A stretch of 64,000 bases of DNA, taken from Opitutaceae bacterium TAV5. GTDB lineage: Bacteria > Verrucomicrobiota > Verrucomicrobiia > Opitutales > Opitutaceae. Each line of letters opens with the position of its first letter. The first letter of the stretch is position 1. The DNA is taken from the NCBI GenBank assembly GCA_000242935.3, contig CP007053.1, forward strand, positions 5,813,001 to 5,877,000, written 5' to 3'. The notes beneath the pieces were generated by a model. That model was not told the DNA's origin. It was given only the letters and a program-made list of their open reading frames with translations, and searched no databases. Positions 1 to 64,000 of the stretch are shown one piece after another. The translations under genes were made by a program, and so were the position numbers.

Positions 1-458
1 CCTGGGATTACGGTACTCCGGTTTCCCGGGAAAAACTGGCCGGCGTGCAGCAGGCGATCATCGAAGCCGGGAAAAAAACGACGCTGGCCGGAATCTTTTC
101 GCAACCGCCGGGCACGACATTCGAGGCTCCGCTCGCGGCGCTGTTCGCCAATCCGAAAACCGCGCCCGATGCGCTGCTCTGTAATCCTTCCTCCGTGGCG
201 ACGAATTGCCTGGATTTCCTCGACCGGGAAAACATCTCCGTTCCGGACGACTGCGCCCTGCTTTCCCTGAACGATCACGAGATGTTCGATACCGGCCGCC
301 TCCCGGTGACGGCAGTCGGCCAGGACAACGAGTTTATCGGACGCCGCGCCGCGCAGATCGCGCTCGGGCTGATCGCGGCGAAGCGGCCGCAGGTCGTCTG
401 CGAACGTCACGCCTGTTTCAACCTCATCCAGAGGGCGACCACGCGGCCGCCCGGCTGA
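1..458 (+). CDS. LacI-type sensor-domain transcriptional regulator, 3' part
   Basis: Only the C-terminal 152 codons are in the window; the open frame runs off the left edge (first complete codon at base 3) and the DNA-binding head is not visible. The visible part has the end of a LacI/GalR-type periplasmic-binding-like domain: DYGTPVSREKLAGVQQAI, then a DALLCNPSS stretch, the block SVPDDCALLSLND, and the C-terminal pattern of a variable loop, GRRAAQIALGLI and a final strand. In this family the domain binds a sugar or sugar-derived effector. The protein could carry either a LacI or a GntR head, as chimeras of that kind occur twice more in the window. It lies 12 bp upstream of a dehydrogenase gene on the same strand. 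A LacI-style palindrome occurs twice downstream (1616 and 2163), so cassette A is its plausible target (inference). Confidence 0.8.
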   Translation, partial: WDYGTPVSREKLAGVQQAIIEAGKKTTLAGIFSQPPGTTFEAPLAALFANPKTAPDALLCNPSSVATNCLDFLDRENISVPDDCALLSLNDHEMFDTGRLPVTAVGQDNEFIGRRAAQIALGLIAAKRPQVVCERHACFNLIQRATTRPPG

Positions 459-470
459 TCCGCATTTCCC

Positions 471-1553
471 ATGATCTCATCCGCATCCGACCTGCATTCC
501 GGTTTGTCCGCCAGCGGCGCGACGATGAAGGCGCCGGCCCCGGAGCGACCCGTCCCTGTGCTGGTCGCCCTGTCCTCTGCCGAGCGCGCGCGTTTTTTCC
601 CCGACGACCTGACACGGGCCGATTATCCCGTGGCGATCGACTGGCATACGATGCCCGAGAAACTTTCCGCACCGGAATGGGCGGCGCTGCTTTCCCGGAT
701 CGATCCCGAGGTGATCGTGGGCGGGTGGAAAATGCCGCCGCTGGCCGGCGAGATGGTCGGGCGATGCCCGTCGTTGCGCTACCTCTGTTATGTGGCCGGG
801 TCGGTGCGCAAGAAGGTGGATCGCTCCTTCATCGAGCGCGGCGGGGTGGTGAGCAACTGGGGCGACGCAGTGGCGCCTTCCGTGGCCGAATGCGCGCTCA
901 TGCTCACGCTGATGTGCCTGCGCCAAGCGACGCGGTTCGCCCTGGATCTCCACGTCGATCGCGGCTGGCGCACGCCGGGCGCGCCGTTGCCGCTGGGCCT
1001 GTATCGCCGGAAAGTCGGCATCCACGGATTCGGGGCCGTGGCGCGCGCGCTGCTCCGGCTGCTGGCGCCATTCGGGGCGCAGATCGAGGCATTTTCGGAG
1101 CCGGTGCCGGAAACGGTTTTTGCGGCGCACGGCGTCCGCAAGGCCGCAAGCCTTGCCGCGCTCTATCGCGAGAATGATGTCGTCATCGTCGTCGAGGCAC
1201 TCACGCCGTTGACGCGCGGCAGCGTGGACGCCGCGATTCTCGCCGGCCTTCGTCCCGGCGCGGTGCTGGTCAACGTCGGCCGCGGCCCGATCATCGACGA
1301 CCCGGCCCTGGAAAAACTGGCGGCGCGCGGAGAGGTGCAGATCGGGCTGGATGTCTTTGCGACCGAGCCGCTGCCGCCCGCCTCGCCATTGCGCGGCCTG
1401 CGCAACGTCACGCTCCTGCCACACACGGCGGGCCCGACGATCGACTGGTATCCGCTGTGCGGGCGGCGGGCGCTGGACAACCTGCGCGCCTGGCTCGCAG
1501 GCGGGACGCCGCCGGACGCCGTTTCGCTGCAACGGTATGATGTTTCCACCTGA
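471..1553 (+). CDS. D-2-hydroxyacid dehydrogenase family protein
   Basis: A 360-residue protein of the D-isomer-specific 2-hydroxyacid dehydrogenase family, which interconverts 2-keto acids and D-2-hydroxy acids with NAD(P)H. The Rossmann motif GFGAVARALL is near residue 185. The signature VNVGRGPIIDD is near residue 266, followed by the substrate-side block LDVFATEPLP. The catalytic-histidine motif LPHTAG is near residue 316. The length is normal for the family. The start at 471 leaves only 12 bp after the regulator; an in-frame ATG at residue 19 (base 525), closer to the conserved core, is a possible alternative. The substrate cannot be read from sequence. In this context, a keto acid from sugar-acid breakdown is a reasonable guess. 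Confidence 0.88.
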   Translation: MISSASDLHSGLSASGATMKAPAPERPVPVLVALSSAERARFFPDDLTRADYPVAIDWHTMPEKLSAPEWAALLSRIDPEVIVGGWKMPPLAGEMVGRCPSLRYLCYVAGSVRKKVDRSFIERGGVVSNWGDAVAPSVAECALMLTLMCLRQATRFALDLHVDRGWRTPGAPLPLGLYRRKVGIHGFGAVARALLRLLAPFGAQIEAFSEPVPETVFAAHGVRKAASLAALYRENDVVIVVEALTPLTRGSVDAAILAGLRPGAVLVNVGRGPIIDDPALEKLAARGEVQIGLDVFATEPLPPASPLRGLRNVTLLPHTAGPTIDWYPLCGRRALDNLRAWLAGGTPPDAVSLQRYDVST

Positions 1554-1590
1554 GCCGGGAAAGGGAGACCTCTGTCCGATGTAAGAAATC

Positions 1591-1629
1591 CCGAAAAAAT
1601 TCTTGATCTGATAATCTGAAACGTTACAG
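1591..1629 (+). repeat. Direct repeat copy 1 with LacI-style operator
   Basis: The copy reads CCGAAAAAAT, then a TTGATCTGATAATCT segment, and ends in CTGAAACGTTACAG (1616-1629). It is about 80% identical to the copy at 2140-2176, with two small gaps. The last 14 bases form the near-palindrome CTGNAACGTTNCAG with a central CG, the typical shape of LacI-family operators. Confidence 0.6.
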
Positions 1630-2139
1630 GTTTTATCCGCCTCCTGTTTTCCCCCTGTTCCATCATCCATCGTCTCCGGTCCTGCGACCGGGTCGCACAC
1701 GATCTGCTTTGCGAATTTCTTCCGGCGGTTGACCGCCGGGTTTTGTCACATCCTCTTCTCGCCGGAAAACTGTCACACTTATGGAAAGACTCTTTGATCA
1801 TCGGCTGCTTCCGTTCCTTTTCGGTGGCGGTTTTCATCGGACGGGAGATGTGCGCCTGCCGCCTCGGCGAACTGGTTTTGCCCGGCGTGGCGGTGAGGCT
1901 GTCGCTGTCCATGTCCGGGTACCCGGAGTGGTTCGAAACCCGTCTGCAAAAATGAGCATTTTTATGCTTTCTGCTCCCGATTCGCGAAGACCCCGACTGC
2001 TGGCATCGTTTTTGCTAAGAGAACTTCGCTGGCGGACTGACCTTCGCACCCGACTTTCGCCCGGAGGGTAAATCCGGTTTTTCTTACGAGGCTTCTGCAA
2101 ACCAGCCGACACTGCGGCGAAAAACAAAAACAACCAAAT

Positions 2140-2176
2140 CCGAACAAATCCTGATCTAAAATCTAAAACGTTACAG
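2140..2176 (+). promoter_or_regulatory. Direct repeat copy 2 / probable LacI-type operator before cassette A
   Basis: Begins CCGAACAAAT and ends in CTAAAACGTTACAG (2163-2176), matching the 1591-1629 copy. The palindromic core sits 14 bp upstream of the ATG at 2191. If it is an operator, it is placed to block the promoter of, or ribosome access to, cassette A. The truncated regulator at the window's left edge is the natural candidate ligand (inference). Confidence 0.5.
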
Positions 2177-2190
2177 AAACTGATAACCTT

Positions 2191-3186
2191 ATGATTCCTC
2201 ATACAACAAAACCAACAGGCAGAATCCGGAAGACGTTTGGTGCTCTTCTTCTGATTTCCGGAGCCTCCATCTCCGTGATACGGGCGCAGGTGACCAATTA
2301 TGAATGGGCTTCCGCCACAGACGGTGACTGGGAGACCCGGACCAACTGGAGTCCCGATCCCGGAAGCGCAGCCATCGGTACCAATGCCGCAACCCGCTTT
2401 GACCGGGTTACGATTTCGAAAGAGGTGACGGTGACAAGAACGGGAGACATCCGGTTCTACACGAGCGGCACGCCGACAGGAACCAAAACGGGCTCCTTCA
2501 ACGCGCTCACCCTGAGCGGGAATGCAAGGCTTGACGTGACGGGCGATGTGCAGATCAGCAGTTCGTCGGGAGGCTATACCCGTAATGCTCTTGTCGAAAC
2601 GGGCAGCATCCTGAATATCGCAGGAACCCTGAGCACGGGTGTGCAAAATGCCACGGGAGTAACAAGTCGCTGGGATATTCGGGGAAGTGTCACCACTGCG
2701 AATTTTGCAGGACAACAGAGCACCAGTGCAAACGATGGAGTTAACGGCGGATATATCCTCAACATTGACGGAGGCAGTTTTACCGTGACGGAAACTTTCG
2801 ACTGGAGGGTCACCACGGGAGCCCGCACGGACCTCACCGGGCAGATCAATATTTCCGGTGGTGGTACTGTGTTTATAAATACGATGAACGAGGAGTGGGC
2901 GTTTTCGTCGCAACAGTTCGTCAATTTCGGGGATGGTACGGGAAGTCTGACATTTGGAAAAACCAATTGGGGAGAGGAGAGTCTTGTACGCAGTCTGATT
3001 TCAAGCGGTCATATCCGCTTGGACAGTTCCGTGCAAGGCCAGCTCGATCTTGCAGACAATGGCGACACCTGGACCATTTCAGTTTCGACCATTCCGGAAC
3101 CTGCGACTGTCGCCGTGCTGGCCGCAGCGATATTACTTGTTTACGCCGCAACGAATCGCCTCCGAAACCCCGCTCACACTTCCTGA
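2191..3186 (+). CDS. PEP-CTERM sorting domain protein (cassette A)
   Basis: A 331-residue exported protein. It has an N-terminal signal peptide (basic start, hydrophobic core LLLISGASISVI, cleavage near RAQ) and a beta-rich middle full of short Gly/Thr/Ser strands, including the motif WETRTNWSPDPG. The C terminus is a PEP-CTERM sorting signal: IPEPATVAVL at residue 301, a hydrophobic helix, then a basic tail. PEP-CTERM proteins are recognised by exosortase and anchored to the surface or exopolysaccharide; no exosortase is in this window. It is the first gene of cassette A, 13 bp upstream of the pseudopilin. The binding target is unknown; a role in presenting or holding polysaccharide is inference. 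Confidence 0.85.
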   Translation: MIPHTTKPTGRIRKTFGALLLISGASISVIRAQVTNYEWASATDGDWETRTNWSPDPGSAAIGTNAATRFDRVTISKEVTVTRTGDIRFYTSGTPTGTKTGSFNALTLSGNARLDVTGDVQISSSSGGYTRNALVETGSILNIAGTLSTGVQNATGVTSRWDIRGSVTTANFAGQQSTSANDGVNGGYILNIDGGSFTVTETFDWRVTTGARTDLTGQINISGGGTVFINTMNEEWAFSSQQFVNFGDGTGSLTFGKTNWGEESLVRSLISSGHIRLDSSVQGQLDLADNGDTWTISVSTIPEPATVAVLAAAILLVYAATNRLRNPAHTS

Positions 3187-3199
3187 CTACGTTGATATC

Positions 3200-4045
3200 A
3201 TGAAAAACGACAATATTGGACGGGGATGCTTCGAACTATATCCCGGCGTTCCATCGCGAGAAAATTGGATGCGACTGCGAGTTTGTCGCCTGGTTGGCAA
3301 GAGACCGGCATTCCGGTCGACATATGGCGGCCATGGCCGCGAGGGATTCACCTTGGTGGAATTGCTTACCGTAATCGTGATCATCGGCATACTCGCCGGT
3401 ATTCTGATCCCGGTGGTCGGCACTGTCAGGAAAAAGGCCAGAAGCGCCCAGTGTCTTTCCAATCTTCGCCAGTGCGGCGCGGCCCTTCTGCTGCATGCCT
3501 CGGAGAACAGGGGAGTGATCAATTACAAGGCGGGCGGCAGTGGAGGAATCGGCAACATATGGACCGGATTTGTTGCCAACTACGTGGTGTCGACGGCCGT
3601 CAATTATTCGACCATGCCGCGTAATCCATCGCTGGATATCCTCTATTGTCCATCGTATTTCCCCTTCCGGCATGACCCGGAGAATTCGAACTGGCAGTGG
3701 GATTGCTATGGCGGTTATTTCGTCTCCACGAGTTCGTCGAAGCGAACAAGCGTAAGCGAGGGCGGAAGCACATGGACGAGCCACCAGATCAATCTGGCCA
3801 CGCTCGACTCGCCTTCCCGGTATCCGATCCTCATGGACAGCATTACACCCAGCCTGGACAGGCAGCGGATGAACATCACATCGCATACCGCAAGCAGCAG
3901 TGCTCCCTCCGTCCATATGCGCCACGGGAGCCGCGCCAACACGGTTTTTTATGATGGCCATGTCAAGGCACTGGATGCCGTCTCGTTGAAAGACACCGGG
4001 TTTGTCAGCGGCTACGACGAAGACGTCAAACTTGTCACTTTTTAA
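3200..4045 (+). CDS. Prepilin-type (pseudopilin) H-X9-DG protein (cassette A)
   Basis: A 281-residue protein with a class III prepilin leader and helix: GREGFTLVELLTVIVIIG near residue 48, with the conserved Glu at +5, followed by a hydrophobic helix and a positively charged RKKARS segment. Near the C terminus is HGSRANTVFYDGHV, a perfect H-X9-DG motif, known from the large family of Planctomycetes/Verrucomicrobia pseudopilin-like proteins. The ATG at 3200 follows the PEP-CTERM stop by 13 bp; earlier in-frame ATG codons lie inside that gene and are rejected. A prepilin peptidase should cleave after the Gly. No type II secretion or pilus machinery is nearby, so the protein probably works with machinery encoded elsewhere or as a solitary envelope protein. 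Confidence 0.85.
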   Translation: MKNDNIGRGCFELYPGVPSRENWMRLRVCRLVGKRPAFRSTYGGHGREGFTLVELLTVIVIIGILAGILIPVVGTVRKKARSAQCLSNLRQCGAALLLHASENRGVINYKAGGSGGIGNIWTGFVANYVVSTAVNYSTMPRNPSLDILYCPSYFPFRHDPENSNWQWDCYGGYFVSTSSSKRTSVSEGGSTWTSHQINLATLDSPSRYPILMDSITPSLDRQRMNITSHTASSSAPSVHMRHGSRANTVFYDGHVKALDAVSLKDTGFVSGYDEDVKLVTF

Positions 4046-4159
4046 CCCAGGCATCCCCTATGTGCAGGTGTTAAGACAACAACGGGCGCGCTCGCGCCCT
4101 GCTCCGGCCGAGTGTGAGCGCGCACCGGTTGCCCCTCTCTTGCAAAACTTCCTTTTCAA

Positions 4160-7100
4160 ATGCCATTCCCCCCTCTCCACAAGCTGCGACGCTGGCCGCG
4201 CTTCCTGATTCCCGGTTGCGCCGTGTTGTCCCTTGCGGCTGCCGGTTTCGACGTGGACACCTCCCCCCAGCCCGAAAAGCACCCTCCGGAGGTCCCGGTC
4301 GAGGGGGAACGCGTCAGCGTCAATCCTCCCTCGATGGTCTGGCGTGTGGACAAGCGGGCGGCTTCGTATGGGGTGGAGTTTTCTCCGGACCGCTCGTTTC
4401 CGGAGGACAGCCGGCTCATCCGTGTGGAGAATATTCCGTATTCGTTCTATAACTATTCGTCGCCGCTCGCTCCCGGACAATGGTTCTGGCGCTATTTCGT
4501 CAAAACGGCCGACGGGCGTCTCTCCAGACCCGGCCCGGTGCGTTCTTTTATCGTGCCGCCCGATGCGGAGGCATTGCCGCTGCCGGCTCCTGCCGATCTG
4601 CTGGCGCAGATGCCGGCGCACCCTCGCGTCTTTGTGACTCCGGCCACGCTCGCCGCCTTCCGCTCCCGTCGGGAAGGAGCTTCGCACGATGCCTGGGAAA
4701 GCATCCGCGAAAAGGCCGACGCCCTCCTCGCCGGCAAATCCCCCGTCCTGCCGCGCACGCGCATCCCGCTTGCCGAAGCCGAAATCAAACACTCCTCCGT
4801 CTCGATCAGCCAGTCGTGGAAAAAAGGCGACCCGATCCGTCGTCAGGTTTTCTGGCTCGATGCCAAAGGCGCCGCCTGGTGGACGCCGGCGTTTTCCTAC
4901 GTGGACCTCGCCAACTCCGCGAACAAGGCCGATGTGCTTTCACTCGCGTGGCTCATTTCCGGCGATGAACGCTACGCCGAAGCCGCCCGCAAATGGCTCG
5001 ATCACGTCGCACAGTTCCGCATCGACTGGCACCTCGATCCGCAGACACGCGCCGGCCACGATACGGTCGTTTACGCCTACGAGTATGGCCTCAAGGCCGC
5101 CGCCCTCGCCTACGACCGGCTTTACGACCGGCTGACGCCCGCCGAACGCGCCGCGATGATCGCCCACGTCGAATATCACGTCGAGTCGGCCGGCATATGG
5201 ATTCGGGACAAATCGCTCGTTCACCTGAACTATCAGTCGTCGCACGTGCAGCAGTGCATGCACGCGTTGCTCACCACCGTCCTCGCCACCGCGAAAGATT
5301 CGCCGGCGATCGACAAATGGGTGGCGTATATCGTTCCCCAATACGTCAACCGCATCGCGTGGACGAGCGAAGACGGCGGTTATTTCGAAGGGCAAACCTA
5401 CGGGCACAAGTTCGCCATGATCCTCGAAGGACTGGCGGCCATCCGCACGGCTTGCGGCATCGACCTTTTCCGGCAGCCCGCGTTGCGCAATGCCGGCCCG
5501 TACTGGCTCTACGCGATGAACCTCAACTACTGGTTCAATCACTGGGGCGACAACTACAGCCTGATCTGGCCGTGGGCGAATCCGCGCGATGCGTACATCT
5601 CCGGTTTTCTCGCTGCGATGACCCATGATCCTTACGTCAAATGGTACGCCGATACCGTCCTGACCGATCCGGAAAACATCCCGTTCTACTACATCTCCGG
5701 CCAGGCTCCGGCGGCGCGTCCGCCGGTGGATATTCCCCAGGCGCGGGTGTTCCCGCTCACCGGCACCGTTACCGCCTACGACCGTTTTTACGACCACCAG
5801 GGCGCCCGCGTCTTTTTCCGGAGCAGCCCGTGGGGCGCGCACAGCCACTCGCACGCCGACCAGAACGCCTTCGTCATTCACGCCGGCGGCGAGATCCTCG
5901 CACCGGATACGGGCTACTACACTTACTCGGGCGATGTCTATCACCAGCAGTGGAGCAAGTCCACGGTCGCCCACAATTCGATGCTCGTGAACGGCAAGGG
6001 CCAGCCGCTCAACATTGGCGCAAAAGGCAGGATCACGGAATTTTTCCACGGCGGGCGGTTCACCTTTTTCGTCGGCGACGCATCGCAGGCTTACGAGAAA
6101 CCGCTCGAAACATTCAGGCGCGCCCTGCTGTTTGTCCGGCCCGGCACGTGGATCGTTTACGACGAGCTCAAGGCGGGCGAGCCGTCGAAATTCACATGGT
6201 TGCTCAACACGTTCGAGCAGCCCGATATCTCTCCCGACACGCGCCGCATGGTGGTGCGGCAGCAGGCGATGCGCCTCGGTGTCGAACATCTGCTGCCGGA
6301 GGCCATCGGCTACGAAACCGGCAACAAGCGGCCTTACCCGCTGAAAACGCAGGGGAAGATGTGGTCGCGTTTCACGGAGGCGTTTCCGCAGCCGTGGCAC
6401 ACCGAAGTGACGAACGCCACCGCCGTCCGCGATACGGCGTTCCTGGCCCTGCTCCAGAGCTGGCGCGAACCCGACGAGGACGACACGGGCAACACGAGCG
6501 GCGCGGCGTGGCAGGCGGACGTGACGATCAATACGCCCTCCACCGTGGGCGCCGTGCTGGGTGCAGTTCCAGACGGAGGGGCGGCGTCTCCGCCGCCGGA
6601 GGCGCTCCAGCGCGCCCCGAAGTCTTCCGGGCTCGCGTTCGATTCCATCAGCGGGGACGCCAGCCGCTCCGTAGTGCTTTTCCGGCGGCAGCAGGCCTCC
6701 GGCGTGCCCGCCGATGCGTCCGCGATCACCGGCGGTGGCGTTTCGGCGCGGGCGCAGGCCGCCGCCGTGTTGCCGGATGACTGGATGCTGGTGCGCGGGA
6801 CGCGCCTTGCGTCCGCCGAACGCCTTTTGTGGGAAAGCACCGCGCCACTGAACGTCAGCACCAGCTTTTCTTCGCCCGGCGCGGCTGCGCTGGTGCGCGT
6901 GGACGGCCTGCCGTCTTCCGGCGCTCCTGTTTCGGCGCGCCTGGCGTTGCCGGCCCGCCCCTCGCGCATCCTCATCGCCCCGTCCGAAAAACCGGAGCAG
7001 GCCCGCCCGCTCTCCTTCACCTGGGACGCGACAAAAGGTGTGGCCGTTTTCTCCCTGCCGGGTCAGTCTGCCGCCGCTGCGGCTTCACCGACAGTGCTGT

Positions 7101-7951
7101 GGATCGACCCTGTGGTGGACATCACCCGCCCGCTCTCCCCCGCAACACTGGAGGTGAAAGATTCCGGCGGCTCGCATGACATCGCCTTGCAACCTGCCTG
7201 GGCGGAAAACGGTGGCGTGGTTTATCTTGCCGAAACCTCCGTGCGCGACCCCGGCCTCTATACGCTGGACGCCAGCGCAAGCCCGGATTCCGGCGCGACT
7301 GCCGCGTCGGCGTCGCCCGTGGAGTTTTTGATGCAGGACCGCTGGGAACCGGCAAAAACCGCGCGCGGGCCGGGACCGGCGACGGGCACGTTGCGCGAGG
7401 GCACCTGGATCTTCGTCCACGCGACGCCGCAGGACACCGCGCCGCGCTTCACCGCCGCGCTCGTGCAGGCGCACCCGCGCGGGCAGATCGACAACCTGCT
7501 TCGCAACGGAAATTTCGAGGAAGGCAGTCCCGGCTACCCGCCGCGCGGCTGGACGTTTCCCACGACCAGTCGAAAGGACACGCCCGGCTGGGGTGAATGG
7601 AGCCAGCAAGACCCGGCGGAAGGCAAATCGTGCCTCCGTTTTTACCGGGACAAGGATGCGCGCTCGCTGGTCAGCCAGCCGATGCGTTTGCTCGGCGGTG
7701 GCGAGTACCACCTGCGCTTTCGCACGCGTGGCGCCGTGCGCGGCGCGTACATCCTCGTTGAGGGCGCGCGCGGACGCTCCGGCAAGGTGAACATCAACCC
7801 TTCGCCGGATGCCTGGAGCACGCAGACCGCGTCGATCGCCCTCGTGCCGGGTTACACCACCCTCACCATTGTCTTTCCCGCCGGCCCCGAAGCGGAACTC
7901 TGGCTCGACGACATCCGGTTCGGAAAAATCCAACCCTCGCAACAACCATGA
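4160..7951 (+). CDS. Large heparinase II/III-type polysaccharide lyase (cassette A)
   Basis: A 1263-residue secreted protein with a short N-terminal signal sequence. The first part (about residues 30-150) is beta-rich. It is followed by an alpha/alpha-toroid domain (about 170-520; e.g. YAYEYGLKAAALAYDRLYDR) of the DUF4962/heparinase N-terminal type. The central heparinase II/III beta-sandwich carries the His-rich segment AHSHSHADQNAF near residue 560 and TVAHNSMLVNGKGQ. A long beta-rich C terminus ends in a carbohydrate-binding-module-like segment starting LRNGNFEEG (about 1113). Such enzymes cleave uronic-acid polysaccharides by beta-elimination. It is larger than typical heparinase II (about 750 residues) because of the C-terminal additions. 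The next gene starts within its stop (ATGA), indicating translational coupling. The exact substrate is not determinable. Confidence 0.85.
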   Translation: MPFPPLHKLRRWPRFLIPGCAVLSLAAAGFDVDTSPQPEKHPPEVPVEGERVSVNPPSMVWRVDKRAASYGVEFSPDRSFPEDSRLIRVENIPYSFYNYSSPLAPGQWFWRYFVKTADGRLSRPGPVRSFIVPPDAEALPLPAPADLLAQMPAHPRVFVTPATLAAFRSRREGASHDAWESIREKADALLAGKSPVLPRTRIPLAEAEIKHSSVSISQSWKKGDPIRRQVFWLDAKGAAWWTPAFSYVDLANSANKADVLSLAWLISGDERYAEAARKWLDHVAQFRIDWHLDPQTRAGHDTVVYAYEYGLKAAALAYDRLYDRLTPAERAAMIAHVEYHVESAGIWIRDKSLVHLNYQSSHVQQCMHALLTTVLATAKDSPAIDKWVAYIVPQYVNRIAWTSEDGGYFEGQTYGHKFAMILEGLAAIRTACGIDLFRQPALRNAGPYWLYAMNLNYWFNHWGDNYSLIWPWANPRDAYISGFLAAMTHDPYVKWYADTVLTDPENIPFYYISGQAPAARPPVDIPQARVFPLTGTVTAYDRFYDHQGARVFFRSSPWGAHSHSHADQNAFVIHAGGEILAPDTGYYTYSGDVYHQQWSKSTVAHNSMLVNGKGQPLNIGAKGRITEFFHGGRFTFFVGDASQAYEKPLETFRRALLFVRPGTWIVYDELKAGEPSKFTWLLNTFEQPDISPDTRRMVVRQQAMRLGVEHLLPEAIGYETGNKRPYPLKTQGKMWSRFTEAFPQPWHTEVTNATAVRDTAFLALLQSWREPDEDDTGNTSGAAWQADVTINTPSTVGAVLGAVPDGGAASPPPEALQRAPKSSGLAFDSISGDASRSVVLFRRQQASGVPADASAITGGGVSARAQAAAVLPDDWMLVRGTRLASAERLLWESTAPLNVSTSFSSPGAAALVRVDGLPSSGAPVSARLALPARPSRILIAPSEKPEQARPLSFTWDATKGVAVFSLPGQSAAAAASPTVLWIDPVVDITRPLSPATLEVKDSGGSHDIALQPAWAENGGVVYLAETSVRDPGLYTLDASASPDSGATAASASPVEFLMQDRWEPAKTARGPGPATGTLREGTWIFVHATPQDTAPRFTAALVQAHPRGQIDNLLRNGNFEEGSPGYPPRGWTFPTTSRKDTPGWGEWSQQDPAEGKSCLRFYRDKDARSLVSQPMRLLGGGEYHLRFRTRGAVRGAYILVEGARGRSGKVNINPSPDAWSTQTASIALVPGYTTLTIVFPAGPEAELWLDDIRFGKIQPSQQP

Positions 7952-8889
7952 CCATGATTTGTCCGCTCACCCAAAAACTCCGTTCCGGCATCTTCGCTCT
8001 GGCAACCTTGGGCCTCGTCCTGTCCGTTCGCGCGGCCGGGATCGGGGAGCAGCACGATGTGCCCTATCTCGATGCAGACCGGCAGGAGACACTGGATATC
8101 TACCTGCCCGCTCCGTCGCCGGGCGGAGCCCGGCGCGCGGGCGTCGTCTGGATTCACGGCGGCGGCTGGTCAGGGGGGGGCAAACGCGACCGTCGCGAGG
8201 TGTCTGTAAGCCGCGGTCTCGCGCAGGCCGGCTTTGTGGTCGTTTCCGTCGATTACCGGCTCGCCATGGAGGAGCTGCCGGGCTGGCCGGTCGCGGTGCA
8301 GGATTGCAAGAACGCCGTCCGTTTCCTCCGTGCCCATGCCGACAAATATGGCATCGATCCCGCCCGCATCGCCGTGGCGGGCGGCTCTGCCGGCGCGCAC
8401 CTCGCGCTGATGGTCGCCTACACGGCCAACGATCCGGCGCTCGAGCCCTCCTCGCCGTATCCCGGCGTGAGCAACGAAGTCGGCGCCGTGGTCGAGTTTT
8501 ACGGTATCACCAATCTCCTTACACGCCAGAGAGTGGACAAGCAGGGCAATCCCACAGGGCAACTGGCAGGCGGCAGCTCGACCAGATTCACCGGCAAGAC
8601 GCGTGCCGCCGGCAGCGACACCTGGCGCTACGCTTCGCCGGTTTCCCATGTGCGCCGCGATGTGCCGCCAACCCTCATCCTGCACGGCAAACAGGACGCG
8701 ACGGTGGACTACCCGCAGGCGCTCGAACTGGCCGACGCGCTGAAAGCGGCCGGGGCGACGTACGAACTCGTGATGCTGGAAAAAGCCGGCCATACCTTCG
8801 ACCTCACACATTGGGGAAAGCAGCCGCTGGAAAAGGACCTCACGCCGCTGGTGGTCGGGTTTCTGCAAAAACACCTCGGTGAAAAATAG
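7948..8889 (+). CDS. Secreted alpha/beta-hydrolase esterase (cassette A)
   Basis: A 313-residue alpha/beta hydrolase of the BD-FAE/carboxylesterase type, with a signal peptide (LALVLS-like core to VRAAG). The oxyanion-hole motif is HGGGW near residue 70. The nucleophile elbow is GGSAG with Ser near 147. The acid is in HGKQDATVDYP near 250 and the His is in KAGHTFD near 281, so the triad is complete. Family members remove acetyl or feruloyl groups from polysaccharides. The start overlaps the lyase stop by 4 bp, so the two are probably co-translated and act on the same decorated glycan. Confidence 0.88.
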   Translation: MTMICPLTQKLRSGIFALATLGLVLSVRAAGIGEQHDVPYLDADRQETLDIYLPAPSPGGARRAGVVWIHGGGWSGGGKRDRREVSVSRGLAQAGFVVVSVDYRLAMEELPGWPVAVQDCKNAVRFLRAHADKYGIDPARIAVAGGSAGAHLALMVAYTANDPALEPSSPYPGVSNEVGAVVEFYGITNLLTRQRVDKQGNPTGQLAGGSSTRFTGKTRAAGSDTWRYASPVSHVRRDVPPTLILHGKQDATVDYPQALELADALKAAGATYELVMLEKAGHTFDLTHWGKQPLEKDLTPLVVGFLQKHLGEK

Positions 8890-8921
8890 AATGAAGAATC
8901 CCGGTACAAGTCAGGGGGGTT

Positions 8922-9009
8922 GGAGCGGCGGCGTCCCGCCGCCGGACGGGATAGTCCCGCAGGATCGGGCGCGCTGGCGCGCGTCCGGCGGCGAGGACGC
9001 CGCCGCTCC
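8922..9009. repeat. REP-like GC-rich hairpin element upstream of MFS gene
   Basis: An 88-bp nested inverted repeat. The outer arms are GGAGCGGCGGCGTCC (8922-8936) and GGACGCCGCCGCTCC (8995-9009). The inner arms are GCCGCCGGACG (8938-8948) and CGTCCGGCGGC (8982-8992). It ends 36 bp before the MFS start codon. The same arm sequence recurs at 28309, 40643 and 63570. It could end transcription of the lyase-esterase unit or act as a REP element. Confidence 0.8.
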
Positions 9010-9045
9010 GACAAGCTGCAGGATGCACCGTTTCCGAATTCACTC

Positions 9046-10512
9046 ATGATTCCTCCTGCGCCTGCCACTGACATGCCTGCCGGCCAATCTGTCACCGCAG
9101 CCTCCTCCGCGCCGTCAATGCCGGAGCCGGCGAAGGAGGCTGGCCCGTCGTCGGCGAAAACCTGGAAGATCGGCACGCTGACCTACACGTCGGCGGGGCT
9201 GGCGGCGTTGTTTTGCTGGCTGTTGTTCGGCGACTTTGCGTGGTCGATGCGCGATCGCTCGGTGGGGCCGATGTCGGCGTGGTACCTGAAGCAGCTCGGT
9301 GTGCCCAATCTGCTGTTCGGGCTCATCATCAGTTCGTTTCCGGCGCTGATCGGGCTGATTCTGGTGCCGGTGATCAGCGTGAAGTCCGACCGGCATCGCG
9401 GACGGTGGGGACGGCGGATTCCGTTCCTGCTCGTCACAACGCCGATCGCCGCCTTCGGCATGCTCGGGATCGCGTTCACATCATTTCTCGCCCGGCAGGC
9501 TCATGGTTTTTTCCCGGACGCGAGCGAGATGGCGGTGGCGGTGATCTGCTTTGGCGTGTTCTGGGCGGCGTTCGAGTTTGCCTCGATCACGGGGCAGGCG
9601 GTGTTCAACGGGCTGATCAACGACGTGGTGCCGAAAGCGATGCTCGGGCGGTTCTTCGGGCTTTTCCGCGCCGTGAGCCTGATCGACGGTATCATTTTCA
9701 ATTACTGGATCATGGGGCATATTCCCACCCACTTTACCCTGATCCTTGCCATCATCGGCATCTTCTACGGAGCGGCTTTCCTGTGGGTGTGTTTCAAGGT
9801 AAAGGAAGGCGACTACCCGCCGGTGGCCTCCGGGGTGAGGGCGGATGGAAAGAACGGAGTCAAGGGTGCGCTGGCGAGCAGGTTCGCGGGTGTGCGGCAG
9901 TATTTTAGGGAATGTTTCACCAATCCGTACTACGTATCCGTTTTTGTGATGCTGACGACGGCGGCGCTTTCGTTCGGTCCGGTCAACACGTTTGCGATTC
10001 CCTATGCGCGCAGCCTCGACATGAGCATGGCGGCTTACGGGAAATGCCTGGCACTGACGTTCTGCATTTCACTTTTCCTGTCGTATTTCATCGGCTGGCT
10101 GTCCGACGTGTTTCACCCGATCCGGGTGACGATGGCGGCGCTGGTCGGCTATGCGGCGATCTCGGTGTGGGGAGCGCTGTTTGCGAACACCGCGGAGGCG
10201 TTCGCGGTGGGGTTTGTGCTGCACGGCACGGTGTCGGGCGCTTACGTGACGAGCGCGGCCTCGCTCGGGCAGCGGCTGTACCCGCATTCGCGATTTGCCC
10301 AGTTCGCTTCGGCGGCGGGCGTGTGCCTTTCGCTTTTCACGATGGCGCTGGGCCCGGCGGTCGGCGTGGTGATCGACGTGTCGGGCAACATCTATCGCTA
10401 CACCTTCGCCATCGGCGGGTGCCTGACGTTGGTGGCGCTCGGCGCGGCGGTGTATGTTTACGGCAAGTTCATGAAGCTCGGCGGACCGAAGGGCTACACG
10501 CCCCCGGAGTGA
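9046..10512 (+). CDS. MFS sugar transporter (cassette A)
   Basis: A 488-residue major facilitator with about 12 predicted membrane helices, resembling glycoside-pentoside-hexuronide or SLC45-type symporters. The loop between helices 2 and 3 has the MFS motif SDRHRGRWGRRIPF. The conserved block WSMRDRSVGPM follows helix 1. The ATG at 9046 is chosen because the longer frame to 8920 runs through the REP-like hairpin and gives a low-complexity Arg-rich leader. The first 45 residues are Pro/Ser/Ala-rich and unlike its two paralogues (28371 and 40704), whereas the rest is strongly alike. It probably imports the oligosaccharides or sugars released by the lyase. Its 3' end overlaps the convergent epimerase gene by 19 bp. 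Confidence 0.9.
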   Translation: MIPPAPATDMPAGQSVTAASSAPSMPEPAKEAGPSSAKTWKIGTLTYTSAGLAALFCWLLFGDFAWSMRDRSVGPMSAWYLKQLGVPNLLFGLIISSFPALIGLILVPVISVKSDRHRGRWGRRIPFLLVTTPIAAFGMLGIAFTSFLARQAHGFFPDASEMAVAVICFGVFWAAFEFASITGQAVFNGLINDVVPKAMLGRFFGLFRAVSLIDGIIFNYWIMGHIPTHFTLILAIIGIFYGAAFLWVCFKVKEGDYPPVASGVRADGKNGVKGALASRFAGVRQYFRECFTNPYYVSVFVMLTTAALSFGPVNTFAIPYARSLDMSMAAYGKCLALTFCISLFLSYFIGWLSDVFHPIRVTMAALVGYAAISVWGALFANTAEAFAVGFVLHGTVSGAYVTSAASLGQRLYPHSRFAQFASAAGVCLSLFTMALGPAVGVVIDVSGNIYRYTFAIGGCLTLVALGAAVYVYGKFMKLGGPKGYTPPE

Positions 10513-11810
10513 GCCGGGCGGCCGGCGTCGATGGAATCGTCGCCGGCGAGCATGCGCTCGACGGACTGCCAGGCGAGGAGCTGCATGCGGGGGAGGTGGA
10601 AGCAGCCTTTGTACATCGTTCCCTTGACCCGGGTGGAGAGGGAGCCGTCACGATGGAGGTAGCCGAACCATTCGCCATGTTTGCTGTCGGGAAAGTGCGA
10701 ATACGTCCAGTCATGGACTTTTGCATGCCAGTCGGCGAAGCGGGGTTCGCCGGTCAGTTCGGCGGCGAGGAGCGTGGCGATGACGGCTTCGTTGTGCGGC
10801 CACCAGAATTTCATGTCGTGCCAGTATTCCGTGCAGGGGAGGCCGCGGGCGTCGCGAAAATAGAAGATACCGCCGTGTTCCCGGTCCCAGCCGAGTTCGA
10901 GCGACCAGTCGATGATCTGCGCGCCGAGGCGGACGAGATCGCCGGCCTCTTCGCCAGTCCGCCGACGCTGCCGCGCTTCCTCGAGGATAAACCAGCCGGC
11001 CTCGATGGAATGGCCGGGGTTGACGCAGCGGCCGTCGAGGTTGTCGATAAAGCCGCCGTCAGGGGAGACGGTTTCGAGGACGCAGCGGAGTTCCGGTTTG
11101 ACGAAGTCGGTGGTGATTTCCCGGATGCACTCGTCGATGAGTCGCTCACACTGCGCGGTGATCCGGGAAGAGACGCCGGTGTTGGCAGCCCGGCTGTGCT
11201 TGCGCAGCTCCTGCGCGGTGACGAGCAGGATCATGGGCATGGCGAGACCTTTCATCGGACGCGTGGCGGGATCGGTTTTCGGGGGGAGCGCGCCGGGTGT
11301 GCGGTGGCGGTGCAGAACCTGTTCGAGAAGGGCGGAGGCGTCCCCGATTTTTTGCGGCTCACCGGCGGCGCGTCCGAAAGCCGCGAGGGCAATGATGGCG
11401 AAACATTCGGAGAACTGGTAGCGGCGTTTGCGAAGCGGACGGCCTTCGCGGGTGACGGAGTAGAACATGCGGCCATCGGCATCAAAGCAGTGACGTTCGA
11501 TGAACTCCACGCCGCTGCGGGCCCAGGCGAGCCATTCGGAGCGGCGGAGGAAAGGAGCGGTTTCGAGAAAAGCGGTGGCGAGCGTCCAGGCCATGCGCCC
11601 CTGGAACCAGACGGATTTGTCGGTCTGGAGCAGGGAGCCGTCCTGGTCGAGGCAGGTAAAATAGCCGCCGTATTCGGCATCGACAGCCCGGGGAAACCAG
11701 AATGGCAGCGTGTCGGCGAGGAGTCCGTCGCGATAGACGTTGCGGAGGTGCTCCAGGCGTTCACGGGAGAAAGGCACGGGAAGAAGGGCGGCAGATATGG
11801 CAGCAGGCAT
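10494..11810 (-). CDS. AGE-family (N-acylglucosamine 2-epimerase-like) epimerase/isomerase
   Basis: A 438-residue cytosolic alpha/alpha-barrel protein of the N-acylglucosamine 2-epimerase/cellobiose 2-epimerase family. It shows KSVWFQGRMAWTLA near the N terminus, NPGHSIEAGWF, KFWWPHNEA and KGCFHLPRMQL, the segments that line the active site and carry the catalytic His residues in this family. It epimerises or isomerises sugars at C2. A palindrome matching the AraR-like operator (11816-11831) begins 6 bp before the ATG, leaving no room for a normal ribosome binding site. Either the message is almost leaderless or translation begins at an inner codon. This places the gene in the putative GntR regulon. 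Confidence 0.85.
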   Translation of the reverse strand: MPAAISAALLPVPFSRERLEHLRNVYRDGLLADTLPFWFPRAVDAEYGGYFTCLDQDGSLLQTDKSVWFQGRMAWTLATAFLETAPFLRRSEWLAWARSGVEFIERHCFDADGRMFYSVTREGRPLRKRRYQFSECFAIIALAAFGRAAGEPQKIGDASALLEQVLHRHRTPGALPPKTDPATRPMKGLAMPMILLVTAQELRKHSRAANTGVSSRITAQCERLIDECIREITTDFVKPELRCVLETVSPDGGFIDNLDGRCVNPGHSIEAGWFILEEARQRRRTGEEAGDLVRLGAQIIDWSLELGWDREHGGIFYFRDARGLPCTEYWHDMKFWWPHNEAVIATLLAAELTGEPRFADWHAKVHDWTYSHFPDSKHGEWFGYLHRDGSLSTRVKGTMYKGCFHLPRMQLLAWQSVERMLAGDDSIDAGRPAHSGGV

Positions 11811-11815
11811 GGTGA

Positions 11816-11831
11816 ATTTGTAGTGACAAAT
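11816..11831 (-). promoter_or_regulatory. AraR-like operator at the epimerase start
   Basis: ATTTGTAGTGACAAAT has perfect arms ATTTGT/ACAAAT around a 4-base spacer. On the coding (minus) strand the core is TTGTCACTACAA, one base from the consensus TTGTARNTACAA of the other sites. Confidence 0.6.
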
Positions 11832-11919
11832 TTATCAACAGGATCTACCTGATGAATCGCGGCAAGGACTCAATCCCGAATTCGGAAAACGCGGGCGGGG
11901 TCTCTGTCCCGACCTGCCT

Positions 11920-12522
11920 ATGAACGCTCTCCTCAGTATCTACCTGAAAATGATGGTCCTCTACACCCCCTTTTTCGGGTTGTCGTGTTTTCTGGCGCTG
12001 ACGCGGGACCGCGGGCTGGCGGAACGCCGGCGCATGGCCTGGCAGGTGGCACTGGCGGTGCTGGTTTCCAGCGTGGTGCTGTTCCTGTTCGGGCGGATCA
12101 TCTTCACGCTTTTCGGGATCACGGCGGACGCGTTCCGGATCGGGGCCGGGAGCGTGTTGTTCCTTTCGGCGCTGGGCATGGCGCAGGGGAAACTGTCGGT
12201 GGAGGACAGGGAGGGGGTGCGCGGGATCGTTATCGTGCCGCTGACCATTCCGTTGATCGTCGGGCCGGGGACGATCGGCGCGTTGCTGGTGATGGGGGTG
12301 AACCAGACGTTCGAGGTGCGGATGGTGTCGCTGGCCGGCATCGCGCTGGCCGGGGCAACGATCGGACTGATGTTGTTTCTCTCGGACCGGATCAGCCGCC
12401 TGCTCGGGCCGCAGGGGCTGCAAATCCTGGGCCGTCTGACCGGGCTGTTTGTCTGCGCGCTGGCGGCCCAGATCATTTTCACCGGAATACAGGGCTATTT
12501 CCCGATGACGGCAGGGAGGTAA
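11920..12522 (+). CDS. MarC-family integral membrane protein
   Basis: A 200-residue inner-membrane protein with about six hydrophobic helices. The family signature PLTIPLIVGPGTIG is near residue 107. The length is typical for MarC/YhgN proteins, whose function is not established; the old name suggested multiple antibiotic resistance but this was withdrawn. The last 44 bp overlap the 3' end of the convergent oxidoreductase gene. It is probably unrelated to the surrounding sugar genes. Confidence 0.88.
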   Translation: MNALLSIYLKMMVLYTPFFGLSCFLALTRDRGLAERRRMAWQVALAVLVSSVVLFLFGRIIFTLFGITADAFRIGAGSVLFLSALGMAQGKLSVEDREGVRGIVIVPLTIPLIVGPGTIGALLVMGVNQTFEVRMVSLAGIALAGATIGLMLFLSDRISRLLGPQGLQILGRLTGLFVCALAAQIIFTGIQGYFPMTAGR

Positions 12523-13777
12523 TGGCAGGAAAGGACGCGCTTTCAGGCCCCGTCGTGATTCCGGCGTCCGCCCACAGCGGCGTGTAGTCGAAAACGCGTC
12601 CGGTATCCTGGGCTTCATCGACCCCGAAACAGCTCACCGCGGCGCGCAGTCCGTCGTCGAGAGTCGCCAGAGGCGGCGCGCCTTCGGTCATGGCAAGGGC
12701 AAGCTGCCGCGCCATGTGGTCGTCGCCACCGTAGTGCCCGAGGCCGGTCTCCCGGTTGAGGTCGATGATCACGGGTTTCGTATCGAAGCCGATTTTTTTG
12801 TATTCGATCAGGCCGGTACAAGCGTCGGCGCGCAGGGAGCCTTCGGCGCCGAGCAGGTAAAGACGGCGCTCGGTCAGGGCGGCGTTGCAGTTGGTGTGAA
12901 AGGTGGCACGCGCTCCGGACGCGTACTCGAGGATGACAACCTGGTTGTCCACAATCGAGGCGCCCTCGGAAAACGGGTCTTCCGGCGCGGCGTTTTCCAC
13001 GGTGCGGTAGGCGGGTTTGCCGTCCTTGTCGGAGCCGAGACGCTCGGCGAAATGGCGGTTCCCGGGGCGGAAGAAATCGCGTCCGCCAAAGCTCGCGGCC
13101 CGTACCGGAAGACTGCCGGTGAGCCAGTTCACGATGTCGAAATCGTGACAGCATTTTTCGAGCAGGTGGGTGCCGGCGCGGTCGCGGTGACGCCGCCAGT
13201 TTCCGTGAATGTAGCCGCCGTGGTTGAAGCCGAGCGTTTCGTTGAATTCGAAGGAAATGAGGCGTCCGATCGTGCCGGCGTCCAGCAGTTCCCTGACGCG
13301 CCGGTAAAGGCTCGTGTAGCGGAGCACCAGGCCGAAAAAGAAACGCCGTCCCTTGACCGGGTCGCCAGCTTCCGCGTCGCGCAACGCGTGCCGCATGCGC
13401 AGGCAGTCGGTCAGCGTGGTGGCGAGCGGTTTTTCGCAAAACACCCGCTTGCCCGCCCGGAGCGCGGCCACGGCCTGGTCGGCATGGACGTTGTTCCACG
13501 AACCGATCATCACCCAGTCCACCCCGGCTTTTTGCAGGAGCGTATCCGAATCCGGATACAATTCCGTATCCAGGCGGAGTTCGCGCCGCATCCGCTCCAT
13601 CATGGCGGGGGAGGGATCGGCGAGGGCCGTGACGGTAATGAGGCCGGCGGAGGCCGCGTCCGCCTTGAGCAGGTTGCCTGCCACTGCCCGCATCCGGGAT
13701 CCGCAGCCGATGATCCCCACCCGGACCGGTGTGGCCGGGGGGCGGATTGTGTCCGGTGAGTGTGAAGAATGGTTCAT
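12479..13777 (-). CDS. Gfo/Idh/MocA family oxidoreductase
   Basis: A 432-residue NAD(P)-dependent oxidoreductase. The Rossmann motif VGIIGCGSRMRAVAGN is at the N terminus; the conserved CEKPLATT motif carries the lysine used in catalysis. A C-terminal alpha/beta domain contains the ligand-contacting block HLLEKCCHDFDIVNWL. Members oxidise or reduce sugars and inositols. The ATG at 13777 is preferred over the in-frame ATG at 13834. The latter would overlap the divergent AraC gene and adds 19 residues without family similarity. The gene reads away from the AraC regulator with only 34 bp between the starts, so the two may share control. Confidence 0.87.
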   Translation of the reverse strand: MNHSSHSPDTIRPPATPVRVGIIGCGSRMRAVAGNLLKADAASAGLITVTALADPSPAMMERMRRELRLDTELYPDSDTLLQKAGVDWVMIGSWNNVHADQAVAALRAGKRVFCEKPLATTLTDCLRMRHALRDAEAGDPVKGRRFFFGLVLRYTSLYRRVRELLDAGTIGRLISFEFNETLGFNHGGYIHGNWRRHRDRAGTHLLEKCCHDFDIVNWLTGSLPVRAASFGGRDFFRPGNRHFAERLGSDKDGKPAYRTVENAAPEDPFSEGASIVDNQVVILEYASGARATFHTNCNAALTERRLYLLGAEGSLRADACTGLIEYKKIGFDTKPVIIDLNRETGLGHYGGDDHMARQLALAMTEGAPPLATLDDGLRAAVSCFGVDEAQDTGRVFDYTPLWADAGITTGPESASFPAITSLPSSGNSPVFR

Positions 13778-13811
13778 TTCGTGAGTATAGACTGGCGATT
13801 GTTGGACCAAA

Positions 13812-14753
13812 ATGGCTGTTCTGGTGAAAAACATACCGAAACCGATGCTCTCTTCCGCGAATGACTCCTCCCGCCTGGCCGATGCCTGCCGACGCCTGCC
13901 GGCGCCCGAAAGCTATTTCGACGGCGTGCGGCGAACGCGGGCGGACCTGCCGGACAATATCCTTCTGTTTCAACGTGATGCCGGCCACCGGCGGACGATG
14001 TCGGGAATCGGCTCGCGCGCCAGGGTGCGCGACATCCATCACCGCCACATCCTGATCACCAGCTTGCGGGGCGAGGGACGGGTGATCGTCAACGGCCGGG
14101 CGCACGTCGTGCGGCCGGGGCGCTGTGTGCTGGTCCTTCCGTATCAGTTTCACCATTACTCCCGGTTGCCCGCCGAAGGGTTTTTGTGGATGTTCGTGAC
14201 TTTTGACATCGACCGTTTGCCGAAGGCCTTGACCGAAGGGGCGGTGCGCAAGGTCCCCGAAGGATTTGAGCGGGAGCTGCTGGCTCTGGCGGATGTTTTT
14301 CTGGCAGCACGCGGCGAAAGGTCCGCAGTGAGGGGGGACGATGCCGGGGACGTGCTGTCATGGCGGCTGGCCCTGCTGCTTTCCCTGCTGGCGAGCGGGG
14401 GCAAAAAGGTGCGGGCGGAATCCCTCCGGCGCTCGGCCGGGGCGGAGCAGCTCCTGATGCGGGTGCATGCCATCGTCAGCGCGAATTTCGACCGTCATCT
14501 GACCACGGAAGAGATCGCCGGGAAAGCGGGCGTCTCGGAAAGTCATCTGAGGTCGCTGTTCAGAAAGGCGGCAGGCATGGGGCTGGGGCGGTTCCAGCGC
14601 ACCCTGCGTTTGCAGCATGCGGCGATGTTGCTGACCCGGGGCGGGCTGACCGTCGCCGGGACGGCGGAGGCCTGCGGATGGGATACGCCGTTCTCTTTCA
14701 GCCGGGCCTTTCGCAAGTTCTGGGGACGGCCGCCGAAAAAATTCGGCCGGTGA
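13812..14753 (+). CDS. AraC-family transcriptional regulator
   Basis: A 313-residue regulator. The N-terminal half is an AraC-type cupin sensor (HHRHILITSLRGEGRVIVNG, then RPGRCVLVLPYQFHHYS). The C-terminal 100 residues are the double helix-turn-helix: HLTTEEIAGKAGVSESHL and the second helix pair near AGTAEACGWDTPFSFSRAFR. A downstream ATG at 13845 is an alternative start. It is divergent from the Gfo/Idh/MocA gene, the usual arrangement of a regulator and its target, so it may control that gene in response to a sugar (inference). Confidence 0.9.
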   Translation: MAVLVKNIPKPMLSSANDSSRLADACRRLPAPESYFDGVRRTRADLPDNILLFQRDAGHRRTMSGIGSRARVRDIHHRHILITSLRGEGRVIVNGRAHVVRPGRCVLVLPYQFHHYSRLPAEGFLWMFVTFDIDRLPKALTEGAVRKVPEGFERELLALADVFLAARGERSAVRGDDAGDVLSWRLALLLSLLASGGKKVRAESLRRSAGAEQLLMRVHAIVSANFDRHLTTEEIAGKAGVSESHLRSLFRKAAGMGLGRFQRTLRLQHAAMLLTRGGLTVAGTAEACGWDTPFSFSRAFRKFWGRPPKKFGR

Positions 14754-14781
14754 GTGTCGGCCCGCCCGACAAACTCTCCAC

Positions 14782-14793
14782 TTGTAGCTACAT
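14782..14793 (+). promoter_or_regulatory. AraR-like operator upstream of the GntR-type regulator
   Basis: TTGTAGCTACAT lies 6 bp before the ATG at 14800 (27 bp before the alternative ATG at 14821). It matches the palindrome found at 11818, 17267, 21629 and 21698. The position suggests autoregulation. Confidence 0.6.
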
Positions 14794-14799
14794 TAAAAA

Positions 14800-15978
14800 A
14801 TGGATTCAGTTGGCCGGCATATGAAAAAAAACGACACCTCCGGACAGGCATCGGGGAAAAATGAAAAGTCCCGGAACTCGGCCAAGCATGAGCTGGTCGC
14901 CTCGGTGTTGCGGAAGGAGATTCTTGAAGCGGGCATCGCTCCGGGGGCGCGGCTCGCGTCGGAGGGCGAGTTGTGCGAACGTTTCAATTCGAGTCGGGGC
15001 CCCATCCGGCAGGCGCTGGCGACGCTGGAGCGCGAGGCGCTGATCTATCGGGTGCAGGGGGCGGGAAGTTTTGTCGCCGAGCGCAAGGAAGGCGAGGGAG
15101 GGCATGGACGGAAGCGGCAACGCATCACGGTGGTGCTGGGTTTCGGCACCGACGCGGTGGCGGTGGGCGTGGGCGCGGAGCTGATCGAGGGGCTCAACCG
15201 GGCGCGGCGCGAGATCGCCCCGCGGGCGCAACTGGCCTTCGAATTCGGCTTCGAGCATCTGGAGAGGTTTCTGAACGCATCGCCGGTGCAGATCCAGGCG
15301 GAGTGCGACGGACTGCTGGTGCTGCCGGTGAGCGATGCGGACATGGAGTTGACGCGCATGCTCGTCTCCCGTCGCGTGCCTGTCGTCGGGTGTTTCCGCA
15401 AGGTGGAGGGGGCCGACATCCCGCAGGTTTATATCGACCAGGACGAAGGCGCGGTCCGGGCAACGGAGTTCCTGTTGCGGTACGGGCACCGGAAGATCAG
15501 CCTGCTCACGGCGCTGGGGGAAAATTACGAGCCGCGCTACGATGCGGCGCACCGCCTCAACGGCTACCGCGCGGCCTTCGACCGGATGGGCGTGCCGGTG
15601 GATCGCACGATGCTGGTGGAGTCGACGCTGTCGATGGATTCGGTGATGACGGTGGTCACACAATTGCTGGAACGCCCGCCGGGGGAGCGACCGACGGCGC
15701 TGATGGTGGGCGGCATCCTGTTGCTGGCGCCGTGCCTGGTGGCGATTCACCGGCTGGGGCTGCGCGTGCCGGAAGATCTGTCGGTCGTGGCATTCGACGA
15801 TTCCCAGCACGCGCAGTTTCACGCGCCGCCGCTCACGGTGGTGAGCCAGCGCGCCGACAAGGCGGCGCGGGCGGCGTTGAAAGTGTTGCTCGACCGGATT
15901 GCGGGCGGCGCGGGCGAAAACGTGCAACTGGCGATCAAGCCGGAGCTGATCCTGCGCGATTCCTGCCAGCCGCTGTGA
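14800..15978 (+). CDS. AraR-like chimeric regulator: GntR head, LacI-type sensor
   Basis: A 392-residue protein. Residues about 30-95 are a GntR winged helix-turn-helix (LRKEILEAGIAPGARLASEG, then SSRGPIRQALATLEREALI and the wing GAGSFVAERK). Residues about 105-390 are a LacI/GalR periplasmic-binding-like domain ending in VSQRADKAARAALKVLLDRI. B. subtilis AraR has this same build and binds palindromes related to ATTTGTNCGTACAAAT. The palindrome family in this window has that half-site (TTGTA/TACAA), which supports calling this protein the cognate regulator (inference). An in-frame ATG at 14821 may be the true start. Effector: probably a sugar, unknown. Confidence 0.87.
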   Translation: MDSVGRHMKKNDTSGQASGKNEKSRNSAKHELVASVLRKEILEAGIAPGARLASEGELCERFNSSRGPIRQALATLEREALIYRVQGAGSFVAERKEGEGGHGRKRQRITVVLGFGTDAVAVGVGAELIEGLNRARREIAPRAQLAFEFGFEHLERFLNASPVQIQAECDGLLVLPVSDADMELTRMLVSRRVPVVGCFRKVEGADIPQVYIDQDEGAVRATEFLLRYGHRKISLLTALGENYEPRYDAAHRLNGYRAAFDRMGVPVDRTMLVESTLSMDSVMTVVTQLLERPPGERPTALMVGGILLLAPCLVAIHRLGLRVPEDLSVVAFDDSQHAQFHAPPLTVVSQRADKAARAALKVLLDRIAGGAGENVQLAIKPELILRDSCQPL

Positions 15979-16015
15979 GGGGAAGGGCAGAGGGCGGGGG
16001 AAACATCCGATTTTC

Positions 16016-17122
16016 ATGTCGATCATTTCACAGTTCAGCCGTCCTGCGTATGAAAATACCGGGCGGGATCACGGATTGCGTCCGGTAATCCCGACGGAAA
16101 CACGAACGACTGCGGCAGAGACGTGGGAGCGGGCGTTGCGTCCGGCCCTGCGGCGCGAGTGGCTGGCGCGGCTGGGCGCGCCGTCGTATTCGCGAGGAGA
16201 TTACGATCCGGCCGCGGAGCGGATTTCGGAGCAGGAGGAACCGGAATTTCGCCTGGAAGTGTATCGCCAGCCGACCGGGCCGGGCATGGCGCAGATCGTC
16301 ATCGTGCTGCACCCGCGATTTCCGGCGGGCGGCGGCGCGGGTCCGAATCCTTGCGCGGTGGTGCCGTTTTATCACGCCGAGCGGTCAGCCGGATTTGTCG
16401 TCGGCGGGGCGCGACGCGGAGGCCGGCTGGAGCGCGATGCGGACCTGCGCGAGGTGGTTCCGCTGGGGCTGCATCTGGTGCGTCTGGGGCTGACGGTGGC
16501 GTGCGTCGAGGCTTTTCCCTTCAACACGGTGGAGGCGCCGCCGGCGGCGGAGCTGGAGGCCGATCCGTTTGCGTGGTGGCGCGCGGCGGCGGCGCGATTG
16601 CGCCGGGACCAGCCGGCGTGGACGGGGCTCGGGCGACTGGTGCACGACACGTCGCGAGCCGTGGATTTGCTGCTCGCGCAACCGGGCATCGATTCCGCCC
16701 GCGTGCTGGCGACGGGGCACTCGCTGGGAGGGAAAATGGCGTTCTTCACCGGAGCGCTCGACGAGCGCATCGGCGCGGTCATCGGATCGGACTTCGGTCT
16801 GCCGTGGCGATCGACCAACTGGCACGAACCCTGGTATCTCGGCGACCGCGTGCCGGCGGACGACCACGGACCGGCGCTGCACGAAGTGCTGGCCCTGCTG
16901 GCGCCGAGGCCGTTTTTCCTCGTGGCGGGCGAGACCGACAACCGCGAGAGCTGGCAATACCTGGAGGCGGCGAGGCCCGTGTATGCGCTGTCCGGGGCCG
17001 GGGAGAGGATTGGTTGTATAGATCATTCTTCCGGCCATGCGCCCCCGGTTGCGGCGCTGGAGGTGGCTTATGCGTGGCTGGGCGAAATCTTTGGCCTGCC
17101 CGCACGGCGCTGGCGGGCGTGA
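16016..17122 (+). CDS. Alpha/beta hydrolase, acetylxylan-esterase-like
   Basis: A 368-residue alpha/beta hydrolase without an obvious signal peptide. The nucleophile elbow is GHSLGGKMAF. A possible acid is in AGETDNRES and the His lies in IDHSSGHAPP near the C terminus. The block DFGLPWRSTNWHEPWYLGD is seen in large family-7-type hydrolases and CE15/CE7-like proteins of Verrucomicrobia and Planctomycetes. It would remove ester groups from sugars. The gene begins 37 bp after the AraR-like regulator, so the two could be co-transcribed. The substrate is not visible. Confidence 0.75.
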   Translation: MSIISQFSRPAYENTGRDHGLRPVIPTETRTTAAETWERALRPALRREWLARLGAPSYSRGDYDPAAERISEQEEPEFRLEVYRQPTGPGMAQIVIVLHPRFPAGGGAGPNPCAVVPFYHAERSAGFVVGGARRGGRLERDADLREVVPLGLHLVRLGLTVACVEAFPFNTVEAPPAAELEADPFAWWRAAAARLRRDQPAWTGLGRLVHDTSRAVDLLLAQPGIDSARVLATGHSLGGKMAFFTGALDERIGAVIGSDFGLPWRSTNWHEPWYLGDRVPADDHGPALHEVLALLAPRPFFLVAGETDNRESWQYLEAARPVYALSGAGERIGCIDHSSGHAPPVAALEVAYAWLGEIFGLPARRWRA

Positions 17123-17245
17123 GGCGCGGGCGGGCGACGGGCTTCCCTTTACCGGGTCCCGGTTGACGGGCGATGGCCGGTACCGCTCTCGCAGGATGGG
17201 CAGGGGCAGGTTTGCAGTGTCATCCCGTTTCTTTGCAGGGACCAC

Positions 17246-17278
17246 TTGACATTCATAGGTTTTAAATTGTAACTACAA
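17246..17278 (+). promoter_or_regulatory. Promoter -35 box with overlapping AraR-like operator
   Basis: TTGACA (17246-17251) is followed after 15 bases by the perfect-armed palindrome TTGTAACTACAA (17267-17278). The expected -10 position falls inside the palindrome (candidate TAACTA at 17270). This arrangement suits repression of the operon starting at 17326 and is the same as at 21676-21709. Confidence 0.65.
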
Positions 17279-17325
17279 AAACAGTACCGAGTCATTCACC
17301 GGTTCTGGTGAATTACCTTCAATTT

Positions 17326-18579
17326 ATGAGTTACAGCATCCTGGTGGAAGAAACAGCGAGTGTGGATCTGGTGACGGGTCCGGGCGTGGATGTCCGTGAA
17401 CGGGCTCTCGAGGCAGCCCGACGCGGGCTCGATTTTCTGGTCAGGCACCAGGAAACCGACGAGGGCAGCGCCGAGCACGGACGTTTTGCCTTCATTTACG
17501 ATTGCGCAAAAAACGCCGTCCTTTGCCGGACAACCAACTGGACGACCGGCGTCGCCGTGGAGGCGCTGTTGACCGGCTACCGGACATTCGGGGATGCGCA
17601 CTACCTGGAGGCGGCGAGGCGCGGGGTGGGCTATCTGTGTTCGTTGCAGGAATTTTGTCCGGCGAAACCGCGGCTTTCCGGAACGTTTCATGAGGAAACC
17701 CCGCAGACGCCGGTGTTCCATCCGCGTGATGCGCTGACCGCGGCCTGGGCGCTGCTCGACTGGGCGGAAATTGCGAGTGACGACGAGGCGCGTTTCCGGG
17801 CAAAGGCCTACGCCGACTGGATGATCGCGCATGGCATGGACGGCGGTTATCCGCGCTGGACGGTGAGCTTCGGGACGTTCGACGCCGCGCCGCGCTGGTA
17901 TGGCTCGTTTCACAGCGGCAGCGCGTTTTTCTTCGCCCGGATGTATTCGGTTACGGGTGACGACAGGTATCTCGCGACGATGCGCCGGATTCTTGATCTT
18001 TACAACCGGCTGATGCTGACTCCGGAAGGGCGGGTTCATGTGATCGTGGACGTCGCCCGGAAGACGCCCGTGGGCGACGCGGAGGCGACTTACGGAGAAA
18101 ACTCGCAATTCGTGCCCGTGGGATGGATACGGATGCACGAATACAACGACGATTTCGGCGCGCTGGCAAATGCCGAGGCCTGGCGGCTGACGGGCGAGCG
18201 CGGTTACCTGGAGGCGGCGGAGCGGTTCCTGCGCCACATGATCCGGATACAGCGGGAAGACGGCGGATTCGGGCCGGGCGGGGAAACGGGATTTTCGGTG
18301 CCTGCGGCGGGCGGTAGCGTGCTGCTGGAAATGCTGGCGGCCCGCGCAACAGGGTCGGAATTGCCGATGGAGGAGGCCATCGCGCGAGCGGCGGAGTATG
18401 TGCTGGACTTGCAGGTAAACCGTCCGGGGGAGCCGGCGGACGGGGCGTTCCGTGGCTACACGAACGACTACACGCTCGACCCGAAAATCTGCAACATTCG
18501 CGCAGGAGGCTACGCCATCCTGTCGCTGCTCCGCCTGGCCGGAGCCACGGGGCCGGTCTATTTTCCCGATGTGAGGTAA
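17326..18579 (+). CDS. Alpha/alpha-toroid (six-hairpin) glycan-active enzyme
   Basis: A 417-residue protein, apparently cytosolic, made of helical hairpins (ARRGLDFLVRHQ, ARRGVGYLCSLQ, ATMRRILDLYNRL, AAERFLRHMIRIQ, RAAEYVLDLQ). This is the pattern of six-hairpin glycosidases and terpenoid-cyclase-like toroids. Acidic and aromatic residues cluster in GGYPRWTVSFGTF and HEYNDDFGALANAEAW. I cannot tell whether it is an unsaturated uronyl hydrolase, another glycosidase or an epimerase-like enzyme. The ATG at 17326 is preferred over a codon at 17308. It heads a three-gene run (toroid, AGE-like, CE7 esterase) behind the palindrome at 17267. Confidence 0.7.
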   Translation: MSYSILVEETASVDLVTGPGVDVRERALEAARRGLDFLVRHQETDEGSAEHGRFAFIYDCAKNAVLCRTTNWTTGVAVEALLTGYRTFGDAHYLEAARRGVGYLCSLQEFCPAKPRLSGTFHEETPQTPVFHPRDALTAAWALLDWAEIASDDEARFRAKAYADWMIAHGMDGGYPRWTVSFGTFDAAPRWYGSFHSGSAFFFARMYSVTGDDRYLATMRRILDLYNRLMLTPEGRVHVIVDVARKTPVGDAEATYGENSQFVPVGWIRMHEYNDDFGALANAEAWRLTGERGYLEAAERFLRHMIRIQREDGGFGPGGETGFSVPAAGGSVLLEMLAARATGSELPMEEAIARAAEYVLDLQVNRPGEPADGAFRGYTNDYTLDPKICNIRAGGYAILSLLRLAGATGPVYFPDVR

Positions 18580-18599
18580 CCGGCGGCGTCCTGCGGGCC

Positions 18600-20189
18600 A
18601 TGCGCACAGCACCGATCATTCCGGATGGCGCGGCGATTTCCGCTTCCGCCGGAATATGGCGGGACGGAATCGTGCGAATGGCGGCAGGCGCGCTTGAAAC
18701 CCTGCTGGACCGCCAGCGGGAGACGTATCCGTTTCTGGACACCAAAACGGATGTCGCCACCGGCCTCGATTTCGAGGCCGGCGATGCGTTGCGGGGCCCG
18801 GCAACCGTCTACACCTGGATTCAGGGCCGGGGCCTCGAAGCGCTGGCGGAGCATGGCCGATGGCTGATGCGGGAGCGGAAGATCGGGGACGGGCGAAAGC
18901 GGCGATTGCTGGAATGTATTTCGTCGGTCATACCGCGGGTGATACGCAGCATGGAGATTGCCCGGAGGCGCAACGGTGGACGCCTGCCGTTCATGATGAC
19001 GACGGCGGGAGAGGCGCTGACCGTGACGGATGCAGGTACGGTCGTGCCGGCCGAAGCGGGCGAAGCCGGCAGGGCAGGGGAGGGAAACAGCAGCGGGAGC
19101 GGTGCTGCGTGTTCGCTGAGCGATCTGTTTTATGCAAAAGGTCTGATGGCCGCGGCGACTTTTGCGGGGGACGCCATGGCTGCAAGGGAGGCGGAGGCAC
19201 TGTTTGCCGAGGTGATCGCCGACTTGCGCCGGGGAAGATTCCGTTTCGGGCAGGTGGCGCTCGATCCGAAAAATCCGGTGCGGGAAGTGCCGGGTCGTTT
19301 TTCGCATGCCGGACGCATGATCGGAATTGGTGCCGCCACCGTGTTCTGGCGGTGTACCGGAGAGGCGCGTTACCGGGAACTGGGACTGGAGTTTGTCCGG
19401 TGGATTCTGGAGAGACATGTGCAGACAGCGGCGGCGACTGAAAGTGGCGCGGGCGTCCCGCCCGCATCCGAAGTGGCACGGCCATCCTGGCCGTGGACGG
19501 ACCAGCAGCAAAACGCCGCCGGATTGTTTCCGGTCTCTGCGGAGAGGCAACACTCACGGGCAAGGATGCCCGTGCCACGCCAGAATCACGGGCTGGAAGC
19601 CCGTGCCACGTCAGAAGCGGGACGCCCGCGCCACTTTCTGGACGGCGATTTTTGGGAGTTCACCGATACGGACGACGCGCCGTGGGCGACGCCGGAAGGC
19701 CGCGTGTGGTCTGACCCCGGCCACGCGACGGAATTTGCCGGCCTTGCGTTTGCGCATCTGCGCGAAACCGGCATCAAGGATGCAGGACTCGAGGCGTGCC
19801 TGCGTTCCGTGCTGCGGCAGAACTTTGCCAACGGTTTTTCCGATGCCGGCATCGGCATCGTGAAGTCGTACGATCTCGCCGCGAGACGGCCGATCAACAG
19901 GGACATGCCCTGGTGGTCGCTGCCCGAAACCATGCGGGCATCCGCCTTGGGCGCGATGACGGCCGGAGACAGCGTCGAGGGTACGGCGCTCGAGGACATT
20001 TTCAGGAAGTGTCATGATGCGTTCGTTACACACTACCTGCGTCCGGAACGCGGTTTCATGGCGGTGCCGTGCCTGGATGAGCAAGGACGCATCTCGGCGG
20101 CAATCCCGGCGACGCCGGATGCTGATCCCTGTTATCACACCGGCCTGAGCCTGCTCGGCTGCCTGCCCTGGCTGGAGAGCAACGGCTGA
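18600..20189 (+). CDS. AGE-like alpha/alpha-barrel enzyme carrying an in-frame hairpin array
   Basis: A 529-residue protein. ATVYTWIQGRGLEAL near the N terminus and SDPGHATEFAGLAF and PWWSLPETMRASAL near the C terminus resemble the active-site segments of N-acylglucosamine 2-epimerase-type enzymes (compare NPGHSIEAGWF and WWPHNEA at 10494). Residues about 282-345 are foreign: Arg/Ala/Pro-rich, encoded by a cluster of hairpin repeats (19444-19634) bounded by an 18-bp perfect inverted repeat. The reading frame stays open through the insert. A second low-complexity Gly/Ser stretch occurs near residue 155 (EGNSSGSGAA). The insert lies between the hairpin ending ILERHVQTAA and the conserved HFLDGDFWEF segment, presumably in a surface loop. 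It starts 20 bp after the toroid gene. Confidence 0.75.
   Translation: MRTAPIIPDGAAISASAGIWRDGIVRMAAGALETLLDRQRETYPFLDTKTDVATGLDFEAGDALRGPATVYTWIQGRGLEALAEHGRWLMRERKIGDGRKRRLLECISSVIPRVIRSMEIARRRNGGRLPFMMTTAGEALTVTDAGTVVPAEAGEAGRAGEGNSSGSGAACSLSDLFYAKGLMAAATFAGDAMAAREAEALFAEVIADLRRGRFRFGQVALDPKNPVREVPGRFSHAGRMIGIGAATVFWRCTGEARYRELGLEFVRWILERHVQTAAATESGAGVPPASEVARPSWPWTDQQQNAAGLFPVSAERQHSRARMPVPRQNHGLEARATSEAGRPRHFLDGDFWEFTDTDDAPWATPEGRVWSDPGHATEFAGLAFAHLRETGIKDAGLEACLRSVLRQNFANGFSDAGIGIVKSYDLAARRPINRDMPWWSLPETMRASALGAMTAGDSVEGTALEDIFRKCHDAFVTHYLRPERGFMAVPCLDEQGRISAAIPATPDADPCYHTGLSLLGCLPWLESNG
19444..19634. repeat. Cluster of palindromic hairpin repeats inside a CDS
   Basis: Outer arms GTGGCGCGGGCGTCCCGC (19444-19461) and GCGGGACGCCCGCGCCAC (19617-19634) are an exact 18-bp inverted repeat. 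Between them are three shorter hairpins with a shared GTGGCACGG/CCGTGCCAC theme: 19473-19495, 19555-19579 and 19587-19610 (the last two containing CACGGGC and GCCCGTGCCACG). The whole 191-bp block is in frame within the AGE-like gene. Confidence 0.85.
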
Positions 20190-20217
20190 AGGCAATGCGG
20201 CGACTCCTTTCTTACCT

Positions 20218-21564
20218 ATGAAAATAACATCCTCCCCTATGCGTTTCGGTTTCCTGGTGACGGTCATGCTGTTGACCGGTTTTGTGCGGCTCGTCGCAGC
20301 CGCTCCGGATTTCATTCTTACGATAAAGACGGAGCGCGCCGATGCCCTCTATGCCGAGAATGAAACGGTGATGTTTGTCATCACGCTGACGCATGGCGGC
20401 CAGCCAGTCGAGGGAGCGGAGGTAGACTGGAAAATCAGCAAGGACGGAATGCCGCCCGTCACGAGCGGCCGGGCGGTCCTTGAAAAAGGCGAGGCACGGG
20501 TGACGGGATCATTGCCGGAGCCGGGATTCCTGCAATGCCGGGCGGAATACGCCGGTGCGACGGAGAACGGGGGCAAGCCGCTTGTTGCCCTTGCCGGTGC
20601 GGGGATTTCGCCGCGCAAGATCCGGCCGAGCCTGCCGCCGCCGGATGATTTCGACGCATTCTGGGCGGCACAAAAGGCGGCGTTGGCGAAAGTCCCGGCC
20701 AATGTTCGCCTCACGCCGGTGTCCGGCCAGGACGCATCGCTGGCGTTTTTTGATGCGCAGGTCGATTGCGTGGACGGCGTTCCTGTATCCGGTTATCTGG
20801 TCCGCCCCGCAGATGCGAAACCGAAGAGCCTGCCGGCGATTCTCACGGTGCATGGCGCAGGGGTGGGCAGTGCCCGGATCGAGGCCGCTGCGAACTGGGC
20901 CCGGCAGGGTGTGCTGGCGCTGGATATCAACGCGCATGGCCTGCCGAACGGACAACCGCAGGCCTGGTACGACAGCCTTCGGGAGGGGGAACTGAAGGAC
21001 TACCGTATCCGCGGGCGCACCGCGCGCGACACGATCTATTTCCGGGGCATGTTCCTGCGCGTCCTGCGGGCGCTCGATGTGCTGGCGGCGCAGCCGGAAT
21101 GGGACGGGCGCACGCTGGTCATCCAGGGCAGCAGTCAGGGAGGGGCTCAGGCCATCGCGGGAGCGGCGCTCGATCCACGGGTGACATTCTTCGTGGCGGG
21201 GGTGCCGGCGATGTGCGACCATTCGGCCCTGCTGGCCGGGCGTGCGGCGGGCTGGCCGAAAATGGTTCCGGCCGACGCGGCGGGAAAACCGCATGCGCGG
21301 GCGCTGGAAGCCGCCCGTTACTACGACATGGTCAATTTCGCTTCCCGCATCCGGAGACCGGGGTTCTTCACCGTCGGGTTTATCGACACGACCTGTCCTC
21401 CGACGTCGGTTTATGCTGCTTTCAATGCCCTGCGCGGCACCGGGCGGATTTTCGACGACCTTGCGGCCGGCCACACCAACACGCCCGAGGCGATGAAACG
21501 CATGCGACAGGCGATTCGCCGCCATATTCAGGATCAGGGTAAACTATTTTATATGAGCAAATAA
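20218..21564 (+). CDS. CE7-like acetylxylan esterase, secreted
   Basis: A 448-residue protein with an N-terminal signal peptide (hydrophobic to LVAAAPD), an N-terminal beta domain (about 30-130) and a C-terminal acetylxylan esterase (AXE1, CE7) domain beginning RPSLPPPDDFDAFWAAQK. The catalytic serine is in QGSSQGGAQA, the acid in GFIDTTCPPTSVY, and the His in AGHTNTPEAM. CE7 enzymes deacetylate oligosaccharides. It is the third gene of the 17326 run. Secretion of this enzyme beside two apparently cytosolic enzymes suggests deacetylation outside the cytoplasm before import. Confidence 0.87.
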   Translation: MKITSSPMRFGFLVTVMLLTGFVRLVAAAPDFILTIKTERADALYAENETVMFVITLTHGGQPVEGAEVDWKISKDGMPPVTSGRAVLEKGEARVTGSLPEPGFLQCRAEYAGATENGGKPLVALAGAGISPRKIRPSLPPPDDFDAFWAAQKAALAKVPANVRLTPVSGQDASLAFFDAQVDCVDGVPVSGYLVRPADAKPKSLPAILTVHGAGVGSARIEAAANWARQGVLALDINAHGLPNGQPQAWYDSLREGELKDYRIRGRTARDTIYFRGMFLRVLRALDVLAAQPEWDGRTLVIQGSSQGGAQAIAGAALDPRVTFFVAGVPAMCDHSALLAGRAAGWPKMVPADAAGKPHARALEAARYYDMVNFASRIRRPGFFTVGFIDTTCPPTSVYAAFNALRGTGRIFDDLAAGHTNTPEAMKRMRQAIRRHIQDQGKLFYMSK

Positions 21565-21628
21565 GGCATTATTCCCCAAGTGCCTTCATCGCAATCTGTT
21601 TGCCCGCGCAAGCAGGGTGTGGGCAAAA

Positions 21629-21640
21629 ATGTACATACAG
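21629..21640 (+). promoter_or_regulatory. Upstream AraR-like operator, cassette B
   Basis: ATGTACATACAG keeps the TGTA-NN-TACA core of the palindrome family. It lies 69 bp (start to start) upstream of the better copy at 21698, a spacing that could allow DNA looping between two sites. Confidence 0.45.
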
Positions 21641-21675
21641 GATATTGGCATGTATCTTGCTTTCGTGAAAATCAG

Positions 21676-21709
21676 TTGACAATGCCAAGATGATAATTTG
21701 TAGATACAA
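21676..21709 (+). promoter_or_regulatory. Cassette B promoter -35 box with overlapping operator
   Basis: TTGACA (21676-21681) is followed after 16 bases by TTGTAGATACAA (21698-21709), near-identical in layout to 17246-17278. It lies 80 bp upstream of the PEP-CTERM start codon. Confidence 0.65.
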
Positions 21710-21789
21710 CATCATATTTCCCCATCCCCTTTCATGCCCGGCAAATTTCCAGTCGCTCGTTTGTTCCTGCAAAACCCGCTAACAAGATC

Positions 21790-22653
21790 ATGAAAAATAA
21801 TATCCTCAGCATCGCGCCCTTCCGGGCCTTTTTCTTCTGCGCCGGCCTCGGCTTCGCCGCAGCCGGCTCGCTGTACGGGCAGATATCGGAGACGTTCGAA
21901 TCGTTTGCCAATGGAGCTTCCATCATCGGAAACGGGTGGAGGCACTACACCACAACCAACCAGCCGACCGGTAACAGCGCAGTGGTTCATGAGGCCGAGG
22001 ACAACAAGTACGCCACCATCACCGCGTATGGAAACGCAAACTCGTTCAACGCGCGCGTGTTGTCTACTGCTGTCAGCACGGCGAGTCCGTGGACGGTGTC
22101 GGATACGCTCAACAACGTCATTTCGGCAGACATCCGGTATCGCACGCCGGGGACGACCAACAACTCGATTGTCTACCTGAATGTGCAGACACGGGATGCT
22201 GCCGACGGGATCGGAGCCATCAACATGGGTATCCTGTACGAAAACTCGGACCTGTTGTTTTTCGCCGACGCGGGAAGTTCGGCCAACCGGATCAAATCCG
22301 ATCCGCTGACGGTTTCCGTCAGCGATACGGCATGGTATCGCTTTACCGCGACGCTGACCCCCTCCACCGGAGAAGTAAGTTTTGTGGTGTACGAGATTTC
22401 CTCCGGCCAGGCTCCGTCTGTCGTCTGGACTGCGACCAATGCCGGCCTCGGCGAGTTCAAGCCCGTTTCGATCGTCAACGTGGAGATGGATGTTTCCCGG
22501 CCGGGCAGCAGCGCCAGCCAGTTCCGCAGCGCCGATTTCGACAATATCACCGTTTCCTCGGCGATCCCCGAGCCCGCTGCCACGGCCGCACTTATGCTTC
22601 TGGGAATCGGTTTGGGGGTCGTGGTGATCCGGCGTTTCCGCCCGCAAATCTGA
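21790..22653 (+). CDS. PEP-CTERM sorting domain protein (cassette B)
   Basis: A 287-residue exported protein. It has a signal peptide up to GSLYGQ, a single beta-sandwich-like domain (ISETFESFANGASIIGNGW at its start, FRSADFDNITVSS at its end) resembling concanavalin-type laminin G/lectin folds, then IPEPAATAAL, a hydrophobic helix and the basic tail RRFRP. The domain is clearly alike to the protein at 31309, which lacks the sorting tail. The lectin-like fold suggests glycan binding at the cell surface (inference). It lies behind the operator pair at 21629 and 21698. Confidence 0.85.
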   Translation: MKNNILSIAPFRAFFFCAGLGFAAAGSLYGQISETFESFANGASIIGNGWRHYTTTNQPTGNSAVVHEAEDNKYATITAYGNANSFNARVLSTAVSTASPWTVSDTLNNVISADIRYRTPGTTNNSIVYLNVQTRDAADGIGAINMGILYENSDLLFFADAGSSANRIKSDPLTVSVSDTAWYRFTATLTPSTGEVSFVVYEISSGQAPSVVWTATNAGLGEFKPVSIVNVEMDVSRPGSSASQFRSADFDNITVSSAIPEPAATAALMLLGIGLGVVVIRRFRPQI

Positions 22654-22660
22654 TCATGGC

Positions 22661-22682
22661 GATCCCTCGATGGTAAGGGATC
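22661..22682 (+). terminator. Short intercistronic hairpin
   Basis: GATCCCT (22661-22667) pairs with AGGGATC (22676-22682) 8 bp after the PEP-CTERM stop. No T-run follows, so it may stabilise the upstream message or attenuate rather than terminate. Confidence 0.35.
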
Positions 22683-22800
22683 TCTCCCGCAAAAGCGTCC
22701 ACGAATGCGAGTGAATCCGGTCCGAATCCCGAAAACTGGCATGCCGCGGGCTATGAATTCCCTGAGAAAATACACGAAAAACGACATGTGTCGTAAAAAT

Positions 22801-23598
22801 ATGGATACGAATGACAACACCACCGGCGCTCCGGCCCGGAATGAAGTACCTTGTTTTCGGAGAGCGAAGGCATTCACCCTGATCGAGCTCCTGACCGTCA
22901 TCGCGATCATCGGCATCCTGGCGGCGATCCTGTTGCCAACGCTCAGCCACGTCCGCCAGACGGCAAAGCAGACCCAGAACATCGCCAGGCTCCGGTCGAT
23001 CGGCATGGCCTGCCAGCTTTATGCAAACGATAACCGCGGGATCATGCCTTCCACTGTTCGCAAGACCAACGGCAAGGCTTTCCAGACGCCAGGTCCGGTG
23101 CTGTGGGCCAATCAGGCGATCAACCTTCTTTCACTTCTCAGTGACAAATGGCAGGGAACCGCTGCGCCCGTCTGGGGAAATACCGATTACCTTCCGGGTC
23201 CGGATGCCTTTTACGGACCCTTTACCGGCATCACCTCGGAAGGCCGGCAGCCGGGAAAGTTCAAGGACTACACCAGCGCAGATGCCTATGTGATCGGATA
23301 TTGTTACTACTCACTGCCGGGTGAGGCGGACGGCAATACGCCTTCCCGGGCGCCTCTGGCGGATGGTCTTTCCAACGATCGCAATGACAGGGACTATCTC
23401 CGCATGACGCCGTTGCTCTCGGACATAACGAATCCCACCGGCAATGCAGGATTATGGGAAAATCTCGCTGGCGGCTTTTCCGGCAAGAAAATCAGCGTCG
23501 TTCGTCTGGACGGAAGTGTTGCCTCCCTGGATCGAGACTACATCAATTCGCTGGATTCAGGCGGATCCATCAAGGCGCTGGGCGGCCTCACTCCCTGA
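22801..23598 (+). CDS. Prepilin-type (pseudopilin) protein (cassette B)
   Basis: A 265-residue protein with the prepilin leader and helix RAKAFTLIELLTVIAIIGIL near residue 20, then NIARLRSIGMACQLYAND. The expected terminal motif is degenerate: S-(9 residues)-DG (SGKKISVVRLDGSV) instead of H-X9-DG. It equals the cassette C protein (34128) in length and shares DYLPGPDAFYGPFT and NDRNDRDYLRMTPL with it. In-frame ATG codons exist at 22705, 22741 and 22753. The ATG at 22801 gives a leader length matching the paralogue and follows an inverted repeat ACGACA-TG-TGTCGT at 22781-22794. Inner-membrane/periplasmic, single-helix anchored. Confidence 0.8.
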   Translation: MDTNDNTTGAPARNEVPCFRRAKAFTLIELLTVIAIIGILAAILLPTLSHVRQTAKQTQNIARLRSIGMACQLYANDNRGIMPSTVRKTNGKAFQTPGPVLWANQAINLLSLLSDKWQGTAAPVWGNTDYLPGPDAFYGPFTGITSEGRQPGKFKDYTSADAYVIGYCYYSLPGEADGNTPSRAPLADGLSNDRNDRDYLRMTPLLSDITNPTGNAGLWENLAGGFSGKKISVVRLDGSVASLDRDYINSLDSGGSIKALGGLTP

Positions 23599-23679
23599 CC
23601 TTTTCGGAAATCAGCCCCCATACCCATTCCCCGTGCCTCCCGGGATACCGGGCAGGCATGCGTGGTTTCATTTCATTCC

Positions 23680-26600
23680 ATGATTTTCCCCTCCTGGTTC
23701 ATACAATCCTCCTCCCGCCTTTCTCTTGCCGGTCTGTGTCTTGTCGCCGCCATTGGCGCTTCCCAAGGGAAGGCCCGAACGGCATTCCCGGAAATCTCCC
23801 CTGACACGAATCCGGTCATACCGTATCGCGGACTGACCTATACGGCCGATGACATTTTGGAGGTGCGTCGTCAGGTGCGGGATCACGGAGCCAATGCCGG
23901 ACTGGTGGAGGATATCCTGAAAACGGCCCGCGAGTGGACGGCGCGCAGCGATGCGGAGGTGGCGGCACTCGTGCCGCCCTCCGGTTCCGTTTTTGCCTAC
24001 GGCACCACCGGCGATCCGAAAAACGGCAAACCGTGGCCACGCTTCGCCCGCTCCGGCGACATGTGCAGCCTCGACCGTCCCGGCGAGGTGCGCTCTCCCC
24101 ACACCGGCGATGTCTACGGCACGCAAAAACCGGGCGAACCGTTTTACGACCCCGGCACCGGATGGGTGCGCCCGAAAGACGGTCAGGTCTTCTATTTCCG
24201 GGGACTCTGGAATTCATGGGTGACGGGTCAGCTTCACGACGCAGTGGATAATCTGGCGCTGGCGTATCTCCTGACCGGAGACGGCGCCTTTGCCCGCCGC
24301 GCGCTCTTCATCCTCGACCGCCTCGCCACCCTGCGCGTGCAGCTTCCGGTGAGGGGCTACGCCGTGGCCGACTGGCCGCATGCCACCGATGACAATCAGG
24401 TGAAGGGATTTTTCCACTACATGGGAAACATCGCCAACCAGCGCGTGATCAACACGGCATTGGCGTTCGACCTGATTGCCAACGCGCCGTTCGCCAGCGA
24501 ACCGTCCGCAGGCGACGCCACGCTCAGCGTGCGGGACAATATCGCGAAAAACTACTTCGACATCTACGAGCGCGCCTATCTCGAAACGCGCCAGCTCACC
24601 AACCACGCGGTCATTCTCCTCGGGAATCTCATCACGCAAGGCGTGCTTTTCGGGAAACCCGACCTGCTTCGCGAGGGCATCGACGGTCTCCATGCGTTTC
24701 TGGACAACACCACCCATCGCGATGGCGACTACGTGGAGGTGTCCGGCAGCTACGGACGGCTCGGGCGCGATTATGGAGGACGGCTCATTGCGGTGCTGGC
24801 GAACTACGATCCGGAAAACTACCCCGGCATCTCCGGCATGCCCGACCCGAAGGAATATCCGCACGCGCTCCGGTTTGGCGACGATCCGCGCTGGTACGGC
24901 AATGCCGTGCGCATGCTTTACCGCCTCCCCGTGCTCGGCCGGTATCCGCAGTACGGTGACATGACGATGGACCGGAACGTGTTGCTTGACCGCGATAACG
25001 AGTGGCTCGCCCGCCATCGCGTCCAGTATCTGCGCATGCTCTGGCGGCAGACCACGCGGGAGGACTGGAAGCGGGAGATCGAGGCGCTTTATCCGCACGC
25101 CGCGAAACAGAAACAGGCGCCGGTTTTCCTCGAGGATTTGCTCCTTTACGGACTCAGCCAATGGGTGGAGCCGACGCCGGCGGAGCCGGCATCGGAAAGG
25201 CCGGAAACCGGGATTCCGGTCGGCGAGACTTCCGACCTCATGCCCGGCAAGGGCATCGCCATCCTGCGCAGCGGCGAAGGTGTCAACCGGCGCGCCCTTT
25301 TCATGCGCGGCGGCATCAATTCCTACCACGGTCACGACGACCAGATGGCGCTCGTGCCCTACGGCAACGGCATGGTGCTGACCGGCGAATACGGCTACCA
25401 GTGGTCGGGCACGCCCGATCACCTCGGCTGGGGCGCGCGTTCCGTGGCGCACATGACGACGGTCGTCGATGAAGACCTGCCGGCCCCTTATCTCTACAAG
25501 GGATTTTCGCCCTCGATCCCCGCTCCCGCGGCCAGCATCACCGGGTTCTTGCCAAACCCGCGCGGACCGGCGCAGTTCGTCGAGATGCGCAATCCGCAGC
25601 TCTACGCCCGCGCGCGGCTGACCGATTACCGGCGCACGGCGTGGCTTGTCGACGTCGATCCGGAGCGCTATTATTTCGTGGACATCTTCCGGGTCGTCGG
25701 CGGCAAGTCGCACGACTATGTCTGGAATTCCCACTACGCGGCGCGGAGCAACCGCGCGGCCTTTCAGGTCGACGGCATCAAACCGGTGGCGACGGAAGGC
25801 GTGTGGACGCTCGCGGCCCTCTCCGGGGCCAACCGCGACAAACCCTGGAACCGGCCCGGCCAGAGCTGGGGCGAGCGGCTCAATGCTTCGGCCGGCCGGA
25901 TCGAGGCGCTGCCCGGCGAGAAACCCCTGCCGCGTTCGAAGTGGAACCCCGAGCCGGGCAACGGTTACGGCATGATTTGGGACGTGAAGTCGCAGGTCAC
26001 CGGGAACGACTGGCAGGCGACCTGGCTGTTGCCCGACGGCAGGCATTTCGCCCGCGCCAGCCTGCTCAATTACGACGGCATGACGGCCGTCACCGCCCTT
26101 GCGCCGAGCGTGCAGCAGCAGAATCCTTTCAACATCGTCATAGCCCGCCGCACGCGCGAGGCCAACGCGGCCGGCTCCACAGTGTTGCAGAGCCGGTTCG
26201 TCAATGTGGTCGAGGTCGGCGGTCCCGGCGCCTGGGAGGTGGCGAAGACCGAACGATTGCCGCTGAAAACAACCGGACTCGCGGCCGACGCGGTGGCGTT
26301 GAAGCTGCAACTGGCGAATGGCAGCACCGACTATCTCCTCTCCTCGCGCGCGGCGGACCAGACGCTCGACGGGGGGGCGGTCAGGCTCGCCGGTCGCAAC
26401 GGATTCGCCCGCCTCGCTCCGGATGGCCGCCTGGCAGCGCTGGCGATGCAGGAGGCCGTCCGGATGGAGGCCGGCGGCTGGATCGTCGAGGCGGCGGCAC
26501 CGGCGTTTCAGGCCCGCGTGGTCTCGGCGGAGCCGGGCGAGCCGGAGTCGCGCCTGGTCATTGACGGCCGGCTGCCGGAAGGTGGCGCCTTGGCCGGAGC

Positions 26601-27126
26601 CACGGTTCTGATCGACAGCGCGCCGGGAGCCCGGATCGCGTATTCACATAACGATTACTATTCGGTCGAAACGGTCGAACACGGAAACACGCTTGTCTTT
26701 CGCGGCCAGTCGCTCGTCGCCGCGACGCTTCAGGTGGACACGGTCAAGGCTGCCTCGTCGCAGGTGGAGCTTTACTGGAACAATGAGCTGGGTGGAAAGC
26801 CGGGATCGTTTTCATATCAGGGCAGGGGAGTGATCCCGGCCGGAGCCGCTCCTCCGCGTCCGCTGGCGCAGATCAAGAAGTTCAACAACCGCGAACTGGA
26901 TCTGACGAGCGTGTCGGCCCTGAAGACCGGACAGAAATTGCAGGTTCTCGTCGCGCAACCCGGCGATGTGCTGACGATTCCCGCGACAGTGACATTGACC
27001 CGCGCCGGAACCGGGCACGACTGGTTTTTGCGAACGACGGCGCCGGTTCGCCTGACCCTGCCGGGAGAAAAAACGCCCCGGTCGTTTGCTGCCGGCGAGC
27101 ATGTCCTGCGAGTGGAGAGCCGATGA
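23680..27126 (+). CDS. Large heparinase II/III-like lyase (cassette B)
   Basis: A 1148-residue secreted lyase-like protein. The signal peptide is at 1-30 with the start at ATG 23680; a GTG at 23662 adds nothing recognisable. An alpha/alpha-toroid domain (about 50-500; HDAVDNLALAYLLTGD, NIANQRVINTALAFDL, DGDYVEVSGSYGRLGRDYGG) is followed by the heparinase II/III beta-domain, with RGGINSYHGHDDQMALVPYG near residue 544 and WGARSVAHMTTVVDE. A long beta-rich C terminus resembles the tail of hyaluronate/chondroitin (PL8-like) lyases. The His/Asp-rich segment replaces the HSHADQ of the cassette A enzyme. The paralogue at 34981 aligns over its whole length. The substrate is probably an acidic polysaccharide, not identified. 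Confidence 0.82.
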   Translation: MIFPSWFIQSSSRLSLAGLCLVAAIGASQGKARTAFPEISPDTNPVIPYRGLTYTADDILEVRRQVRDHGANAGLVEDILKTAREWTARSDAEVAALVPPSGSVFAYGTTGDPKNGKPWPRFARSGDMCSLDRPGEVRSPHTGDVYGTQKPGEPFYDPGTGWVRPKDGQVFYFRGLWNSWVTGQLHDAVDNLALAYLLTGDGAFARRALFILDRLATLRVQLPVRGYAVADWPHATDDNQVKGFFHYMGNIANQRVINTALAFDLIANAPFASEPSAGDATLSVRDNIAKNYFDIYERAYLETRQLTNHAVILLGNLITQGVLFGKPDLLREGIDGLHAFLDNTTHRDGDYVEVSGSYGRLGRDYGGRLIAVLANYDPENYPGISGMPDPKEYPHALRFGDDPRWYGNAVRMLYRLPVLGRYPQYGDMTMDRNVLLDRDNEWLARHRVQYLRMLWRQTTREDWKREIEALYPHAAKQKQAPVFLEDLLLYGLSQWVEPTPAEPASERPETGIPVGETSDLMPGKGIAILRSGEGVNRRALFMRGGINSYHGHDDQMALVPYGNGMVLTGEYGYQWSGTPDHLGWGARSVAHMTTVVDEDLPAPYLYKGFSPSIPAPAASITGFLPNPRGPAQFVEMRNPQLYARARLTDYRRTAWLVDVDPERYYFVDIFRVVGGKSHDYVWNSHYAARSNRAAFQVDGIKPVATEGVWTLAALSGANRDKPWNRPGQSWGERLNASAGRIEALPGEKPLPRSKWNPEPGNGYGMIWDVKSQVTGNDWQATWLLPDGRHFARASLLNYDGMTAVTALAPSVQQQNPFNIVIARRTREANAAGSTVLQSRFVNVVEVGGPGAWEVAKTERLPLKTTGLAADAVALKLQLANGSTDYLLSSRAADQTLDGGAVRLAGRNGFARLAPDGRLAALAMQEAVRMEAGGWIVEAAAPAFQARVVSAEPGEPESRLVIDGRLPEGGALAGATVLIDSAPGARIAYSHNDYYSVETVEHGNTLVFRGQSLVAATLQVDTVKAASSQVELYWNNELGGKPGSFSYQGRGVIPAGAAPPRPLAQIKKFNNRELDLTSVSALKTGQKLQVLVAQPGDVLTIPATVTLTRAGTGHDWFLRTTAPVRLTLPGEKTPRSFAAGEHVLRVESR

Positions 27127-27223
27127 GCGCCGTGCAGAAAAACTTTCCGGCGATGGAAACGTCGCCAGCCCGATTCCGGATGTCCTCCCGGACGTCCTGA
27201 AAAGCCGATAACATCCCGCCACC

Positions 27224-28300
27224 ATGTCTTCACCTGAAACCCCTTCTCTTTCCGGGCTCCCGGCAAACGGCGCCGGGGTCTCCTGCATCGAAGCCGTTGC
27301 CGGCGCCGGCATGCGGCTAACCCGGCGTCCGGCCGATCCGTTGCGGCCGCACACGGTCGGCATCGCGCCTCTTTTCAGCTTTATCAGCGCGGGCACCGAA
27401 CTGCATTCGGTGACGACGGTGGCCCGGATGGAGCCGGGCTCGCACCCGCCGGCGCGGCTGGGTTACAGTCTGTGCGGTGTGGTCACGGCGGTGGGCGACG
27501 GGGTGAGCGATCTCAAACCCGGTGACCGGGTGGTGGCCATCGGTGCGGGAGCGTTTCACGCCACGCAGGTGGTTGTGGCAAAAAACCTGGTGGTTCCGTT
27601 GCCGGAAGGCGTGAGCCCGCAAGCGGCTTCGATGATGGCGATGGGTTGCTTTGCCATCGAGGGCGTCCACAAGTCGGCGGTGCGTCTCGGGGAAAACGTC
27701 GTCGTGTTCGGTGCGGGCATGATGGGACAGATCACGACCAGGTTGTATCAACTTTCCGGGTGCCGGGTGTGTGTGCTGGAGGGAGACGCGTTTCGCTCCG
27801 GATTCCTGCCGGAGGGGATCGGGCGGTTCACACTCGATGGCGATGGCTGGGCCGGACTGGCCGCGTGGGCGCGGCCGCATGGCGTGGAGCATGCGAGCAT
27901 CTGTTTTGGCGGCGAAGCGACGGAGGTTGTCGAGCGGCTGAAGCCCTGCATGAGCCGTTCGCCCGACGGGATCATGCACGGCCGGATCGTGTTCCCGGGC
28001 GGAGCGAGGGTGACGGTGGACATGGCCTCGGCGATGGGGAACCTGCAACTGGTCAGCTCGGCCAAGGCGGGCCCCGGGTATCGGGATGCCGGTTACGAGA
28101 GCGGCGCCGGATATCCGGCGGTTTACGTGCCGCATACGGTGCGGCGCAATATGGAGGTGTTGCTGGCGCTGATGCAGGATGGCCGCCTCGATCTTTTGCC
28201 GCTCGTGACGCACCGGTTTCCGTTCGCGGAGGCGAAGCACGCTTACGACCTGTTGTTGCAACCCGGAGCGGAGGCGCTGGCGGTGCTGCTGGAGTATTGA
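27224..28300 (+). CDS. MDR-family (zinc-type alcohol dehydrogenase-like) oxidoreductase (cassette B)
   Basis: A 358-residue medium-chain dehydrogenase. The GroES-like N-terminal half has LGYSLCGVVTAVGDGV where zinc enzymes carry GHE-based ligands. The Rossmann half has VVVFGAGMMGQITTRLY. The four-cysteine structural zinc loop is also absent, so it probably works without zinc. It shares SFISAGTELH and LVSSAKAGPGYRD with the cassette C copy at 39540. It probably oxidises a sugar or polyol product of the locus (inference). It begins 97 bp after the lyase. Confidence 0.82.
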   Translation: MSSPETPSLSGLPANGAGVSCIEAVAGAGMRLTRRPADPLRPHTVGIAPLFSFISAGTELHSVTTVARMEPGSHPPARLGYSLCGVVTAVGDGVSDLKPGDRVVAIGAGAFHATQVVVAKNLVVPLPEGVSPQAASMMAMGCFAIEGVHKSAVRLGENVVVFGAGMMGQITTRLYQLSGCRVCVLEGDAFRSGFLPEGIGRFTLDGDGWAGLAAWARPHGVEHASICFGGEATEVVERLKPCMSRSPDGIMHGRIVFPGGARVTVDMASAMGNLQLVSSAKAGPGYRDAGYESGAGYPAVYVPHTVRRNMEVLLALMQDGRLDLLPLVTHRFPFAEAKHAYDLLLQPGAEALAVLLEY

Positions 28301-28308
28301 TATCGAGA

Positions 28309-28428
28309 CCGGAGCGGCGGCATTCCTGCCGCTGCCTTGCCGGACAGATTCCCGAATTTCCGGAAACATAATGAAAGTCGACAGTCCTTGTCCGGTTCAC
28401 GGCAGCGGCAGGAATGCCGCCGCTCCGG
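28309..28428. repeat. REP-like 28-bp inverted repeat spanning the MFS start codon (cassette B)
   Basis: The arms at 28309-28336 and 28401-28428 are exact 28-bp reverse complements (beginning CCGGAGCGGCGGCATTCC). A second small stem, CCGGACA (28340-28346) with TGTCCGG (28389-28395), lies inside. The ATG of the MFS gene (28371) sits in the loop and the right arm codes for residues 11-20. It is about 95% identical to the element at 40643-40761. Confidence 0.9.
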
Positions 28429-29804
28429 CTGCTCCCAAAATCTGGCGGGTCGGCACGCTGACGTACACGTCGGCGGGGCTGGTCGCCCTGTTCTGCTGGC
28501 TGCTGTTCGGCGATTTCGCGTGGTCGATGCGCGACCGTTCGGTGGGACCGATGGCGCACTGGTTCCTGAAGCACCTGGGCGTTTCCAACCTGCTGTTCGG
28601 GTTGCTGGTCAGCACGTTTCCGGCGGCGGTGGGCCTGATCCTCGGGCCGGTCATCAGCGTGAAGTCCGACCGGCACCGGGGGCGGTGGGGACGACGGATT
28701 CCGTTTCTCCTCGTGACGACACCGCTCGCCGCGTTCGGCATGATCGGCCTCGGCTTGACGCCGCTCATCGCCCGACAGGTGCACGGGTTTTTCCCGGAGC
28801 AGAGCGAGATGCTGGTGGCCGTCGTCTGCTTCGGGGTCTTCTGGGCGGCGTTCGAGTTTGCGACAATCGCGGGCCAGGCGGTGTTCGGCGGACTGATCAA
28901 CGATGTGGTGCCGAAAGAAATGCTCGGGCGCTTCTACGGGTTGTTCCGGGCGGTCAGCCTGATCGACGGCATCGTTTTCAACTACTGGATCATGGGTCAT
29001 GTGCCCACGCACTTCACGCTGATTCTGTGCGTGGTGGGCACGTTTTACGGAGTGGCTTTCATGTGGGTATGCTTCCGGGTGAAGGAAGGCGAGTATCCGC
29101 CGCCGGCGCCGCGCGGGCCGGCGGGGAGCGGCGCGCCCGGTGCAGACCGGCGGTTGGCTCCGGGAGCCGGGTTCGCCGGTGCGGCGCGGACGTATTTCCG
29201 CGAGTGCTTCACGAATCCGTATTACGTCTCGGTGTTCGTGATGCTGACGACCGCGGCGCTGGCCTTCATGCCGATCAACACGTTTGCGATTCCCTATGCG
29301 CGCAGTCTGGAAATGAGCATGGATTTTTACGGAAAATGCCTGGCGGCGACGTTTTTCACGTCGCTGTGCCTTTCGTATTTTCTCGGATGGCTGGCGGATG
29401 CATTTCATCCGATCCGGGTGAGCATGGCGTCGCTGGCCGGTTATTTTGCGGTGACGATTTTCGGCTGGCTCTTCGCAACGACGCCGGAGCGGTTCGCGGT
29501 GGCATTCGTGCTGCACGGGGTGCTGTCGGGCTGCTACTTCACGAGCGCGGCGTCGCTCGGACAGCGGTTGTATCCGCATTCCCGATTCGCGCAGTTCGCG
29601 TCGGCGGCGGGGATGTTCACGTCGATCTGCACGATGGGGCTCGGACCGCTGGTCGGTTCGATGATCGACTGGACGGGGTCGGTTTACCGGCACACCTTCC
29701 TTGCCGGCGGCCTGCTCGCACTGGTCGCGCTGGCTTCGGCGATTTACGTTTACGGCAAGTTCATGAAGCTCGGCGGTCCGAAAGGCTATGTGGCTCCGGA
29801 GTGA
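28371..29804 (+). CDS. MFS sugar transporter (cassette B)
   Basis: A 477-residue, roughly 12-helix transporter, close paralogue of 9046 and 40704 (RVGTLTYTSAGLVALFCWLL, then WSMRDRSVGPM and SDRHRGRWGRRIPF). The first 19 residues, MKVDSPCPVHGSGRNAAAP, are encoded by the hairpin element and are identical in the cassette C copy, but absent from the cassette A copy. The ATG lies in the loop of a strong hairpin, which could hide the start site from ribosomes. It probably imports products of the cassette B lyase. Its stop is 10 bp from the stop of the convergent regulator gene. Confidence 0.9.
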   Translation: MKVDSPCPVHGSGRNAAAPAAPKIWRVGTLTYTSAGLVALFCWLLFGDFAWSMRDRSVGPMAHWFLKHLGVSNLLFGLLVSTFPAAVGLILGPVISVKSDRHRGRWGRRIPFLLVTTPLAAFGMIGLGLTPLIARQVHGFFPEQSEMLVAVVCFGVFWAAFEFATIAGQAVFGGLINDVVPKEMLGRFYGLFRAVSLIDGIVFNYWIMGHVPTHFTLILCVVGTFYGVAFMWVCFRVKEGEYPPPAPRGPAGSGAPGADRRLAPGAGFAGAARTYFRECFTNPYYVSVFVMLTTAALAFMPINTFAIPYARSLEMSMDFYGKCLAATFFTSLCLSYFLGWLADAFHPIRVSMASLAGYFAVTIFGWLFATTPERFAVAFVLHGVLSGCYFTSAASLGQRLYPHSRFAQFASAAGMFTSICTMGLGPLVGSMIDWTGSVYRHTFLAGGLLALVALASAIYVYGKFMKLGGPKGYVAPE

Positions 29805-29813
29805 GCGTTGTCC

Positions 29814-31058
29814 TCACGACGCGGGAGGCGGAGCCACGGTGCCGTGGGCTTCGTAGCCGGACTCGACCAGCCAGGTCTTTTCGGCGAACTCGCCGCGGTA
29901 GAGCGATTGCAGGGCGCGAAAGGCTTGGCGGCCGATTTCCTCGAAATCGAGCTTCATGATATCCGTCGGCTGTCCTTCGGGCGGGCGCACGGGCGTGCTG
30001 GAGCACATGATGACGGAGAGGTCGGCCGGGACATGCAGGCCGAGCCGGACGAAGAGAGGTTGCAGGGCGACGAGGAGGTTGACCGAGGTGGAGAGGAGCG
30101 CGGTGGGACGCCGGGAGTGGGTCCGGTCGAACAGCGCGAGAAGCCGCCGGGACGGGGTTTCGGGCGGATGCAGGGAGACGGCCACGGGAGTGATGGTGAC
30201 GGTATCGCCGGGAAAGGCCGCGATGTGTTCGCGCGCGGCCAGTTCACAGCCGTGGTAACGGTCGCGGTAATACCAGGGGGCTTCCTCTTCGAGCGGAAGT
30301 GCGACGGCGATGCGGCGGTGCCCGGCGGCGAGAAATTGCCGGCCGGCGGTGTATCCGAGCCCGACGTTGTTGAAGTTGACCGACACCATCCTGAGATTCT
30401 CGCAATCGTCGAAGGCGGTGACGACGGGGATGCCCGCCTTGATCAGCGGGGTGGCGAGCGGAGAGACGGCGGTGGACATGAGGCGGCGCAGGATGATGAC
30501 GCCCTGGATGCGGGAACGCGAGAGTTCGCCGAGGATCTGGCGGCGTGTGGCGTCGAGTCCGTCATCGAAATAAAAGTCAACGGTCACGCCGGATTCGTTG
30601 GCTTCGCTGAAAATGATCTTGGCGGGAATCTTTATCGGGAGCGAAAGCGGCACGGCGGCAGGAACGGCGTCGTGGCGTTTGGCGGCAAGCGGATCGATGC
30701 GGTCGCAGACGGAGACGACGGCGATGCGAGCGAGGGGGCAGTTGGCATGGCGGAGGGCGCGTGCCTTGTCGTCCAGCCGGGGTTGGCCGGGGAGGGGAGG
30801 GAGGCTCGTCTTGTTGATGCGGAGAAGTGTTTTCTGGAGAAACTGCGGGCGGAGGTGATGGCCGCTGCGGTCGTTGGGATGGAGGATGCCCCAGCCGGCA
30901 AGAATGCGGAGGGCGTCGGTGGCGGTGGGGCTGGATACCTTCCATTGGCGCATGATTTCGCGGCGCGAGAGGAAGCGGGTGTTTTCGCGGTAGTTGCCGC
31001 TGGCGATTTCGGAAAGGAGAGCGACGGCAAGGCGTTGGGGAAGCGAGGGTTTTTTCAT
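29814..31058 (-). CDS. Transcriptional regulator: GntR-like head, LacI-type sensor
   Basis: A 414-residue protein. The N-terminal winged helix resembles GntR proteins (SRREIMRQWKVSSPTATDAL and ILAGWGILHPNDRSG). From about residue 120 it has a LacI-type periplasmic-binding fold (FDDCENLRMVSVNFNNVGLG, AAGHRRIAVALPLEEE, LHVPADLSVIMCSS). It is the same class as the 14800 protein but not a close copy. It is convergent with the cassette B transporter and divergent from cassette C (31309), so cassette C is the more likely target (inference). The effector is unknown. Confidence 0.82.
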   Translation of the reverse strand: MKKPSLPQRLAVALLSEIASGNYRENTRFLSRREIMRQWKVSSPTATDALRILAGWGILHPNDRSGHHLRPQFLQKTLLRINKTSLPPLPGQPRLDDKARALRHANCPLARIAVVSVCDRIDPLAAKRHDAVPAAVPLSLPIKIPAKIIFSEANESGVTVDFYFDDGLDATRRQILGELSRSRIQGVIILRRLMSTAVSPLATPLIKAGIPVVTAFDDCENLRMVSVNFNNVGLGYTAGRQFLAAGHRRIAVALPLEEEAPWYYRDRYHGCELAAREHIAAFPGDTVTITPVAVSLHPPETPSRRLLALFDRTHSRRPTALLSTSVNLLVALQPLFVRLGLHVPADLSVIMCSSTPVRPPEGQPTDIMKLDFEEIGRQAFRALQSLYRGEFAEKTWLVESGYEAHGTVAPPPAS

Positions 31059-31308
31059 GATGGCTGGGCGGGCAGGCCGGACACGGGTGTGTGCGGGAAA
31101 CGGGCGGGCAGTCGTGACGATTTTTATTGATGTGTTACCGGAAAGGATTGCCAGCGCAAAGGCGGGCGGAAGGGGGTGGGAGAAGCAAAAACCGGTCCAG
31201 TTTTGTGTTCCGGGCGCCGGGAGCGGCCTTGCTCTCGCCGAAAAACGGGAAGAGGTTCATGGCATCGCTCCGGACGTAGTGAACCGGGGATTACGCAAGA
31301 ATCCGATC
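31059..31308. other. Divergent promoter region between regulator and cassette C
   Basis: A 250-bp region without a gene. The AT-rich stretch ATTTTTATTGATGTGTTACC around 31120-31140 contains TGATGTGTTACCGG (31128-31141). This shares 10 of 14 positions with the LacI-style site TGAAACGTTACAGG upstream of cassette A, a weak resemblance. No clear TTGTARNTACAA site is visible here. Confidence 0.5.
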
Positions 31309-32112
31309 ATGACGAAAAACATTCCCGGCCAGCTTCGCAGGCGTTCCGTTCTCCGGAAACCCATCGTGTCTTTCCTCGGGGTCGCTGTTTTGGCGAGCTG
31401 TTTGCCGGGTACTGCCCACGCGGAGTTGACCGAAGACTTCCGCCAGCAACCGGCCGGTCGTTCGCTTTATGCGAAGGACGGGGAGTGGAAGAAATTCGGT
31501 TCGGGCCCAAATGCCCAGCCGTCGGGCAACACGGCGACCGTCAGGGCGGAGGGCGGGAAAAAATACGTCACTCTGGTCGCCCGCGGGCATGATACGGCCA
31601 ACGCGCGGGCCTGGCGGAATGTGCAGTTGCCGGTATCGCCGGAACACAATTATCGCGTGTCGGCGGACATCCGCTACGCGACTCCCGGAGCGCCGAACGA
31701 GATCGGCTCCACGGTCAATGTGGCGCTCAATGCGAGCAAGGGAGGCGCATTTGATCCGGCGGGGGCGTTGAGCCTGGGCATCCTGCGGAGCAAGGACGGT
31801 CCGGTTTTCTTTTTCGGTCTGGGCGGAGGCCCCGGAGCACGGATCGTTTCCGATCCCGGACAGGTGACGGTCGATCCGTCGGCCTGGTACCGGTTTCAGG
31901 TGGAACTGGATCCCGGGACCGGACGTGTCCGCTATACGGTTCAGGACATTTCCGGCGACACACCGGTGACGGTATGGGCAGGCGACAATGCGGGCCTGCC
32001 GGATTACCGGCCTGAAGCGTTTTCACAGATCAACCTGATGGTCGCCCGCCCGGGTCGTTCCGATACCGCATCCCGGAGCGCCGATTTCGCCAATATCATT
32101 ATCGGACCCTGA
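31309..32112 (+). CDS. Secreted lectin-fold protein lacking the PEP-CTERM tail (cassette C)
   Basis: A 267-residue exported protein. It has a signal peptide (LGVAVLASCLPGTAHAE) and one beta-sandwich-like domain alike to the cassette B PEP-CTERM protein at 21790: NYRVSADIRYATPGAPNEIG against DIRYRTPGTTNN, DPSAWYRFQVELDPGTGRV against DTAWYRFTATLTPSTGEV, and RSADFANI against RSADFDNI. It stops just after this last block, exactly where the paralogue continues into the sorting signal. It is therefore predicted to be released or periplasmic rather than anchored. Function unknown; glycan binding is plausible. Confidence 0.75.
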   Translation: MTKNIPGQLRRRSVLRKPIVSFLGVAVLASCLPGTAHAELTEDFRQQPAGRSLYAKDGEWKKFGSGPNAQPSGNTATVRAEGGKKYVTLVARGHDTANARAWRNVQLPVSPEHNYRVSADIRYATPGAPNEIGSTVNVALNASKGGAFDPAGALSLGILRSKDGPVFFFGLGGGPGARIVSDPGQVTVDPSAWYRFQVELDPGTGRVRYTVQDISGDTPVTVWAGDNAGLPDYRPEAFSQINLMVARPGRSDTASRSADFANIIIGP

Positions 32113-32234
32113 CCAGAATTTCCGTTTACACGATCGACTTTTCGACACGGCAGCGCCGGCGCCCGGCCGGCAGTCTGGCGACTGCCTTGTTTCCATCCAG
32201 AACCCGCAGCCCCGAACCCGGAACACATCATATC

Positions 32235-33983
32235 ATGAAGAACAAAATGACAGAGTATCTATCCATAACAGCGGCCCGTCGGGCGCGCTTTGCCTGCGTC
32301 AGCCTGTTTCTGTTGTCCGCTGCCGGAATGGCACATGCGGCCAATATCGACACTTACTGGAATGTGGCGGACGGAGAATGGACATCCGCCGGGAACTGGT
32401 CGAACGGACTCCCGGGGGATTTGTCACCGGACGTCAGTCGTGTCTTTTTCGATACTGCCCAAAGCGGCACTGTCTCCAACGTGACCGTGGCGGCGAGCGC
32501 TGTGGCGGCATTCAACCAGTTCCGGGTCAATCAGGGAAAGACGGTCAATGTCTCCATGGGAGCCGGGGCTTCCCTGAGCGGCGTGAGTCTGACGCTGGGC
32601 TCGGGGGCGGCGTCTTCGCATCTCCGGATCGAAGGACCTTCGGACGGCACGGCAACGGCTTCCTGGTCGAGTTTCCTGCAGGTAGGCGGTACCGCGACCA
32701 GCAGCGGGAATACCCTGACGTTCTCCGGAAGCGGTCTTGCCGCCAGCGCGGCCAACACCATCACCATCGGCCGTCAGGGAAACAGTCATACGATGACCGT
32801 GGAGGGGGGCGCGTCTTTTCAGGGGAAGGGACTGGTCGTCAGCGGAACGACCGATGTGCAATACGGTGTCGGCAACAACAACCGGTTGATCGTTTCCGGT
32901 ACCGGCACCAACATGACCCTCAGCGGATTCAGCGGAGCGGTGAATACGCTGGGTCTGGTGGTGGGCGCGCGTCCCCTGACCGGAAGCAGCGGTTCCAATG
33001 TCCAGAGCGGAAACCGGGTGACGGTTTCGGACGGAGCCCGGCTGACTGTGGTCGGAGATAATGTGGACAACGCCACCATGACGGTGCTTGTCGGCGCGGC
33101 TACCTATCGGACCAACAATTCCATCGAGGTTTCCGGAACGGATTCCGTTTTCGAGGTGACGGGCAACATCAGGACCACCGTTGGCCATACGACTGATACC
33201 TCTTACAACAATCGCCTGACCGTCAGCGACGGCGGTACGGTCAAAACCGACGCCGAGATTGTGATCAACAACGGCCCGAGCACGGCCGCGAACCGCCGCA
33301 ACATTCTCGCCATCGGCAACGGCGGTACCCTGGTTTCGGACAACGTCATCAACAACAACGGCGGTCTCGTCACCCTCGCCGAGGGTGGTGTGTTGAAAGG
33401 GGAGACGCTTGCCGGGGCCGCCACGTCCCTGGTGCTCAACATCAATGGCACCGGCCGTTTCGAGGCCGCGGGTAACGGCTTGGGAGACACGGTCACGGTC
33501 AACATCGGAGACTCCGGCGGCAAGGAAGCGGTTCTGGCGGTCGGTCTGGCTGGCCGGAGCGGGGCAGCGACCTTCTCGCTCGATTCCGCGCTCAACCTGG
33601 CGACCGGGAGCTTTCTCGAAGTGTCGATTTTCAGCGATGGTTCCGTCGATTCCATCGACCTCGGGACCAACGCCTCGGTGACGCTTTCCGATGGCGTGGG
33701 GCTGCGAATTGCTTTCGATGGCGAAGCGCCTTCCGCCGGCGGTTCATACCAGCTCTTCACTGGAAATCTTTCCAGCATCGTCGGCAGCTTCGATACGGAC
33801 CTGCTCTCCGCGCCGGCCCTTGCCGACGGCCTGAGCTGGGACTGGTCGCGGTTCAACGCGGCCGGCGGCTGGACGGTTTCCGTCGTGCCCGAGCCCTCGG
33901 TCATCGCTCTTCTGGCCGGTGCCGGAACGGGCCTGGTTGCCCTCGGCATTCGTCTTCGCCGTCGCGGGGAGGACAATGCCTGA
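32235..33983 (+). CDS. PEP-CTERM protein with autotransporter-like beta repeats (cassette C)
   Basis: A 582-residue exported protein. The signal peptide ends near AGMAHAANID. A WNVADGEWTSAGNWSNGLPG segment shares the W...NW...G pattern with the cassette A protein. A long region of short Gly/Asn/Ser/Thr strands (GNTLTFSGSG, NNRLIVSGTG, NNRLTVSDGGTV, RRNILAIGNGGTL) suggests a right-handed beta-helix. The terminus is VVPEPSVIAL, a hydrophobic helix, then LRRRGED. The ATG at 32235 gives the best signal peptide. It is predicted to be a surface-anchored fibre or adhesin. Confidence 0.85.
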   Translation: MKNKMTEYLSITAARRARFACVSLFLLSAAGMAHAANIDTYWNVADGEWTSAGNWSNGLPGDLSPDVSRVFFDTAQSGTVSNVTVAASAVAAFNQFRVNQGKTVNVSMGAGASLSGVSLTLGSGAASSHLRIEGPSDGTATASWSSFLQVGGTATSSGNTLTFSGSGLAASAANTITIGRQGNSHTMTVEGGASFQGKGLVVSGTTDVQYGVGNNNRLIVSGTGTNMTLSGFSGAVNTLGLVVGARPLTGSSGSNVQSGNRVTVSDGARLTVVGDNVDNATMTVLVGAATYRTNNSIEVSGTDSVFEVTGNIRTTVGHTTDTSYNNRLTVSDGGTVKTDAEIVINNGPSTAANRRNILAIGNGGTLVSDNVINNNGGLVTLAEGGVLKGETLAGAATSLVLNINGTGRFEAAGNGLGDTVTVNIGDSGGKEAVLAVGLAGRSGAATFSLDSALNLATGSFLEVSIFSDGSVDSIDLGTNASVTLSDGVGLRIAFDGEAPSAGGSYQLFTGNLSSIVGSFDTDLLSAPALADGLSWDWSRFNAAGGWTVSVVPEPSVIALLAGAGTGLVALGIRLRRRGEDNA

Positions 33984-34047
33984 CCAACCGGTCGCGGCCT
34001 TGTCTCCGGACGACGCCGCGAACGATTCTGCTTTCAGTTAAACGCAA

Positions 34048-34084
34048 ATGCCGGACGTATCCTCCATGTACCCGCGTCCGGCAT
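34048..34084 (+). terminator. Hairpin between PEP-CTERM and pseudopilin genes
   Basis: ATGCCGGACG (34048-34057) pairs perfectly with CGTCCGGCAT (34075-34084), followed by GATTTT. It may be a terminator or attenuator. It overlaps the first in-frame ATG (34083) of the next gene, which argues for the later start at 34128. Confidence 0.5.
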
Positions 34085-34127
34085 GATTTTCATCCGTTCA
34101 CGATCACGTAAAACCCCCGATTTTACA

Positions 34128-34925
34128 ATGAACACTCTCTCATCTCCGCTCGTCCCGTCCGGACACACGGATTGTCGTGCGGTCTCGCGTTTGCGAGCCT
34201 TCACCTTGATCGAACTGCTCACGGTTATCGCCATCATCGGCATTCTTGCCGGCATCATTCTGGCTGCCCTGTCAGGCGTCCGAGAAACCGCCAGACGCAC
34301 GCAGAACATCGCCAATCTGCGTACGCTGGGAGTTGCCTGTCACACCTACGCCAACGAAAACCGCGGCCGCATGCCTCATGTGGTTCTCAAGCTGCTCAAG
34401 GGTGTGCTCGAACCCGTTTACACGACCGGCAACGTCGTCTATTTCACGGCGGACGGAAATTCGCTGCAAATGCTCACCGCGAAATGGGGTGACGCGGGCA
34501 ACGCCTGGGGGCAGAGCGATTACCTGCCCGGTCCCGATGCGTTCTACGGCCCGTTCACTCCTGCCGAAACCGCCGCAGGCAAACGGCAGCCGGGGCGCTT
34601 CCTTTCCTACAATGCGACCTCCTATGCCATCAGCTACAGTGCCTATTCCCGTCCACAGCAGGGCGTGACCGCGTCCTATGCCGCCTACACCGCCGCGATT
34701 CCCGAGCTGTGCAATGATCGCAACGATCGCGATTACCTGCGGACTACTCCGCTGTTTTCCGATCCCATCGCAGAGACCCAGGCGGCTTATCTCGGCGGTT
34801 TTACCGGGAAAAAGATCTGCACGGTGCGGCTCGATGGCAGCGTCACCACGTTTCCCCGGGATTACATCTGGGGCATTGCGGGCACCGAGAACAAGATCAA
34901 GGCGCTCGCCAACTACACGAACTGA
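34128..34925 (+). CDS. Prepilin-type (pseudopilin) protein (cassette C)
   Basis: A 265-residue paralogue of the cassette B pseudopilin, with the prepilin helix LRAFTLIELLTVIAIIGILA near residue 23, NIANLRTLGVACHTYANE, DYLPGPDAFYGPFT and NDRNDRDYLRTTPLF. The C-terminal motif is T-(9 residues)-DG (TGKKICTVRLDGSV), again without the His of the H-X9-DG signature. It probably follows the PEP-CTERM gene as one transcript if the hairpin at 34048 does not stop transcription fully. Confidence 0.82.
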   Translation: MNTLSSPLVPSGHTDCRAVSRLRAFTLIELLTVIAIIGILAGIILAALSGVRETARRTQNIANLRTLGVACHTYANENRGRMPHVVLKLLKGVLEPVYTTGNVVYFTADGNSLQMLTAKWGDAGNAWGQSDYLPGPDAFYGPFTPAETAAGKRQPGRFLSYNATSYAISYSAYSRPQQGVTASYAAYTAAIPELCNDRNDRDYLRTTPLFSDPIAETQAAYLGGFTGKKICTVRLDGSVTTFPRDYIWGIAGTENKIKALANYTN

Positions 34926-34980
34926 ATAATCCCTGCCCCGCCGGCATTGATCGTATCTGCCTGAAAAGTACGCAATATTC

Positions 34981-37900
34981 ATGACCTTCTGCGGCTTCTC
35001 CCGTTTCCTTCTCCTTGCCACCGGAATCGTACTGATCCGGCCTCCGTCCGCGGCTGCAGCATCCGCTGCCGGAGAGGCTCTTCCCGTCGTGCCTCTCCGC
35101 GGTCTGGCCTACACCGCCGGGGATATCGGCGAGGTGCGCCGGCAGGTTCGTGATCACGGCGCCAACGCCGCCCTCGTGGATGGCATCCTTGCCACCGCCC
35201 GCGAGTGGACGGCCCGTTCCGATGACGAGGTGGCCGCGCTGGTTCCGCCGGCCGATGCGCTCTTCGCCTACGGTTCCGCCGGCGATCCGAAAACCGGAAA
35301 GGCATGGCCGCGCTTCGGGCGTTCGGGCAACATGTGCAGTCTCGATCGTCCGGGCATTGTCCGATCGCCGCACACGGGCGACCTCTACGGCAACGCCAAA
35401 CCCGGCGAGCGGTATTACGATTCCGGCGCCGGCTGGGTGCGCGAGTCGGACGGGCAGGCGTTCTACTTCAAGGGGGTCTGGAACTCGTGGATCGTCATGC
35501 AGCTCCACGATGCCGTCGACAACCTCGCCATGGCATATCTCCTGACCGGCGATCCGGCCTTCGCGCGGCGCGGCCTCTTTATTCTGGATCGCCTCGCGAC
35601 GCTTCGCGTCCGGCTTCCGGTGACGGGAAACAGCGTCGCCGACTGGCCGCACACGGCCTCCGTTGACGAACCCAAGGGGTTTTTCTGCTACATGGGCAAT
35701 ATCGCCAACCAGCGCGCCATCGGCACGGCCTACGCCTTCGACCTCCTCGCCAACGCGCCCTTTGCCGCCGCGCCTTCCGTGGCTGCGACCTCCGGGTCGC
35801 CCTTGACCGTGGGCGAAAATATCACCCGCAACTACTTCGAAATCTACGAGCGCCGTTACCTCGGTCCCCGGTTTCGCATGCTCACCAACCATGGCATCAT
35901 TGTCGTCGCCAATCTCATTACCCAGGGCGTGCTTTTCGGGAATCCCGACATGCTGCGGGAAGGACTCGACGGCATGGCCGGTTTTTTCGACAACACCATC
36001 AATCGCGATGGCGACTACATGGAGGTATCCGGGAGTTACGGACGACTCGGCCGCGACTACGGAAGCCGGCTGGTGGCTCCGCTCGCCAATTACGATCCGG
36101 AAAACTATCCGCCTGCGATCGCCGCCGGCCTGCCCGCGGTCGGCGACTACACCGGCGGCCTGAAACCCGGCGACGATCCGCGCTGGTTCAACACCGCCGT
36201 GCGCATGCTCTGGCGTCTGCCGGTTCTTGGCCGGTATCCCCAATACGGCGACATGTCGATGGATCGTGCGGTTCTCCTCGATCGCGACAACAACTGGCTG
36301 GCCAAACATCGGGCCATGTACCTGCGCATCCTTTACCGCCAGACGACCCGCGCCGACTGGAAGCGGGAAATCGAGGCGCTTTATCCCCGGGCGGCCGCGC
36401 AGGATGCCTCGCCGCTCCTGCTCGAGGATCTTCTTGTCTACGGTCTCGCGCTGTGGATGGAGCCGGCGACGGCGGCGACGTCCGCAGAGGCGAAAACCGA
36501 AACTCCTGCCGGCGAGGTCTCCGACCTCATGGCCGGGAAAGGCATCGCCATCCTCCGCAGCGGCGCGAAAGAAAACGCCCGCGCGCTCTTTCTGCGCGGC
36601 GGCATCAATTCCTGGCACGGTCACGACGACCAGATGACGCTCGTCCCTTACGGCCATGGCATGGTGCTCTTCGGAGACTACGGCTACCGCTGGGCAGGCA
36701 CGCCCGACAATCTCGGCTGGGGCACACGTTCGATCTCGCACAACGCCGTTGTCGTCAACGAAGACTTCCCGGCGCCTTACCTCTACAAGGGATTTGCGCC
36801 GAACATCCCGGCGCCCGCCGCCAGCGTCACGGCGTTCCTCGCCGACACCGAGGGCCCGGCGCAACTCGTCGAGATGCGCAATCCGCAACTCTACACCCGC
36901 GCCCGCCTCGACGATTACCGGCGCGCCGCCTGGCTCGTGGATGTCGACGCGGATCGGTATTATTTCGTGGATGTCTTCCATGTCGCCGGAGGCAACACTC
37001 ACGACTATGCATGGAATTCCCATTACATCGAAAAGACCGCCGCCCGTGCGACCGGAGCCGCGTTCCATGTGGAAGGCATTGCGCCTGTGTCCCGGCCCGG
37101 CGCCTGGACGCTGGCCTCGCTCGACAACGAGAAAAACCGCGCCGCCGCGTGGAACCAGCCCGGCCAAAGCTGGGGAGAGCGTCTGAATGGCGAAAACGGT
37201 CTCGTCACCCCGCTGCCCGGCGAAAAACGGCTGCCCGTTTCCAAATGGAATCCCGCGCCCGGCAACGGCTACGGAATGATCTGGAACGTGCAGGCCGAGG
37301 ACACCACCCGCGACTGGCGCGCCGTGTGGCCGCTCCCCGACCGGAGCCACGCCATGCGCGCCCATCTTCTCAACTACGACGGCATGACGGCCGTGACCGC
37401 CCTCGGCCCGAGCATGACTCCGGAAAACCATTTCAACATGATCATCGCCCGCCGGACCCGCGCCCGAAACGCCGGCTCCGGTCCCCTGCGCAGCCGTTTT
37501 GTCAATGTCGTGGAAATCGCCCGCCCCGATTCCTGGTCGCTGGCTGCGGTCGCTCCGCTTCCGTTCACGACGGCTTCCGGCGACGCCGTCGGTATTCGCG
37601 CGGAACTGACGGCCGGCCAGACCGATTATCTTTTCGCATCCCCCCGTTTGCAATCGCTCGAGGCTGTCGCACCGGCCGGCCTCCGGTTCGATGGCCGCAA
37701 CGCCTTCGTCCGGATCGACCGGGAGGGCCGCCTGGTGAGTCTCGCCCTGCAGGAAGGCCGGCGGCTCGATGCGGCGGGCTGGAAGATCGAAACCGCAACG
37801 TCCGCGATCCATGCGACCGTCCTTTCCGTGCAACCCGGACGCGACGCTTCCCGCCTCGTCATCGACACCGTGCTGCCCGACGGGCTCGCGGGATCGACCC

Positions 37901-38451
37901 TGCTGGCCGACAGTGCCACCGGAGGCGATCTCGGGTATCCTCATAACGACTACTATCGCATCGAAGAGGTGTCGCCCGACGCCGTACCCGGTCACACCGT
38001 GCTCACCTTTCGCGACCAGTCGTTGGTCATTGCCTCCCTGAAAATCGAGGAGATCGACGCCACGACCGGCAAGGCTCGCCTTTACTGGAATCACACGCTC
38101 GCGGGCAAGGCGGGCAACCTTTCGTACCGCGGACGGGGGGTCGTTGCGAAAGGGCAGGGGGCGGACACCGGAAAAAAGCCCGTGTTGTCGCTCGTCCGCG
38201 AGATCGATGCGCGCGACGTCACGTTTACCCGGACCAACGACCTGCGCCCCGGCCAATCCGTCGACATTCTCGTCACCCGGCCCGGCGACCGGATAACGCT
38301 GCCGGCCACCGTTACCCTCCGCGCCATCGAAGGCCGGCCGCGCGCCTGGCGCCTCCGCTCGACGGTTCCTGTGCGCGTCACGCTTCCGGGGGAAACCACG
38401 GCCCGCGATTTCCCGGCCGGCGAAAACCTGGTGGAGGCCTCCGCCCGATGA
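34981..38451 (+). CDS. Large heparinase II/III-like lyase (cassette C)
   Basis: A 1156-residue paralogue of the cassette B lyase across its length, with a signal peptide (FLLLATGIVLI to AAAASA). The toroid domain contains HDAVDNLAMAYLLTGD and DGDYMEVSGSYGRLGRDYGS. The beta-domain has RGGINSWHGHDDQMTLVPYG near residue 540 and WGTRSISHNAVVVNED. It differs from the B copy in keeping SHNAVV, closer to the AHNS motif of the cassette A enzyme, where copy B has AHMTTVV. Such a difference near the active site suggests a different substrate specificity. The next gene overlaps the stop by 4 bp. Confidence 0.82.
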   Translation: MTFCGFSRFLLLATGIVLIRPPSAAAASAAGEALPVVPLRGLAYTAGDIGEVRRQVRDHGANAALVDGILATAREWTARSDDEVAALVPPADALFAYGSAGDPKTGKAWPRFGRSGNMCSLDRPGIVRSPHTGDLYGNAKPGERYYDSGAGWVRESDGQAFYFKGVWNSWIVMQLHDAVDNLAMAYLLTGDPAFARRGLFILDRLATLRVRLPVTGNSVADWPHTASVDEPKGFFCYMGNIANQRAIGTAYAFDLLANAPFAAAPSVAATSGSPLTVGENITRNYFEIYERRYLGPRFRMLTNHGIIVVANLITQGVLFGNPDMLREGLDGMAGFFDNTINRDGDYMEVSGSYGRLGRDYGSRLVAPLANYDPENYPPAIAAGLPAVGDYTGGLKPGDDPRWFNTAVRMLWRLPVLGRYPQYGDMSMDRAVLLDRDNNWLAKHRAMYLRILYRQTTRADWKREIEALYPRAAAQDASPLLLEDLLVYGLALWMEPATAATSAEAKTETPAGEVSDLMAGKGIAILRSGAKENARALFLRGGINSWHGHDDQMTLVPYGHGMVLFGDYGYRWAGTPDNLGWGTRSISHNAVVVNEDFPAPYLYKGFAPNIPAPAASVTAFLADTEGPAQLVEMRNPQLYTRARLDDYRRAAWLVDVDADRYYFVDVFHVAGGNTHDYAWNSHYIEKTAARATGAAFHVEGIAPVSRPGAWTLASLDNEKNRAAAWNQPGQSWGERLNGENGLVTPLPGEKRLPVSKWNPAPGNGYGMIWNVQAEDTTRDWRAVWPLPDRSHAMRAHLLNYDGMTAVTALGPSMTPENHFNMIIARRTRARNAGSGPLRSRFVNVVEIARPDSWSLAAVAPLPFTTASGDAVGIRAELTAGQTDYLFASPRLQSLEAVAPAGLRFDGRNAFVRIDREGRLVSLALQEGRRLDAAGWKIETATSAIHATVLSVQPGRDASRLVIDTVLPDGLAGSTLLADSATGGDLGYPHNDYYRIEEVSPDAVPGHTVLTFRDQSLVIASLKIEEIDATTGKARLYWNHTLAGKAGNLSYRGRGVVAKGQGADTGKKPVLSLVREIDARDVTFTRTNDLRPGQSVDILVTRPGDRITLPATVTLRAIEGRPRAWRLRSTVPVRVTLPGETTARDFPAGENLVEASAR

Positions 38452-39482
38452 ATCCGTCCCGCCTCGATGAAGCCGTCGCGATCGCCCCTCCGCCTGCGCC
38501 CGTTCGCAAACCCGGCCGCCGCGTAACGGTCAGCGCGGTGGGCGGACCCTCTCCGGAGTTTCCGCCTGCCTTGTCCGAAGACTGCGGCCGGCTGGCGGAA
38601 GTCATGGCCGCGCATTGGGAGCGGGAAATCGCCGGCGTTCTCCCCGACCGTCCCGACCTGATCGTGTTGCCGGAGATGTGCGACCGCTTCGCCCACACTC
38701 CGCCCGCCCTGTTGGAAAAAATCCGTCCGGTCATGTTGACGCACATGACGAGGCTGCTGTCGCGACTGGCCCGGGAAAACCGCTGCTACATCGTCCATGC
38801 GACCGCGGCGCCTGTCCCCGCTTCCGGAACGTATCCGGGAACAGATGACGTCTGGCAAAACGTCGCCATCCTCATCGGCCGCGATGGCCGCGAGGTCGCC
38901 CGCTATGCAAAAAACTGGCTCGTTGTCACGGAAACCGGACGCGGCCTGGTTCCCGGCGCCGGGGCCTGTGTGGCAGAGTGCGATTTCGGACGCGTGGGTT
39001 TTGCCATCTGTTTCGATCTCAATTTCCCCGAGCTCCTCGAGAGTTATCGTCGCCTGCGGCCCGACCTGATTGTTTTTCCCTCGCACTATCACGGAGGTTT
39101 CCTGCAACCCGTCTGGGCTTACGAAACCCGCGCCCACTTTCTCGGCTGCATGGGCATGGCGGGCATCAACAGCGAACTCTGGTCGCCGCTCGGCATGCGC
39201 CTTGCCGCATCGACCCATTATTGCCCGCAACTGACGGCGACCCTGAACCCCGACTGCGTGGTCGCGCATCTGGATTTCAATCAGGAAAAACTCCGCGCCC
39301 TGAAAGCCCGTTACGGTCGCGACGTGACCATTACCGATCCGGGGCAGCTCGGCTCGGTGCTGATCACGAGCAACAGTGAAACCCTCGGCGCGGCCGACAT
39401 GGCCCGTGAGTTCCGCATCGAACTCCTGGACGACTACCTGGCGCGCTCCCGCAGGGTGAATCACAACGCCCGAAAAATCTGA
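38448..39482 (+). CDS. Carbon-nitrogen hydrolase (nitrilase superfamily)
   Basis: A 344-residue enzyme of the nitrilase/amidase superfamily. The Glu-Lys-Cys triad is visible: Glu in VLPEMCDR, Lys in RYAKNWLVVTE, Cys in GFAICFDLNFPEL. Members hydrolyse amides, ureido groups or nitriles. It has no signal peptide and starts inside the stop of the lyase gene (ATGA), so the two are probably translationally coupled. An amide-cleaving enzyme in a lyase operon hints that the released sugar carries an amide or N-acyl group, an inference only. Confidence 0.85.
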   Translation: MNPSRLDEAVAIAPPPAPVRKPGRRVTVSAVGGPSPEFPPALSEDCGRLAEVMAAHWEREIAGVLPDRPDLIVLPEMCDRFAHTPPALLEKIRPVMLTHMTRLLSRLARENRCYIVHATAAPVPASGTYPGTDDVWQNVAILIGRDGREVARYAKNWLVVTETGRGLVPGAGACVAECDFGRVGFAICFDLNFPELLESYRRLRPDLIVFPSHYHGGFLQPVWAYETRAHFLGCMGMAGINSELWSPLGMRLAASTHYCPQLTATLNPDCVVAHLDFNQEKLRALKARYGRDVTITDPGQLGSVLITSNSETLGAADMAREFRIELLDDYLARSRRVNHNARKI

Positions 39483-39539
39483 CGCGCTCCCCGCGCCCTC
39501 ATTCCGCAATTCGCAAACCTGAAAATCGCAACGTCTCTT

Positions 39540-40634
39540 ATGAAACCTCCCACTGAAACGACATCCGCTCCGGCAACGGCGCATTCGCGTTATCTCGACG
39601 ACGTCCCCGAAATCACGGCGGTCGAAGTCATCGCCGGCCACGGGCTGGCGCTCTCCCGTCGTCCGCTTGACGAAATGCACGGGCATGAAGTCGAGATTTC
39701 GCCGCTGTTCAGCTTCATCAGCGCAGGCACCGAGCTGCACGCGCTCCGCGAACTGTCCCGGGCCGGCGTCGGCAGCCATCCGCCGGCCCGCATGGGCTAC
39801 AGCCAGTGCGGCGTTGTGACCCGCGTGGGCGAGGCGGTGCGCGACCTCGCCGTGGGCGACCGCGTGGTGGCGATCGGAGCGGGAGCGTTTCATGCGACGC
39901 GCACGGTCGTCGCACAAAACCTCGTGGTGCCGCTGCCCGAAGGCGTGTGCCCGCAGGCGGCGTCGCTGGCGGCGATGTTTTGCTTTGCCCTCGAAGGCGC
40001 GCACAAGTCCGCGGTGCGCGTCGGCGAAAACGTGGTGGTTTTCGGCGCGGGCATGATGGGGCAGATGGCGGCGCGCATCTACCGGCTGTCGGGAGCGCGG
40101 GTCTGCGTGATGGACTCCAATGCGTTCCGTCTCGGCCTGCTGCCCGCGGGAACGACGACGTTTCCGCTCGATGACGGAGGCTGGAAACAACTCGCCGCAT
40201 GGGCCCGGCCGCACGGGGTGGAACACGCGAGCATCTGTTTCGGCGGCGACGCGACGGAAGTCATCGAGAAACTGAAGCCGTGCATGAGTGTGGCGCCCGA
40301 CGGCGTGCCGCACGGACGGATCGTGTTTCCCGGCGGGGCGAAGATCACGGTTCTGATGGCGTCGAACATGGGTAATATCCAGCTTGTCAGTTCCGCGAAG
40401 GCGGGTCCCGGGTATCGGGATTCCCGTTACGAATCGGGGGCGGATTATCCGGCGGTTTACGTGCCGCACACGGTCCGCCGGAACGTGGAAACGATGCTCT
40501 CTCTCATGGGCGACGGTCGTCTCGACCTGTCGAAACTCGTGACGCACCGCTTCGCCTTCCCGGATGCGAAGAATGCCTATGCGATGCTCCAGCAACCCGA
40601 CGTCGAGGCGCTGGCCGTGCTGCTGGAGTATTGA
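39540..40634 (+). CDS. MDR-family oxidoreductase (cassette C)
   Basis: A 364-residue paralogue of the 27224 protein, with MGYSQCGVVTRVGEAV replacing the zinc-ligand segment and VVVFGAGMMGQMAARIYRL as the NAD-binding loop. It also has VASNMGNIQLVSSAKAG-like and YESGADYPAVYVPHTVRRN blocks. It ends with the same EALAVLLEY as the B copy, and in both cassettes the REP-like hairpin begins 8 bp after the stop codon. Confidence 0.82.
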   Translation: MKPPTETTSAPATAHSRYLDDVPEITAVEVIAGHGLALSRRPLDEMHGHEVEISPLFSFISAGTELHALRELSRAGVGSHPPARMGYSQCGVVTRVGEAVRDLAVGDRVVAIGAGAFHATRTVVAQNLVVPLPEGVCPQAASLAAMFCFALEGAHKSAVRVGENVVVFGAGMMGQMAARIYRLSGARVCVMDSNAFRLGLLPAGTTTFPLDDGGWKQLAAWARPHGVEHASICFGGDATEVIEKLKPCMSVAPDGVPHGRIVFPGGAKITVLMASNMGNIQLVSSAKAGPGYRDSRYESGADYPAVYVPHTVRRNVETMLSLMGDGRLDLSKLVTHRFAFPDAKNAYAMLQQPDVEALAVLLEY

Positions 40635-40642
40635 GATCAAGA

Positions 40643-40761
40643 CCGGAGCGGCGGCATTCCTGCCGCTGCCTTGCCGGACAGCTTCCCGAATTTCCGGATA
40701 CCTATGAAAGTCGACAGTCCTTGTCCGGTTCACGGCAGCGGCAGGAATGCCGCCGCTCCGG
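40643..40761. repeat. REP-like 28-bp inverted repeat spanning the MFS start codon (cassette C)
   Basis: The arms at 40643-40670 and 40734-40761 are identical to those at 28309-28336 and 28401-28428. The loop differs at only a few positions (including one single-base gap). The ATG of the MFS gene (40704) is again in the loop. Confidence 0.9.
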
Positions 40762-42128
40762 CCGCTCCGAAAACCTGGACGGCCGGCACGCTGACCTACA
40801 CGTCCGCGGGGCTGGTCGCGTTGTTTCTCTGGCTGCTGTTCGGGGATTTTGCCTGGTCGATGCGCGATCGCTCGGTCGGGCCGATGGCGCACTGGTACCT
40901 CAAGAATCTGGGCGTTTCGAATGTGCTGTTCGGCCTGCTCGTGAGTTCATTCCCGGCGGCGGTGGGCCTGATTCTCGGTCCGGTCATCAGCATGAAATCC
41001 GACCGCTACCGCAGCAAGCGCGGGCGGCGGATTCCCTTCCTGCTCGTCACCACGCCCATCGGAGCCTTCGGCATGATCGGGCTGGCGGTGACGCCCTTCA
41101 TCGCGAAACGGGTGCACGGCCTCTTCCCCGACCAGAGCGAGATGGTGGTGGCGGTGCTTTGCTTTGGCGTGTTCTGGGCGGCCTTCGAGTTCGCGACCAT
41201 TGCGGGACAGGCGGTGTTTGGGGGACTGATCAATGACGTCGTGCCCAAGCCGTTGCTCGGCCGTTTTTACGGCCTTTTCCGGGCGGTGAGCCTGATCGAC
41301 GGCATCATTTTCAACTACTGGATCATGGGGCATGTGCCCGCGCACTTTACGCTGATCCTCGGCAGTGTCGGTGTGTTTTACGGGGCGGCTTTCATGTGGG
41401 TCTGCTTCAAGGTGAGGGAAGGCGACTATCCGCCGCCTCCGGAAGACGATGGCGGGCCGGTGGCGGGCAACGGACGTCCGGTGGTCGGTCGCGGTTTTTT
41501 CGCCGCGGTGCGCACCTACTTCCGCGAGTGCTTTACCAGTTCCTACTACATCTCGATTTTCGTGATGCTCACGATGGGAACGATGTCGTTTCTCCCGGTA
41601 AACGCCTTTTCGATTCCCTACGCCCGAAGTCTGGACATGAGCATGGAGTTTTACGGCAAATGCCTCGCGCTGACTTTCGGAATCTCGCTCTGCCTTTCGT
41701 ATTTTCTCGGCTGGCTGGCCGACATTTTTCATCCGATCCGCATGAGCATCGTCGCGCTGCTCGCCTACCTGTTCGTGACGGCATGGAGCTGGGTTTTCGC
41801 CACTACGCCGGAACGCTTCGCCGTGGCCTTTGTGATGCACGCGGTGACGTCGGGCATCTACGTGACGAGTGTGGCCTCTCTCGGGCAGCGCCTGTATCCG
41901 CATTCCCGGTTTGCCCAGTTCGCCTCGGCTGGCGGCATTTTCATGTCGCTGGTGACGATGACGCTGAGCCCGCTGACGGGGATGGTCATCGATTGGGCCG
42001 GCTTGGTTTACCGGCATACGTTCCTGATCGGCGGTTGCCTGACCCTGGTCGCGCTGGCGGCGTCGTTTTACGCCTACGGCAAATTCATGCGGCTCGGCGG
42101 CCCGAAAAACTATGTGGCGCCGGAGTAG
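40704..42128 (+). CDS. MFS sugar transporter (cassette C)
   Basis: A 474-residue transporter, the closest paralogue of 28371. The N-terminal MKVDSPCPVHGSGRNAAAP is identical to the B copy. SDRYRSKRGRRIPF forms the helix 2-3 loop and WSMRDRSVGPM follows helix 1. The ATG at 40704 corresponds to the start used in cassette B; the frame is open upstream to 40671 only because the hairpin arm is open. The N-terminal residues are predicted to be a soluble cytosolic extension. Confidence 0.9.
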   Translation: MKVDSPCPVHGSGRNAAAPAAPKTWTAGTLTYTSAGLVALFLWLLFGDFAWSMRDRSVGPMAHWYLKNLGVSNVLFGLLVSSFPAAVGLILGPVISMKSDRYRSKRGRRIPFLLVTTPIGAFGMIGLAVTPFIAKRVHGLFPDQSEMVVAVLCFGVFWAAFEFATIAGQAVFGGLINDVVPKPLLGRFYGLFRAVSLIDGIIFNYWIMGHVPAHFTLILGSVGVFYGAAFMWVCFKVREGDYPPPPEDDGGPVAGNGRPVVGRGFFAAVRTYFRECFTSSYYISIFVMLTMGTMSFLPVNAFSIPYARSLDMSMEFYGKCLALTFGISLCLSYFLGWLADIFHPIRMSIVALLAYLFVTAWSWVFATTPERFAVAFVMHAVTSGIYVTSVASLGQRLYPHSRFAQFASAGGIFMSLVTMTLSPLTGMVIDWAGLVYRHTFLIGGCLTLVALAASFYAYGKFMRLGGPKNYVAPE

Positions 42129-42242
42129 CCGTCGGGTTACCCGTGGGGTGGAAATCAGAAACCTTGAAAAACGAATAAAACTGACATGCCGTTTATTAAC
42201 AAGCATATCCAAATTACATGAAAAATAAGATTTAAGATATTA

Positions 42243-43791
42243 AGGTTTGACCCGAATGGCGCTAAGTTAAGGTCATTTTCCGATTATTTTTGTCGTCTGG
42301 ATATGGATACGCACATCTGATGTCTGGGACGGGTCATGAACTGGTAGCCTTTCGGGCGTCGTTTGAGGCATCGAGGTTCGGAGCGATCGGGGCGGAAGGG
42401 GAGCGGATCGGATGCCAGGGCGAGCAGGAGGTCCCCGAGGCGAGTGGAAGCCTGCGGGGAGCAGGCGGCGAAGAGAGGGGCGAAGGCGCGCAGGGTGCTG
42501 ACGGTGCCCTTGAACGAGATACGGGAGGGAGGCACATCGTGCTGGCGGGCTGCCTCGAGCATGAGCAGGCGGATCAGGTTGTAGACGATGGCCTGCATGA
42601 GGATCTCCTTTTCGATCATGGCCGGGGTCTGCGTGCGCAGCACATCCAGCCCCAGGGTGGTCTTGATGCTGCGGAAGTTCAGTTCGACCTGCCAGCGCAG
42701 GCGGAACAGGCCGGCGATGGCCGCATCCGGATACATCGCTTCATCAAGCAGCGTGGTGACCACGGCGATGTGGTCGGTGCGGAAGCCGGGTACCCGGACA
42801 CGGAAACGCACCACGCGCAGGGGCAGGCCGGCCGGCAGTTCTTTCCACAGGGATTTTTCCCATGGCCCCTGTCGTTGCGGTTTGGGCCAGCAGACCGGAC
42901 CGGTCCCGGTTTTGCGTCCCTGGTGCAGGCGCATGACCACATCGACACCCTTGCGCCGGAACAGGGCGATCAGCGCCCAGTTGCAAAATCCACGATCCGT
43001 CAGCAACACCTCGCCCGGATGAACCCAGCCGATCACCTGACGCGCCAGCGGCGCCTCGTGGGCCTTCCACGAGGAGACCACGAACCTGACCAGGTGCCCG
43101 GTGCACAGCGAGAACAGGCCCAGGAACTGGCCGGTGGGGAACCCGCAGCCCTTGCGCTGACACCCCGCATACGGGAAAACCTTCCGGTTGGCCGCGGTGT
43201 CGGGCATGGACAGGCCGCAGCCATCCAGCACCTTGACCGTCCGGCCCTGCCACCGGTCCGCCTGTCGCGCCCGTGTGTCGCCATGCCGCGCCAGCTGCCC
43301 GAAGGCCGCTCGCAGAACCTGGACAGGGAGCCGGCGGCGAGCCTGGCAATACCCTGCGCTCGAGTCGTCCACCCCTGCCGCGCCTCCCGCGGCCAGATAC
43401 CACGCCTGCACCCGCCGCACCGCATCCCGGCAACTGGCTCCCCGCTGCATCACCTGCCCCAGAAACGCGCAAAAGGTGACCCACGGCGTGAACACCCGTT
43501 CCCGTTCACCGGCCCCGTCAAACAGCTTCGCCGGCACGAACCGGCCCGCCACCGCCGCCAGCCCGTCCAGCTTCAGCGCCTTGCCCGACAGCCTTTCGGC
43601 CTGCCTGCCCAACCGCCCACCGCACAAACGATGCGAAAACCCGGGAAGATATAACGTGTTGATCCTCATCAAGTTGATGATTATCAGACGATTTTAGCAT
43701 ATCAATCTAATAATCAAGTGATTATAAAACTAATACTGCCCTTCCCCCGCTCTTTGCCTTGCCCTAACTTAGCGCCATTCAGGTTTGACCC
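42243..43791. mobile_element. IS4-family insertion sequence with 11-bp target duplication
   Basis: The element runs 42254-43780 (1527 bp). The left end GAATGGCGCTAAGTTAAGG (42254-42272) and the right end (43762-43780, reverse complement GAATGGCGCTAAGTTAGGG) are 19-bp inverted repeats with one mismatch. Both ends are flanked by AGGTTTGACCC (42243-42253 and 43781-43791), an 11-bp target duplication. The size, ends and duplication length fit the IS4/IS231-like group. The intact duplication implies a fairly recent insertion. Confidence 0.92.
42284..43669 (-). CDS. IS4-family transposase
   Basis: A 461-residue DDE transposase. The first Asp is in VKVLDGCGLSMPD, the second in VLLTDRGF, and the Glu in RWQVELNFRSIKTTLG, the IS4-type C1 region. 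It fills nearly all of the element and appears intact. The start is the ATG at 43669; the codon before it is a TTG. A GC-rich gene inside an AT-rich neighbourhood (43680-44800), consistent with its arrival by transposition. Confidence 0.92.
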   Translation of the reverse strand: MRINTLYLPGFSHRLCGGRLGRQAERLSGKALKLDGLAAVAGRFVPAKLFDGAGERERVFTPWVTFCAFLGQVMQRGASCRDAVRRVQAWYLAAGGAAGVDDSSAGYCQARRRLPVQVLRAAFGQLARHGDTRARQADRWQGRTVKVLDGCGLSMPDTAANRKVFPYAGCQRKGCGFPTGQFLGLFSLCTGHLVRFVVSSWKAHEAPLARQVIGWVHPGEVLLTDRGFCNWALIALFRRKGVDVVMRLHQGRKTGTGPVCWPKPQRQGPWEKSLWKELPAGLPLRVVRFRVRVPGFRTDHIAVVTTLLDEAMYPDAAIAGLFRLRWQVELNFRSIKTTLGLDVLRTQTPAMIEKEILMQAIVYNLIRLLMLEAARQHDVPPSRISFKGTVSTLRAFAPLFAACSPQASTRLGDLLLALASDPLPFRPDRSEPRCLKRRPKGYQFMTRPRHQMCVSISRRQK

Positions 43792-44170
43792 TGTCGGATG
43801 GGCCTTCCGCTTGGTCCTCAAAGACATCAAGCAAGCCCCCTTCTCGGGTTTGCCTCATGATCTCAAGAGACTTCTGTGCGCCCTCTTGCAAACCTGTCCG
43901 CCAAGCATCTACTTCGGTTTTAGAATAGTTCTCTGGACTGATAATCAATGCACCTATTGCATCTGGTCCCAGTTCAAGCCCATATCTATAACCCGTGTAA
44001 TAAGCATTGTTTTCTTCATGGTTATTATAGTGAACTGGACCTAATGCCGCCATTAATTTCTCTATCTGTTCTTCGGTTATTCCTTGGGTCTTAGGTGAAT
44101 ACTCCATATAGGCGTCATGTTTGCACCCGGCGGCTAAAAAAGAAAGTGCGATGAATAGTATGTTTTTCAT
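43769..44170 (-). CDS. Small lipoprotein, candidate RHS-linked immunity protein
   Basis: A 133-residue protein with a lipoprotein signal (MKNILFIALSFLAAGCKH; lipobox LAAGC). The mature part is soluble and acidic (ITEEQIEKLMAALG, YYTGYRYGLELGPDAIGAL). No family is recognised. It starts 4 bp after the stop of the RHS gene, has the same low GC, and so probably belongs to it. In polymorphic toxin loci the gene directly after the toxin usually encodes immunity. The last three residues (EWR) and stop come from the inserted IS4 element. Without the insertion the TAA would follow the Pro directly, so the protein is extended, not broken. Confidence 0.6.
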   Translation of the reverse strand: MKNILFIALSFLAAGCKHDAYMEYSPKTQGITEEQIEKLMAALGPVHYNNHEENNAYYTGYRYGLELGPDAIGALIISPENYSKTEVDAWRTGLQEGAQKSLEIMRQTREGGLLDVFEDQAEGPSDRVKPEWR

Positions 44171-44174
44171 TATT

Positions 44175-47100
44175 TTAATCAATCCATACAACTGGAATTA
44201 GATCTCCACTTATATCCTGTATGTTATCAATACCAACCATCCTTAGTTCACCATTGAAGTTACCGGTGATGATATTTTCTTGGCCGATCTTTGCCTGTAC
44301 CTGCACTGCAATTTCCTTGTAATGCATGATCATACGATCGCCACGTTCCATTGATTTTCTAAACTTTTGCTCCCAGTCTTTTTGGCAGGCATCTCCGATA
44401 CCTATCCCTTTCATCTTATTATATTCTTTTTCAACCAATCCATACATCCCTTTGTAAAAATGTGTCCAAACCTTGATTCTTTTATCTTCGTGAGCCAAGA
44501 TGGCAGATCGGCCACCAGCACTTACCTTGTGCCCTCCGACAATTACCCCGCGCTTTGCGCGGTAACTTGAGATTTCGAAGATAAAATTCAATTTGTTTCG
44601 ATCTCCACATTCACATTTCTTGTCATCATTATAAAAGTCGATTTTGTGGTGTGTCTTGTCAAGTGGAACTTCTGTCCATCCATAGGTTCTACCTCGTCCA
44701 GCAGGCCCGCCTAACCTTAGGTCATTTCCGTCTACGTCTATCTTCTTAATCGTTATTCTAACCGAACCGTGCGGATCGATGGTGTTCACAGGATCGGGAA
44801 AACCATATAAATTGATGCCGCCGTCTTCTTCTATAATATCTCGATTTATCCATCGTCCGAAATTCGGACTATAGTATCGGTATCCATAGTAAAGAAGAGC
44901 GGTTTCGGTATCGTGATATTTGGTGGAGAAGCCAAATGGTAACTCACCATTGGTACCGGTGGCCACCATGCGTGAGCCAAAAGCGCAATATTCATATTGA
45001 CCCGCGGGGGAGCCGCTTGCGACATCAATCCATATGACGATATTTCCGTTGGCATCATATCCAGGGGCGTATGTATCTGGTATGGCAGTAGTCCAGAGTA
45101 GGCCTCCTACACCTCCGGCTTCCTGAATGGTTTCACTCAAGTCCAAGCCCCATGTGTATGAGCGGGTAACGCTTCCGCCATTCAGAGCGTCGTATTCGGC
45201 AAGCAGATTCCAACCATCGTAGAGGAAACGAATATCGGAGGCCGGAGACCAGAGGCCGGAAGCCTGATTCCAAGTTTGGGCTACCTTACGGATGCGTCGG
45301 GCTTGGTCGTCGTAAGCAAATTCCAGTCGTTGTTTCAGATTCGGATAAAGGCTGGCGATTGCCAAGCGGGTTTCCATCGCCACAAGACGGTTTTCGGCAT
45401 CCCATGTATAATCCCAGAGTCCGTCTTCGGTCAGATTGCCGTCAGCGTCATAGGTGAGTGCTTCCGGATCCTTGGCCAGAAAGGCATCGCGCAGTTCGGT
45501 GGCAACCTGTTCGGGGGATTTTTTTACGGCCTGCACTTTGAGCGAAACTTGTGCGGCATTGGTCATATTATCCACTGCCAGCGCGTGAAAGAAATCAGCC
45601 TCGGTGCGCGTGGTCAGGTGGTCATTCGCCAGCACGGTGGTGTCGACATTGGCGGAGCCACGAACATCTATGAAGGCAGGCACGTCTCGCTGTTCGTACT
45701 GGTTGAGGGTATTACTCGTGTAGCTAGCGACGCGTCCGTTGGTCACGGTCTGCGTGCGGTTGCCAATGACATCGAAGGTGTAACCGAAGGCATAGCCGGG
45801 GAGCGAGGATGCGTCGGCGAGGCGTTTTTCGGCGGAAGTTAGCTGTCCGAGCGCATCGTATCCGTAATTCCAAGAGCGGCTATCTTCATGCGTAACCTGC
45901 GTGCGCTGGTTGGCAGCGTTATACGTGTAATCACGGCGGGCGTGGAGGATGGAGCCGTTGCCGAGCGTGTCCACGCGGGTGATGCGCCCGAGCGCGTCGA
46001 ACGTGCGCTCTTGCCGGACGCGTTCGGTGCCGTTGTTGCGGATTGTCGTGGTGGTGACTGCCCCAAGGTGGGGATGATACGTATAGGTGGCGGAATGAGT
46101 CCCCTGCGCGAGGGTGGCGAGGTGTGAGCCGGCGTCGTAAGTATAAATTACAGCCGGAATATCCGTTGCGGTGTAGCCGGACGGGCGTTGCAGGGCGTCC
46201 CAAGTGCGCGTAAGCGATTTACCCGAGAGCAGGCCGGTTCCCGAGTATGTTTCGGAGGTGAGCCGCCGGTTGTCGTCGTACGTGCGGGTGAGCAGGCCTG
46301 CCGCGTCGCTCGTGGTGAGGATCTGTCCGGAACGGGTGTATGTGTAAGTGACGGTCGGTGTGCTGTCGCTGTAGGTCACGGAAGCCAGGCCACCGGCATC
46401 GGTGTAGCCGTAAGTGGTGACGACGCCGCGTGCCCAAGCACGCGTGGCGAGCCGTCCGGCTGGCGTGTATGTATAGGTCGGTCCTTGGTTGTCGGCATAA
46501 CGCTTGTTGAGCAGCCAGCCGCGTTGCGGGTCGTAATTCCAGGTCGTGACGGCCTCGCCGGCAGTGCCGGCAAAGTCCTTCCAGGTGGTCAGCGTACGGA
46601 GCCGGCCCTGCGCGTCGTACGTGTATTCGGACGGATACGTGCGTGCGCCCCAGGTACGCTTTACCTGCCCGGTCGGGTAGTACGTCGTCTCGGTTTCGGT
46701 TCCGTCGGGATACGTGACCTTCGACTGCCAGCCGCGATTGTTGTAGGTGTAGCGGGTAGTCTGCGCGCCGTCGCCGGGATCGGGTGCAGTCACACTGGCC
46801 ACCTGATCGTCGTCAGAATACGAATACGTAGTCGTTCCAACTCCGGTCATAGTCTGCGAGGAAAGCCGGCCGTGCGGGTCGTACGCATACGTGACTTCCG
46901 AGAGAATGTCGCCATTGGCATCCTTGCGGGTTTCTCCGGCAAGGCGGCCTTGGGAATACATGCGGATTGTTTGTGTGCCGTCGGGAGCGGTGACGGTTTC
47001 GGTGCGGTTGCCCGCTCCGTCCTGCGTGAGGGTGGTGTGGGTGGTGAGTCCGTTGGTCGTCGTCCACGTTTGCTGGCCGTCGAGCGTGGTATCGACAGTC

Positions 47101-50100
47101 GTGATCACGGTCGGAGTATCGGTCTCTGTCATCCAGGATTCCGATACAGTCCTGCGGACGGGGGTTGTTGACGCCGGCGCTTCACCCCGGGTCGCTATTT
47201 CCGTCACCGTCCGCTGGATACGGTCTGGTCCAGTATAATCAATCGAGCCGTTCCGGTTGATGTCGAGTGCGGTGACGGTTTGTTCCCCCTTGTCGTTCCA
47301 AGCAAACAGCGTCTGCACGCCGTCGGCATCGGTCTGCCGGACGAGTTGGCCTTTCGCATTGTAGCCAAACGTTTCGGCGGCGCCGTCGGGATATTCGCGG
47401 CGGACGGTCTGGCCGAGCGGATTGGTCAAGGTTCTGGTCCATTCGGTTTCCTCGCCTTCGGAGCCTGTGGCGATTTCCTGCGTCCAGCGCAGGCCGGCGG
47501 AAGTAACGCCGTACAGCATCTTTTCCGGGCGCGCGGTGGTGCCGGTAACGGAAAGCGTCCGGCCATCGCGATGGCTGGTCGTGGTGGTGGGGGCTCCGTC
47601 CGGTGTGGTGATGATGCTGATTTCACCGCCGGCAGGCGTCTTGTCATAGGTATACGTGGTTCGGTTGCCGAGCGCGTCTTCGGTCCAGATCGTGCGGCCG
47701 GCAAGATCGTAGGCGGTCATCGACTGGACAATCGAACTGCCGTCGGTGCCGATGCGAGTGGTTTTCACGGCCCGGCCGGCGGCGTCGAGGGTTGTCTGCA
47801 TCTGAATCCCGTTGCGCATTTCATTCACGAGCCGGCCAAGCGAATCGTAAGTATAGAGGGTTTCGATGCCGTCGCGATCCTTGTAGCGCAGCAGTTGCCC
47901 GCAGCAGGCGTATTCAAGTTCTTCGGTGGTTCCGTCGAGATGGGTGTAGGCAACGGGACGACCGCGTTGGGCGTCGTCGTTTTCATAGGCGCTGGCCTTG
48001 CGCAGGGAAATGATTTCGCGGCTCTTGATGTCGCGGACTTCTTCACGAATGACGAGTCCGCGTCCGTTGGTCTCGGTGTAGATAATCGTGCCATCGGCCA
48101 CGCCCCAGCCGGTGTCGTCCACGGTGCCGGTCTGCGTAATGGCGAGGTAGCCACCGGCGACGGAGGGTTGTTCCGTTTCGAGTGTGACAATCCCGTCAGG
48201 GCGAAGGGTGCGCCAGCGTTTGTTGTTGGTCAGATCATAGTCGATTTTTGTCACGAGATTGCCGGGAGCATCCCACGCCGCGCCGGGCGTGGCGGCGTCC
48301 ACTTCCCATACCTGTTTGACTGTGCGGGTGGTGGCGGTATCGCCGAGCGCGACAGGTACAGGCTCCAGCCACGTGAGTGCGTAGCGGCGGCCCACTTCCT
48401 GACCGGCGATCCGCTCCGTGCGGGTAACGAGTTTTACAGGTTGCCCGTTGACTGTGATCTGTTCGCGGGTGGTTTCAAAATAATGGTGACTGGACAGGTC
48501 GGCATCCGTTCGCAGGGAATCCAGCCAGGGCATGATTTCCTGATGATACTCACCTTCCGGGGTGTAGGTGTAGCGCTCCCAACGTCCGTCAGGATACTCG
48601 ACGTAGTCGAGCCGGTCGGTGCCGGGAAAATAATGCCAGCGGGTGGTCTGCGCGTCGGTGGCACTGTCGGGGTTGAGCACCGACTCGATTTTGCGCTGGA
48701 AACCGTTGGGGCCGGTTTCATAGGTGGTCTTTTCCCTGGAAACGACGGTGCCGTTGATCTCCTTGAGCGTGCGGATTTCTACGGGAAGGCCGTTCTCTGT
48801 CGTTTTCTCCAGAGTCTCCGTAGCCAGTCCGTCGCGGTTGAGCGACCAGACTCCGTTGTTTTCTCCAAACGTGTAGACCTGGTTGCCACCACCGGCCATG
48901 CGCCTGATCTGCATCTGCAAAAAATCGCCGGCCGTGGCCGGCACAAAATGCCAGGAAGAGGTGAGGGTGGCGAAGTCTGAACCGGGGGCATAAAACCGGA
49001 TGGCGAAACCGCCACCGGCCAAGTCCTCGATCAGGATGTCCGCGTCGGGGGCATGTACCTGGCGGACCACGTCTTCATCGTCCCTGACGAGTTTCACCGA
49101 ACCGTCGCTGCCGAGCAGCTGGTAGATGAGAGAGCCGGGAGAAAACGCCGCTTCATTCATTTGTTCGGCAAGGAGCTTGATATAGCCGGCATTGGCACCG
49201 TCCCAGGTCGCTCCAAGAGAGAGCTCCATGTGCATGCTGCCGGTTTTCGGTGTCCCGCAGGCGGCTTCGCCGGCAACTCCCGGCTCCGGAATGTGCTCGA
49301 AGACGATGCCTTTCGGTCCGGGGCGGTATTCCATGCAGGGCTGCAGCGGCAGGTTGAAATCCGCCCATACCCCGGATTCACAGTTACCCTCCGTAAGCTC
49401 TATTTCTGTGGTCAACTCGGTCGGCTCGCTCCACGGACGCCCGTTTTGTTCTTCTTCCGGTGTCAGGGGTTTTCTGGAGCGCGACACCACTGACATGATT
49501 GCCTTGTACTTGCCCGGACAGCTCTTCAGCAGGGCACGGATGTTACACACCTGACCTCCTTCATCGATGCAGGGGTCCCCCGGTTCCGGCGGACAACCCA
49601 GCCACCAGTGCGCATCACCCAGATTTTCGAGTTCCACCCAAGGGTATTCCTCGTCCGGCACTCGCGCCAATGCGTCCTCCCATGTGTCGGGTTGGGACAG
49701 GCGGGTGATCTCGATTTGTGCTCCCTCACATTCCCACGTAACATTGGCATTCGGACTATAAGAAGGATCGTTGTTTTTGTCATAGGAAAGTCTGATCATC
49801 TTTTGAGTAGCAAAAACATCTTGATATTCGATTGTATATCCCTGCAGGGGGAAAAAATCTGATGAGTTTTCAAAAAAATCATATTCATCTTCCTCGTCTG
49901 GATAATAATCTGGATCATTGAATGCAACTCCGACTATCAGGTGCGACTTGGTTTCACCATTACGTCGTCTATACCACCCATAATGGTAATACTTATGGGC
50001 GGACTGCTCGCTCAATGCCCAGTAAACACCATCGACAAACCCTTCCTCCTCTGACACACATTCGATTAGGTTTTCTTGATTAAACATGCAGGATTCCGAG

Positions 50101-50414
50101 TGCGATCGTGATGAGGAATTATTGACGTCCTCTCTATACCCTGGGTACTCTGGATTGGAATAAACATAAATAAAGTCATTATAGTAATTCAGGATGTAGT
50201 CTTTTTTTCGATAAAAAAGACCGTCCAATGGAAGACCAAGTTCACTTGTGGTGAAACCTGCCATACAAGCTGCCTCGCCTACAGCCTTTACCTTTATTTT
50301 AATCTCGCTTGGCTCGATTTGTTCGAGTTTACACTCTGCAATCGATGGAGAAACAGAAAACAAGAAATTTACTACAAAAAGGACTGCCAAAATAGTTTTG
50401 AGGAGAGAATTCAT
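44175..50414 (-). CDS. Giant RHS/YD-repeat protein with unique C-terminal tail
   Basis: A 2079-residue exported protein with an N-terminal signal peptide (LLKTILAVLFVVNFLFSVSPS). A unique Asp/Tyr/Ser-rich N-terminal region follows (about 30-230, AT-rich). Then come a long RHS/YD-repeat body (TYTYDSLGRLVNEMRNG, YDADGNLTEDGLWDYTW, YDANGNIVIW) and the RHS core (ALLYYGYRYYSPNFGRWINR, then EEDGGINLYGF, ending IDPHG near residue 1883). After the core the last 196 residues are unrelated, Lys-rich and AT-rich. This is the position of variable toxin domains in RHS proteins. The tail has AHEDK near residue 1975, recalling but not matching an HExxH zinc site (the second His is Arg). Toxin activity is not shown by sequence. 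Confidence 0.85.
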   Translation of the reverse strand: MNSLLKTILAVLFVVNFLFSVSPSIAECKLEQIEPSEIKIKVKAVGEAACMAGFTTSELGLPLDGLFYRKKDYILNYYNDFIYVYSNPEYPGYREDVNNSSSRSHSESCMFNQENLIECVSEEEGFVDGVYWALSEQSAHKYYHYGWYRRRNGETKSHLIVGVAFNDPDYYPDEEDEYDFFENSSDFFPLQGYTIEYQDVFATQKMIRLSYDKNNDPSYSPNANVTWECEGAQIEITRLSQPDTWEDALARVPDEEYPWVELENLGDAHWWLGCPPEPGDPCIDEGGQVCNIRALLKSCPGKYKAIMSVVSRSRKPLTPEEEQNGRPWSEPTELTTEIELTEGNCESGVWADFNLPLQPCMEYRPGPKGIVFEHIPEPGVAGEAACGTPKTGSMHMELSLGATWDGANAGYIKLLAEQMNEAAFSPGSLIYQLLGSDGSVKLVRDDEDVVRQVHAPDADILIEDLAGGGFAIRFYAPGSDFATLTSSWHFVPATAGDFLQMQIRRMAGGGNQVYTFGENNGVWSLNRDGLATETLEKTTENGLPVEIRTLKEINGTVVSREKTTYETGPNGFQRKIESVLNPDSATDAQTTRWHYFPGTDRLDYVEYPDGRWERYTYTPEGEYHQEIMPWLDSLRTDADLSSHHYFETTREQITVNGQPVKLVTRTERIAGQEVGRRYALTWLEPVPVALGDTATTRTVKQVWEVDAATPGAAWDAPGNLVTKIDYDLTNNKRWRTLRPDGIVTLETEQPSVAGGYLAITQTGTVDDTGWGVADGTIIYTETNGRGLVIREEVRDIKSREIISLRKASAYENDDAQRGRPVAYTHLDGTTEELEYACCGQLLRYKDRDGIETLYTYDSLGRLVNEMRNGIQMQTTLDAAGRAVKTTRIGTDGSSIVQSMTAYDLAGRTIWTEDALGNRTTYTYDKTPAGGEISIITTPDGAPTTTTSHRDGRTLSVTGTTARPEKMLYGVTSAGLRWTQEIATGSEGEETEWTRTLTNPLGQTVRREYPDGAAETFGYNAKGQLVRQTDADGVQTLFAWNDKGEQTVTALDINRNGSIDYTGPDRIQRTVTEIATRGEAPASTTPVRRTVSESWMTETDTPTVITTVDTTLDGQQTWTTTNGLTTHTTLTQDGAGNRTETVTAPDGTQTIRMYSQGRLAGETRKDANGDILSEVTYAYDPHGRLSSQTMTGVGTTTYSYSDDDQVASVTAPDPGDGAQTTRYTYNNRGWQSKVTYPDGTETETTYYPTGQVKRTWGARTYPSEYTYDAQGRLRTLTTWKDFAGTAGEAVTTWNYDPQRGWLLNKRYADNQGPTYTYTPAGRLATRAWARGVVTTYGYTDAGGLASVTYSDSTPTVTYTYTRSGQILTTSDAAGLLTRTYDDNRRLTSETYSGTGLLSGKSLTRTWDALQRPSGYTATDIPAVIYTYDAGSHLATLAQGTHSATYTYHPHLGAVTTTTIRNNGTERVRQERTFDALGRITRVDTLGNGSILHARRDYTYNAANQRTQVTHEDSRSWNYGYDALGQLTSAEKRLADASSLPGYAFGYTFDVIGNRTQTVTNGRVASYTSNTLNQYEQRDVPAFIDVRGSANVDTTVLANDHLTTRTEADFFHALAVDNMTNAAQVSLKVQAVKKSPEQVATELRDAFLAKDPEALTYDADGNLTEDGLWDYTWDAENRLVAMETRLAIASLYPNLKQRLEFAYDDQARRIRKVAQTWNQASGLWSPASDIRFLYDGWNLLAEYDALNGGSVTRSYTWGLDLSETIQEAGGVGGLLWTTAIPDTYAPGYDANGNIVIWIDVASGSPAGQYEYCAFGSRMVATGTNGELPFGFSTKYHDTETALLYYGYRYYSPNFGRWINRDIIEEDGGINLYGFPDPVNTIDPHGSVRITIKKIDVDGNDLRLGGPAGRGRTYGWTEVPLDKTHHKIDFYNDDKKCECGDRNKLNFIFEISSYRAKRGVIVGGHKVSAGGRSAILAHEDKRIKVWTHFYKGMYGLVEKEYNKMKGIGIGDACQKDWEQKFRKSMERGDRMIMHYKEIAVQVQAKIGQENIITGNFNGELRMVGIDNIQDISGDLIPVVWID

Positions 50415-50473
50415 TGTTCGTTAAGTAACCGGATCGGTGAAAAGAGCGGGACGCAGGGGATCACTCCGCTACA

Positions 50474-51193
50474 TCAGGGTGAATAGACGGTGAGGGCCAG
50501 CGCGGCAGGAGGTACTGTCTGGGCGGCGAGAGTCGGATCGGTGTCGGCGAGATATTCGGCGAGGTTGGACAGGCCGTCGCCGTCGGGGTCGGCAGTCGGA
50601 TCGATGCCGATCTGCCCGAAGTGGGCCAGTTCCCAGTTGTCATCGATGCCGTTGCCGTCGGTGTCGACAAAACCGGGTGGCCCCGATGGCACGGTGAAGC
50701 TGAAGACGTGCTTGAGTTGACCAACGTTGACGAGTGCGTAGTTGTCCGCTCCTGACTGGTCGGTGGGCCAAGGATAGGAACTGCCTTCGACGACAGGACC
50801 GACGACGATTCCGGCTGTGGCGAGCCGGTTATAAAACAACTGGGCAACAGCTTTCAGTTGGCCGAGATTGACGGCGGCATAGTCATCGCGGGTAACTCCT
50901 GTGGCTGGTGGCTGTTGCCATGAGGTCACAAGAGCGTTGATTGCCGGACCTGCGCCACCCGGAAGGTGGGCGTTCATTTCCGCCGCCGCTTGCGTGGTAA
51001 TGTGTTTGAGTTGGCCGATGTTTGCCGCCGCATAGTCGTCCGGCGCGGCTGCCGGATCAAGCACCCCCTGCTGCATCCACCATGCAGGCTGCGCCTTCAA
51101 AAGATTCAATGCCTGAAAACCGAGGACTGATATCAATCCGACAAGGAGCAGGGTTAATACCAGACAGCAGCGCCTGCGGGATGGTGAGGTCAT
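50474..51193 (-). CDS. GQLK-repeat protein with TSP3-type calcium motifs
   Basis: A 239-residue protein with an N-terminal membrane anchor or signal (CLVLTLLLVGLISVLGF). It has three copies of a roughly 50-residue unit with the core DDYAAANIGQLKH (residues 52-64), DDYAAVNLGQLKA (103-115) and DNYALVNVGQLKH (150-162). Two thrombospondin-type-3-like acidic loops follow: DTDGNGIDDNWE (177-188) and DPDGDGLSNLAEYLADTDPT (202-221). TSP3 loops bind calcium. It lies between the RHS gene and the head-repeat gene, same strand, 59-60 bp from each. Presumably exported; function unknown. Confidence 0.75.
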   Translation of the reverse strand: MTSPSRRRCCLVLTLLLVGLISVLGFQALNLLKAQPAWWMQQGVLDPAAAPDDYAAANIGQLKHITTQAAAEMNAHLPGGAGPAINALVTSWQQPPATGVTRDDYAAVNLGQLKAVAQLFYNRLATAGIVVGPVVEGSSYPWPTDQSGADNYALVNVGQLKHVFSFTVPSGPPGFVDTDGNGIDDNWELAHFGQIGIDPTADPDGDGLSNLAEYLADTDPTLAAQTVPPAALALTVYSP

Positions 51194-51251
51194 GGCGAAA
51201 ATGGGATATTAGGAGTGCATGGACAGTCAGAAGATAATTGATGATAAAGAG

Positions 51252-54212
51252 TTATTCACCCTGATAACGGAGTCCGGCATTGAGAGTGCTCGGGTCGTTG
51301 CCCTGCGTGAATGTTCCCATCGAGACATCCCCGCCCGGAGGAATGCGGATGCCGCCTTTGGCTTCAAAGGGACCTGCCGAACGGGTTGTACCATTCTTGT
51401 GAACCGCAAAGGCATTGCTGTAGGTCCATTCGTCCCAATCACCGTTGCCGATGACAAAGAGATCGTCGCTTGGCACCCATGCAGTCCTGGAGCCCTGGGC
51501 AACGTTAAGCCGTCCGATGGCAAACAGGTTGATGGCCTGCGCCTGGTTGTAGTAGCCAAACGCAGCTGTGTAGTCTCCGCTGGCAGAATTTCCGCTGCCA
51601 ATAGCTGTGGAAGCGGAACCGGATGCACTGCCGGATTCACCCAGTGCGACAGATACCGGACCGGATGCCGAACTCCATAAGCCGCCCGCGAGCGAATAAT
51701 CGCCGTTGGCAGAATTGCCTTCACCTCCCAGGATTACTGATCCGTAGCCGGATGCCGTGTTCCCCCAGCCACCGCCAATAAAAGAGCTACTTCCAGATGC
51801 CGTATTATACGCTCCTCCTACTGCTGTGGCATTATAGTTTGTTGTTCTGTTATATTCCCCGATGGCAATGCTGGATGAACCTGTGGCCGTGCTATTATAA
51901 CCCAAACTGATGGTGTTTGGGCCGATGGCAAAAGCATTGTCACCCATTGCAATGGCGTTTGAGCCGGGTGCCATTGCATTGCCCCATGCAATACTTGCTG
52001 CGGCAGGCTGAAACACATCGATAATCGGCTCACTTATTGGTAACGTGACGAAAAAAGGCATCCAGTTACCCAAGATGAGTGTATCGCCCAATGTGAAATT
52101 TTCCTCAGTGGAATACCCGCTGAGAACAATTTCCTCGTTTGAGGGTGATAACGTGATCCTATTGATTTCCGCCGGTATCAATTTCGTCCATAGTGATGCT
52201 CCGGCGTTGTCGAGTTTCAGGATATAACCATTGGCATAACTGATGGCATTGACATTAACCCCGGCCATATCCAGCGGTGTCCCCTCACTGGCGGAGATAT
52301 AACCGAAAATATAAATATTGTTAGCGGCATCCAATGCCAAACCGTTGGTATAGTCTGAATCGGTATGGCCAATTATCCGTGCCCATTGTCCGGCCCCGGC
52401 TGTATTCAATTTGAGAACATAGCCATCTTGATTGCCTTTTGCGGTGACAGTGATTCCGGCGAGATTCACCGTCTGGCCTGCGGTACGACTAAAATTTCCG
52501 ACCACATAAACATTGCCGGAGCCATCGACGGCCAAGCCTTTGAGGTAATCAGAACTGCTGTGGCCGAGAATTTTTGCCCATTGCCCAGCTCCGGCACTGT
52601 TCAGTTTAAGGACATAGCCGTCCAGATTGCCCTGCGCGGTGACAGTGATCCCGGCGAGGTTCACGGTCTGGTTCGCAGTACGATTAAGTTCTCCGGCCAC
52701 ATAAACATTGCCAGAGCCATCGACGGCCAAGCCTCTGACATAATCGGAATTGCTGTGGCCGAGGATTTTTGCCCATTGCCCGGCTCCGGCACTGTTCAGT
52801 TTAAGGACATAGCCATCGTTACCGCCCTGAGCGGTAACGCTGATTCCGGCAAGGTTCACTGTCTGGTTTGCTGTCTGGTTGACATAGCCGGAAACGTACA
52901 CGTTGCCACTGCTGTCCAAAACCACTTTTTCGGCATAATCGGAGTTGGTAGAACCCATCACTTTTGCCCATTGGCCGACTCCGGCACTGTTCAGTTTGAG
53001 CACAAAGCCATCGTTGCTCCCCTGCGCGGTGACAGAAACTCCGGCAAGACCGATCGCCTGTCCCGCCGTGCCGTTAAGAGATCCGATAACAAATACATTG
53101 CCGGAGGCATCTACCGTCACACTTTTGGCAGACTCGGAGCCGGTGCCGCCGATTACCTTCACCCACTGGGCGGCTCCGGCATTGTTGAGTTTCAGAACAT
53201 AGCCATCGTTGCCGCCCTGCGCAGTGACGGAAACCCCGGCAAGGCTGATGCTTTTGCCTGCCGTCGAGGACAAATACCCGACCACGTAAATATTGCCGGA
53301 AGCATCTGTCACAATGCCTTGCGGGGCTCCGGAGACATACCAGACCTTATTCCATGAAACCGTTCCTGCCGGAGTGCGTTTGAGAACAAATTGGTTCGTA
53401 GTCGTGGAACTGCCGTAAATCGTGGAATTGCCGATTTTGACCGAGGAACCGGAAAATGTTCCCGCTAGGTATTGGTTTCCTGCCGTATCATAAACAATCG
53501 AAATGCTCCCTGAATTTTGTGATCCGGTAATTATTCCATCGACGTGTGTGGGTTCGACAGGGTTTTCCTGAAAACCGAGGTTTTGCAGGACGGTATTCAG
53601 GTAAGCGGTACTGTTTGCGGTGAGCGCGGCGTCCGGGTTGGACCCAACGATGAGGCCGTTGGCGAAGGTGACGCGTCCATCCTCGCCAACCTGCGCCACG
53701 ATCTGATCGGAGGCGTTATAGAGCGCGGTGCTGCGCAGAGAGGACTGGTTGGCAATCAGGGTGCCATCGGACAAACGGAATCCTCCCGGTGCGCTGATTT
53801 CGCCCGTTGCGGGGGTCAGCGTGATCGTGGACGCGCCCGTGGTATCGTGGAGGGTCAGCGTGTTGTCCGCTCCGAGGGTCATCTTCGGCGTGGCAGTGCT
53901 CGCATCGGTAGAACCTTCTTTCCAGAGGTATTCGACCGCAGACCGGGCAGCGTAAACAACCACCTGCCGGGTTGCGCCGTTTTCCTGATAGGTGAGCAAC
54001 AGGGCTATCTGGCCATCTCCGGTTGTACCGAGGTCGGCGTGGTTGCTTTCGACGTGGAGTTGTCCCGAGACGGTGAGCGAACCGGTGTCATCCGGGCCGG
54101 GGTTGATAACATGATCACCGGTGAGCGTAACGGGATCGGCACGGGTGACGGTTACAGACGCAGTCGCGAGAAGCGCCAGCGCGGCGCACAGGCAGGGCAG
54201 AGGAGTTTTCAT
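51252..54212 (-). CDS. Surface protein: 65-residue propeller repeats plus YadA-like head
   Basis: A 986-residue protein with a signal peptide (ALALLATASVTVTRA). An N-terminal region (about 30-220, including TTGASTITLTPATGEI) resembles phage-tail or trimeric adhesin collars. Residues about 240-670 are about seven tandem 65-residue SBBP-type beta-propeller units (GYVLKLNSAGAGQWAKILG, VDGSGNVYVAGELN). Residues about 715-890 hold YadA/hemagglutinin head repeats (NTASGYGSVILGGEGNSANG, SGSASTAIGSGNSASGDYT). A short C-terminal domain (NAFAVHKNGTTRSAGPFEAKG, LNAGLRYQGE) recalls tail-fibre ends. No membrane-anchor barrel is present. It probably forms an extracellular adhesin or receptor part. Confidence 0.8.
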   Translation of the reverse strand: MKTPLPCLCAALALLATASVTVTRADPVTLTGDHVINPGPDDTGSLTVSGQLHVESNHADLGTTGDGQIALLLTYQENGATRQVVVYAARSAVEYLWKEGSTDASTATPKMTLGADNTLTLHDTTGASTITLTPATGEISAPGGFRLSDGTLIANQSSLRSTALYNASDQIVAQVGEDGRVTFANGLIVGSNPDAALTANSTAYLNTVLQNLGFQENPVEPTHVDGIITGSQNSGSISIVYDTAGNQYLAGTFSGSSVKIGNSTIYGSSTTTNQFVLKRTPAGTVSWNKVWYVSGAPQGIVTDASGNIYVVGYLSSTAGKSISLAGVSVTAQGGNDGYVLKLNNAGAAQWVKVIGGTGSESAKSVTVDASGNVFVIGSLNGTAGQAIGLAGVSVTAQGSNDGFVLKLNSAGVGQWAKVMGSTNSDYAEKVVLDSSGNVYVSGYVNQTANQTVNLAGISVTAQGGNDGYVLKLNSAGAGQWAKILGHSNSDYVRGLAVDGSGNVYVAGELNRTANQTVNLAGITVTAQGNLDGYVLKLNSAGAGQWAKILGHSSSDYLKGLAVDGSGNVYVVGNFSRTAGQTVNLAGITVTAKGNQDGYVLKLNTAGAGQWARIIGHTDSDYTNGLALDAANNIYIFGYISASEGTPLDMAGVNVNAISYANGYILKLDNAGASLWTKLIPAEINRITLSPSNEEIVLSGYSTEENFTLGDTLILGNWMPFFVTLPISEPIIDVFQPAAASIAWGNAMAPGSNAIAMGDNAFAIGPNTISLGYNSTATGSSSIAIGEYNRTTNYNATAVGGAYNTASGSSSFIGGGWGNTASGYGSVILGGEGNSANGDYSLAGGLWSSASGPVSVALGESGSASGSASTAIGSGNSASGDYTAAFGYYNQAQAINLFAIGRLNVAQGSRTAWVPSDDLFVIGNGDWDEWTYSNAFAVHKNGTTRSAGPFEAKGGIRIPPGGDVSMGTFTQGNDPSTLNAGLRYQGE
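52186..53356 (-). repeat. Tandem 195-bp repeats in the surface protein gene
   Basis: Units of exactly 195 bp (65 codons), with corresponding landmarks at 52186, 52381, 52576, 52771, 52966 and 53161. Units at 52381, 52576, 52771 and 52966 are the most alike: the segment beginning GCCCATTG and the ACTGTTCAGTTTAAGGACAT stretch recur with only a few changes. Confidence 0.8.
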
Positions 54213-54515
54213 GGCCGTAAAAGGACAGGTGTTAGCCGCGACAGATGGACAGCAACCTGAGATCGAATTGCTGTTTCTTGCGGGTTAGTTGAATGTTGGG
54301 ACTAAAGACAAAAGCAGGTTCCGGAAATTGGGCGGAGCCGAAACGATGTCCTCACCGAAGAGCGGCGGGACTGGGTCAGACAAACGCACGTTAAACCAGG
54401 GTAAAGCGGCGTGAATGAAGCGGAGGGAGTGGAAAAGAATCCTGAAATTTTTTGTTGGGTGCGAAATGACTCCTCTCCATGCGTGATGCAAAGGATATTT
54501 GTCACCGCCAGACGG

Positions 54516-54534
54516 ATATTCAGATATTGAATAT
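54516..54534. promoter_or_regulatory. AT-rich palindrome, possible operator
   Basis: ATATTCA (54516-54522) and TGAATAT (54528-54534) form perfect 7-bp arms around GATAT. It lies about 300 bp upstream of the surface protein gene (minus strand). Confidence 0.35.
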
Positions 54535-54712
54535 ACCTCATTAAACCCTATATCGCTCCCACCTCATCTGCGGTTAAAAAATGTATTTCAAGATCCTCCC
54601 GGAGGGATTGCCGGGGAAGGGGCAGGCGAGGGTGCGGGGAAGCACCGGAGAGAAGGTCCGGGGATCCGGCACGCAGAAAGCCTATATACCTCCGGAATGA
54701 AGTTGTCCGGAT

Positions 54713-54728
54713 GTAACCGAAAGGTTAC
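54713..54728 (+). other. GNRA-type hairpin in the operon leader region
   Basis: GTAACC-GAAA-GGTTAC: a 6-bp perfect stem with a GAAA tetraloop, flanked by CCGGA and TCCGG that could extend the stem with an internal loop. It lies 214 bp before the 54942 start. It could be a leader RNA structure or an operator. Confidence 0.35.
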
Positions 54729-54941
54729 TCTTCCGGGATTCGAAAATCTCGTTCCATGGATAACAGAAAATTCCCCTCCGGATTCCTGCTCCCGGTCACG
54801 TTTCGGGCAGGGCGAGCAACCGCTTCGCCTGCGAATACGCCAAAACTGGACCGGTTTTGGATTCCCCTGTTGCGCGGCTTCCGGCGTCGTCACTACGAGA
54901 TCGGGCATGCTCCGGCATCGGGAAATTTTTGAAACGGGAAA

Positions 54942-55874
54942 ATGATGAAACCTCGAATTGGCATTGTTGATCTTGATACGAGTCATCCGGCGGCGTGGAT
55001 TCCGGTCGAGCGCGAGCTGGGCTGTGAGATTGCCGGCGTGTGGGATGGCGGCGCGGTGCACCCGGCGGGCTACGCGCAAACGTTCGCGGCGGAGCATGGC
55101 ATCGGGCGGGTATTCGGGTCGCTCGGGGAAATGGCGGGCGAGGTCGATGCGGTGATCCTGCACGGCTGCGACTGGGACACGCATGTCGAAAAGGCGCGTG
55201 TGTTTGTCGAGGCCGGCAAGGCGGTGCTGATCGACAAGCCGATGGCGGGCAACGTCGCCGACCTGCGCCGGCTGGGCGACTGGGTGCGCGGCGGAGCGAG
55301 GATTTTTGGCGGATCGTCGTTGCGTTATGCGCGGGAACTGACGGCCTGGCAGGCCCGGCCGGTCACGGAGCGGGGCGAGCCGCACACGGTGCTGAGCGGC
55401 TGCGCGGTCGATGACTTCAACTATGGCATTCACGCCTACACCTTCGCCTGCGCGGCAATGGGGCCGGGCGTGCGCAGCGCGCGCCACCTGGGCGATGGCG
55501 CGCAGCAGCGGGTGGAACTGCGCTGGCAGGATGGGCGTGTGGCCTGGGTGGTGATGGGTGAACAGCCGGGAGGCTGGCTGCCGTTTTACGGGACGATCGT
55601 GACCGAACGGAGCGTCGTTTCCCTGCAACCGGCGACAGGAGACCTCTACCGGGCGTTTCTCGAGCGCGTCATGCCATGGTTTTCGGGAAAAACGGACATC
55701 CCGCCTTGCCCGTTTGAGGCGTTGATCGAGCCCGAGCTTGCGGCCATCGCCGCCTTGCAGTCGCGGGAGTCGGGCGGTCGCGAGGTGTTGCTGTCCGGGA
55801 TTTCCGGGAGCACGCGCTACGACGGCGCGCGGTTTGCGCAAGGCTACAGAAAAGCGCGGTATGGTTCAGCCTGA
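54942..55874 (+). CDS. Gfo/Idh/MocA-like oxidoreductase, atypical nucleotide motif
   Basis: A 310-residue protein with Gfo/Idh/MocA architecture. The N-terminal strand IGIVDLDTSHPAAW replaces the usual GxGxxG loop by DLDTSH. VDAVILHGCDWDTHVEKA follows, and the active-site motif is VLIDKPMAGN (Lys retained). The C-terminal half is the usual substrate domain (AVDDFNYGIHAYTFACAAMG). Two ATG codons (54942 and 54945) are possible. It is the first gene of the operon 54942-59251 and precedes the next start (55891) by 16 bp. Whether it binds a cofactor normally is uncertain. Confidence 0.78.
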   Translation: MMKPRIGIVDLDTSHPAAWIPVERELGCEIAGVWDGGAVHPAGYAQTFAAEHGIGRVFGSLGEMAGEVDAVILHGCDWDTHVEKARVFVEAGKAVLIDKPMAGNVADLRRLGDWVRGGARIFGGSSLRYARELTAWQARPVTERGEPHTVLSGCAVDDFNYGIHAYTFACAAMGPGVRSARHLGDGAQQRVELRWQDGRVAWVVMGEQPGGWLPFYGTIVTERSVVSLQPATGDLYRAFLERVMPWFSGKTDIPPCPFEALIEPELAAIAALQSRESGGREVLLSGISGSTRYDGARFAQGYRKARYGSA

Positions 55875-55890
55875 GCAAGACGATCTTTCG

Positions 55891-56970
55891 ATGAAACACC
55901 AGTCGGTATCTGATAAAACGGTACGGTTCGGGCTGATCGGCAGCGGCGGGATAGCCGGCGTCCATGTGGAGGCGCTGGCGCGTATTCCGGCGGCGAGGCT
56001 GGCGGCGATCCATTCCCCCGACGTGAAGCGGGCGCGGGAACTGGCGGAGCCGGCGGGAGCGCGGGTGTGCGCGACGCTCGGCGAGTTGCTGGCAGCGGAG
56101 ACCGGCGTGGAGGCGGTGCTGATCGCCAGCCCGAGCGGGTTGCATGCGGAGGGAGCGTTGCCGTCGCTGCGGGCGGGGAAACACGTGCTCTGCGAAAAGC
56201 CGCTGGAAATCACCACGGAGCGCGTGGCCGGCATGATTGCCGAAGCCCGACGCTCCGGCGTGCTGCTCGCCGGGCTTCTGCCGCTGCGCTGCGGGGCGGG
56301 CGCGCGGCAGATCCGCCGGGCGATCGAGGCCGGGCGGTTCGGGAAACTCACGTTCCTGAGCGCGCGGATCAAGTGGTGGCGGGAACCGGCCTATTACGCA
56401 GGCTCTCCCTGGCGCGGCACCCGGGCGCTGGACGGGGGCGGGGCGCTCATGAACCAGGGAATCCACGCCGTGGATTTGCTGCAATGGCTCGGCGGGCCGG
56501 TCCGCGAGGTCTGGGCCTTTTCGGACCGGCTGGTGCATGCGGGTATCGAGGTCGAGGATACGCTGGCGGCGGGACTGCGCTTCGAAAACGGCGCGCTCGG
56601 CACGATCGAGGCGGCCACCACGTGTTATCCGGGACTGGATCTTTCGCTGGAAATTTCCGGCGAACGCGGCACGGCGATTCTGGTCAACGACCGGATCGAG
56701 TGCTGGCGTTTCGCCGACGAGCGGCCGGAAGACGAACGCATCCGGTCCGGCGAGGCCGGCGGCGAAATCCGGGGCGGCTCGGCGGACCCGAAGGCGATTT
56801 CCTGCGAAGGTCACCGGCAGCAGATCGCGGCGTTTTGCGAGGCGATCCAGGGAAGTTCCCGGGAGGGCGTGATCGACGGGCGGGAGGCCGGGGCCGCCGT
56901 GGCGATCATCGAGGCGGCTTACCGCTCGACGGCGTCGGGCCGGGCGGAGCGGGTGACTTTTTTCGCATGA
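55891..56970 (+). CDS. Gfo/Idh/MocA family oxidoreductase
   Basis: A 359-residue protein with the canonical Rossmann motif VRFGLIGSGGIAGVH, VEAVLIASPSGLHAE, the catalytic-lysine motif LCEKPLEITTE, and the C-terminal GGGALMNQGIHAVDLLQWL. An in-frame ATG at 55861 overlaps the preceding gene; 55891 is chosen because family similarity begins a few residues later. The last codon overlaps the next start (ATGA). Second of three related enzymes. Confidence 0.85.
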   Translation: MKHQSVSDKTVRFGLIGSGGIAGVHVEALARIPAARLAAIHSPDVKRARELAEPAGARVCATLGELLAAETGVEAVLIASPSGLHAEGALPSLRAGKHVLCEKPLEITTERVAGMIAEARRSGVLLAGLLPLRCGAGARQIRRAIEAGRFGKLTFLSARIKWWREPAYYAGSPWRGTRALDGGGALMNQGIHAVDLLQWLGGPVREVWAFSDRLVHAGIEVEDTLAAGLRFENGALGTIEAATTCYPGLDLSLEISGERGTAILVNDRIECWRFADERPEDERIRSGEAGGEIRGGSADPKAISCEGHRQQIAAFCEAIQGSSREGVIDGREAGAAVAIIEAAYRSTASGRAERVTFFA

Positions 56971-57983
56971 AGAACCATCGTTTCCTGTTCGCGGGGTTTC
57001 GGCACCCGCACATCTCCGGTTTGTACGACCGGGTTTCCGCTCATCCGGACTGCGCGATCGCCGGCGCCTGGGAGGGCGACGGGGCCACCCGCCGGCAACT
57101 GGCGACGGAGGGCCGGATCGACCTGACGCACGAGGATTTCGGGACAATGCTGGCGGAGGGTGGCGGCACGGTCGTGGCGATCGGCGATACGTATGGACGG
57201 CGCGGCGCGCTGGCGATTGCCGCCTTGCGGGCGGGTTGCCATGTCATCTCCGACAAGCCGCTGTGCACTCGAATGGAGGAACTGGAGACGATCGCGGGGC
57301 TGGTCCGGGAAAAGGGACTTTCGGTCGGCTGCCAGCTCGACCTGACGGAGGCCCCCGTCCTGCGCCGGCTGCGCGGTTTCGTGCGGCGGGGAACGCTCGG
57401 GAAGGTGCAGACGGTGACCGTCCTCGCGCAGCATCCGTTGCGTTACGGATCGAGGCCGGGCTGGTATTTCGAGCCGGGCGGGCACGGCGGCACGCTCAAC
57501 GATATCGGTGTGCATGTTTTCGATCTCCTGCCGTGGCTGACCGGATCGCCGTGGCGGCGCATCCTGACCGCGCGCGACTGGAACGCGAAGGCGGCGGAAG
57601 CGCCACATTTCCGGGACTGCGCGCAACTGCACGGCGTGCTGGAGAACGGCGCGGCGTGTTTCGCCGACGTATCCTACCTCGCTCCCGACCGGGCCGGGTA
57701 TTCGCAGAGCCAGTACTGGCGAATCACGGTGCATGGCACGGCCGGCATGGCGGAGGCCAGTTACGGAGCCGGGACGCTCACGCTGGTGACGGATGCGGAC
57801 GAATCCGCGCGGGACGTCACTGCCTCGTCCGCGCCCGACGGCGAGCGCGACTGCCTGCAAAATTTCCTCGACGAAATCGAGGGGAAGGGGGCAGGGGGCA
57901 TCGAAAAACTCACGACGGAAAACATCCTGAAAACCTCGCGCCTGGCGCTGGAGGCGCAGCAGCGGGCGGCAAGCGAATCATGA
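56967..57983 (+). CDS. Gfo/Idh/MocA-like oxidoreductase
   Basis: A 338-residue protein. The N terminus FLFAGFRHPHISGLYDRV lacks a clear GxGxxG; HVISDKPLCTRMEEL holds the conserved Lys-Pro and GGHGGTLNDIGVHVFDLLPWL the metal- or substrate-side His/Asp. It shares ATGA junctions on both sides. Like the 54942 protein, the cofactor loop is unusual (HPHISG in place of the Gly-rich turn). The three paralogues may act on successive or alternative sugar derivatives, an inference. Confidence 0.8.
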   Translation: MKNHRFLFAGFRHPHISGLYDRVSAHPDCAIAGAWEGDGATRRQLATEGRIDLTHEDFGTMLAEGGGTVVAIGDTYGRRGALAIAALRAGCHVISDKPLCTRMEELETIAGLVREKGLSVGCQLDLTEAPVLRRLRGFVRRGTLGKVQTVTVLAQHPLRYGSRPGWYFEPGGHGGTLNDIGVHVFDLLPWLTGSPWRRILTARDWNAKAAEAPHFRDCAQLHGVLENGAACFADVSYLAPDRAGYSQSQYWRITVHGTAGMAEASYGAGTLTLVTDADESARDVTASSAPDGERDCLQNFLDEIEGKGAGGIEKLTTENILKTSRLALEAQQRAASES

Positions 57984-59251
57984 AAACCGGACTTCTCGAA
58001 GCAGGCGTCGCATTTGTCGAACAACCCTTCCTGAAACCCCTGCAAATCAGCTCGGGCCTGATCACGCAGGCGACGGAGGCGCGGGTGAGCGTGCGGGTGC
58101 GCGTCGGCTCGCGCGAGGCGACCGGGCGCGGATCGATCTACCTGAGCGACCTGTGGGCGTGGCCGGGCGTGTCGCCGGACCGGGCGGCGAAGGATGCCGC
58201 CATGCGCCGGCTCTGCGAGCGCCTGGTGGCATCGCTGGGCGACGCCTGCGGCGGCGAGGCGGAGCATCCGCTGGAACTCGGGCTGCGGTTGCATCACACG
58301 ATCTCGGCGCCGGATTTGTGTCCGGAGATGCCGTTGCTGGCGCGCGCGGTCTGTGCGAGCCCGTTCGACGCGGCGATTCACGACGCGGCCGGGCAGGCGC
58401 TCGGGGTGTCCGCGTTCCGTTTCTACGACGAGCCGGCGGCGATCCCGTCGGCCGACGCATGGTTTCCCGGAGAATCGGCGTGCGGGGCGATTCGCCGCGC
58501 GCTGCGGCCGCCGGTGTCGTCGCTGGATGCGTGGTGGGTGGTGAGCGCCAGGGACGACCTGGAAACGGCGGTGCGACCGGCGGTGGAGCGAGGCGGTATC
58601 CGCTGTTTCAAGATCAAGGTGCTGGCGAAGGACAACGCCGCGGATGCCGCGCGCACCGCGGAGGTTTTTCGGGCGGCGCGGAGTTGGGGAATCGCCTCGC
58701 CGGTGCTTTCCGTTGACAGCAACGAGGGGAACCCCGACGCGGCCGCCGTGCTCGATTATCTGGACCGGCTGGAGGCGCTCGATCCGGAGGCGTATTCGGC
58801 GCTCGATTACCTGGAACAGCCGACCGCGCGCGACATTGCGGCCCATCCGTTCGACTGGCGCGCGGCGGGCGAGCGCAAGCCGGTGTTCCTCGACGAGGGG
58901 CTCACCGGCCTGGAGCTGTTGCCGGTGGCGAAACAACAGGGCTGGAACGGATTCGCGCTGAAGACCTGCAAGGGGCACAGCTTCACGCTCGTTTCGGCGG
59001 CCTGGGCGCTGGCGAACGGGATGGAGCTGTCGTTGCAGGACCTGACGAATCCCGGGTTTTCGGCGATCCATGCGTTCCTTGTCGGCGCACATCTGCCGAC
59101 GCGCAACGGCGTGGAGCTCAACTCGCCGCAATACACGCCTGCGGCGAATGCCCCCTGGCTGCCGCGCCTGGCAGGGTTGTTCGCCGTGCGGGACGGAAGG
59201 CATCGCATGGAGGGAGCCGGCGAAATTCGCGGCCTGGGTTCGGAGCTTTGA
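57980..59251 (+). CDS. Enolase-superfamily enzyme (mandelate racemase/muconate lactonizing type)
   Basis: A 423-residue protein. The enolase-type features are visible: the KxK base in RCFKIKVLAKD, a metal Asp in SVDSNEGNPD, a metal Glu in DYLEQPTARD, the next acid in VFLDEGLTGL, and a Lys in ALKTCKGHS. Such enzymes racemise acids or dehydrate sugar acids. The N-terminal capping domain includes ISSGLITQATEARVSVRV. It starts within the preceding stop and ends the operon. A sugar-acid dehydratase fits the oxidoreductase context (inference). Confidence 0.82.
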   Translation: MKTGLLEAGVAFVEQPFLKPLQISSGLITQATEARVSVRVRVGSREATGRGSIYLSDLWAWPGVSPDRAAKDAAMRRLCERLVASLGDACGGEAEHPLELGLRLHHTISAPDLCPEMPLLARAVCASPFDAAIHDAAGQALGVSAFRFYDEPAAIPSADAWFPGESACGAIRRALRPPVSSLDAWWVVSARDDLETAVRPAVERGGIRCFKIKVLAKDNAADAARTAEVFRAARSWGIASPVLSVDSNEGNPDAAAVLDYLDRLEALDPEAYSALDYLEQPTARDIAAHPFDWRAAGERKPVFLDEGLTGLELLPVAKQQGWNGFALKTCKGHSFTLVSAAWALANGMELSLQDLTNPGFSAIHAFLVGAHLPTRNGVELNSPQYTPAANAPWLPRLAGLFAVRDGRHRMEGAGEIRGLGSEL

Positions 59252-59292
59252 CCGGGGAAACGCCGCCGGTGGCGGATCGCGGCAGATCGTGA

Positions 59293-59787
59293 TCAGCCGA
59301 CGGCGGCGAGGCGCTCGATGGTGTCGGGCGCGACGACACGGTCGATGTCGAGGAGGGTTTTGACGACTCCCTTGATCTTGGCGAGGCCGAGCAGATAGCT
59401 CGTATCGATGCGGACTCCGAAGTCGGGTGTGGGCTCGATTTCCTGGGCGCCCAGACTGACGACTTCCTCGACACTGTCGACGATGAGCCCCATTTGCACA
59501 GGAGCGCCACCGGCGAATTTTACCTGGACGACCACGATGCAGGTGCGCTCGGCGAGCTCGGCGCGGAGTCCGAATTTCAGCCGCAGGTCGATGACAGGAA
59601 TCACCCGGCCGCGCAGATTGATGATGCCCTTGACGTAGCCAGGCATCTGCGGCACCGGGGTGATCTTCTGCATGCGGATGATTTCCCTCACCTTCAGCAC
59701 GGCGATGCCGTAGGCCTCGTTGTCGAGCACCACGGTGAGGTATTTTCCGGCATGCGCGGAGGTGCGGGTCTGGGTGGTGTTGCTCAT
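59293..59787 (-). CDS. cheW: Chemotaxis adaptor CheW
   Basis: A 164-residue CheW: YLTVVLDNEAYGIAVLKVRE, then PVPQMPGYVKGIINLRGRVI (the conserved NLRG segment) and GLIVDSVEEVVSLGAQEIEP. The C-terminal tail is slightly longer than usual. CheW links chemoreceptors to the CheA kinase. It is convergent with the enolase gene and divergent from the small lipoprotein. Confidence 0.95.
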   Translation of the reverse strand: MSNTTQTRTSAHAGKYLTVVLDNEAYGIAVLKVREIIRMQKITPVPQMPGYVKGIINLRGRVIPVIDLRLKFGLRAELAERTCIVVVQVKFAGGAPVQMGLIVDSVEEVVSLGAQEIEPTPDFGVRIDTSYLLGLAKIKGVVKTLLDIDRVVAPDTIERLAAVG

Positions 59788-59961
59788 GGTTGATCCGGAT
59801 GGCGGGTGAAAAGGGAGGTCACCTGCGATATCGGATTATCCGGGGAGACCTTTAGCCCGAATTGCCTATTTCACCCCGCGCGATGAAGCCGCTCAAGTAA
59901 ACGGCTGCGGAGCCGAACAGTGTATCCGGAAAATAAAACGACCGTCCGTCTTTACCCTGTG

Positions 59962-60438
59962 ATGAGAATGCCTGTCCCGATTGTCCTGTTTGCGCTGACG
60001 CTGTTGCTGGCCGCCTGTTCGTCCGGTCCGGTGGCCATGCGCAACATCGGAGCGGCCAACGGGTGCATGATCGACGCCGTGCGCTACAAGGATGCGCTGA
60101 AGGTCAGGGATGCGATGGAGGGCGTCCGCTGGGCGGAGGTGCTGGCGGTGTTCTGGGATGCCCGTCCCTCGAAAAATGTGCTCGGGCACGCGCTGTGTGT
60201 TTTTGAATACGGCGGCTCGACCATGGTGTACGATCCGAGTTTCGGAACCAGCGTTCTGGTGAAAGGGCGGATCGAAAAGAACCCGAGGCTGCTCGCCGAG
60301 CAATGGGTGCTGAAAGAGCGAATGATCGGGCGGTTTCCCTGGAGCGGCGAGATCCTGAATGTCACCCGGTTCGAGGATGACGGGGTGTGGGGGGCGCGCG
60401 ATGCCGGTGGCGGTCCGGGCATGGCGGCCGCGCAATAA
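59962..60438 (+). CDS. Small lipoprotein, possible Cys-His-Asp cysteine-peptidase fold
   Basis: A 158-residue lipoprotein. The lipobox LLLAACSS gives Cys19 as the lipidated residue. The mature part has AANGCMIDA (Cys35), LGHALCVFEYGG (His76) and MVYDPSFGT (Asp91). The order Cys-His-Asp, a bulky strand after His and the YDP turn recall bacterial papain/transglutaminase-like domains, a weak assignment. ATG 59962 and 59968 are both possible; a longer GTG start at 59920 would bury the signal sequence. It is preceded by CheW (divergent) and followed by a terminator and CheA. Confidence 0.65.
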   Translation: MRMPVPIVLFALTLLLAACSSGPVAMRNIGAANGCMIDAVRYKDALKVRDAMEGVRWAEVLAVFWDARPSKNVLGHALCVFEYGGSTMVYDPSFGTSVLVKGRIEKNPRLLAEQWVLKERMIGRFPWSGEILNVTRFEDDGVWGARDAGGGPGMAAAQ

Positions 60439-60485
60439 GGCGCGCGGCGAAAGATTCCCTCAAGTTTTCCGGTGTCGTGACGAGG

Positions 60486-60513
60486 AAAAGGCTGCCGCCG
60501 GCGCGGCCTTTTT
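60486..60513 (+). terminator. Rho-independent terminator between lipoprotein and cheA
   Basis: AAAAGGC (60486-60492) pairs with GCCTTTT, followed by a further T (60506-60513), with a GC-rich apex. It ends 9 bp before the cheA start, so cheA must have its own promoter upstream or depend on readthrough. Confidence 0.65.
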
Positions 60514-60522
60514 GCACCACCC

Positions 60523-62577
60523 ATGTCCTTGTCTTCCGATACGCTTGCCTCTCTCGACGATCTCTGCAGCCGGCTGGCCGGCGAATCCGTGCTCGCGAGG
60601 GCGGGGAACGATGAAGGCCTGATCCCCGTCTTCAGCCTCGTCGGCGAAATGCGGGAGTCGGTCGCGGGGGTCTCGCGGCTGGAAAATCCGCTGAAAGCGC
60701 TGCAGGCGTTGCTCGGCGCGCGACTGGATGGCGGGCTGCCGTTCGACGAGGCGACCCTGGCGGAAGTGCGACGCATCGCGGAGTGGCTGCCCGGAGCGAT
60801 CGCGGCGGCGGCGGGCGGCGATGACGACGGGAAGGTCGCCGCCGCGGCAGGGGAGGACCGGTTGCTCGAACTCAACCTGGCGGAGAACCGCGAGCTGCTC
60901 TCGGAGTTTCACGCCGAGGCGCTCGATCATCTTTTGCAGATCGAGGCGGCGTTGCTCACGCTCGACGCGACGCCGGGAGACCGCGACGCGCTCGACAGCC
61001 TGTTCCGCTCGTTTCACACCCTCAAGGGCGTCTCCGGTTTCCTGCATCTGGCGCCGATGCACACGCTGACGCACGAAGTCGAGTCGCTGCTCGACCGGGC
61101 GCGCACCGGGAAGCTGAGGCTCACGCCGGAGATCATCACGGAAATCCTGCGCAGCCGCGATGCCGTGCAGGCGATGGTGGGGCAGATCACGGCGGCGCTC
61201 GAGGACGGGCGCGAACCCGGAGAGGCGGTGCGCGTCTCGCACCTGATCGATGCCGTGCGCCGGCTGGCTGCGGGCGGCGACTCTCCGGCCGCGGACGCGC
61301 GGCCGGCGCCGGAGCCGGAGCCGGCGGAGCAACGGCCGCCGGCGAACGATCTGGCGGCCTCCACCCCGTCCGCATCCGGCAGCGCGCAGGCGAACGGTTC
61401 CGGCGCGGCGAACGGCGCGGCCATGGCCTCGACGGTGCGGGTGAACACCGAAAAACTCGACTCGCTCATGGACGTGGTCGGTGAACTGGTGATCGTGCAG
61501 AGCCAGTTGCAGGAGTCCTCGCGCGGACCCGGCGGCGACGGTTCGCCGCTGGCGCGCAACCTCGCGCAGCTCGGCCGCATCACCAAGGACCTGCAACACA
61601 CGGCGATGGCGCTGCGCATGGTGCCGATCAAACCGATGTTCCAGCGGATCGGGCGTCTCGTGCGCGACCTCTCGCGCGAATGCGACAAACGGGTGCACTT
61701 CATTACGGCCGGCGAGGACACGGAGATCGACCGCTCGGTGGTGGAGGAGATCGTGGACCCGCTCGTGCACATGGTGCGCAACGCGATCGACCACGGGCTG
61801 GAACCGGCGGCGGAGCGCGCGGCCGCCGGCAAGGACGAGGCGGGGCGGCTCTCGCTGAAGGCGTTTCACGAGGGGAGCCATCTGGTGATCGAGCTGGCGG
61901 ACGACGGGCGCGGCATCGACCCGGAAAAAGTGCTGGCGAAGGCGCGCCGGCAAGGCCTCGTCGGCGAGGGCGATTCGCTGGCGAGGGAGAAGATCATCGA
62001 CCTGATTTTTCTCCCCGGTTTTTCGACCGCCGAAAAAGTCTCGGCCGTCTCCGGGCGCGGCGTGGGCATGGATGTGGTGAGGCGCAACATCGAAAAACTC
62101 GGCGGCCAGATCCAGATCGTCTCGGAAGTCGGCGGCGGTTCGCGGTTCGCCATCCGTCTGCCGCTGACCACGGCGATCATCGACGGCCTGCTGGTGCGCG
62201 TGGGCGAGGATCATTTCATCCTGCCGAGCCTCGCGGTGCAGATGGCGTTGCGGCCGGCGCGCGCGGCGCTGGCCACGATCCAGGGCCAGGGCGAGGTGCT
62301 CGATCATCGCGGGAAAATCCTGCCGCTCCACCGCCTGCACCGGCGTTTTGCGATCCGCGATGCAGTGGAGGATCCGGCTGCGGGCATCGTGGTCATCCTG
62401 GAGGATGCTGGCCGCGCCCGGGCGCTGCTCGTGGACGAACTCGTGAACAAGCAGGAAGTGGTCGTGAAAAATCTCGGCAGTTTCCTGCAAAACCTTCCCG
62501 GCGTGGCGGGCGGCGCGATCCTCGGCGACGGCAACATCGCCCTCATCCTCGACCCCGCCTCGCTCTGCGCGGCGTGA
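60523..62577 (+). CDS. cheA: Chemotaxis histidine kinase CheA
   Basis: A 684-residue CheA. An extra N-terminal helical stretch (1-115) comes first. The Hpt domain has the phospho-accepting His165 in LFRSFHTLKGVSGFL. An Ala/Pro/Glu-rich linker (about 265-305) sits where the CheY-binding P2 domain normally is. Then come the dimerisation/kinase core (MDVVGELVIVQSQLQ, HMVRNAIDHGLEP, ELADDGRGIDPEKV, GRGVGMDVVRRNIEKLGG) and a CheW-like regulatory end (IIDGLLVRVGEDHFILPS). No separate P2 domain is seen. CheA phosphorylates a response regulator not encoded in this window. Confidence 0.95.
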   Translation: MSLSSDTLASLDDLCSRLAGESVLARAGNDEGLIPVFSLVGEMRESVAGVSRLENPLKALQALLGARLDGGLPFDEATLAEVRRIAEWLPGAIAAAAGGDDDGKVAAAAGEDRLLELNLAENRELLSEFHAEALDHLLQIEAALLTLDATPGDRDALDSLFRSFHTLKGVSGFLHLAPMHTLTHEVESLLDRARTGKLRLTPEIITEILRSRDAVQAMVGQITAALEDGREPGEAVRVSHLIDAVRRLAAGGDSPAADARPAPEPEPAEQRPPANDLAASTPSASGSAQANGSGAANGAAMASTVRVNTEKLDSLMDVVGELVIVQSQLQESSRGPGGDGSPLARNLAQLGRITKDLQHTAMALRMVPIKPMFQRIGRLVRDLSRECDKRVHFITAGEDTEIDRSVVEEIVDPLVHMVRNAIDHGLEPAAERAAAGKDEAGRLSLKAFHEGSHLVIELADDGRGIDPEKVLAKARRQGLVGEGDSLAREKIIDLIFLPGFSTAEKVSAVSGRGVGMDVVRRNIEKLGGQIQIVSEVGGGSRFAIRLPLTTAIIDGLLVRVGEDHFILPSLAVQMALRPARAALATIQGQGEVLDHRGKILPLHRLHRRFAIRDAVEDPAAGIVVILEDAGRARALLVDELVNKQEVVVKNLGSFLQNLPGVAGGAILGDGNIALILDPASLCAA

Positions 62578-62623
62578 TTCCGCCGGTCACCCCTTCCGGA
62601 GCAACGCCCTCCTTTTTTCGACC

Positions 62624-63508
62624 ATGCCGCGATCGACGCCCCCTTCTCTCGATGACGTTTGCGAGCGCGCCCTGCAACTGCCGAGCGCGCCGACCTTGCT
62701 GCCGCGGTTGCTGGACGCGCTGGAGCAGGCGGACACCACCATCGACGAGATGGAGGCGGTGATCCGGGTGGACCCGGTGCTGGCCGGCTCGGTGCTGCGG
62801 CTGGCCAACTCCGCCCATTTCGCCGCGTCGGACATGCGCGTGGAGTCGTTGCACGAGGCGGTGCTCCGGCTCGGCCAGAAGGAAATCTACCGGCTGGCGG
62901 CGCTTTCCGTGGCGGGCTGCTGGGCGATGTACGAGACTGGCGGATACGGATGGGAGCCGGGCGATTTTTGCCGGGCGACGCTCGTCACCGCCGTGGCCGC
63001 GGAAGTGCTGGCCGGGCGGAGCGGGTGGGTAAAGCCCGAGGTTGCCTACGCGGCGGGGCTGGTGCAGGGACTTGGCAAGCTGGCCCTGGCGTGGAGTTGC
63101 GGCGGGGAGTTTCCCGCGATCCGCCGTTACCGGAAAAAACACGATTGCCTCTGGCCGGAGGCCGAGACGGCCGTGCTCGGCTACAACCACGCGACGGTGA
63201 CGGCCGGGCTGCTGCGCCGGTGGCGTTTCCCGGAGATGTTTGTGGCGGCGGCGGAGAACAACCCGCCCGAGGCGTCCATGGACGCCCGCTACCTGCCGCT
63301 GGCGGTGCACCTGCACGCGGCAAATTACCTGGCGGCGAGCTTCGGGGCAGGGCAGGGGGAGGATGCGTTTCTGGTGCGGCTCAACGCGCCGCTGCTGGAG
63401 GAGTGGGGCTTTACCGCCGGCGTTCTGGAGGCGGCGCTGCCGGAAGTGTTCGGGCGGGCGACGCGGCTGCTGCGCGACAAGCTGTATACGGGGCGAATCG
63501 TGTTCTGA
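62624..63508 (+). CDS. HDOD domain protein
   Basis: A 294-residue protein of the HDOD family (HD-related output domain): LPSAPTLLPRLLDALEQAD, VIRVDPVLAGSVLRLANSA, LHEAVLRLGQKEIYRLA. The metal-binding HD residues of phosphodiesterases are not retained, as is typical. HDOD proteins take part in signalling without known catalysis. It begins 46 bp after cheA and so probably shares its transcript. Confidence 0.88.
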   Translation: MPRSTPPSLDDVCERALQLPSAPTLLPRLLDALEQADTTIDEMEAVIRVDPVLAGSVLRLANSAHFAASDMRVESLHEAVLRLGQKEIYRLAALSVAGCWAMYETGGYGWEPGDFCRATLVTAVAAEVLAGRSGWVKPEVAYAAGLVQGLGKLALAWSCGGEFPAIRRYRKKHDCLWPEAETAVLGYNHATVTAGLLRRWRFPEMFVAAAENNPPEASMDARYLPLAVHLHAANYLAASFGAGQGEDAFLVRLNAPLLEEWGFTAGVLEAALPEVFGRATRLLRDKLYTGRIVF

Positions 63509-63545
63509 TACCAACGGCCCCGAAACCTTCGGAATTAATAAAGAA

Positions 63546-63597
63546 CCTCGGGGCAAGCCCCGAGGTATTGGAGCGGCGGCGGGGACGCCGCCGCTCC
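63546..63597. terminator. Paired hairpins between convergent genes
   Basis: The first hairpin is CCTCGGGG-CAAG-CCCCGAGG (63546-63565), a perfect 8-bp stem. The second has arms GGAGCGGCGGC (63570-63580) and GCCGCCGCTCC (63587-63597), the same arm motif as the REP-like elements at 8922, 28309 and 40643. They lie between the HDOD (+) and CheD (-) stops and probably serve as a bidirectional terminator. Confidence 0.75.
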
Positions 63598-63608
63598 GCC
63601 AAACCGGA

Positions 63609-64000
63609 TCAACCCATTTCCACGCAGGTGGTCCGGTCCGGCCGCCGGAGGGTGAGGCGGCCGGTGGCGAGGTCGAGGTGGAGGGTGCGGTTGACCACGC
63701 CGCCGGAGTCGTTGCCGATGATCGGGCAGCCGTAGACGGCCAGCATGCGCAGCACCGCGACAGTATTACGTTCACCGATACGAAAGACATCCGGGCCTCC
63801 CGAAACGCTCGCGCCGCCGGCGACGAAGAGCCGCAGCCGTCGGCGTTCGGTGCGGATGCCGGCGAGGGCGTTGAACAGCGCGGGGATGCCGCTGTCGGCA
63901 AACATCGCGGGCTGCTGCGCCGCCTTGTCGGGGGCGAGCGATGACTCCGGCAGCATGATGTGCAGGATGCCGCCGCCGCGCGCCGCCGGATCGAAAGCGA
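63609..64000 (-). CDS. cheD: Chemoreceptor glutamine deamidase CheD, 5' end beyond window
   Basis: The coding frame stays open to the right edge. Upstream of the first internal ATG (63956) it reads FDPAARGGGILHIMLPES, the CheD block with the catalytic His. The C-terminal portion has FRIGERNTVAVLRMLAVYG, CPIIGNDSGGVVNRTLHLD and TGRLTLRR, matching the family's GGN-type loop and final strand. The catalytic Cys lies off the window. CheD deamidates receptor glutamines. It is convergent with the HDOD gene across the hairpins at 63546. Confidence 0.9.
   Translation of the reverse strand, partial: AFDPAARGGGILHIMLPESSLAPDKAAQQPAMFADSGIPALFNALAGIRTERRRLRLFVAGGASVSGGPDVFRIGERNTVAVLRMLAVYGCPIIGNDSGGVVNRTLHLDLATGRLTLRRPDRTTCVEMG

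Follow-up and report, generated by a model that had tools for sequence, protein, structure and literature searches.

A candidate polymorphic toxin-immunity cassette with an HExxR tail and a lipoprotein partner at an Rhs locus of Opitutaceae bacterium TAV5

The Rhs locus and its neighbours

Opitutaceae bacterium TAV5, the source of which is a wood-feeding termite (PMC4358385), has a chromosome of 7,317,842 bp. The stretch analysed here, called the window, comprises 64,000 nucleotides (chromosome positions 5,813,001-5,877,000). Coordinates below are positions within the window and all features described are on the reverse strand. The central open reading frame (44175-50414) encodes an RHS/YD-repeat protein of 2079 amino acids with an N-terminal signal peptide, called by inspection (MNSLLKTILAVLFVVNFLFSVSPSIAEC). 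The protein matches RHS_repeat (PF05593) in 11 stretches (7.2e-23), and the Rhs-associated core end is found at residues 1809-1883 (44766-44990; TIGR03696, Rhs_assc_core, E=1.8e-18). An earlier note on this DNA placed the end of the RHS core at IDPHG, and this is where it stops (44766-44780), with 196 residues beyond.

In RhsA of P. protegens the core end carries a motif of the PxxxxDPxG type, and two aspartates forming a dyad are needed to free the tail (PMC8765631). Judged by this motif and dyad, D1859 (in NRDII) and D1880 (in IDPHG) are plausible counterparts and putative autocleavage residues, and cleavage of the tail is plausible. The two are 21 residues apart; the spacing is 22 in RhsA and 23 in the TAV5 paralogue L018. 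Because the spacing is two residues below that of L018, autocleavage at the core end may be impaired.

The C-terminal tail (196 amino acids and the stop codon, 44175-44765) differs from the rest of the protein in composition. It is rich in lysine (10.2%, against 2.3% in residues 241-1883) and rich in AT (GC content 0.413, against 0.594 in the core and 0.625 in the window), both as described earlier. The gene that starts 4 bp past the Rhs stop codon (43769-44170) also has the low GC content reported for it (0.45). It encodes a lipoprotein of 133 amino acids, the candidate immunity protein. The gene probably begins with the ATG at 44170, and the TTG at 44191 that opens the listed 140 amino acid reading frame lies upstream. 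The signal peptide with its lipobox cysteine (MKNILFIALSFLAAGC) was identified by inspection, and the mature protein would start at the cysteine of LAAGC. No homologue of the lipoprotein was detected and it has no Pfam match; weak matches at E 0.04-0.09 covered short stretches and were not counted as homologous.

The 3' end of the lipoprotein gene has been altered by an IS element (42254-43780), recognised by its inverted ends and target duplication and encoding a DDE_Tnp_1 transposase (42284-43672). The element is a neighbour and lies outside the toxin system. The target duplication is 11 bp (42243-42253 and 43781-43791) and is situated exactly at the original stop codon of the lipoprotein. 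On the lipoprotein strand the duplication ends in GTC AAA CCT and a TAA follows directly on the other side of the element, so the lipoprotein once ended in DRVKP followed by a stop. The insertion exchanged this stop for GAA TGG CGC TAA, and the final EWR and stop codon of the present gene come from the IS element. Truncation of the lipoprotein by the insertion was rejected, as the stop codon was replaced with a gain of three residues. That the lipoprotein gene survived the insertion agrees with selection on it, without demonstrating such selection.

Two genes for exported proteins are found 5' of the Rhs gene. The first (50474-51193) encodes 239 amino acids with a calcium-binding-like C-terminus (DTDGNGIDDNW); its C-terminal 67 residues are encoded again just 5' of the Rhs gene at two further loci, and at a third the protein recurs in full. 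The second (51252-54212) encodes 986 amino acids with SBBP beta-propeller and YadA head repeats and has a relative 5' of the paralogue L019. A scan for promoters and terminators gave no more sites than were found in shuffled sequences.

Paralogues and the HExxR tail family

The TAV5 genome contains nine loci with Rhs_assc_core. Three paralogues (L018, L019 and L020) show 46-92% identity to the Rhs protein per 100 residues over residues 1001-1900, with lower values toward the N-terminus, while in block 1901-2000, which belongs to the tail, 11-17% of the aligned positions are identical. Each of the three is followed by a different 3' gene, located at -60 to +9 bp and encoding a transmembrane or exported product. 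The DNA of tail and partner has a GC content of 39-49% at all four loci, against 60-65% in the cores. A common core with unrelated tails and distinct 3' genes is the signature of recombining polymorphic toxin-immunity cassettes.

A profile search of the 196-residue tail against toxin families, the check suggested by the earlier note, gave no known family; iteration of the search gave seven relatives, all of them Rhs tails. The tail itself had no match in Pfam, NCBIfam, PHROGs or PDB, and direct searches of 388 genomes of the phylum and of genome contigs, viral contigs, plasmids and phages gave nothing. In 373 genomes of the order a single relative was found (G592, E=3.9e-5, 37% identity over 96 residues), located at the C-terminus of an Rhs protein. 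Other weak matches in that search were, as far as inspected, unrelated proteins, for example aldolase-like and translation-factor-like ones. A profile of the two sequences gave G221 (1.0e-12), G082 (1.5e-5) and G096 (0.012), from another family of the same class. The five-row profile added G244 (3.7e-16) and G883 (1.0e-12), and the seven-row profile added G149 (1.5e-17). The scores obtained in later rounds by proteins already in the profile are not independent evidence, but pairwise phmmer links among the eight tails reach down to 1e-47. All seven relatives are C-termini of Rhs proteins with divergent cores from other Verrucomicrobiota, and the genomes belong to several families of the phylum. 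Searches with the five-row set again gave no relative in Pfam, NCBIfam or PDB.

In the final eight-row alignment the only invariant positions are H95, E96 and R99 of the tail, that is His1975, Glu1976 and Arg1979 of the Rhs protein. They are part of HEDKR (residues 1975-1979, 44478-44492), which begins at residue 1975, close to where the earlier note had seen a motif. The pattern HE-x-[KR]-R occurs in all eight tails, and C-x-C or CC often precedes the HE helix. A single-sequence AlphaFold model of the tail was uninformative (pLDDT 32). With this tail a new candidate toxin family, here designated HExxR, is described within a known kind of system.

Exported partners and alternative readings

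A gene for an exported protein is found 3' of the tail at all eight HExxR loci. The product is a lipoprotein in TAV5, L167 and L171 and a signal-peptide protein in L137, L159, L160, L161 and L168. The partner gene overlaps the Rhs gene or lies within about 20 bp of it, except in L160, where about 80 bp separate the two. The partners fall into several unrelated kinds, with the exception of L159 and L161, the partners of which are homologous (8.6e-36) and the tails of which form the closest pair; L161 also has a second, tandem copy of the partner. One toxin family with several immunity families has a precedent in colicin M (PMC7073777). The mosaic paralogues, together with the position of all family tails at Rhs C-termini next to an exported partner, support the toxin-immunity pair proposed in the earlier note. 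Its suggestion that a lipoprotein partner fits a toxin acting outside the cytoplasm also gains from the exported partners.

Exported partners were common in a wider sample as well. The sample was 92 Rhs loci of Opitutaceae that have an open reading frame close by on the 3' side, and 67 of these partners had an N-terminal hydrophobic segment or a transmembrane helix. For comparison, 17 of 40 genes in the window did so (Fisher p=0.0015), a weak control in which 8 of the 14 genes below 320 amino acids are exported and genes were called by open reading frame only. A lipobox was found in 16 of the 92 partners and 2 of the 40 window genes (Fisher p=0.09). A Pfam scan of 20 tails per partner kind named four with non-exported partners, namely WHH/colicin-DNase (2), Tox-REase-7 and Fic-like, and two with lipoprotein-type partners, which were phospholipase A2-like and Mbeg1 lipase-like (one pre-toxin domain was set aside). 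A regular-expression test for lipase-type GxSxG motifs in tails with exported partners was not significant (p=0.43). These patterns are taken to support, but not to prove, the idea that an exported partner points to a target in the envelope.

A toxin-immunity pair with a toxin that acts in the cytoplasm of the target, and a lipoprotein that keeps it from entering or traps it at the surface, appears rather unlikely. Many Rhs toxins are nucleases, the tail of the paralogue L017 is of the WHH/colicin-DNase type, and membrane immunity proteins that possibly block uptake have been proposed (PMC3482391). Against this, the few nuclease tails named by Pfam have non-exported partners while the named lipase-like tails have lipoprotein partners, and the partners of the HExxR tails are exported without exception, although they are of several unrelated kinds.

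It is improbable that the tail is ordinary variable surface sequence of an Rhs protein with the lipoprotein as an unrelated neighbour. The failure of the tail to match any known toxin family is in agreement with such an origin. What speaks against it is that the tail family is conserved behind divergent Rhs cores, occurs in more than one family of the phylum, keeps three polar residues without variation and has a closely linked exported partner in every member.

The earlier note had read AHEDK as a partial zinc-peptidase motif lacking the second histidine, and this did not hold. The zinc motif HExxH does not occur in any of the eight tails. Because HExxR is found in all of them, the absence of the second histidine is the rule of the family rather than decay of a zinc peptidase. 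Zinc peptidases of the Tox-MPTase1-5 and DUF922 families resemble the tail in having an HE pair on a helix, and Tox-MPTases are also found behind Rhs repeats, but their motif is HExxH. Kinship with the DUF922 zincins, an idea that came from the layout of the HE helix, was not supported: hhalign against five DUF922 proteins gave a probability of 0.7%, with the HE helices aligned nonetheless, and profile scores in both directions were within the range of shuffled sequences. Zincin families other than DUF922 were covered by the Pfam scan, which listed no zincin among the matches of the tail at E<=10. It is very improbable that the tail came from a zinc peptidase (zincin or DUF922-like) by degeneration, with the fold kept and metal binding lost, and serves as a binding or adhesion module instead of a toxin. 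In favour of this are the likely HE helix, the DUF922-like order by eye (Thr, Cys, HE helix, Cys, helix) and the YadA head and beta-propeller repeats encoded upstream. They are outweighed by the DUF922 scores, by the arginine at the fifth position, which free decay would not be expected to keep unchanged in eight diverse relatives, and by tail replacement at the core boundary with an adjoining exported partner, which fits toxin-immunity better.

Proposed mechanism and known systems

The reading preferred here, with a probability of roughly two in three, treats the locus as a cassette from a polymorphic Rhs set, in which the HExxR tail of a Sec-exported Rhs toxin acts in the cell envelope and the lipoprotein serves as immunity protein. 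From the features described above we infer the following course. The N-terminal signal peptide implies Sec export, by which the Rhs protein would leave the cytoplasm. The YD-repeat shell would enclose the C-terminal 196 residues until a cut at the conserved core end releases them. The released tail would be a toxin that harms a target in the envelope of a rival cell, most likely by an enzymatic activity for which it uses its three invariant residues (His, Glu and Arg); the exported partners are what points to the envelope. The lipoprotein would be situated in the periplasm or outer membrane of the producer and would neutralise the toxin by binding it. Delivery of the Rhs protein by a T6SS seems unlikely, as Pfam found no PAAR domain in the protein and no VgrG with PF13296 was found in the TAV5 genome.

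The locus resembles the polymorphic Rhs/YD toxins with a Sec signal (T2SS/Sec class) catalogued by Zhang et al. 2012 (PMC3482391), with which it shares the signal peptide, the YD-repeat shell, the core end, a variable tail and an adjoining small gene. It differs in that the text of the catalogue contains no HExxR family, current Pfam and NCBIfam give no match to the tail, and the partner is exported. The sole lipoprotein in the 2012 immunity collection is Imm65, the immunity protein of Tox-JAB-1 (PMC3482391). Like the candidate in TAV5 it is a lipobox protein adjoining an Rhs toxin, but the TAV5 lipoprotein has no Pfam match and the tail is not a JAB domain. The T6SS Rhs effectors, such as RhsA of P. 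protegens (PMC8765631), have in common with the Rhs protein a core end of the PxxxxDPxG type and two aspartates at the positions of the autocleavage dyad; the TAV5 protein differs from them in its signal peptide, the absence of PAAR (by Pfam) and the shorter aspartate spacing. The TANFOR polymorphic toxins of Bacteroidetes (PMC7073777) are likewise large proteins exported by Sec, with exchangeable toxin ends and immunity genes next to them; their scaffold is a different one, T9SS export has been proposed for them, and PMC7073777 makes no mention of lipoproteins.

A broader reading is put forward tentatively: HExxR tails may be a new, non-zincin class of enzyme toxins directed against the cell envelope and carried on Sec-exported Rhs proteins across Verrucomicrobiota, in a lineage in which most Rhs partners would be membrane or lipoprotein immunity proteins. 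With this locus a candidate toxin family, marked by a compact signature of three residues, is added for a phylum in which antagonism between bacteria has received little study. Lipoproteins and other exported Rhs partners look common in Opitutaceae, which points to envelope-directed Rhs toxins that act without a T6SS.

Ends of the Rhs gene

The first approximately 200 residues of the 2079-residue Rhs protein (window 49750-50414, reverse strand) are, like its C-terminal tail, AT-rich, with a GC content of about 40%, and are poorly conserved in comparison with the paralogues; the N-terminus may therefore also be exchangeable. The lipoprotein gene downstream has had its stop codon replaced through insertion of an IS4-like element (window 42254-43780), resulting in a gain of three residues. 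The only relative of this element elsewhere in the genome is a distant one with 64% identity.

Upstream exported proteins

The exported proteins of 239 and 986 amino acids, the latter of SBBP/YadA-head type (together window 50474-54212, reverse strand), both have relatives upstream of the TAV5 paralogue locus L019. The C-terminal 67 residues of the 239-residue protein are found as a copy ending at the Rhs start at the paralogue loci L018 and L020.

Tails, partners and repeats at other Rhs loci

Lipase-type motifs (GHSxG, HSQG or GYSAG) are present in the Rhs tails of L016, L036, L043, L060, L077, L078 and L085, and the partners encoded just downstream of these tails are exported proteins or lipoproteins. 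Within 3 kb downstream of the Rhs gene of L020 (G000:C1:6395834-6410834) there are more small ORFs, exported or toxin-tail-like, separated by a repeated stretch with the translation RRLGRQPARMNRNQ, and a similar stretch is found in the vicinity of L016. At L127 (G416:C1:5526617-5537000) four consecutive units of Rhs core-end and tail lie inside 10 kb, and the exported partner that comes after the tail differs from unit to unit. The arrangement resembles displaced toxin-immunity cassettes that have been stacked into an array.

What the first reader, a model, noticed from the sequence alone, without database searches (positions are those of the whole stretch)
44175..54212. Linked surface module: head/propeller protein, GQLK/TSP3 protein and RHS protein
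Three exported minus-strand genes are spaced by about 60 bp. The first carries tail-fibre/YadA-like head repeats and 65-residue propeller units, the second three GQLK units and calcium loops, the third the RHS barrel with tail. Together they could form one extracellular delivery or adhesion assembly without a known secretion-system gene nearby. This grouping is not one I can match to a named system.
Basis: inference. Interest (0 to 1): 0.6.

Follow-up and report, generated by a model that had tools for sequence, protein, structure and literature searches.

The report
Fibre-coupled Rhs toxin display module
Three neighbouring genes look like parts of one bacterial surface weapon: a fibre, an adaptor with three matching sockets, and an Rhs protein with a swappable toxin-like end; the fibre-adaptor pair recurs in many related bacteria with different cargoes.

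Summary
A (51252-54212), B (50474-51193) and C (44175-50414) are consecutive minus-strand genes with 58 and 59 nt gaps; a small gene D follows C. B begins with a ~137-aa domain of three GQLK units, found at 76 non-redundant loci in Verrucomicrobiota/PVC-labelled or unnamed records. At 65 of 73 evaluable loci the gene just upstream (once, the same protein) carries the tail motif seen at the end of A; 2 of 622 other ORFs do. In 150 family genomes the ten strong tails and ten strong GQLK domains share the same loci. What follows the GQLK domain varies: RHS (24 of 73), HINT, hydrolase or unknown ends. Four C paralogues in the own genome are 44-99% identical up to the Rhs core, then unrelated, as are their D genes. 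Best reading: a Sec-exported polymorphic-toxin system with a dedicated fibre partner. The GQLK model resembles triple S-layer-homology domains (pseudo-threefold), so I propose a trimeric fibre docking on three GQLK sockets. Docking, toxicity and immunity are inferred; a model of a natural A-B fusion did not show docking. RHS genes also occur without A and GQLK, so the strict unit is A plus GQLK, not the triplet.

The parts
51252..54212 (-). Gene A: exported fibre-like protein (986 aa): SBBP propeller repeats, YadA-type head repeats, conserved C-terminal tail
51306..51347 (-). A tail motif (RIPPGGDVSMGTFT), shared by genes upstream of GQLK genes
50474..51193 (-). Gene B: adaptor (239 aa)
50684..51091 (-). 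GQLK domain of B (three GQLK units, residues 35-170), predicted SLH-like fold
50474..50683 (-). B C-terminal part: TSP3-like calcium-loop region and end shared with the B proteins of three other loci in the own genome
44175..50414 (-). Gene C: RHS/YD-repeat protein (2079 aa)
44766..44990 (-). Rhs_assc_core (residues 1809-1883)
44178..44795 (-). Variable C-terminal tail of C (from about residue 1874), candidate toxin
43769..44191 (-). Gene D: small protein with a lipobox-like start (by eye), candidate immunity protein; likely ATG at 44170

Best explanation
A-B-C-D is a Sec-exported polymorphic-toxin locus with its own fibre partner. C is an RHS shell that holds a variable C-terminal toxin-like tail; D protects the producer. 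B is an adaptor: its TSP3-like C-terminal half goes with C, and its N-terminal GQLK triplet goes with A. A is a fibre whose repeat body varies between species but whose C-terminal tail is constant. Proposed mechanism: A forms a trimer, and its three identical tails seat in the three sockets of B's pseudo-threefold GQLK domain, so that a trimeric adhesive fibre is coupled to a single toxin-carrying chain; A gives reach and target binding, and the RHS tail is released at the target. Shown here by sequence: gene order, co-occurrence of tail and GQLK domain, fusions, cargo variation, polymorphism of the C tail and of D. Inferred: export across both membranes, trimerisation, docking, toxicity, immunity, target.
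For: GQLK loci were found without reference to A (72 loci from 84,980 genomes), yet 62 of 73 evaluable loci have the canonical A tail in the gene just upstream, 2 a variant tail, 1 carries it in the same protein, 8 lack it (L173 fusion). Background: motif in the last 45 residues of 57 of 69 upstream neighbours but 2 of 622 other ORFs. Reciprocal search with the tail profile: in 150 family genomes all 10 hits with E<1e-5 lie at GQLK loci; in the own genome only the two GQLK loci score. Own-genome loci whose B lacks GQLK (L027, L028) lack A. B-C fused in 5 loci. Polymorphic-toxin signs: four C paralogues 44-99% identical over about the last 900 residues of the body, then 9-41% over short alignable stretches after the core; D genes unrelated; B ends fall into many unrelated classes, and a class of 9 shares a downstream family in 7; PT-HINT in L132. 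GQLK model pLDDT 86; 13 of the 14 listed VIA-align entries are triple SLH domains, Z 6.1-7.4, next 2.2; repeated with a Lentisphaerae homologue, Z 5.5-7.0, next 3.2. 64 of 73 domains have exactly three GQxK units.
Against: No toxin or immunity family matched the tail of C or D, so toxicity and immunity rest on position and variability. In the model of the natural A-B fusion the A part stayed disordered (pLDDT about 40-46) and did not pack on the GQLK domain; only the GQLK half had an alignment. SLH similarity is below Z 8 and Foldseek E is 0.2 or worse. 8 of 73 loci have no A. The sockets could bind a glycan, as SLH does, rather than A. No outer-membrane exporter was identified.
Confidence: 0.6

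Rival explanations
1. The GQLK domain is a distant S-layer-homology-type anchor: it holds B and its cargo on a cell-wall or envelope polymer, and A is a separate adhesin that is merely co-transcribed.
For: The fold of two GQLK models matches triple SLH domains best; GQLK sits at the N-terminus of the core helices as TRAE does in SLH (PMC6081394 passages); a Trp precedes each unit.
Against: No PF00395 hit at E<=0.01 in any of 58 GQLK proteins nor in the own genome; CsaB only far below cut-off. It does not explain why the A tail and GQLK domain occur together so strictly or are fused in L173.
Confidence: 0.25
2. Adhesion or biofilm-matrix module: A, B and C together form a surface adhesin, the variable RHS ends are binding domains rather than toxins, and D is a lipoprotein anchor.
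For: A consists of adhesin-like repeats; tails and D have no toxin or immunity family match; several GQLK proteins carry Ig-like, RCC1 or TSP3 domains.
Against: Abrupt loss of similarity after the Rhs core with matched change of D is the pattern of polymorphic toxins; HINT, DUF900 hydrolase and weak Amidase_2 ends occur in sister proteins.
Confidence: 0.15

Closest known systems
Rhs/WapA-type polymorphic toxins (Zhang et al. 2012, PMC3482391, passages and section 37 read)
   Same: Exported large protein, RHS repeats, Rhs core, variable C-terminal tail, small unrelated gene downstream
   Different: Here a GQLK-TSP3 adaptor and a fibre gene precede the RHS gene; Pfam lists no PAAR, VgrG or TcdB/SpvB domain in A, B or C; toxin tail of unknown family
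MafA-MafB system of Neisseria (PMC7738311, abstract read; PMC3482391 section 37)
   Same: Constant N-terminal domain after the signal peptide, polymorphic C-terminus, dedicated surface partner encoded upstream
   Different: MafA is an outer-membrane protein needed for MafB secretion; A here is a repeat-rich fibre; no DUF1020 (MafB-N) hit in B
S-layer homology (SLH) triple domain (PMC6081394, passages read)
   Same: Three repeats in one chain, similar predicted fold, conserved four-residue motif at the start of each core helix
   Different: GQLK instead of TRAE; shorter units; no PF00395 match; the partner appears to be a protein tail
Trimeric autotransporter adhesins (PMC7247746, passages read)
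   Same: YadA-type heads in A; the GQLK unit resembles the neck consensus DAVNxxQL; PF05662 matched by 6 of 58 GQLK proteins (best E 2.3e-9)
   Different: No YadA C-terminal membrane anchor listed for A; the neck-like motif lies three times in a separate protein
Tc (ABC) toxins
   Same: RHS shell with variable toxin end (recalled)
   Different: No TcA, SpvB or TcdB domain listed for A, B or C

Membership tests
Rhs polymorphic toxin | YD/RHS repeats and Rhs-associated core | tested here: met
Rhs polymorphic toxin | Conserved body with abruptly variable C-terminal tail among paralogues | tested here: met
   four paralogues of one genome
Rhs polymorphic toxin | Unrelated small gene directly downstream of each variant | tested here: met
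   immunity function not testable
Rhs polymorphic toxin | Toxic activity of the tail | not testable with these tools
   no Pfam or NCBIfam toxin match
Rhs polymorphic toxin | Autocleavage before the tail | not tested
   none
Trimeric autotransporter adhesin (A) | YadA-type head repeats | tested here: met
   PF05658 E 1.6e-9
Trimeric autotransporter adhesin (A) | C-terminal YadA membrane anchor | tested here: not met
   no anchor family listed for A at E<=0.1 in Pfam
SLH domain (GQLK domain) | Sequence match to PF00395 | tested here: not met
   none of 58 members at E<=0.01; none in own genome
SLH domain (GQLK domain) | Three repeats folded around a pseudo-threefold axis | tested here: inconclusive
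   VIA-align Z 6.1-7.4 and 5.5-7.0 on two models; no coordinates were inspected
MafA-MafB | MafB-N domain | tested here: not met
   no DUF1020 match for B
MafA-MafB | Upstream partner required for secretion | not testable with these tools
   needs a knock-out
Tc toxin | SpvB/TcdB domains | tested here: not met

The most novel reading that the evidence does not exclude
The A-tail/GQLK pair is a previously undescribed, phylum-wide two-component surface display (perhaps secretion) system of Verrucomicrobiota and allied PVC bacteria. A single-chain pseudo-trimer (GQLK) acts as a symmetry adaptor that plugs a homotrimeric fibre onto one chain of interchangeable cargo: RHS toxins, HINT proteins, hydrolases and others. 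Fibre and cargo can then be swapped independently through one standard connector.
Probability: 0.35. Interest if true: 0.85.

Novelty: new variant of a known kind. Interest (0 to 1): 0.7.

Why it matters
Polymorphic toxins are sorted by how they are trafficked; the literature searched here shows no delivery module of this type for Verrucomicrobiota. A conserved tail-socket pair would name the partner gene for a large set of orphan surface proteins, let cargo be predicted from the gene next door, and offer a natural trimer-to-monomer connector that one pull-down can test.

Tried and rejected
Phage or plasmid origin of B: no relative in 50,697 phage records or 72,556 plasmids (tblastn) or in IMG/VR contigs (34 pattern matches, none confirmed). 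PDB sequence match of the GQLK profile: only E 0.47 (a GCN4 fusion of an adhesin stalk, 2yo0) and 0.99. PHROGs: nothing for B and D; hits of unknown function for A (2) and C (1). Promoter and terminator scan: 6 and 7 sites, at or below the shuffled expectation, so no information on separate promoters. Docking by folding the natural A-B fusion L173: A part disordered. An alignment meant to include A tails (A4) misplaced them on the GQLK domain and was not folded. Toxin identity of the C tail: none; DUF4056 below cut-off in L028 only. One weaker tail hit outside GQLK loci (G036, E 7.5e-5) was read and looks like a chance ORF; nine hits with E 0.0076-0.048 were not followed. Cargo on a GQLK tree: at least 14 changes RHS/other on 55 tips, shuffled mean 18.5, 61 of 2000 shuffles as low, so cargo is exchanged often but not at random; labels are approximate and branch support was not examined. 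A script slip chose the weaker of two domain hits (multi-hit loci only); corrected.

Full report
What is there. The window is G000:C1:5813001-5877000 of a 7.4-Mb genome. On its minus strand lie A 51252-54212, B 50474-51193, C 44175-50414 and D 43769-44191. A has SBBP propeller repeats and YadA-type heads and a 65-residue tandem unit. B has three GQLK units and a TSP3-like end. C has RHS repeats and an Rhs-associated core. D is a 133-140-aa protein with a lipobox-like start (by eye only).

The same genome holds paralogues. B has one close copy (74%) in L026, where A, B, C and D recur in the same order, with B-C and C-D each overlapping by 4 nt. Two more RHS loci (L027, L028) have a B that shares only the last 68 residues (68-69% identity), has no GQLK and has no A upstream. 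Other RHS genes of the genome stand without A and GQLK (L076-L078). So RHS is not tied to A, but GQLK is.

The four C paralogues align at 44-99% over roughly the last 900 residues before the end of the Rhs core, then fall to 9-41% over short alignable stretches with unrelated ends; their D genes are unrelated too (identities per 100 columns). C of the window is itself distant from the other three in its first ~500 residues (12-28%). No family explains the tails. This is the body-constant, tip-variable pattern of polymorphic toxins, but toxicity is not shown.

The GQLK domain in other genomes. A profile of eight domains (A1) hits 12 of 150 family genomes (8 of them with E<1e-20, holding ten domains), 51 of 384 in the class sample and 40 of 387 in the phylum sample (the samples overlap). 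A scan of 84,980 species gave 72 loci, all from records labelled Verrucomicrobia or sub-groups, Opitutaceae, Puniceicoccales, Akkermansia, Prosthecobacter, Chthoniobacteraceae, Methylacidiphilales, Kiritimatiellae or Lentisphaerae, plus two 'uncultured bacterium' records. The scan uses two peptide seeds from this family, so more distant relatives can be missed. Together with the window and nine loci from the own and family genomes, and with six duplicates removed, there are 76 loci.

The A tail. Of the 76 loci, 3 could not be judged (two contig ends, one with masked bases). Of the other 73, 62 have the canonical tail motif G[DGN][ILVM]xM near the end of the gene just upstream on the same strand, 2 have a variant (TDIPMF), 1 (L173, a Lentisphaerae MAG) has the tail in front of the GQLK domain in one ORF, and 8 have none. 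The motif sits in the last 45 residues of 57 of 69 upstream neighbours but of 2 of 622 other ORFs, and one of those two is itself an A-like gene. The bodies of A vary: YadA heads, propellers, VGIGT-type fibre repeats, collagen-like stretches (regular expressions); several of these are trimeric folds elsewhere (recalled). Searching back with a tail profile (A3), the own genome gives two strong hits, both at GQLK loci, the next at E 0.2; 150 family genomes give 20 hits with E<=0.05, of which the ten with E<1e-5 all lie at the ten GQLK loci. One of the ten weaker hits was checked and looks like chance. The tail profile was built from tails next to GQLK genes, so this tests whether such tails occur elsewhere, not whether they were chosen blindly.

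Cargo. By an RHS profile made from these loci, 19 of 73 loci have RHS downstream (within 4 kb) and 5 have it fused to the GQLK protein. Among 16 GQLK proteins without RHS by that profile that were scanned, Pfam found PT-HINT (L132), DUF900 hydrolase (L149), a sub-threshold Amidase_2 (L148), RCC1 (L128), Ig-like and TSP3 domains, and nothing in 5. The last 350 residues of 61 GQLK proteins fall into one large group (26, mostly short B proteins grouped by the domain itself), a class of 9, three pairs and 20 singletons; 57 next genes form an RHS group of 17, a group of 7 that matches the class of 9, two pairs and 29 singletons; 14 of the 57 overlap the preceding gene by 4 nt. On a GQLK tree the cargo type changes at least 14 times over 55 tips.

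Fold. AlphaFold2 on B residues 25-239 with 57 relatives gives pLDDT 86 and pTM 0.71; each GQLK unit is a short bridge followed by a helix. Foldseek gives triple SLH domains as the top eight, but with E 0.2-0.9. VIA-align lists 14 entries: 13 SLH entries at Z 6.1-7.4 (3pyw: 117 residues, 4.5 A) and one other at 2.2. A second model from L173 with its own alignment again gives 13 SLH entries on top, Z 5.5-7.0, then 3.2. Z below 8 can be a common arrangement, so I treat this as a lead. In SLH the three repeats lie in approximate threefold symmetry with TRAE at the starts of the core helices next to three grooves (PMC6081394, passages); GQLK is in the equivalent place by secondary structure. The unit also resembles the neck consensus DAVNxxQL of trimeric adhesins (PMC7247746, passages; PF05662 in 6 of 58). 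Both comparisons point to three-foldness in one chain. True SLH proteins and a CsaB above cut-off are absent from the own genome.

Interpretation. The strict pairing of tail and GQLK domain, plus the A-B fusion, says the two act together. The simplest geometry is a trimeric fibre on a three-socket adaptor. This is inferred: the one model that could have shown it did not. What exports the parts across the outer membrane is unknown. The nearest precedent is MafA-MafB, where an upstream outer-membrane partner is needed to secrete a polymorphic toxin with a lineage-specific N-terminal domain (PMC7738311, abstract; PMC3482391 section 37).

Novelty. Searches of the held library for GQLK with Opitutaceae, RHS repeat or thrombospondin type 3 (none), Rhs/Verrucomicrobia/polymorphic toxin, YadA/tail fiber/RHS/Verrucomicrobia, Opitutaceae/Rhs/toxin and polymorphic toxin/Verrucomicrobiota/Sec-dependent/surface display listed, among the rows shown, no paper whose title or abstract start describes such a pair; GQLK does not occur in the held text of PMC3482391. 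Most subscription papers are not in that library.

Noticed in passing
window 42284-43672: IS4-family transposase gene (NF033592, E 1.2e-56) directly after gene D; could move or truncate the locus.
   Followed up: no
L128, L144, L149, L151, L155, L163, L169, L175, L177: A second GQLK cargo class: related C-termini (DUF900 hydrolase match in L149), with a shared ~320-400-aa downstream protein family in 7 of the 9; looks like an effector-immunity pair.
   Followed up: partly
L087/L117 and L089/L170: A foreign block that resembles a PA14-type domain (by eye) is inserted before or between GQLK units without loss of the units.
   Followed up: no
L084: After the GQLK gene come three similar lipoprotein-like genes (228-231 aa) in tandem and a 997-aa gene instead of RHS.
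   Followed up: no
L080 5135-10615 and L081 1680-7496 (own genome): Two large TSP3-rich proteins (1826 and 1938 aa) with endings like each other and like a protein in L076, possible further adaptor or cargo genes without GQLK.
   Followed up: no
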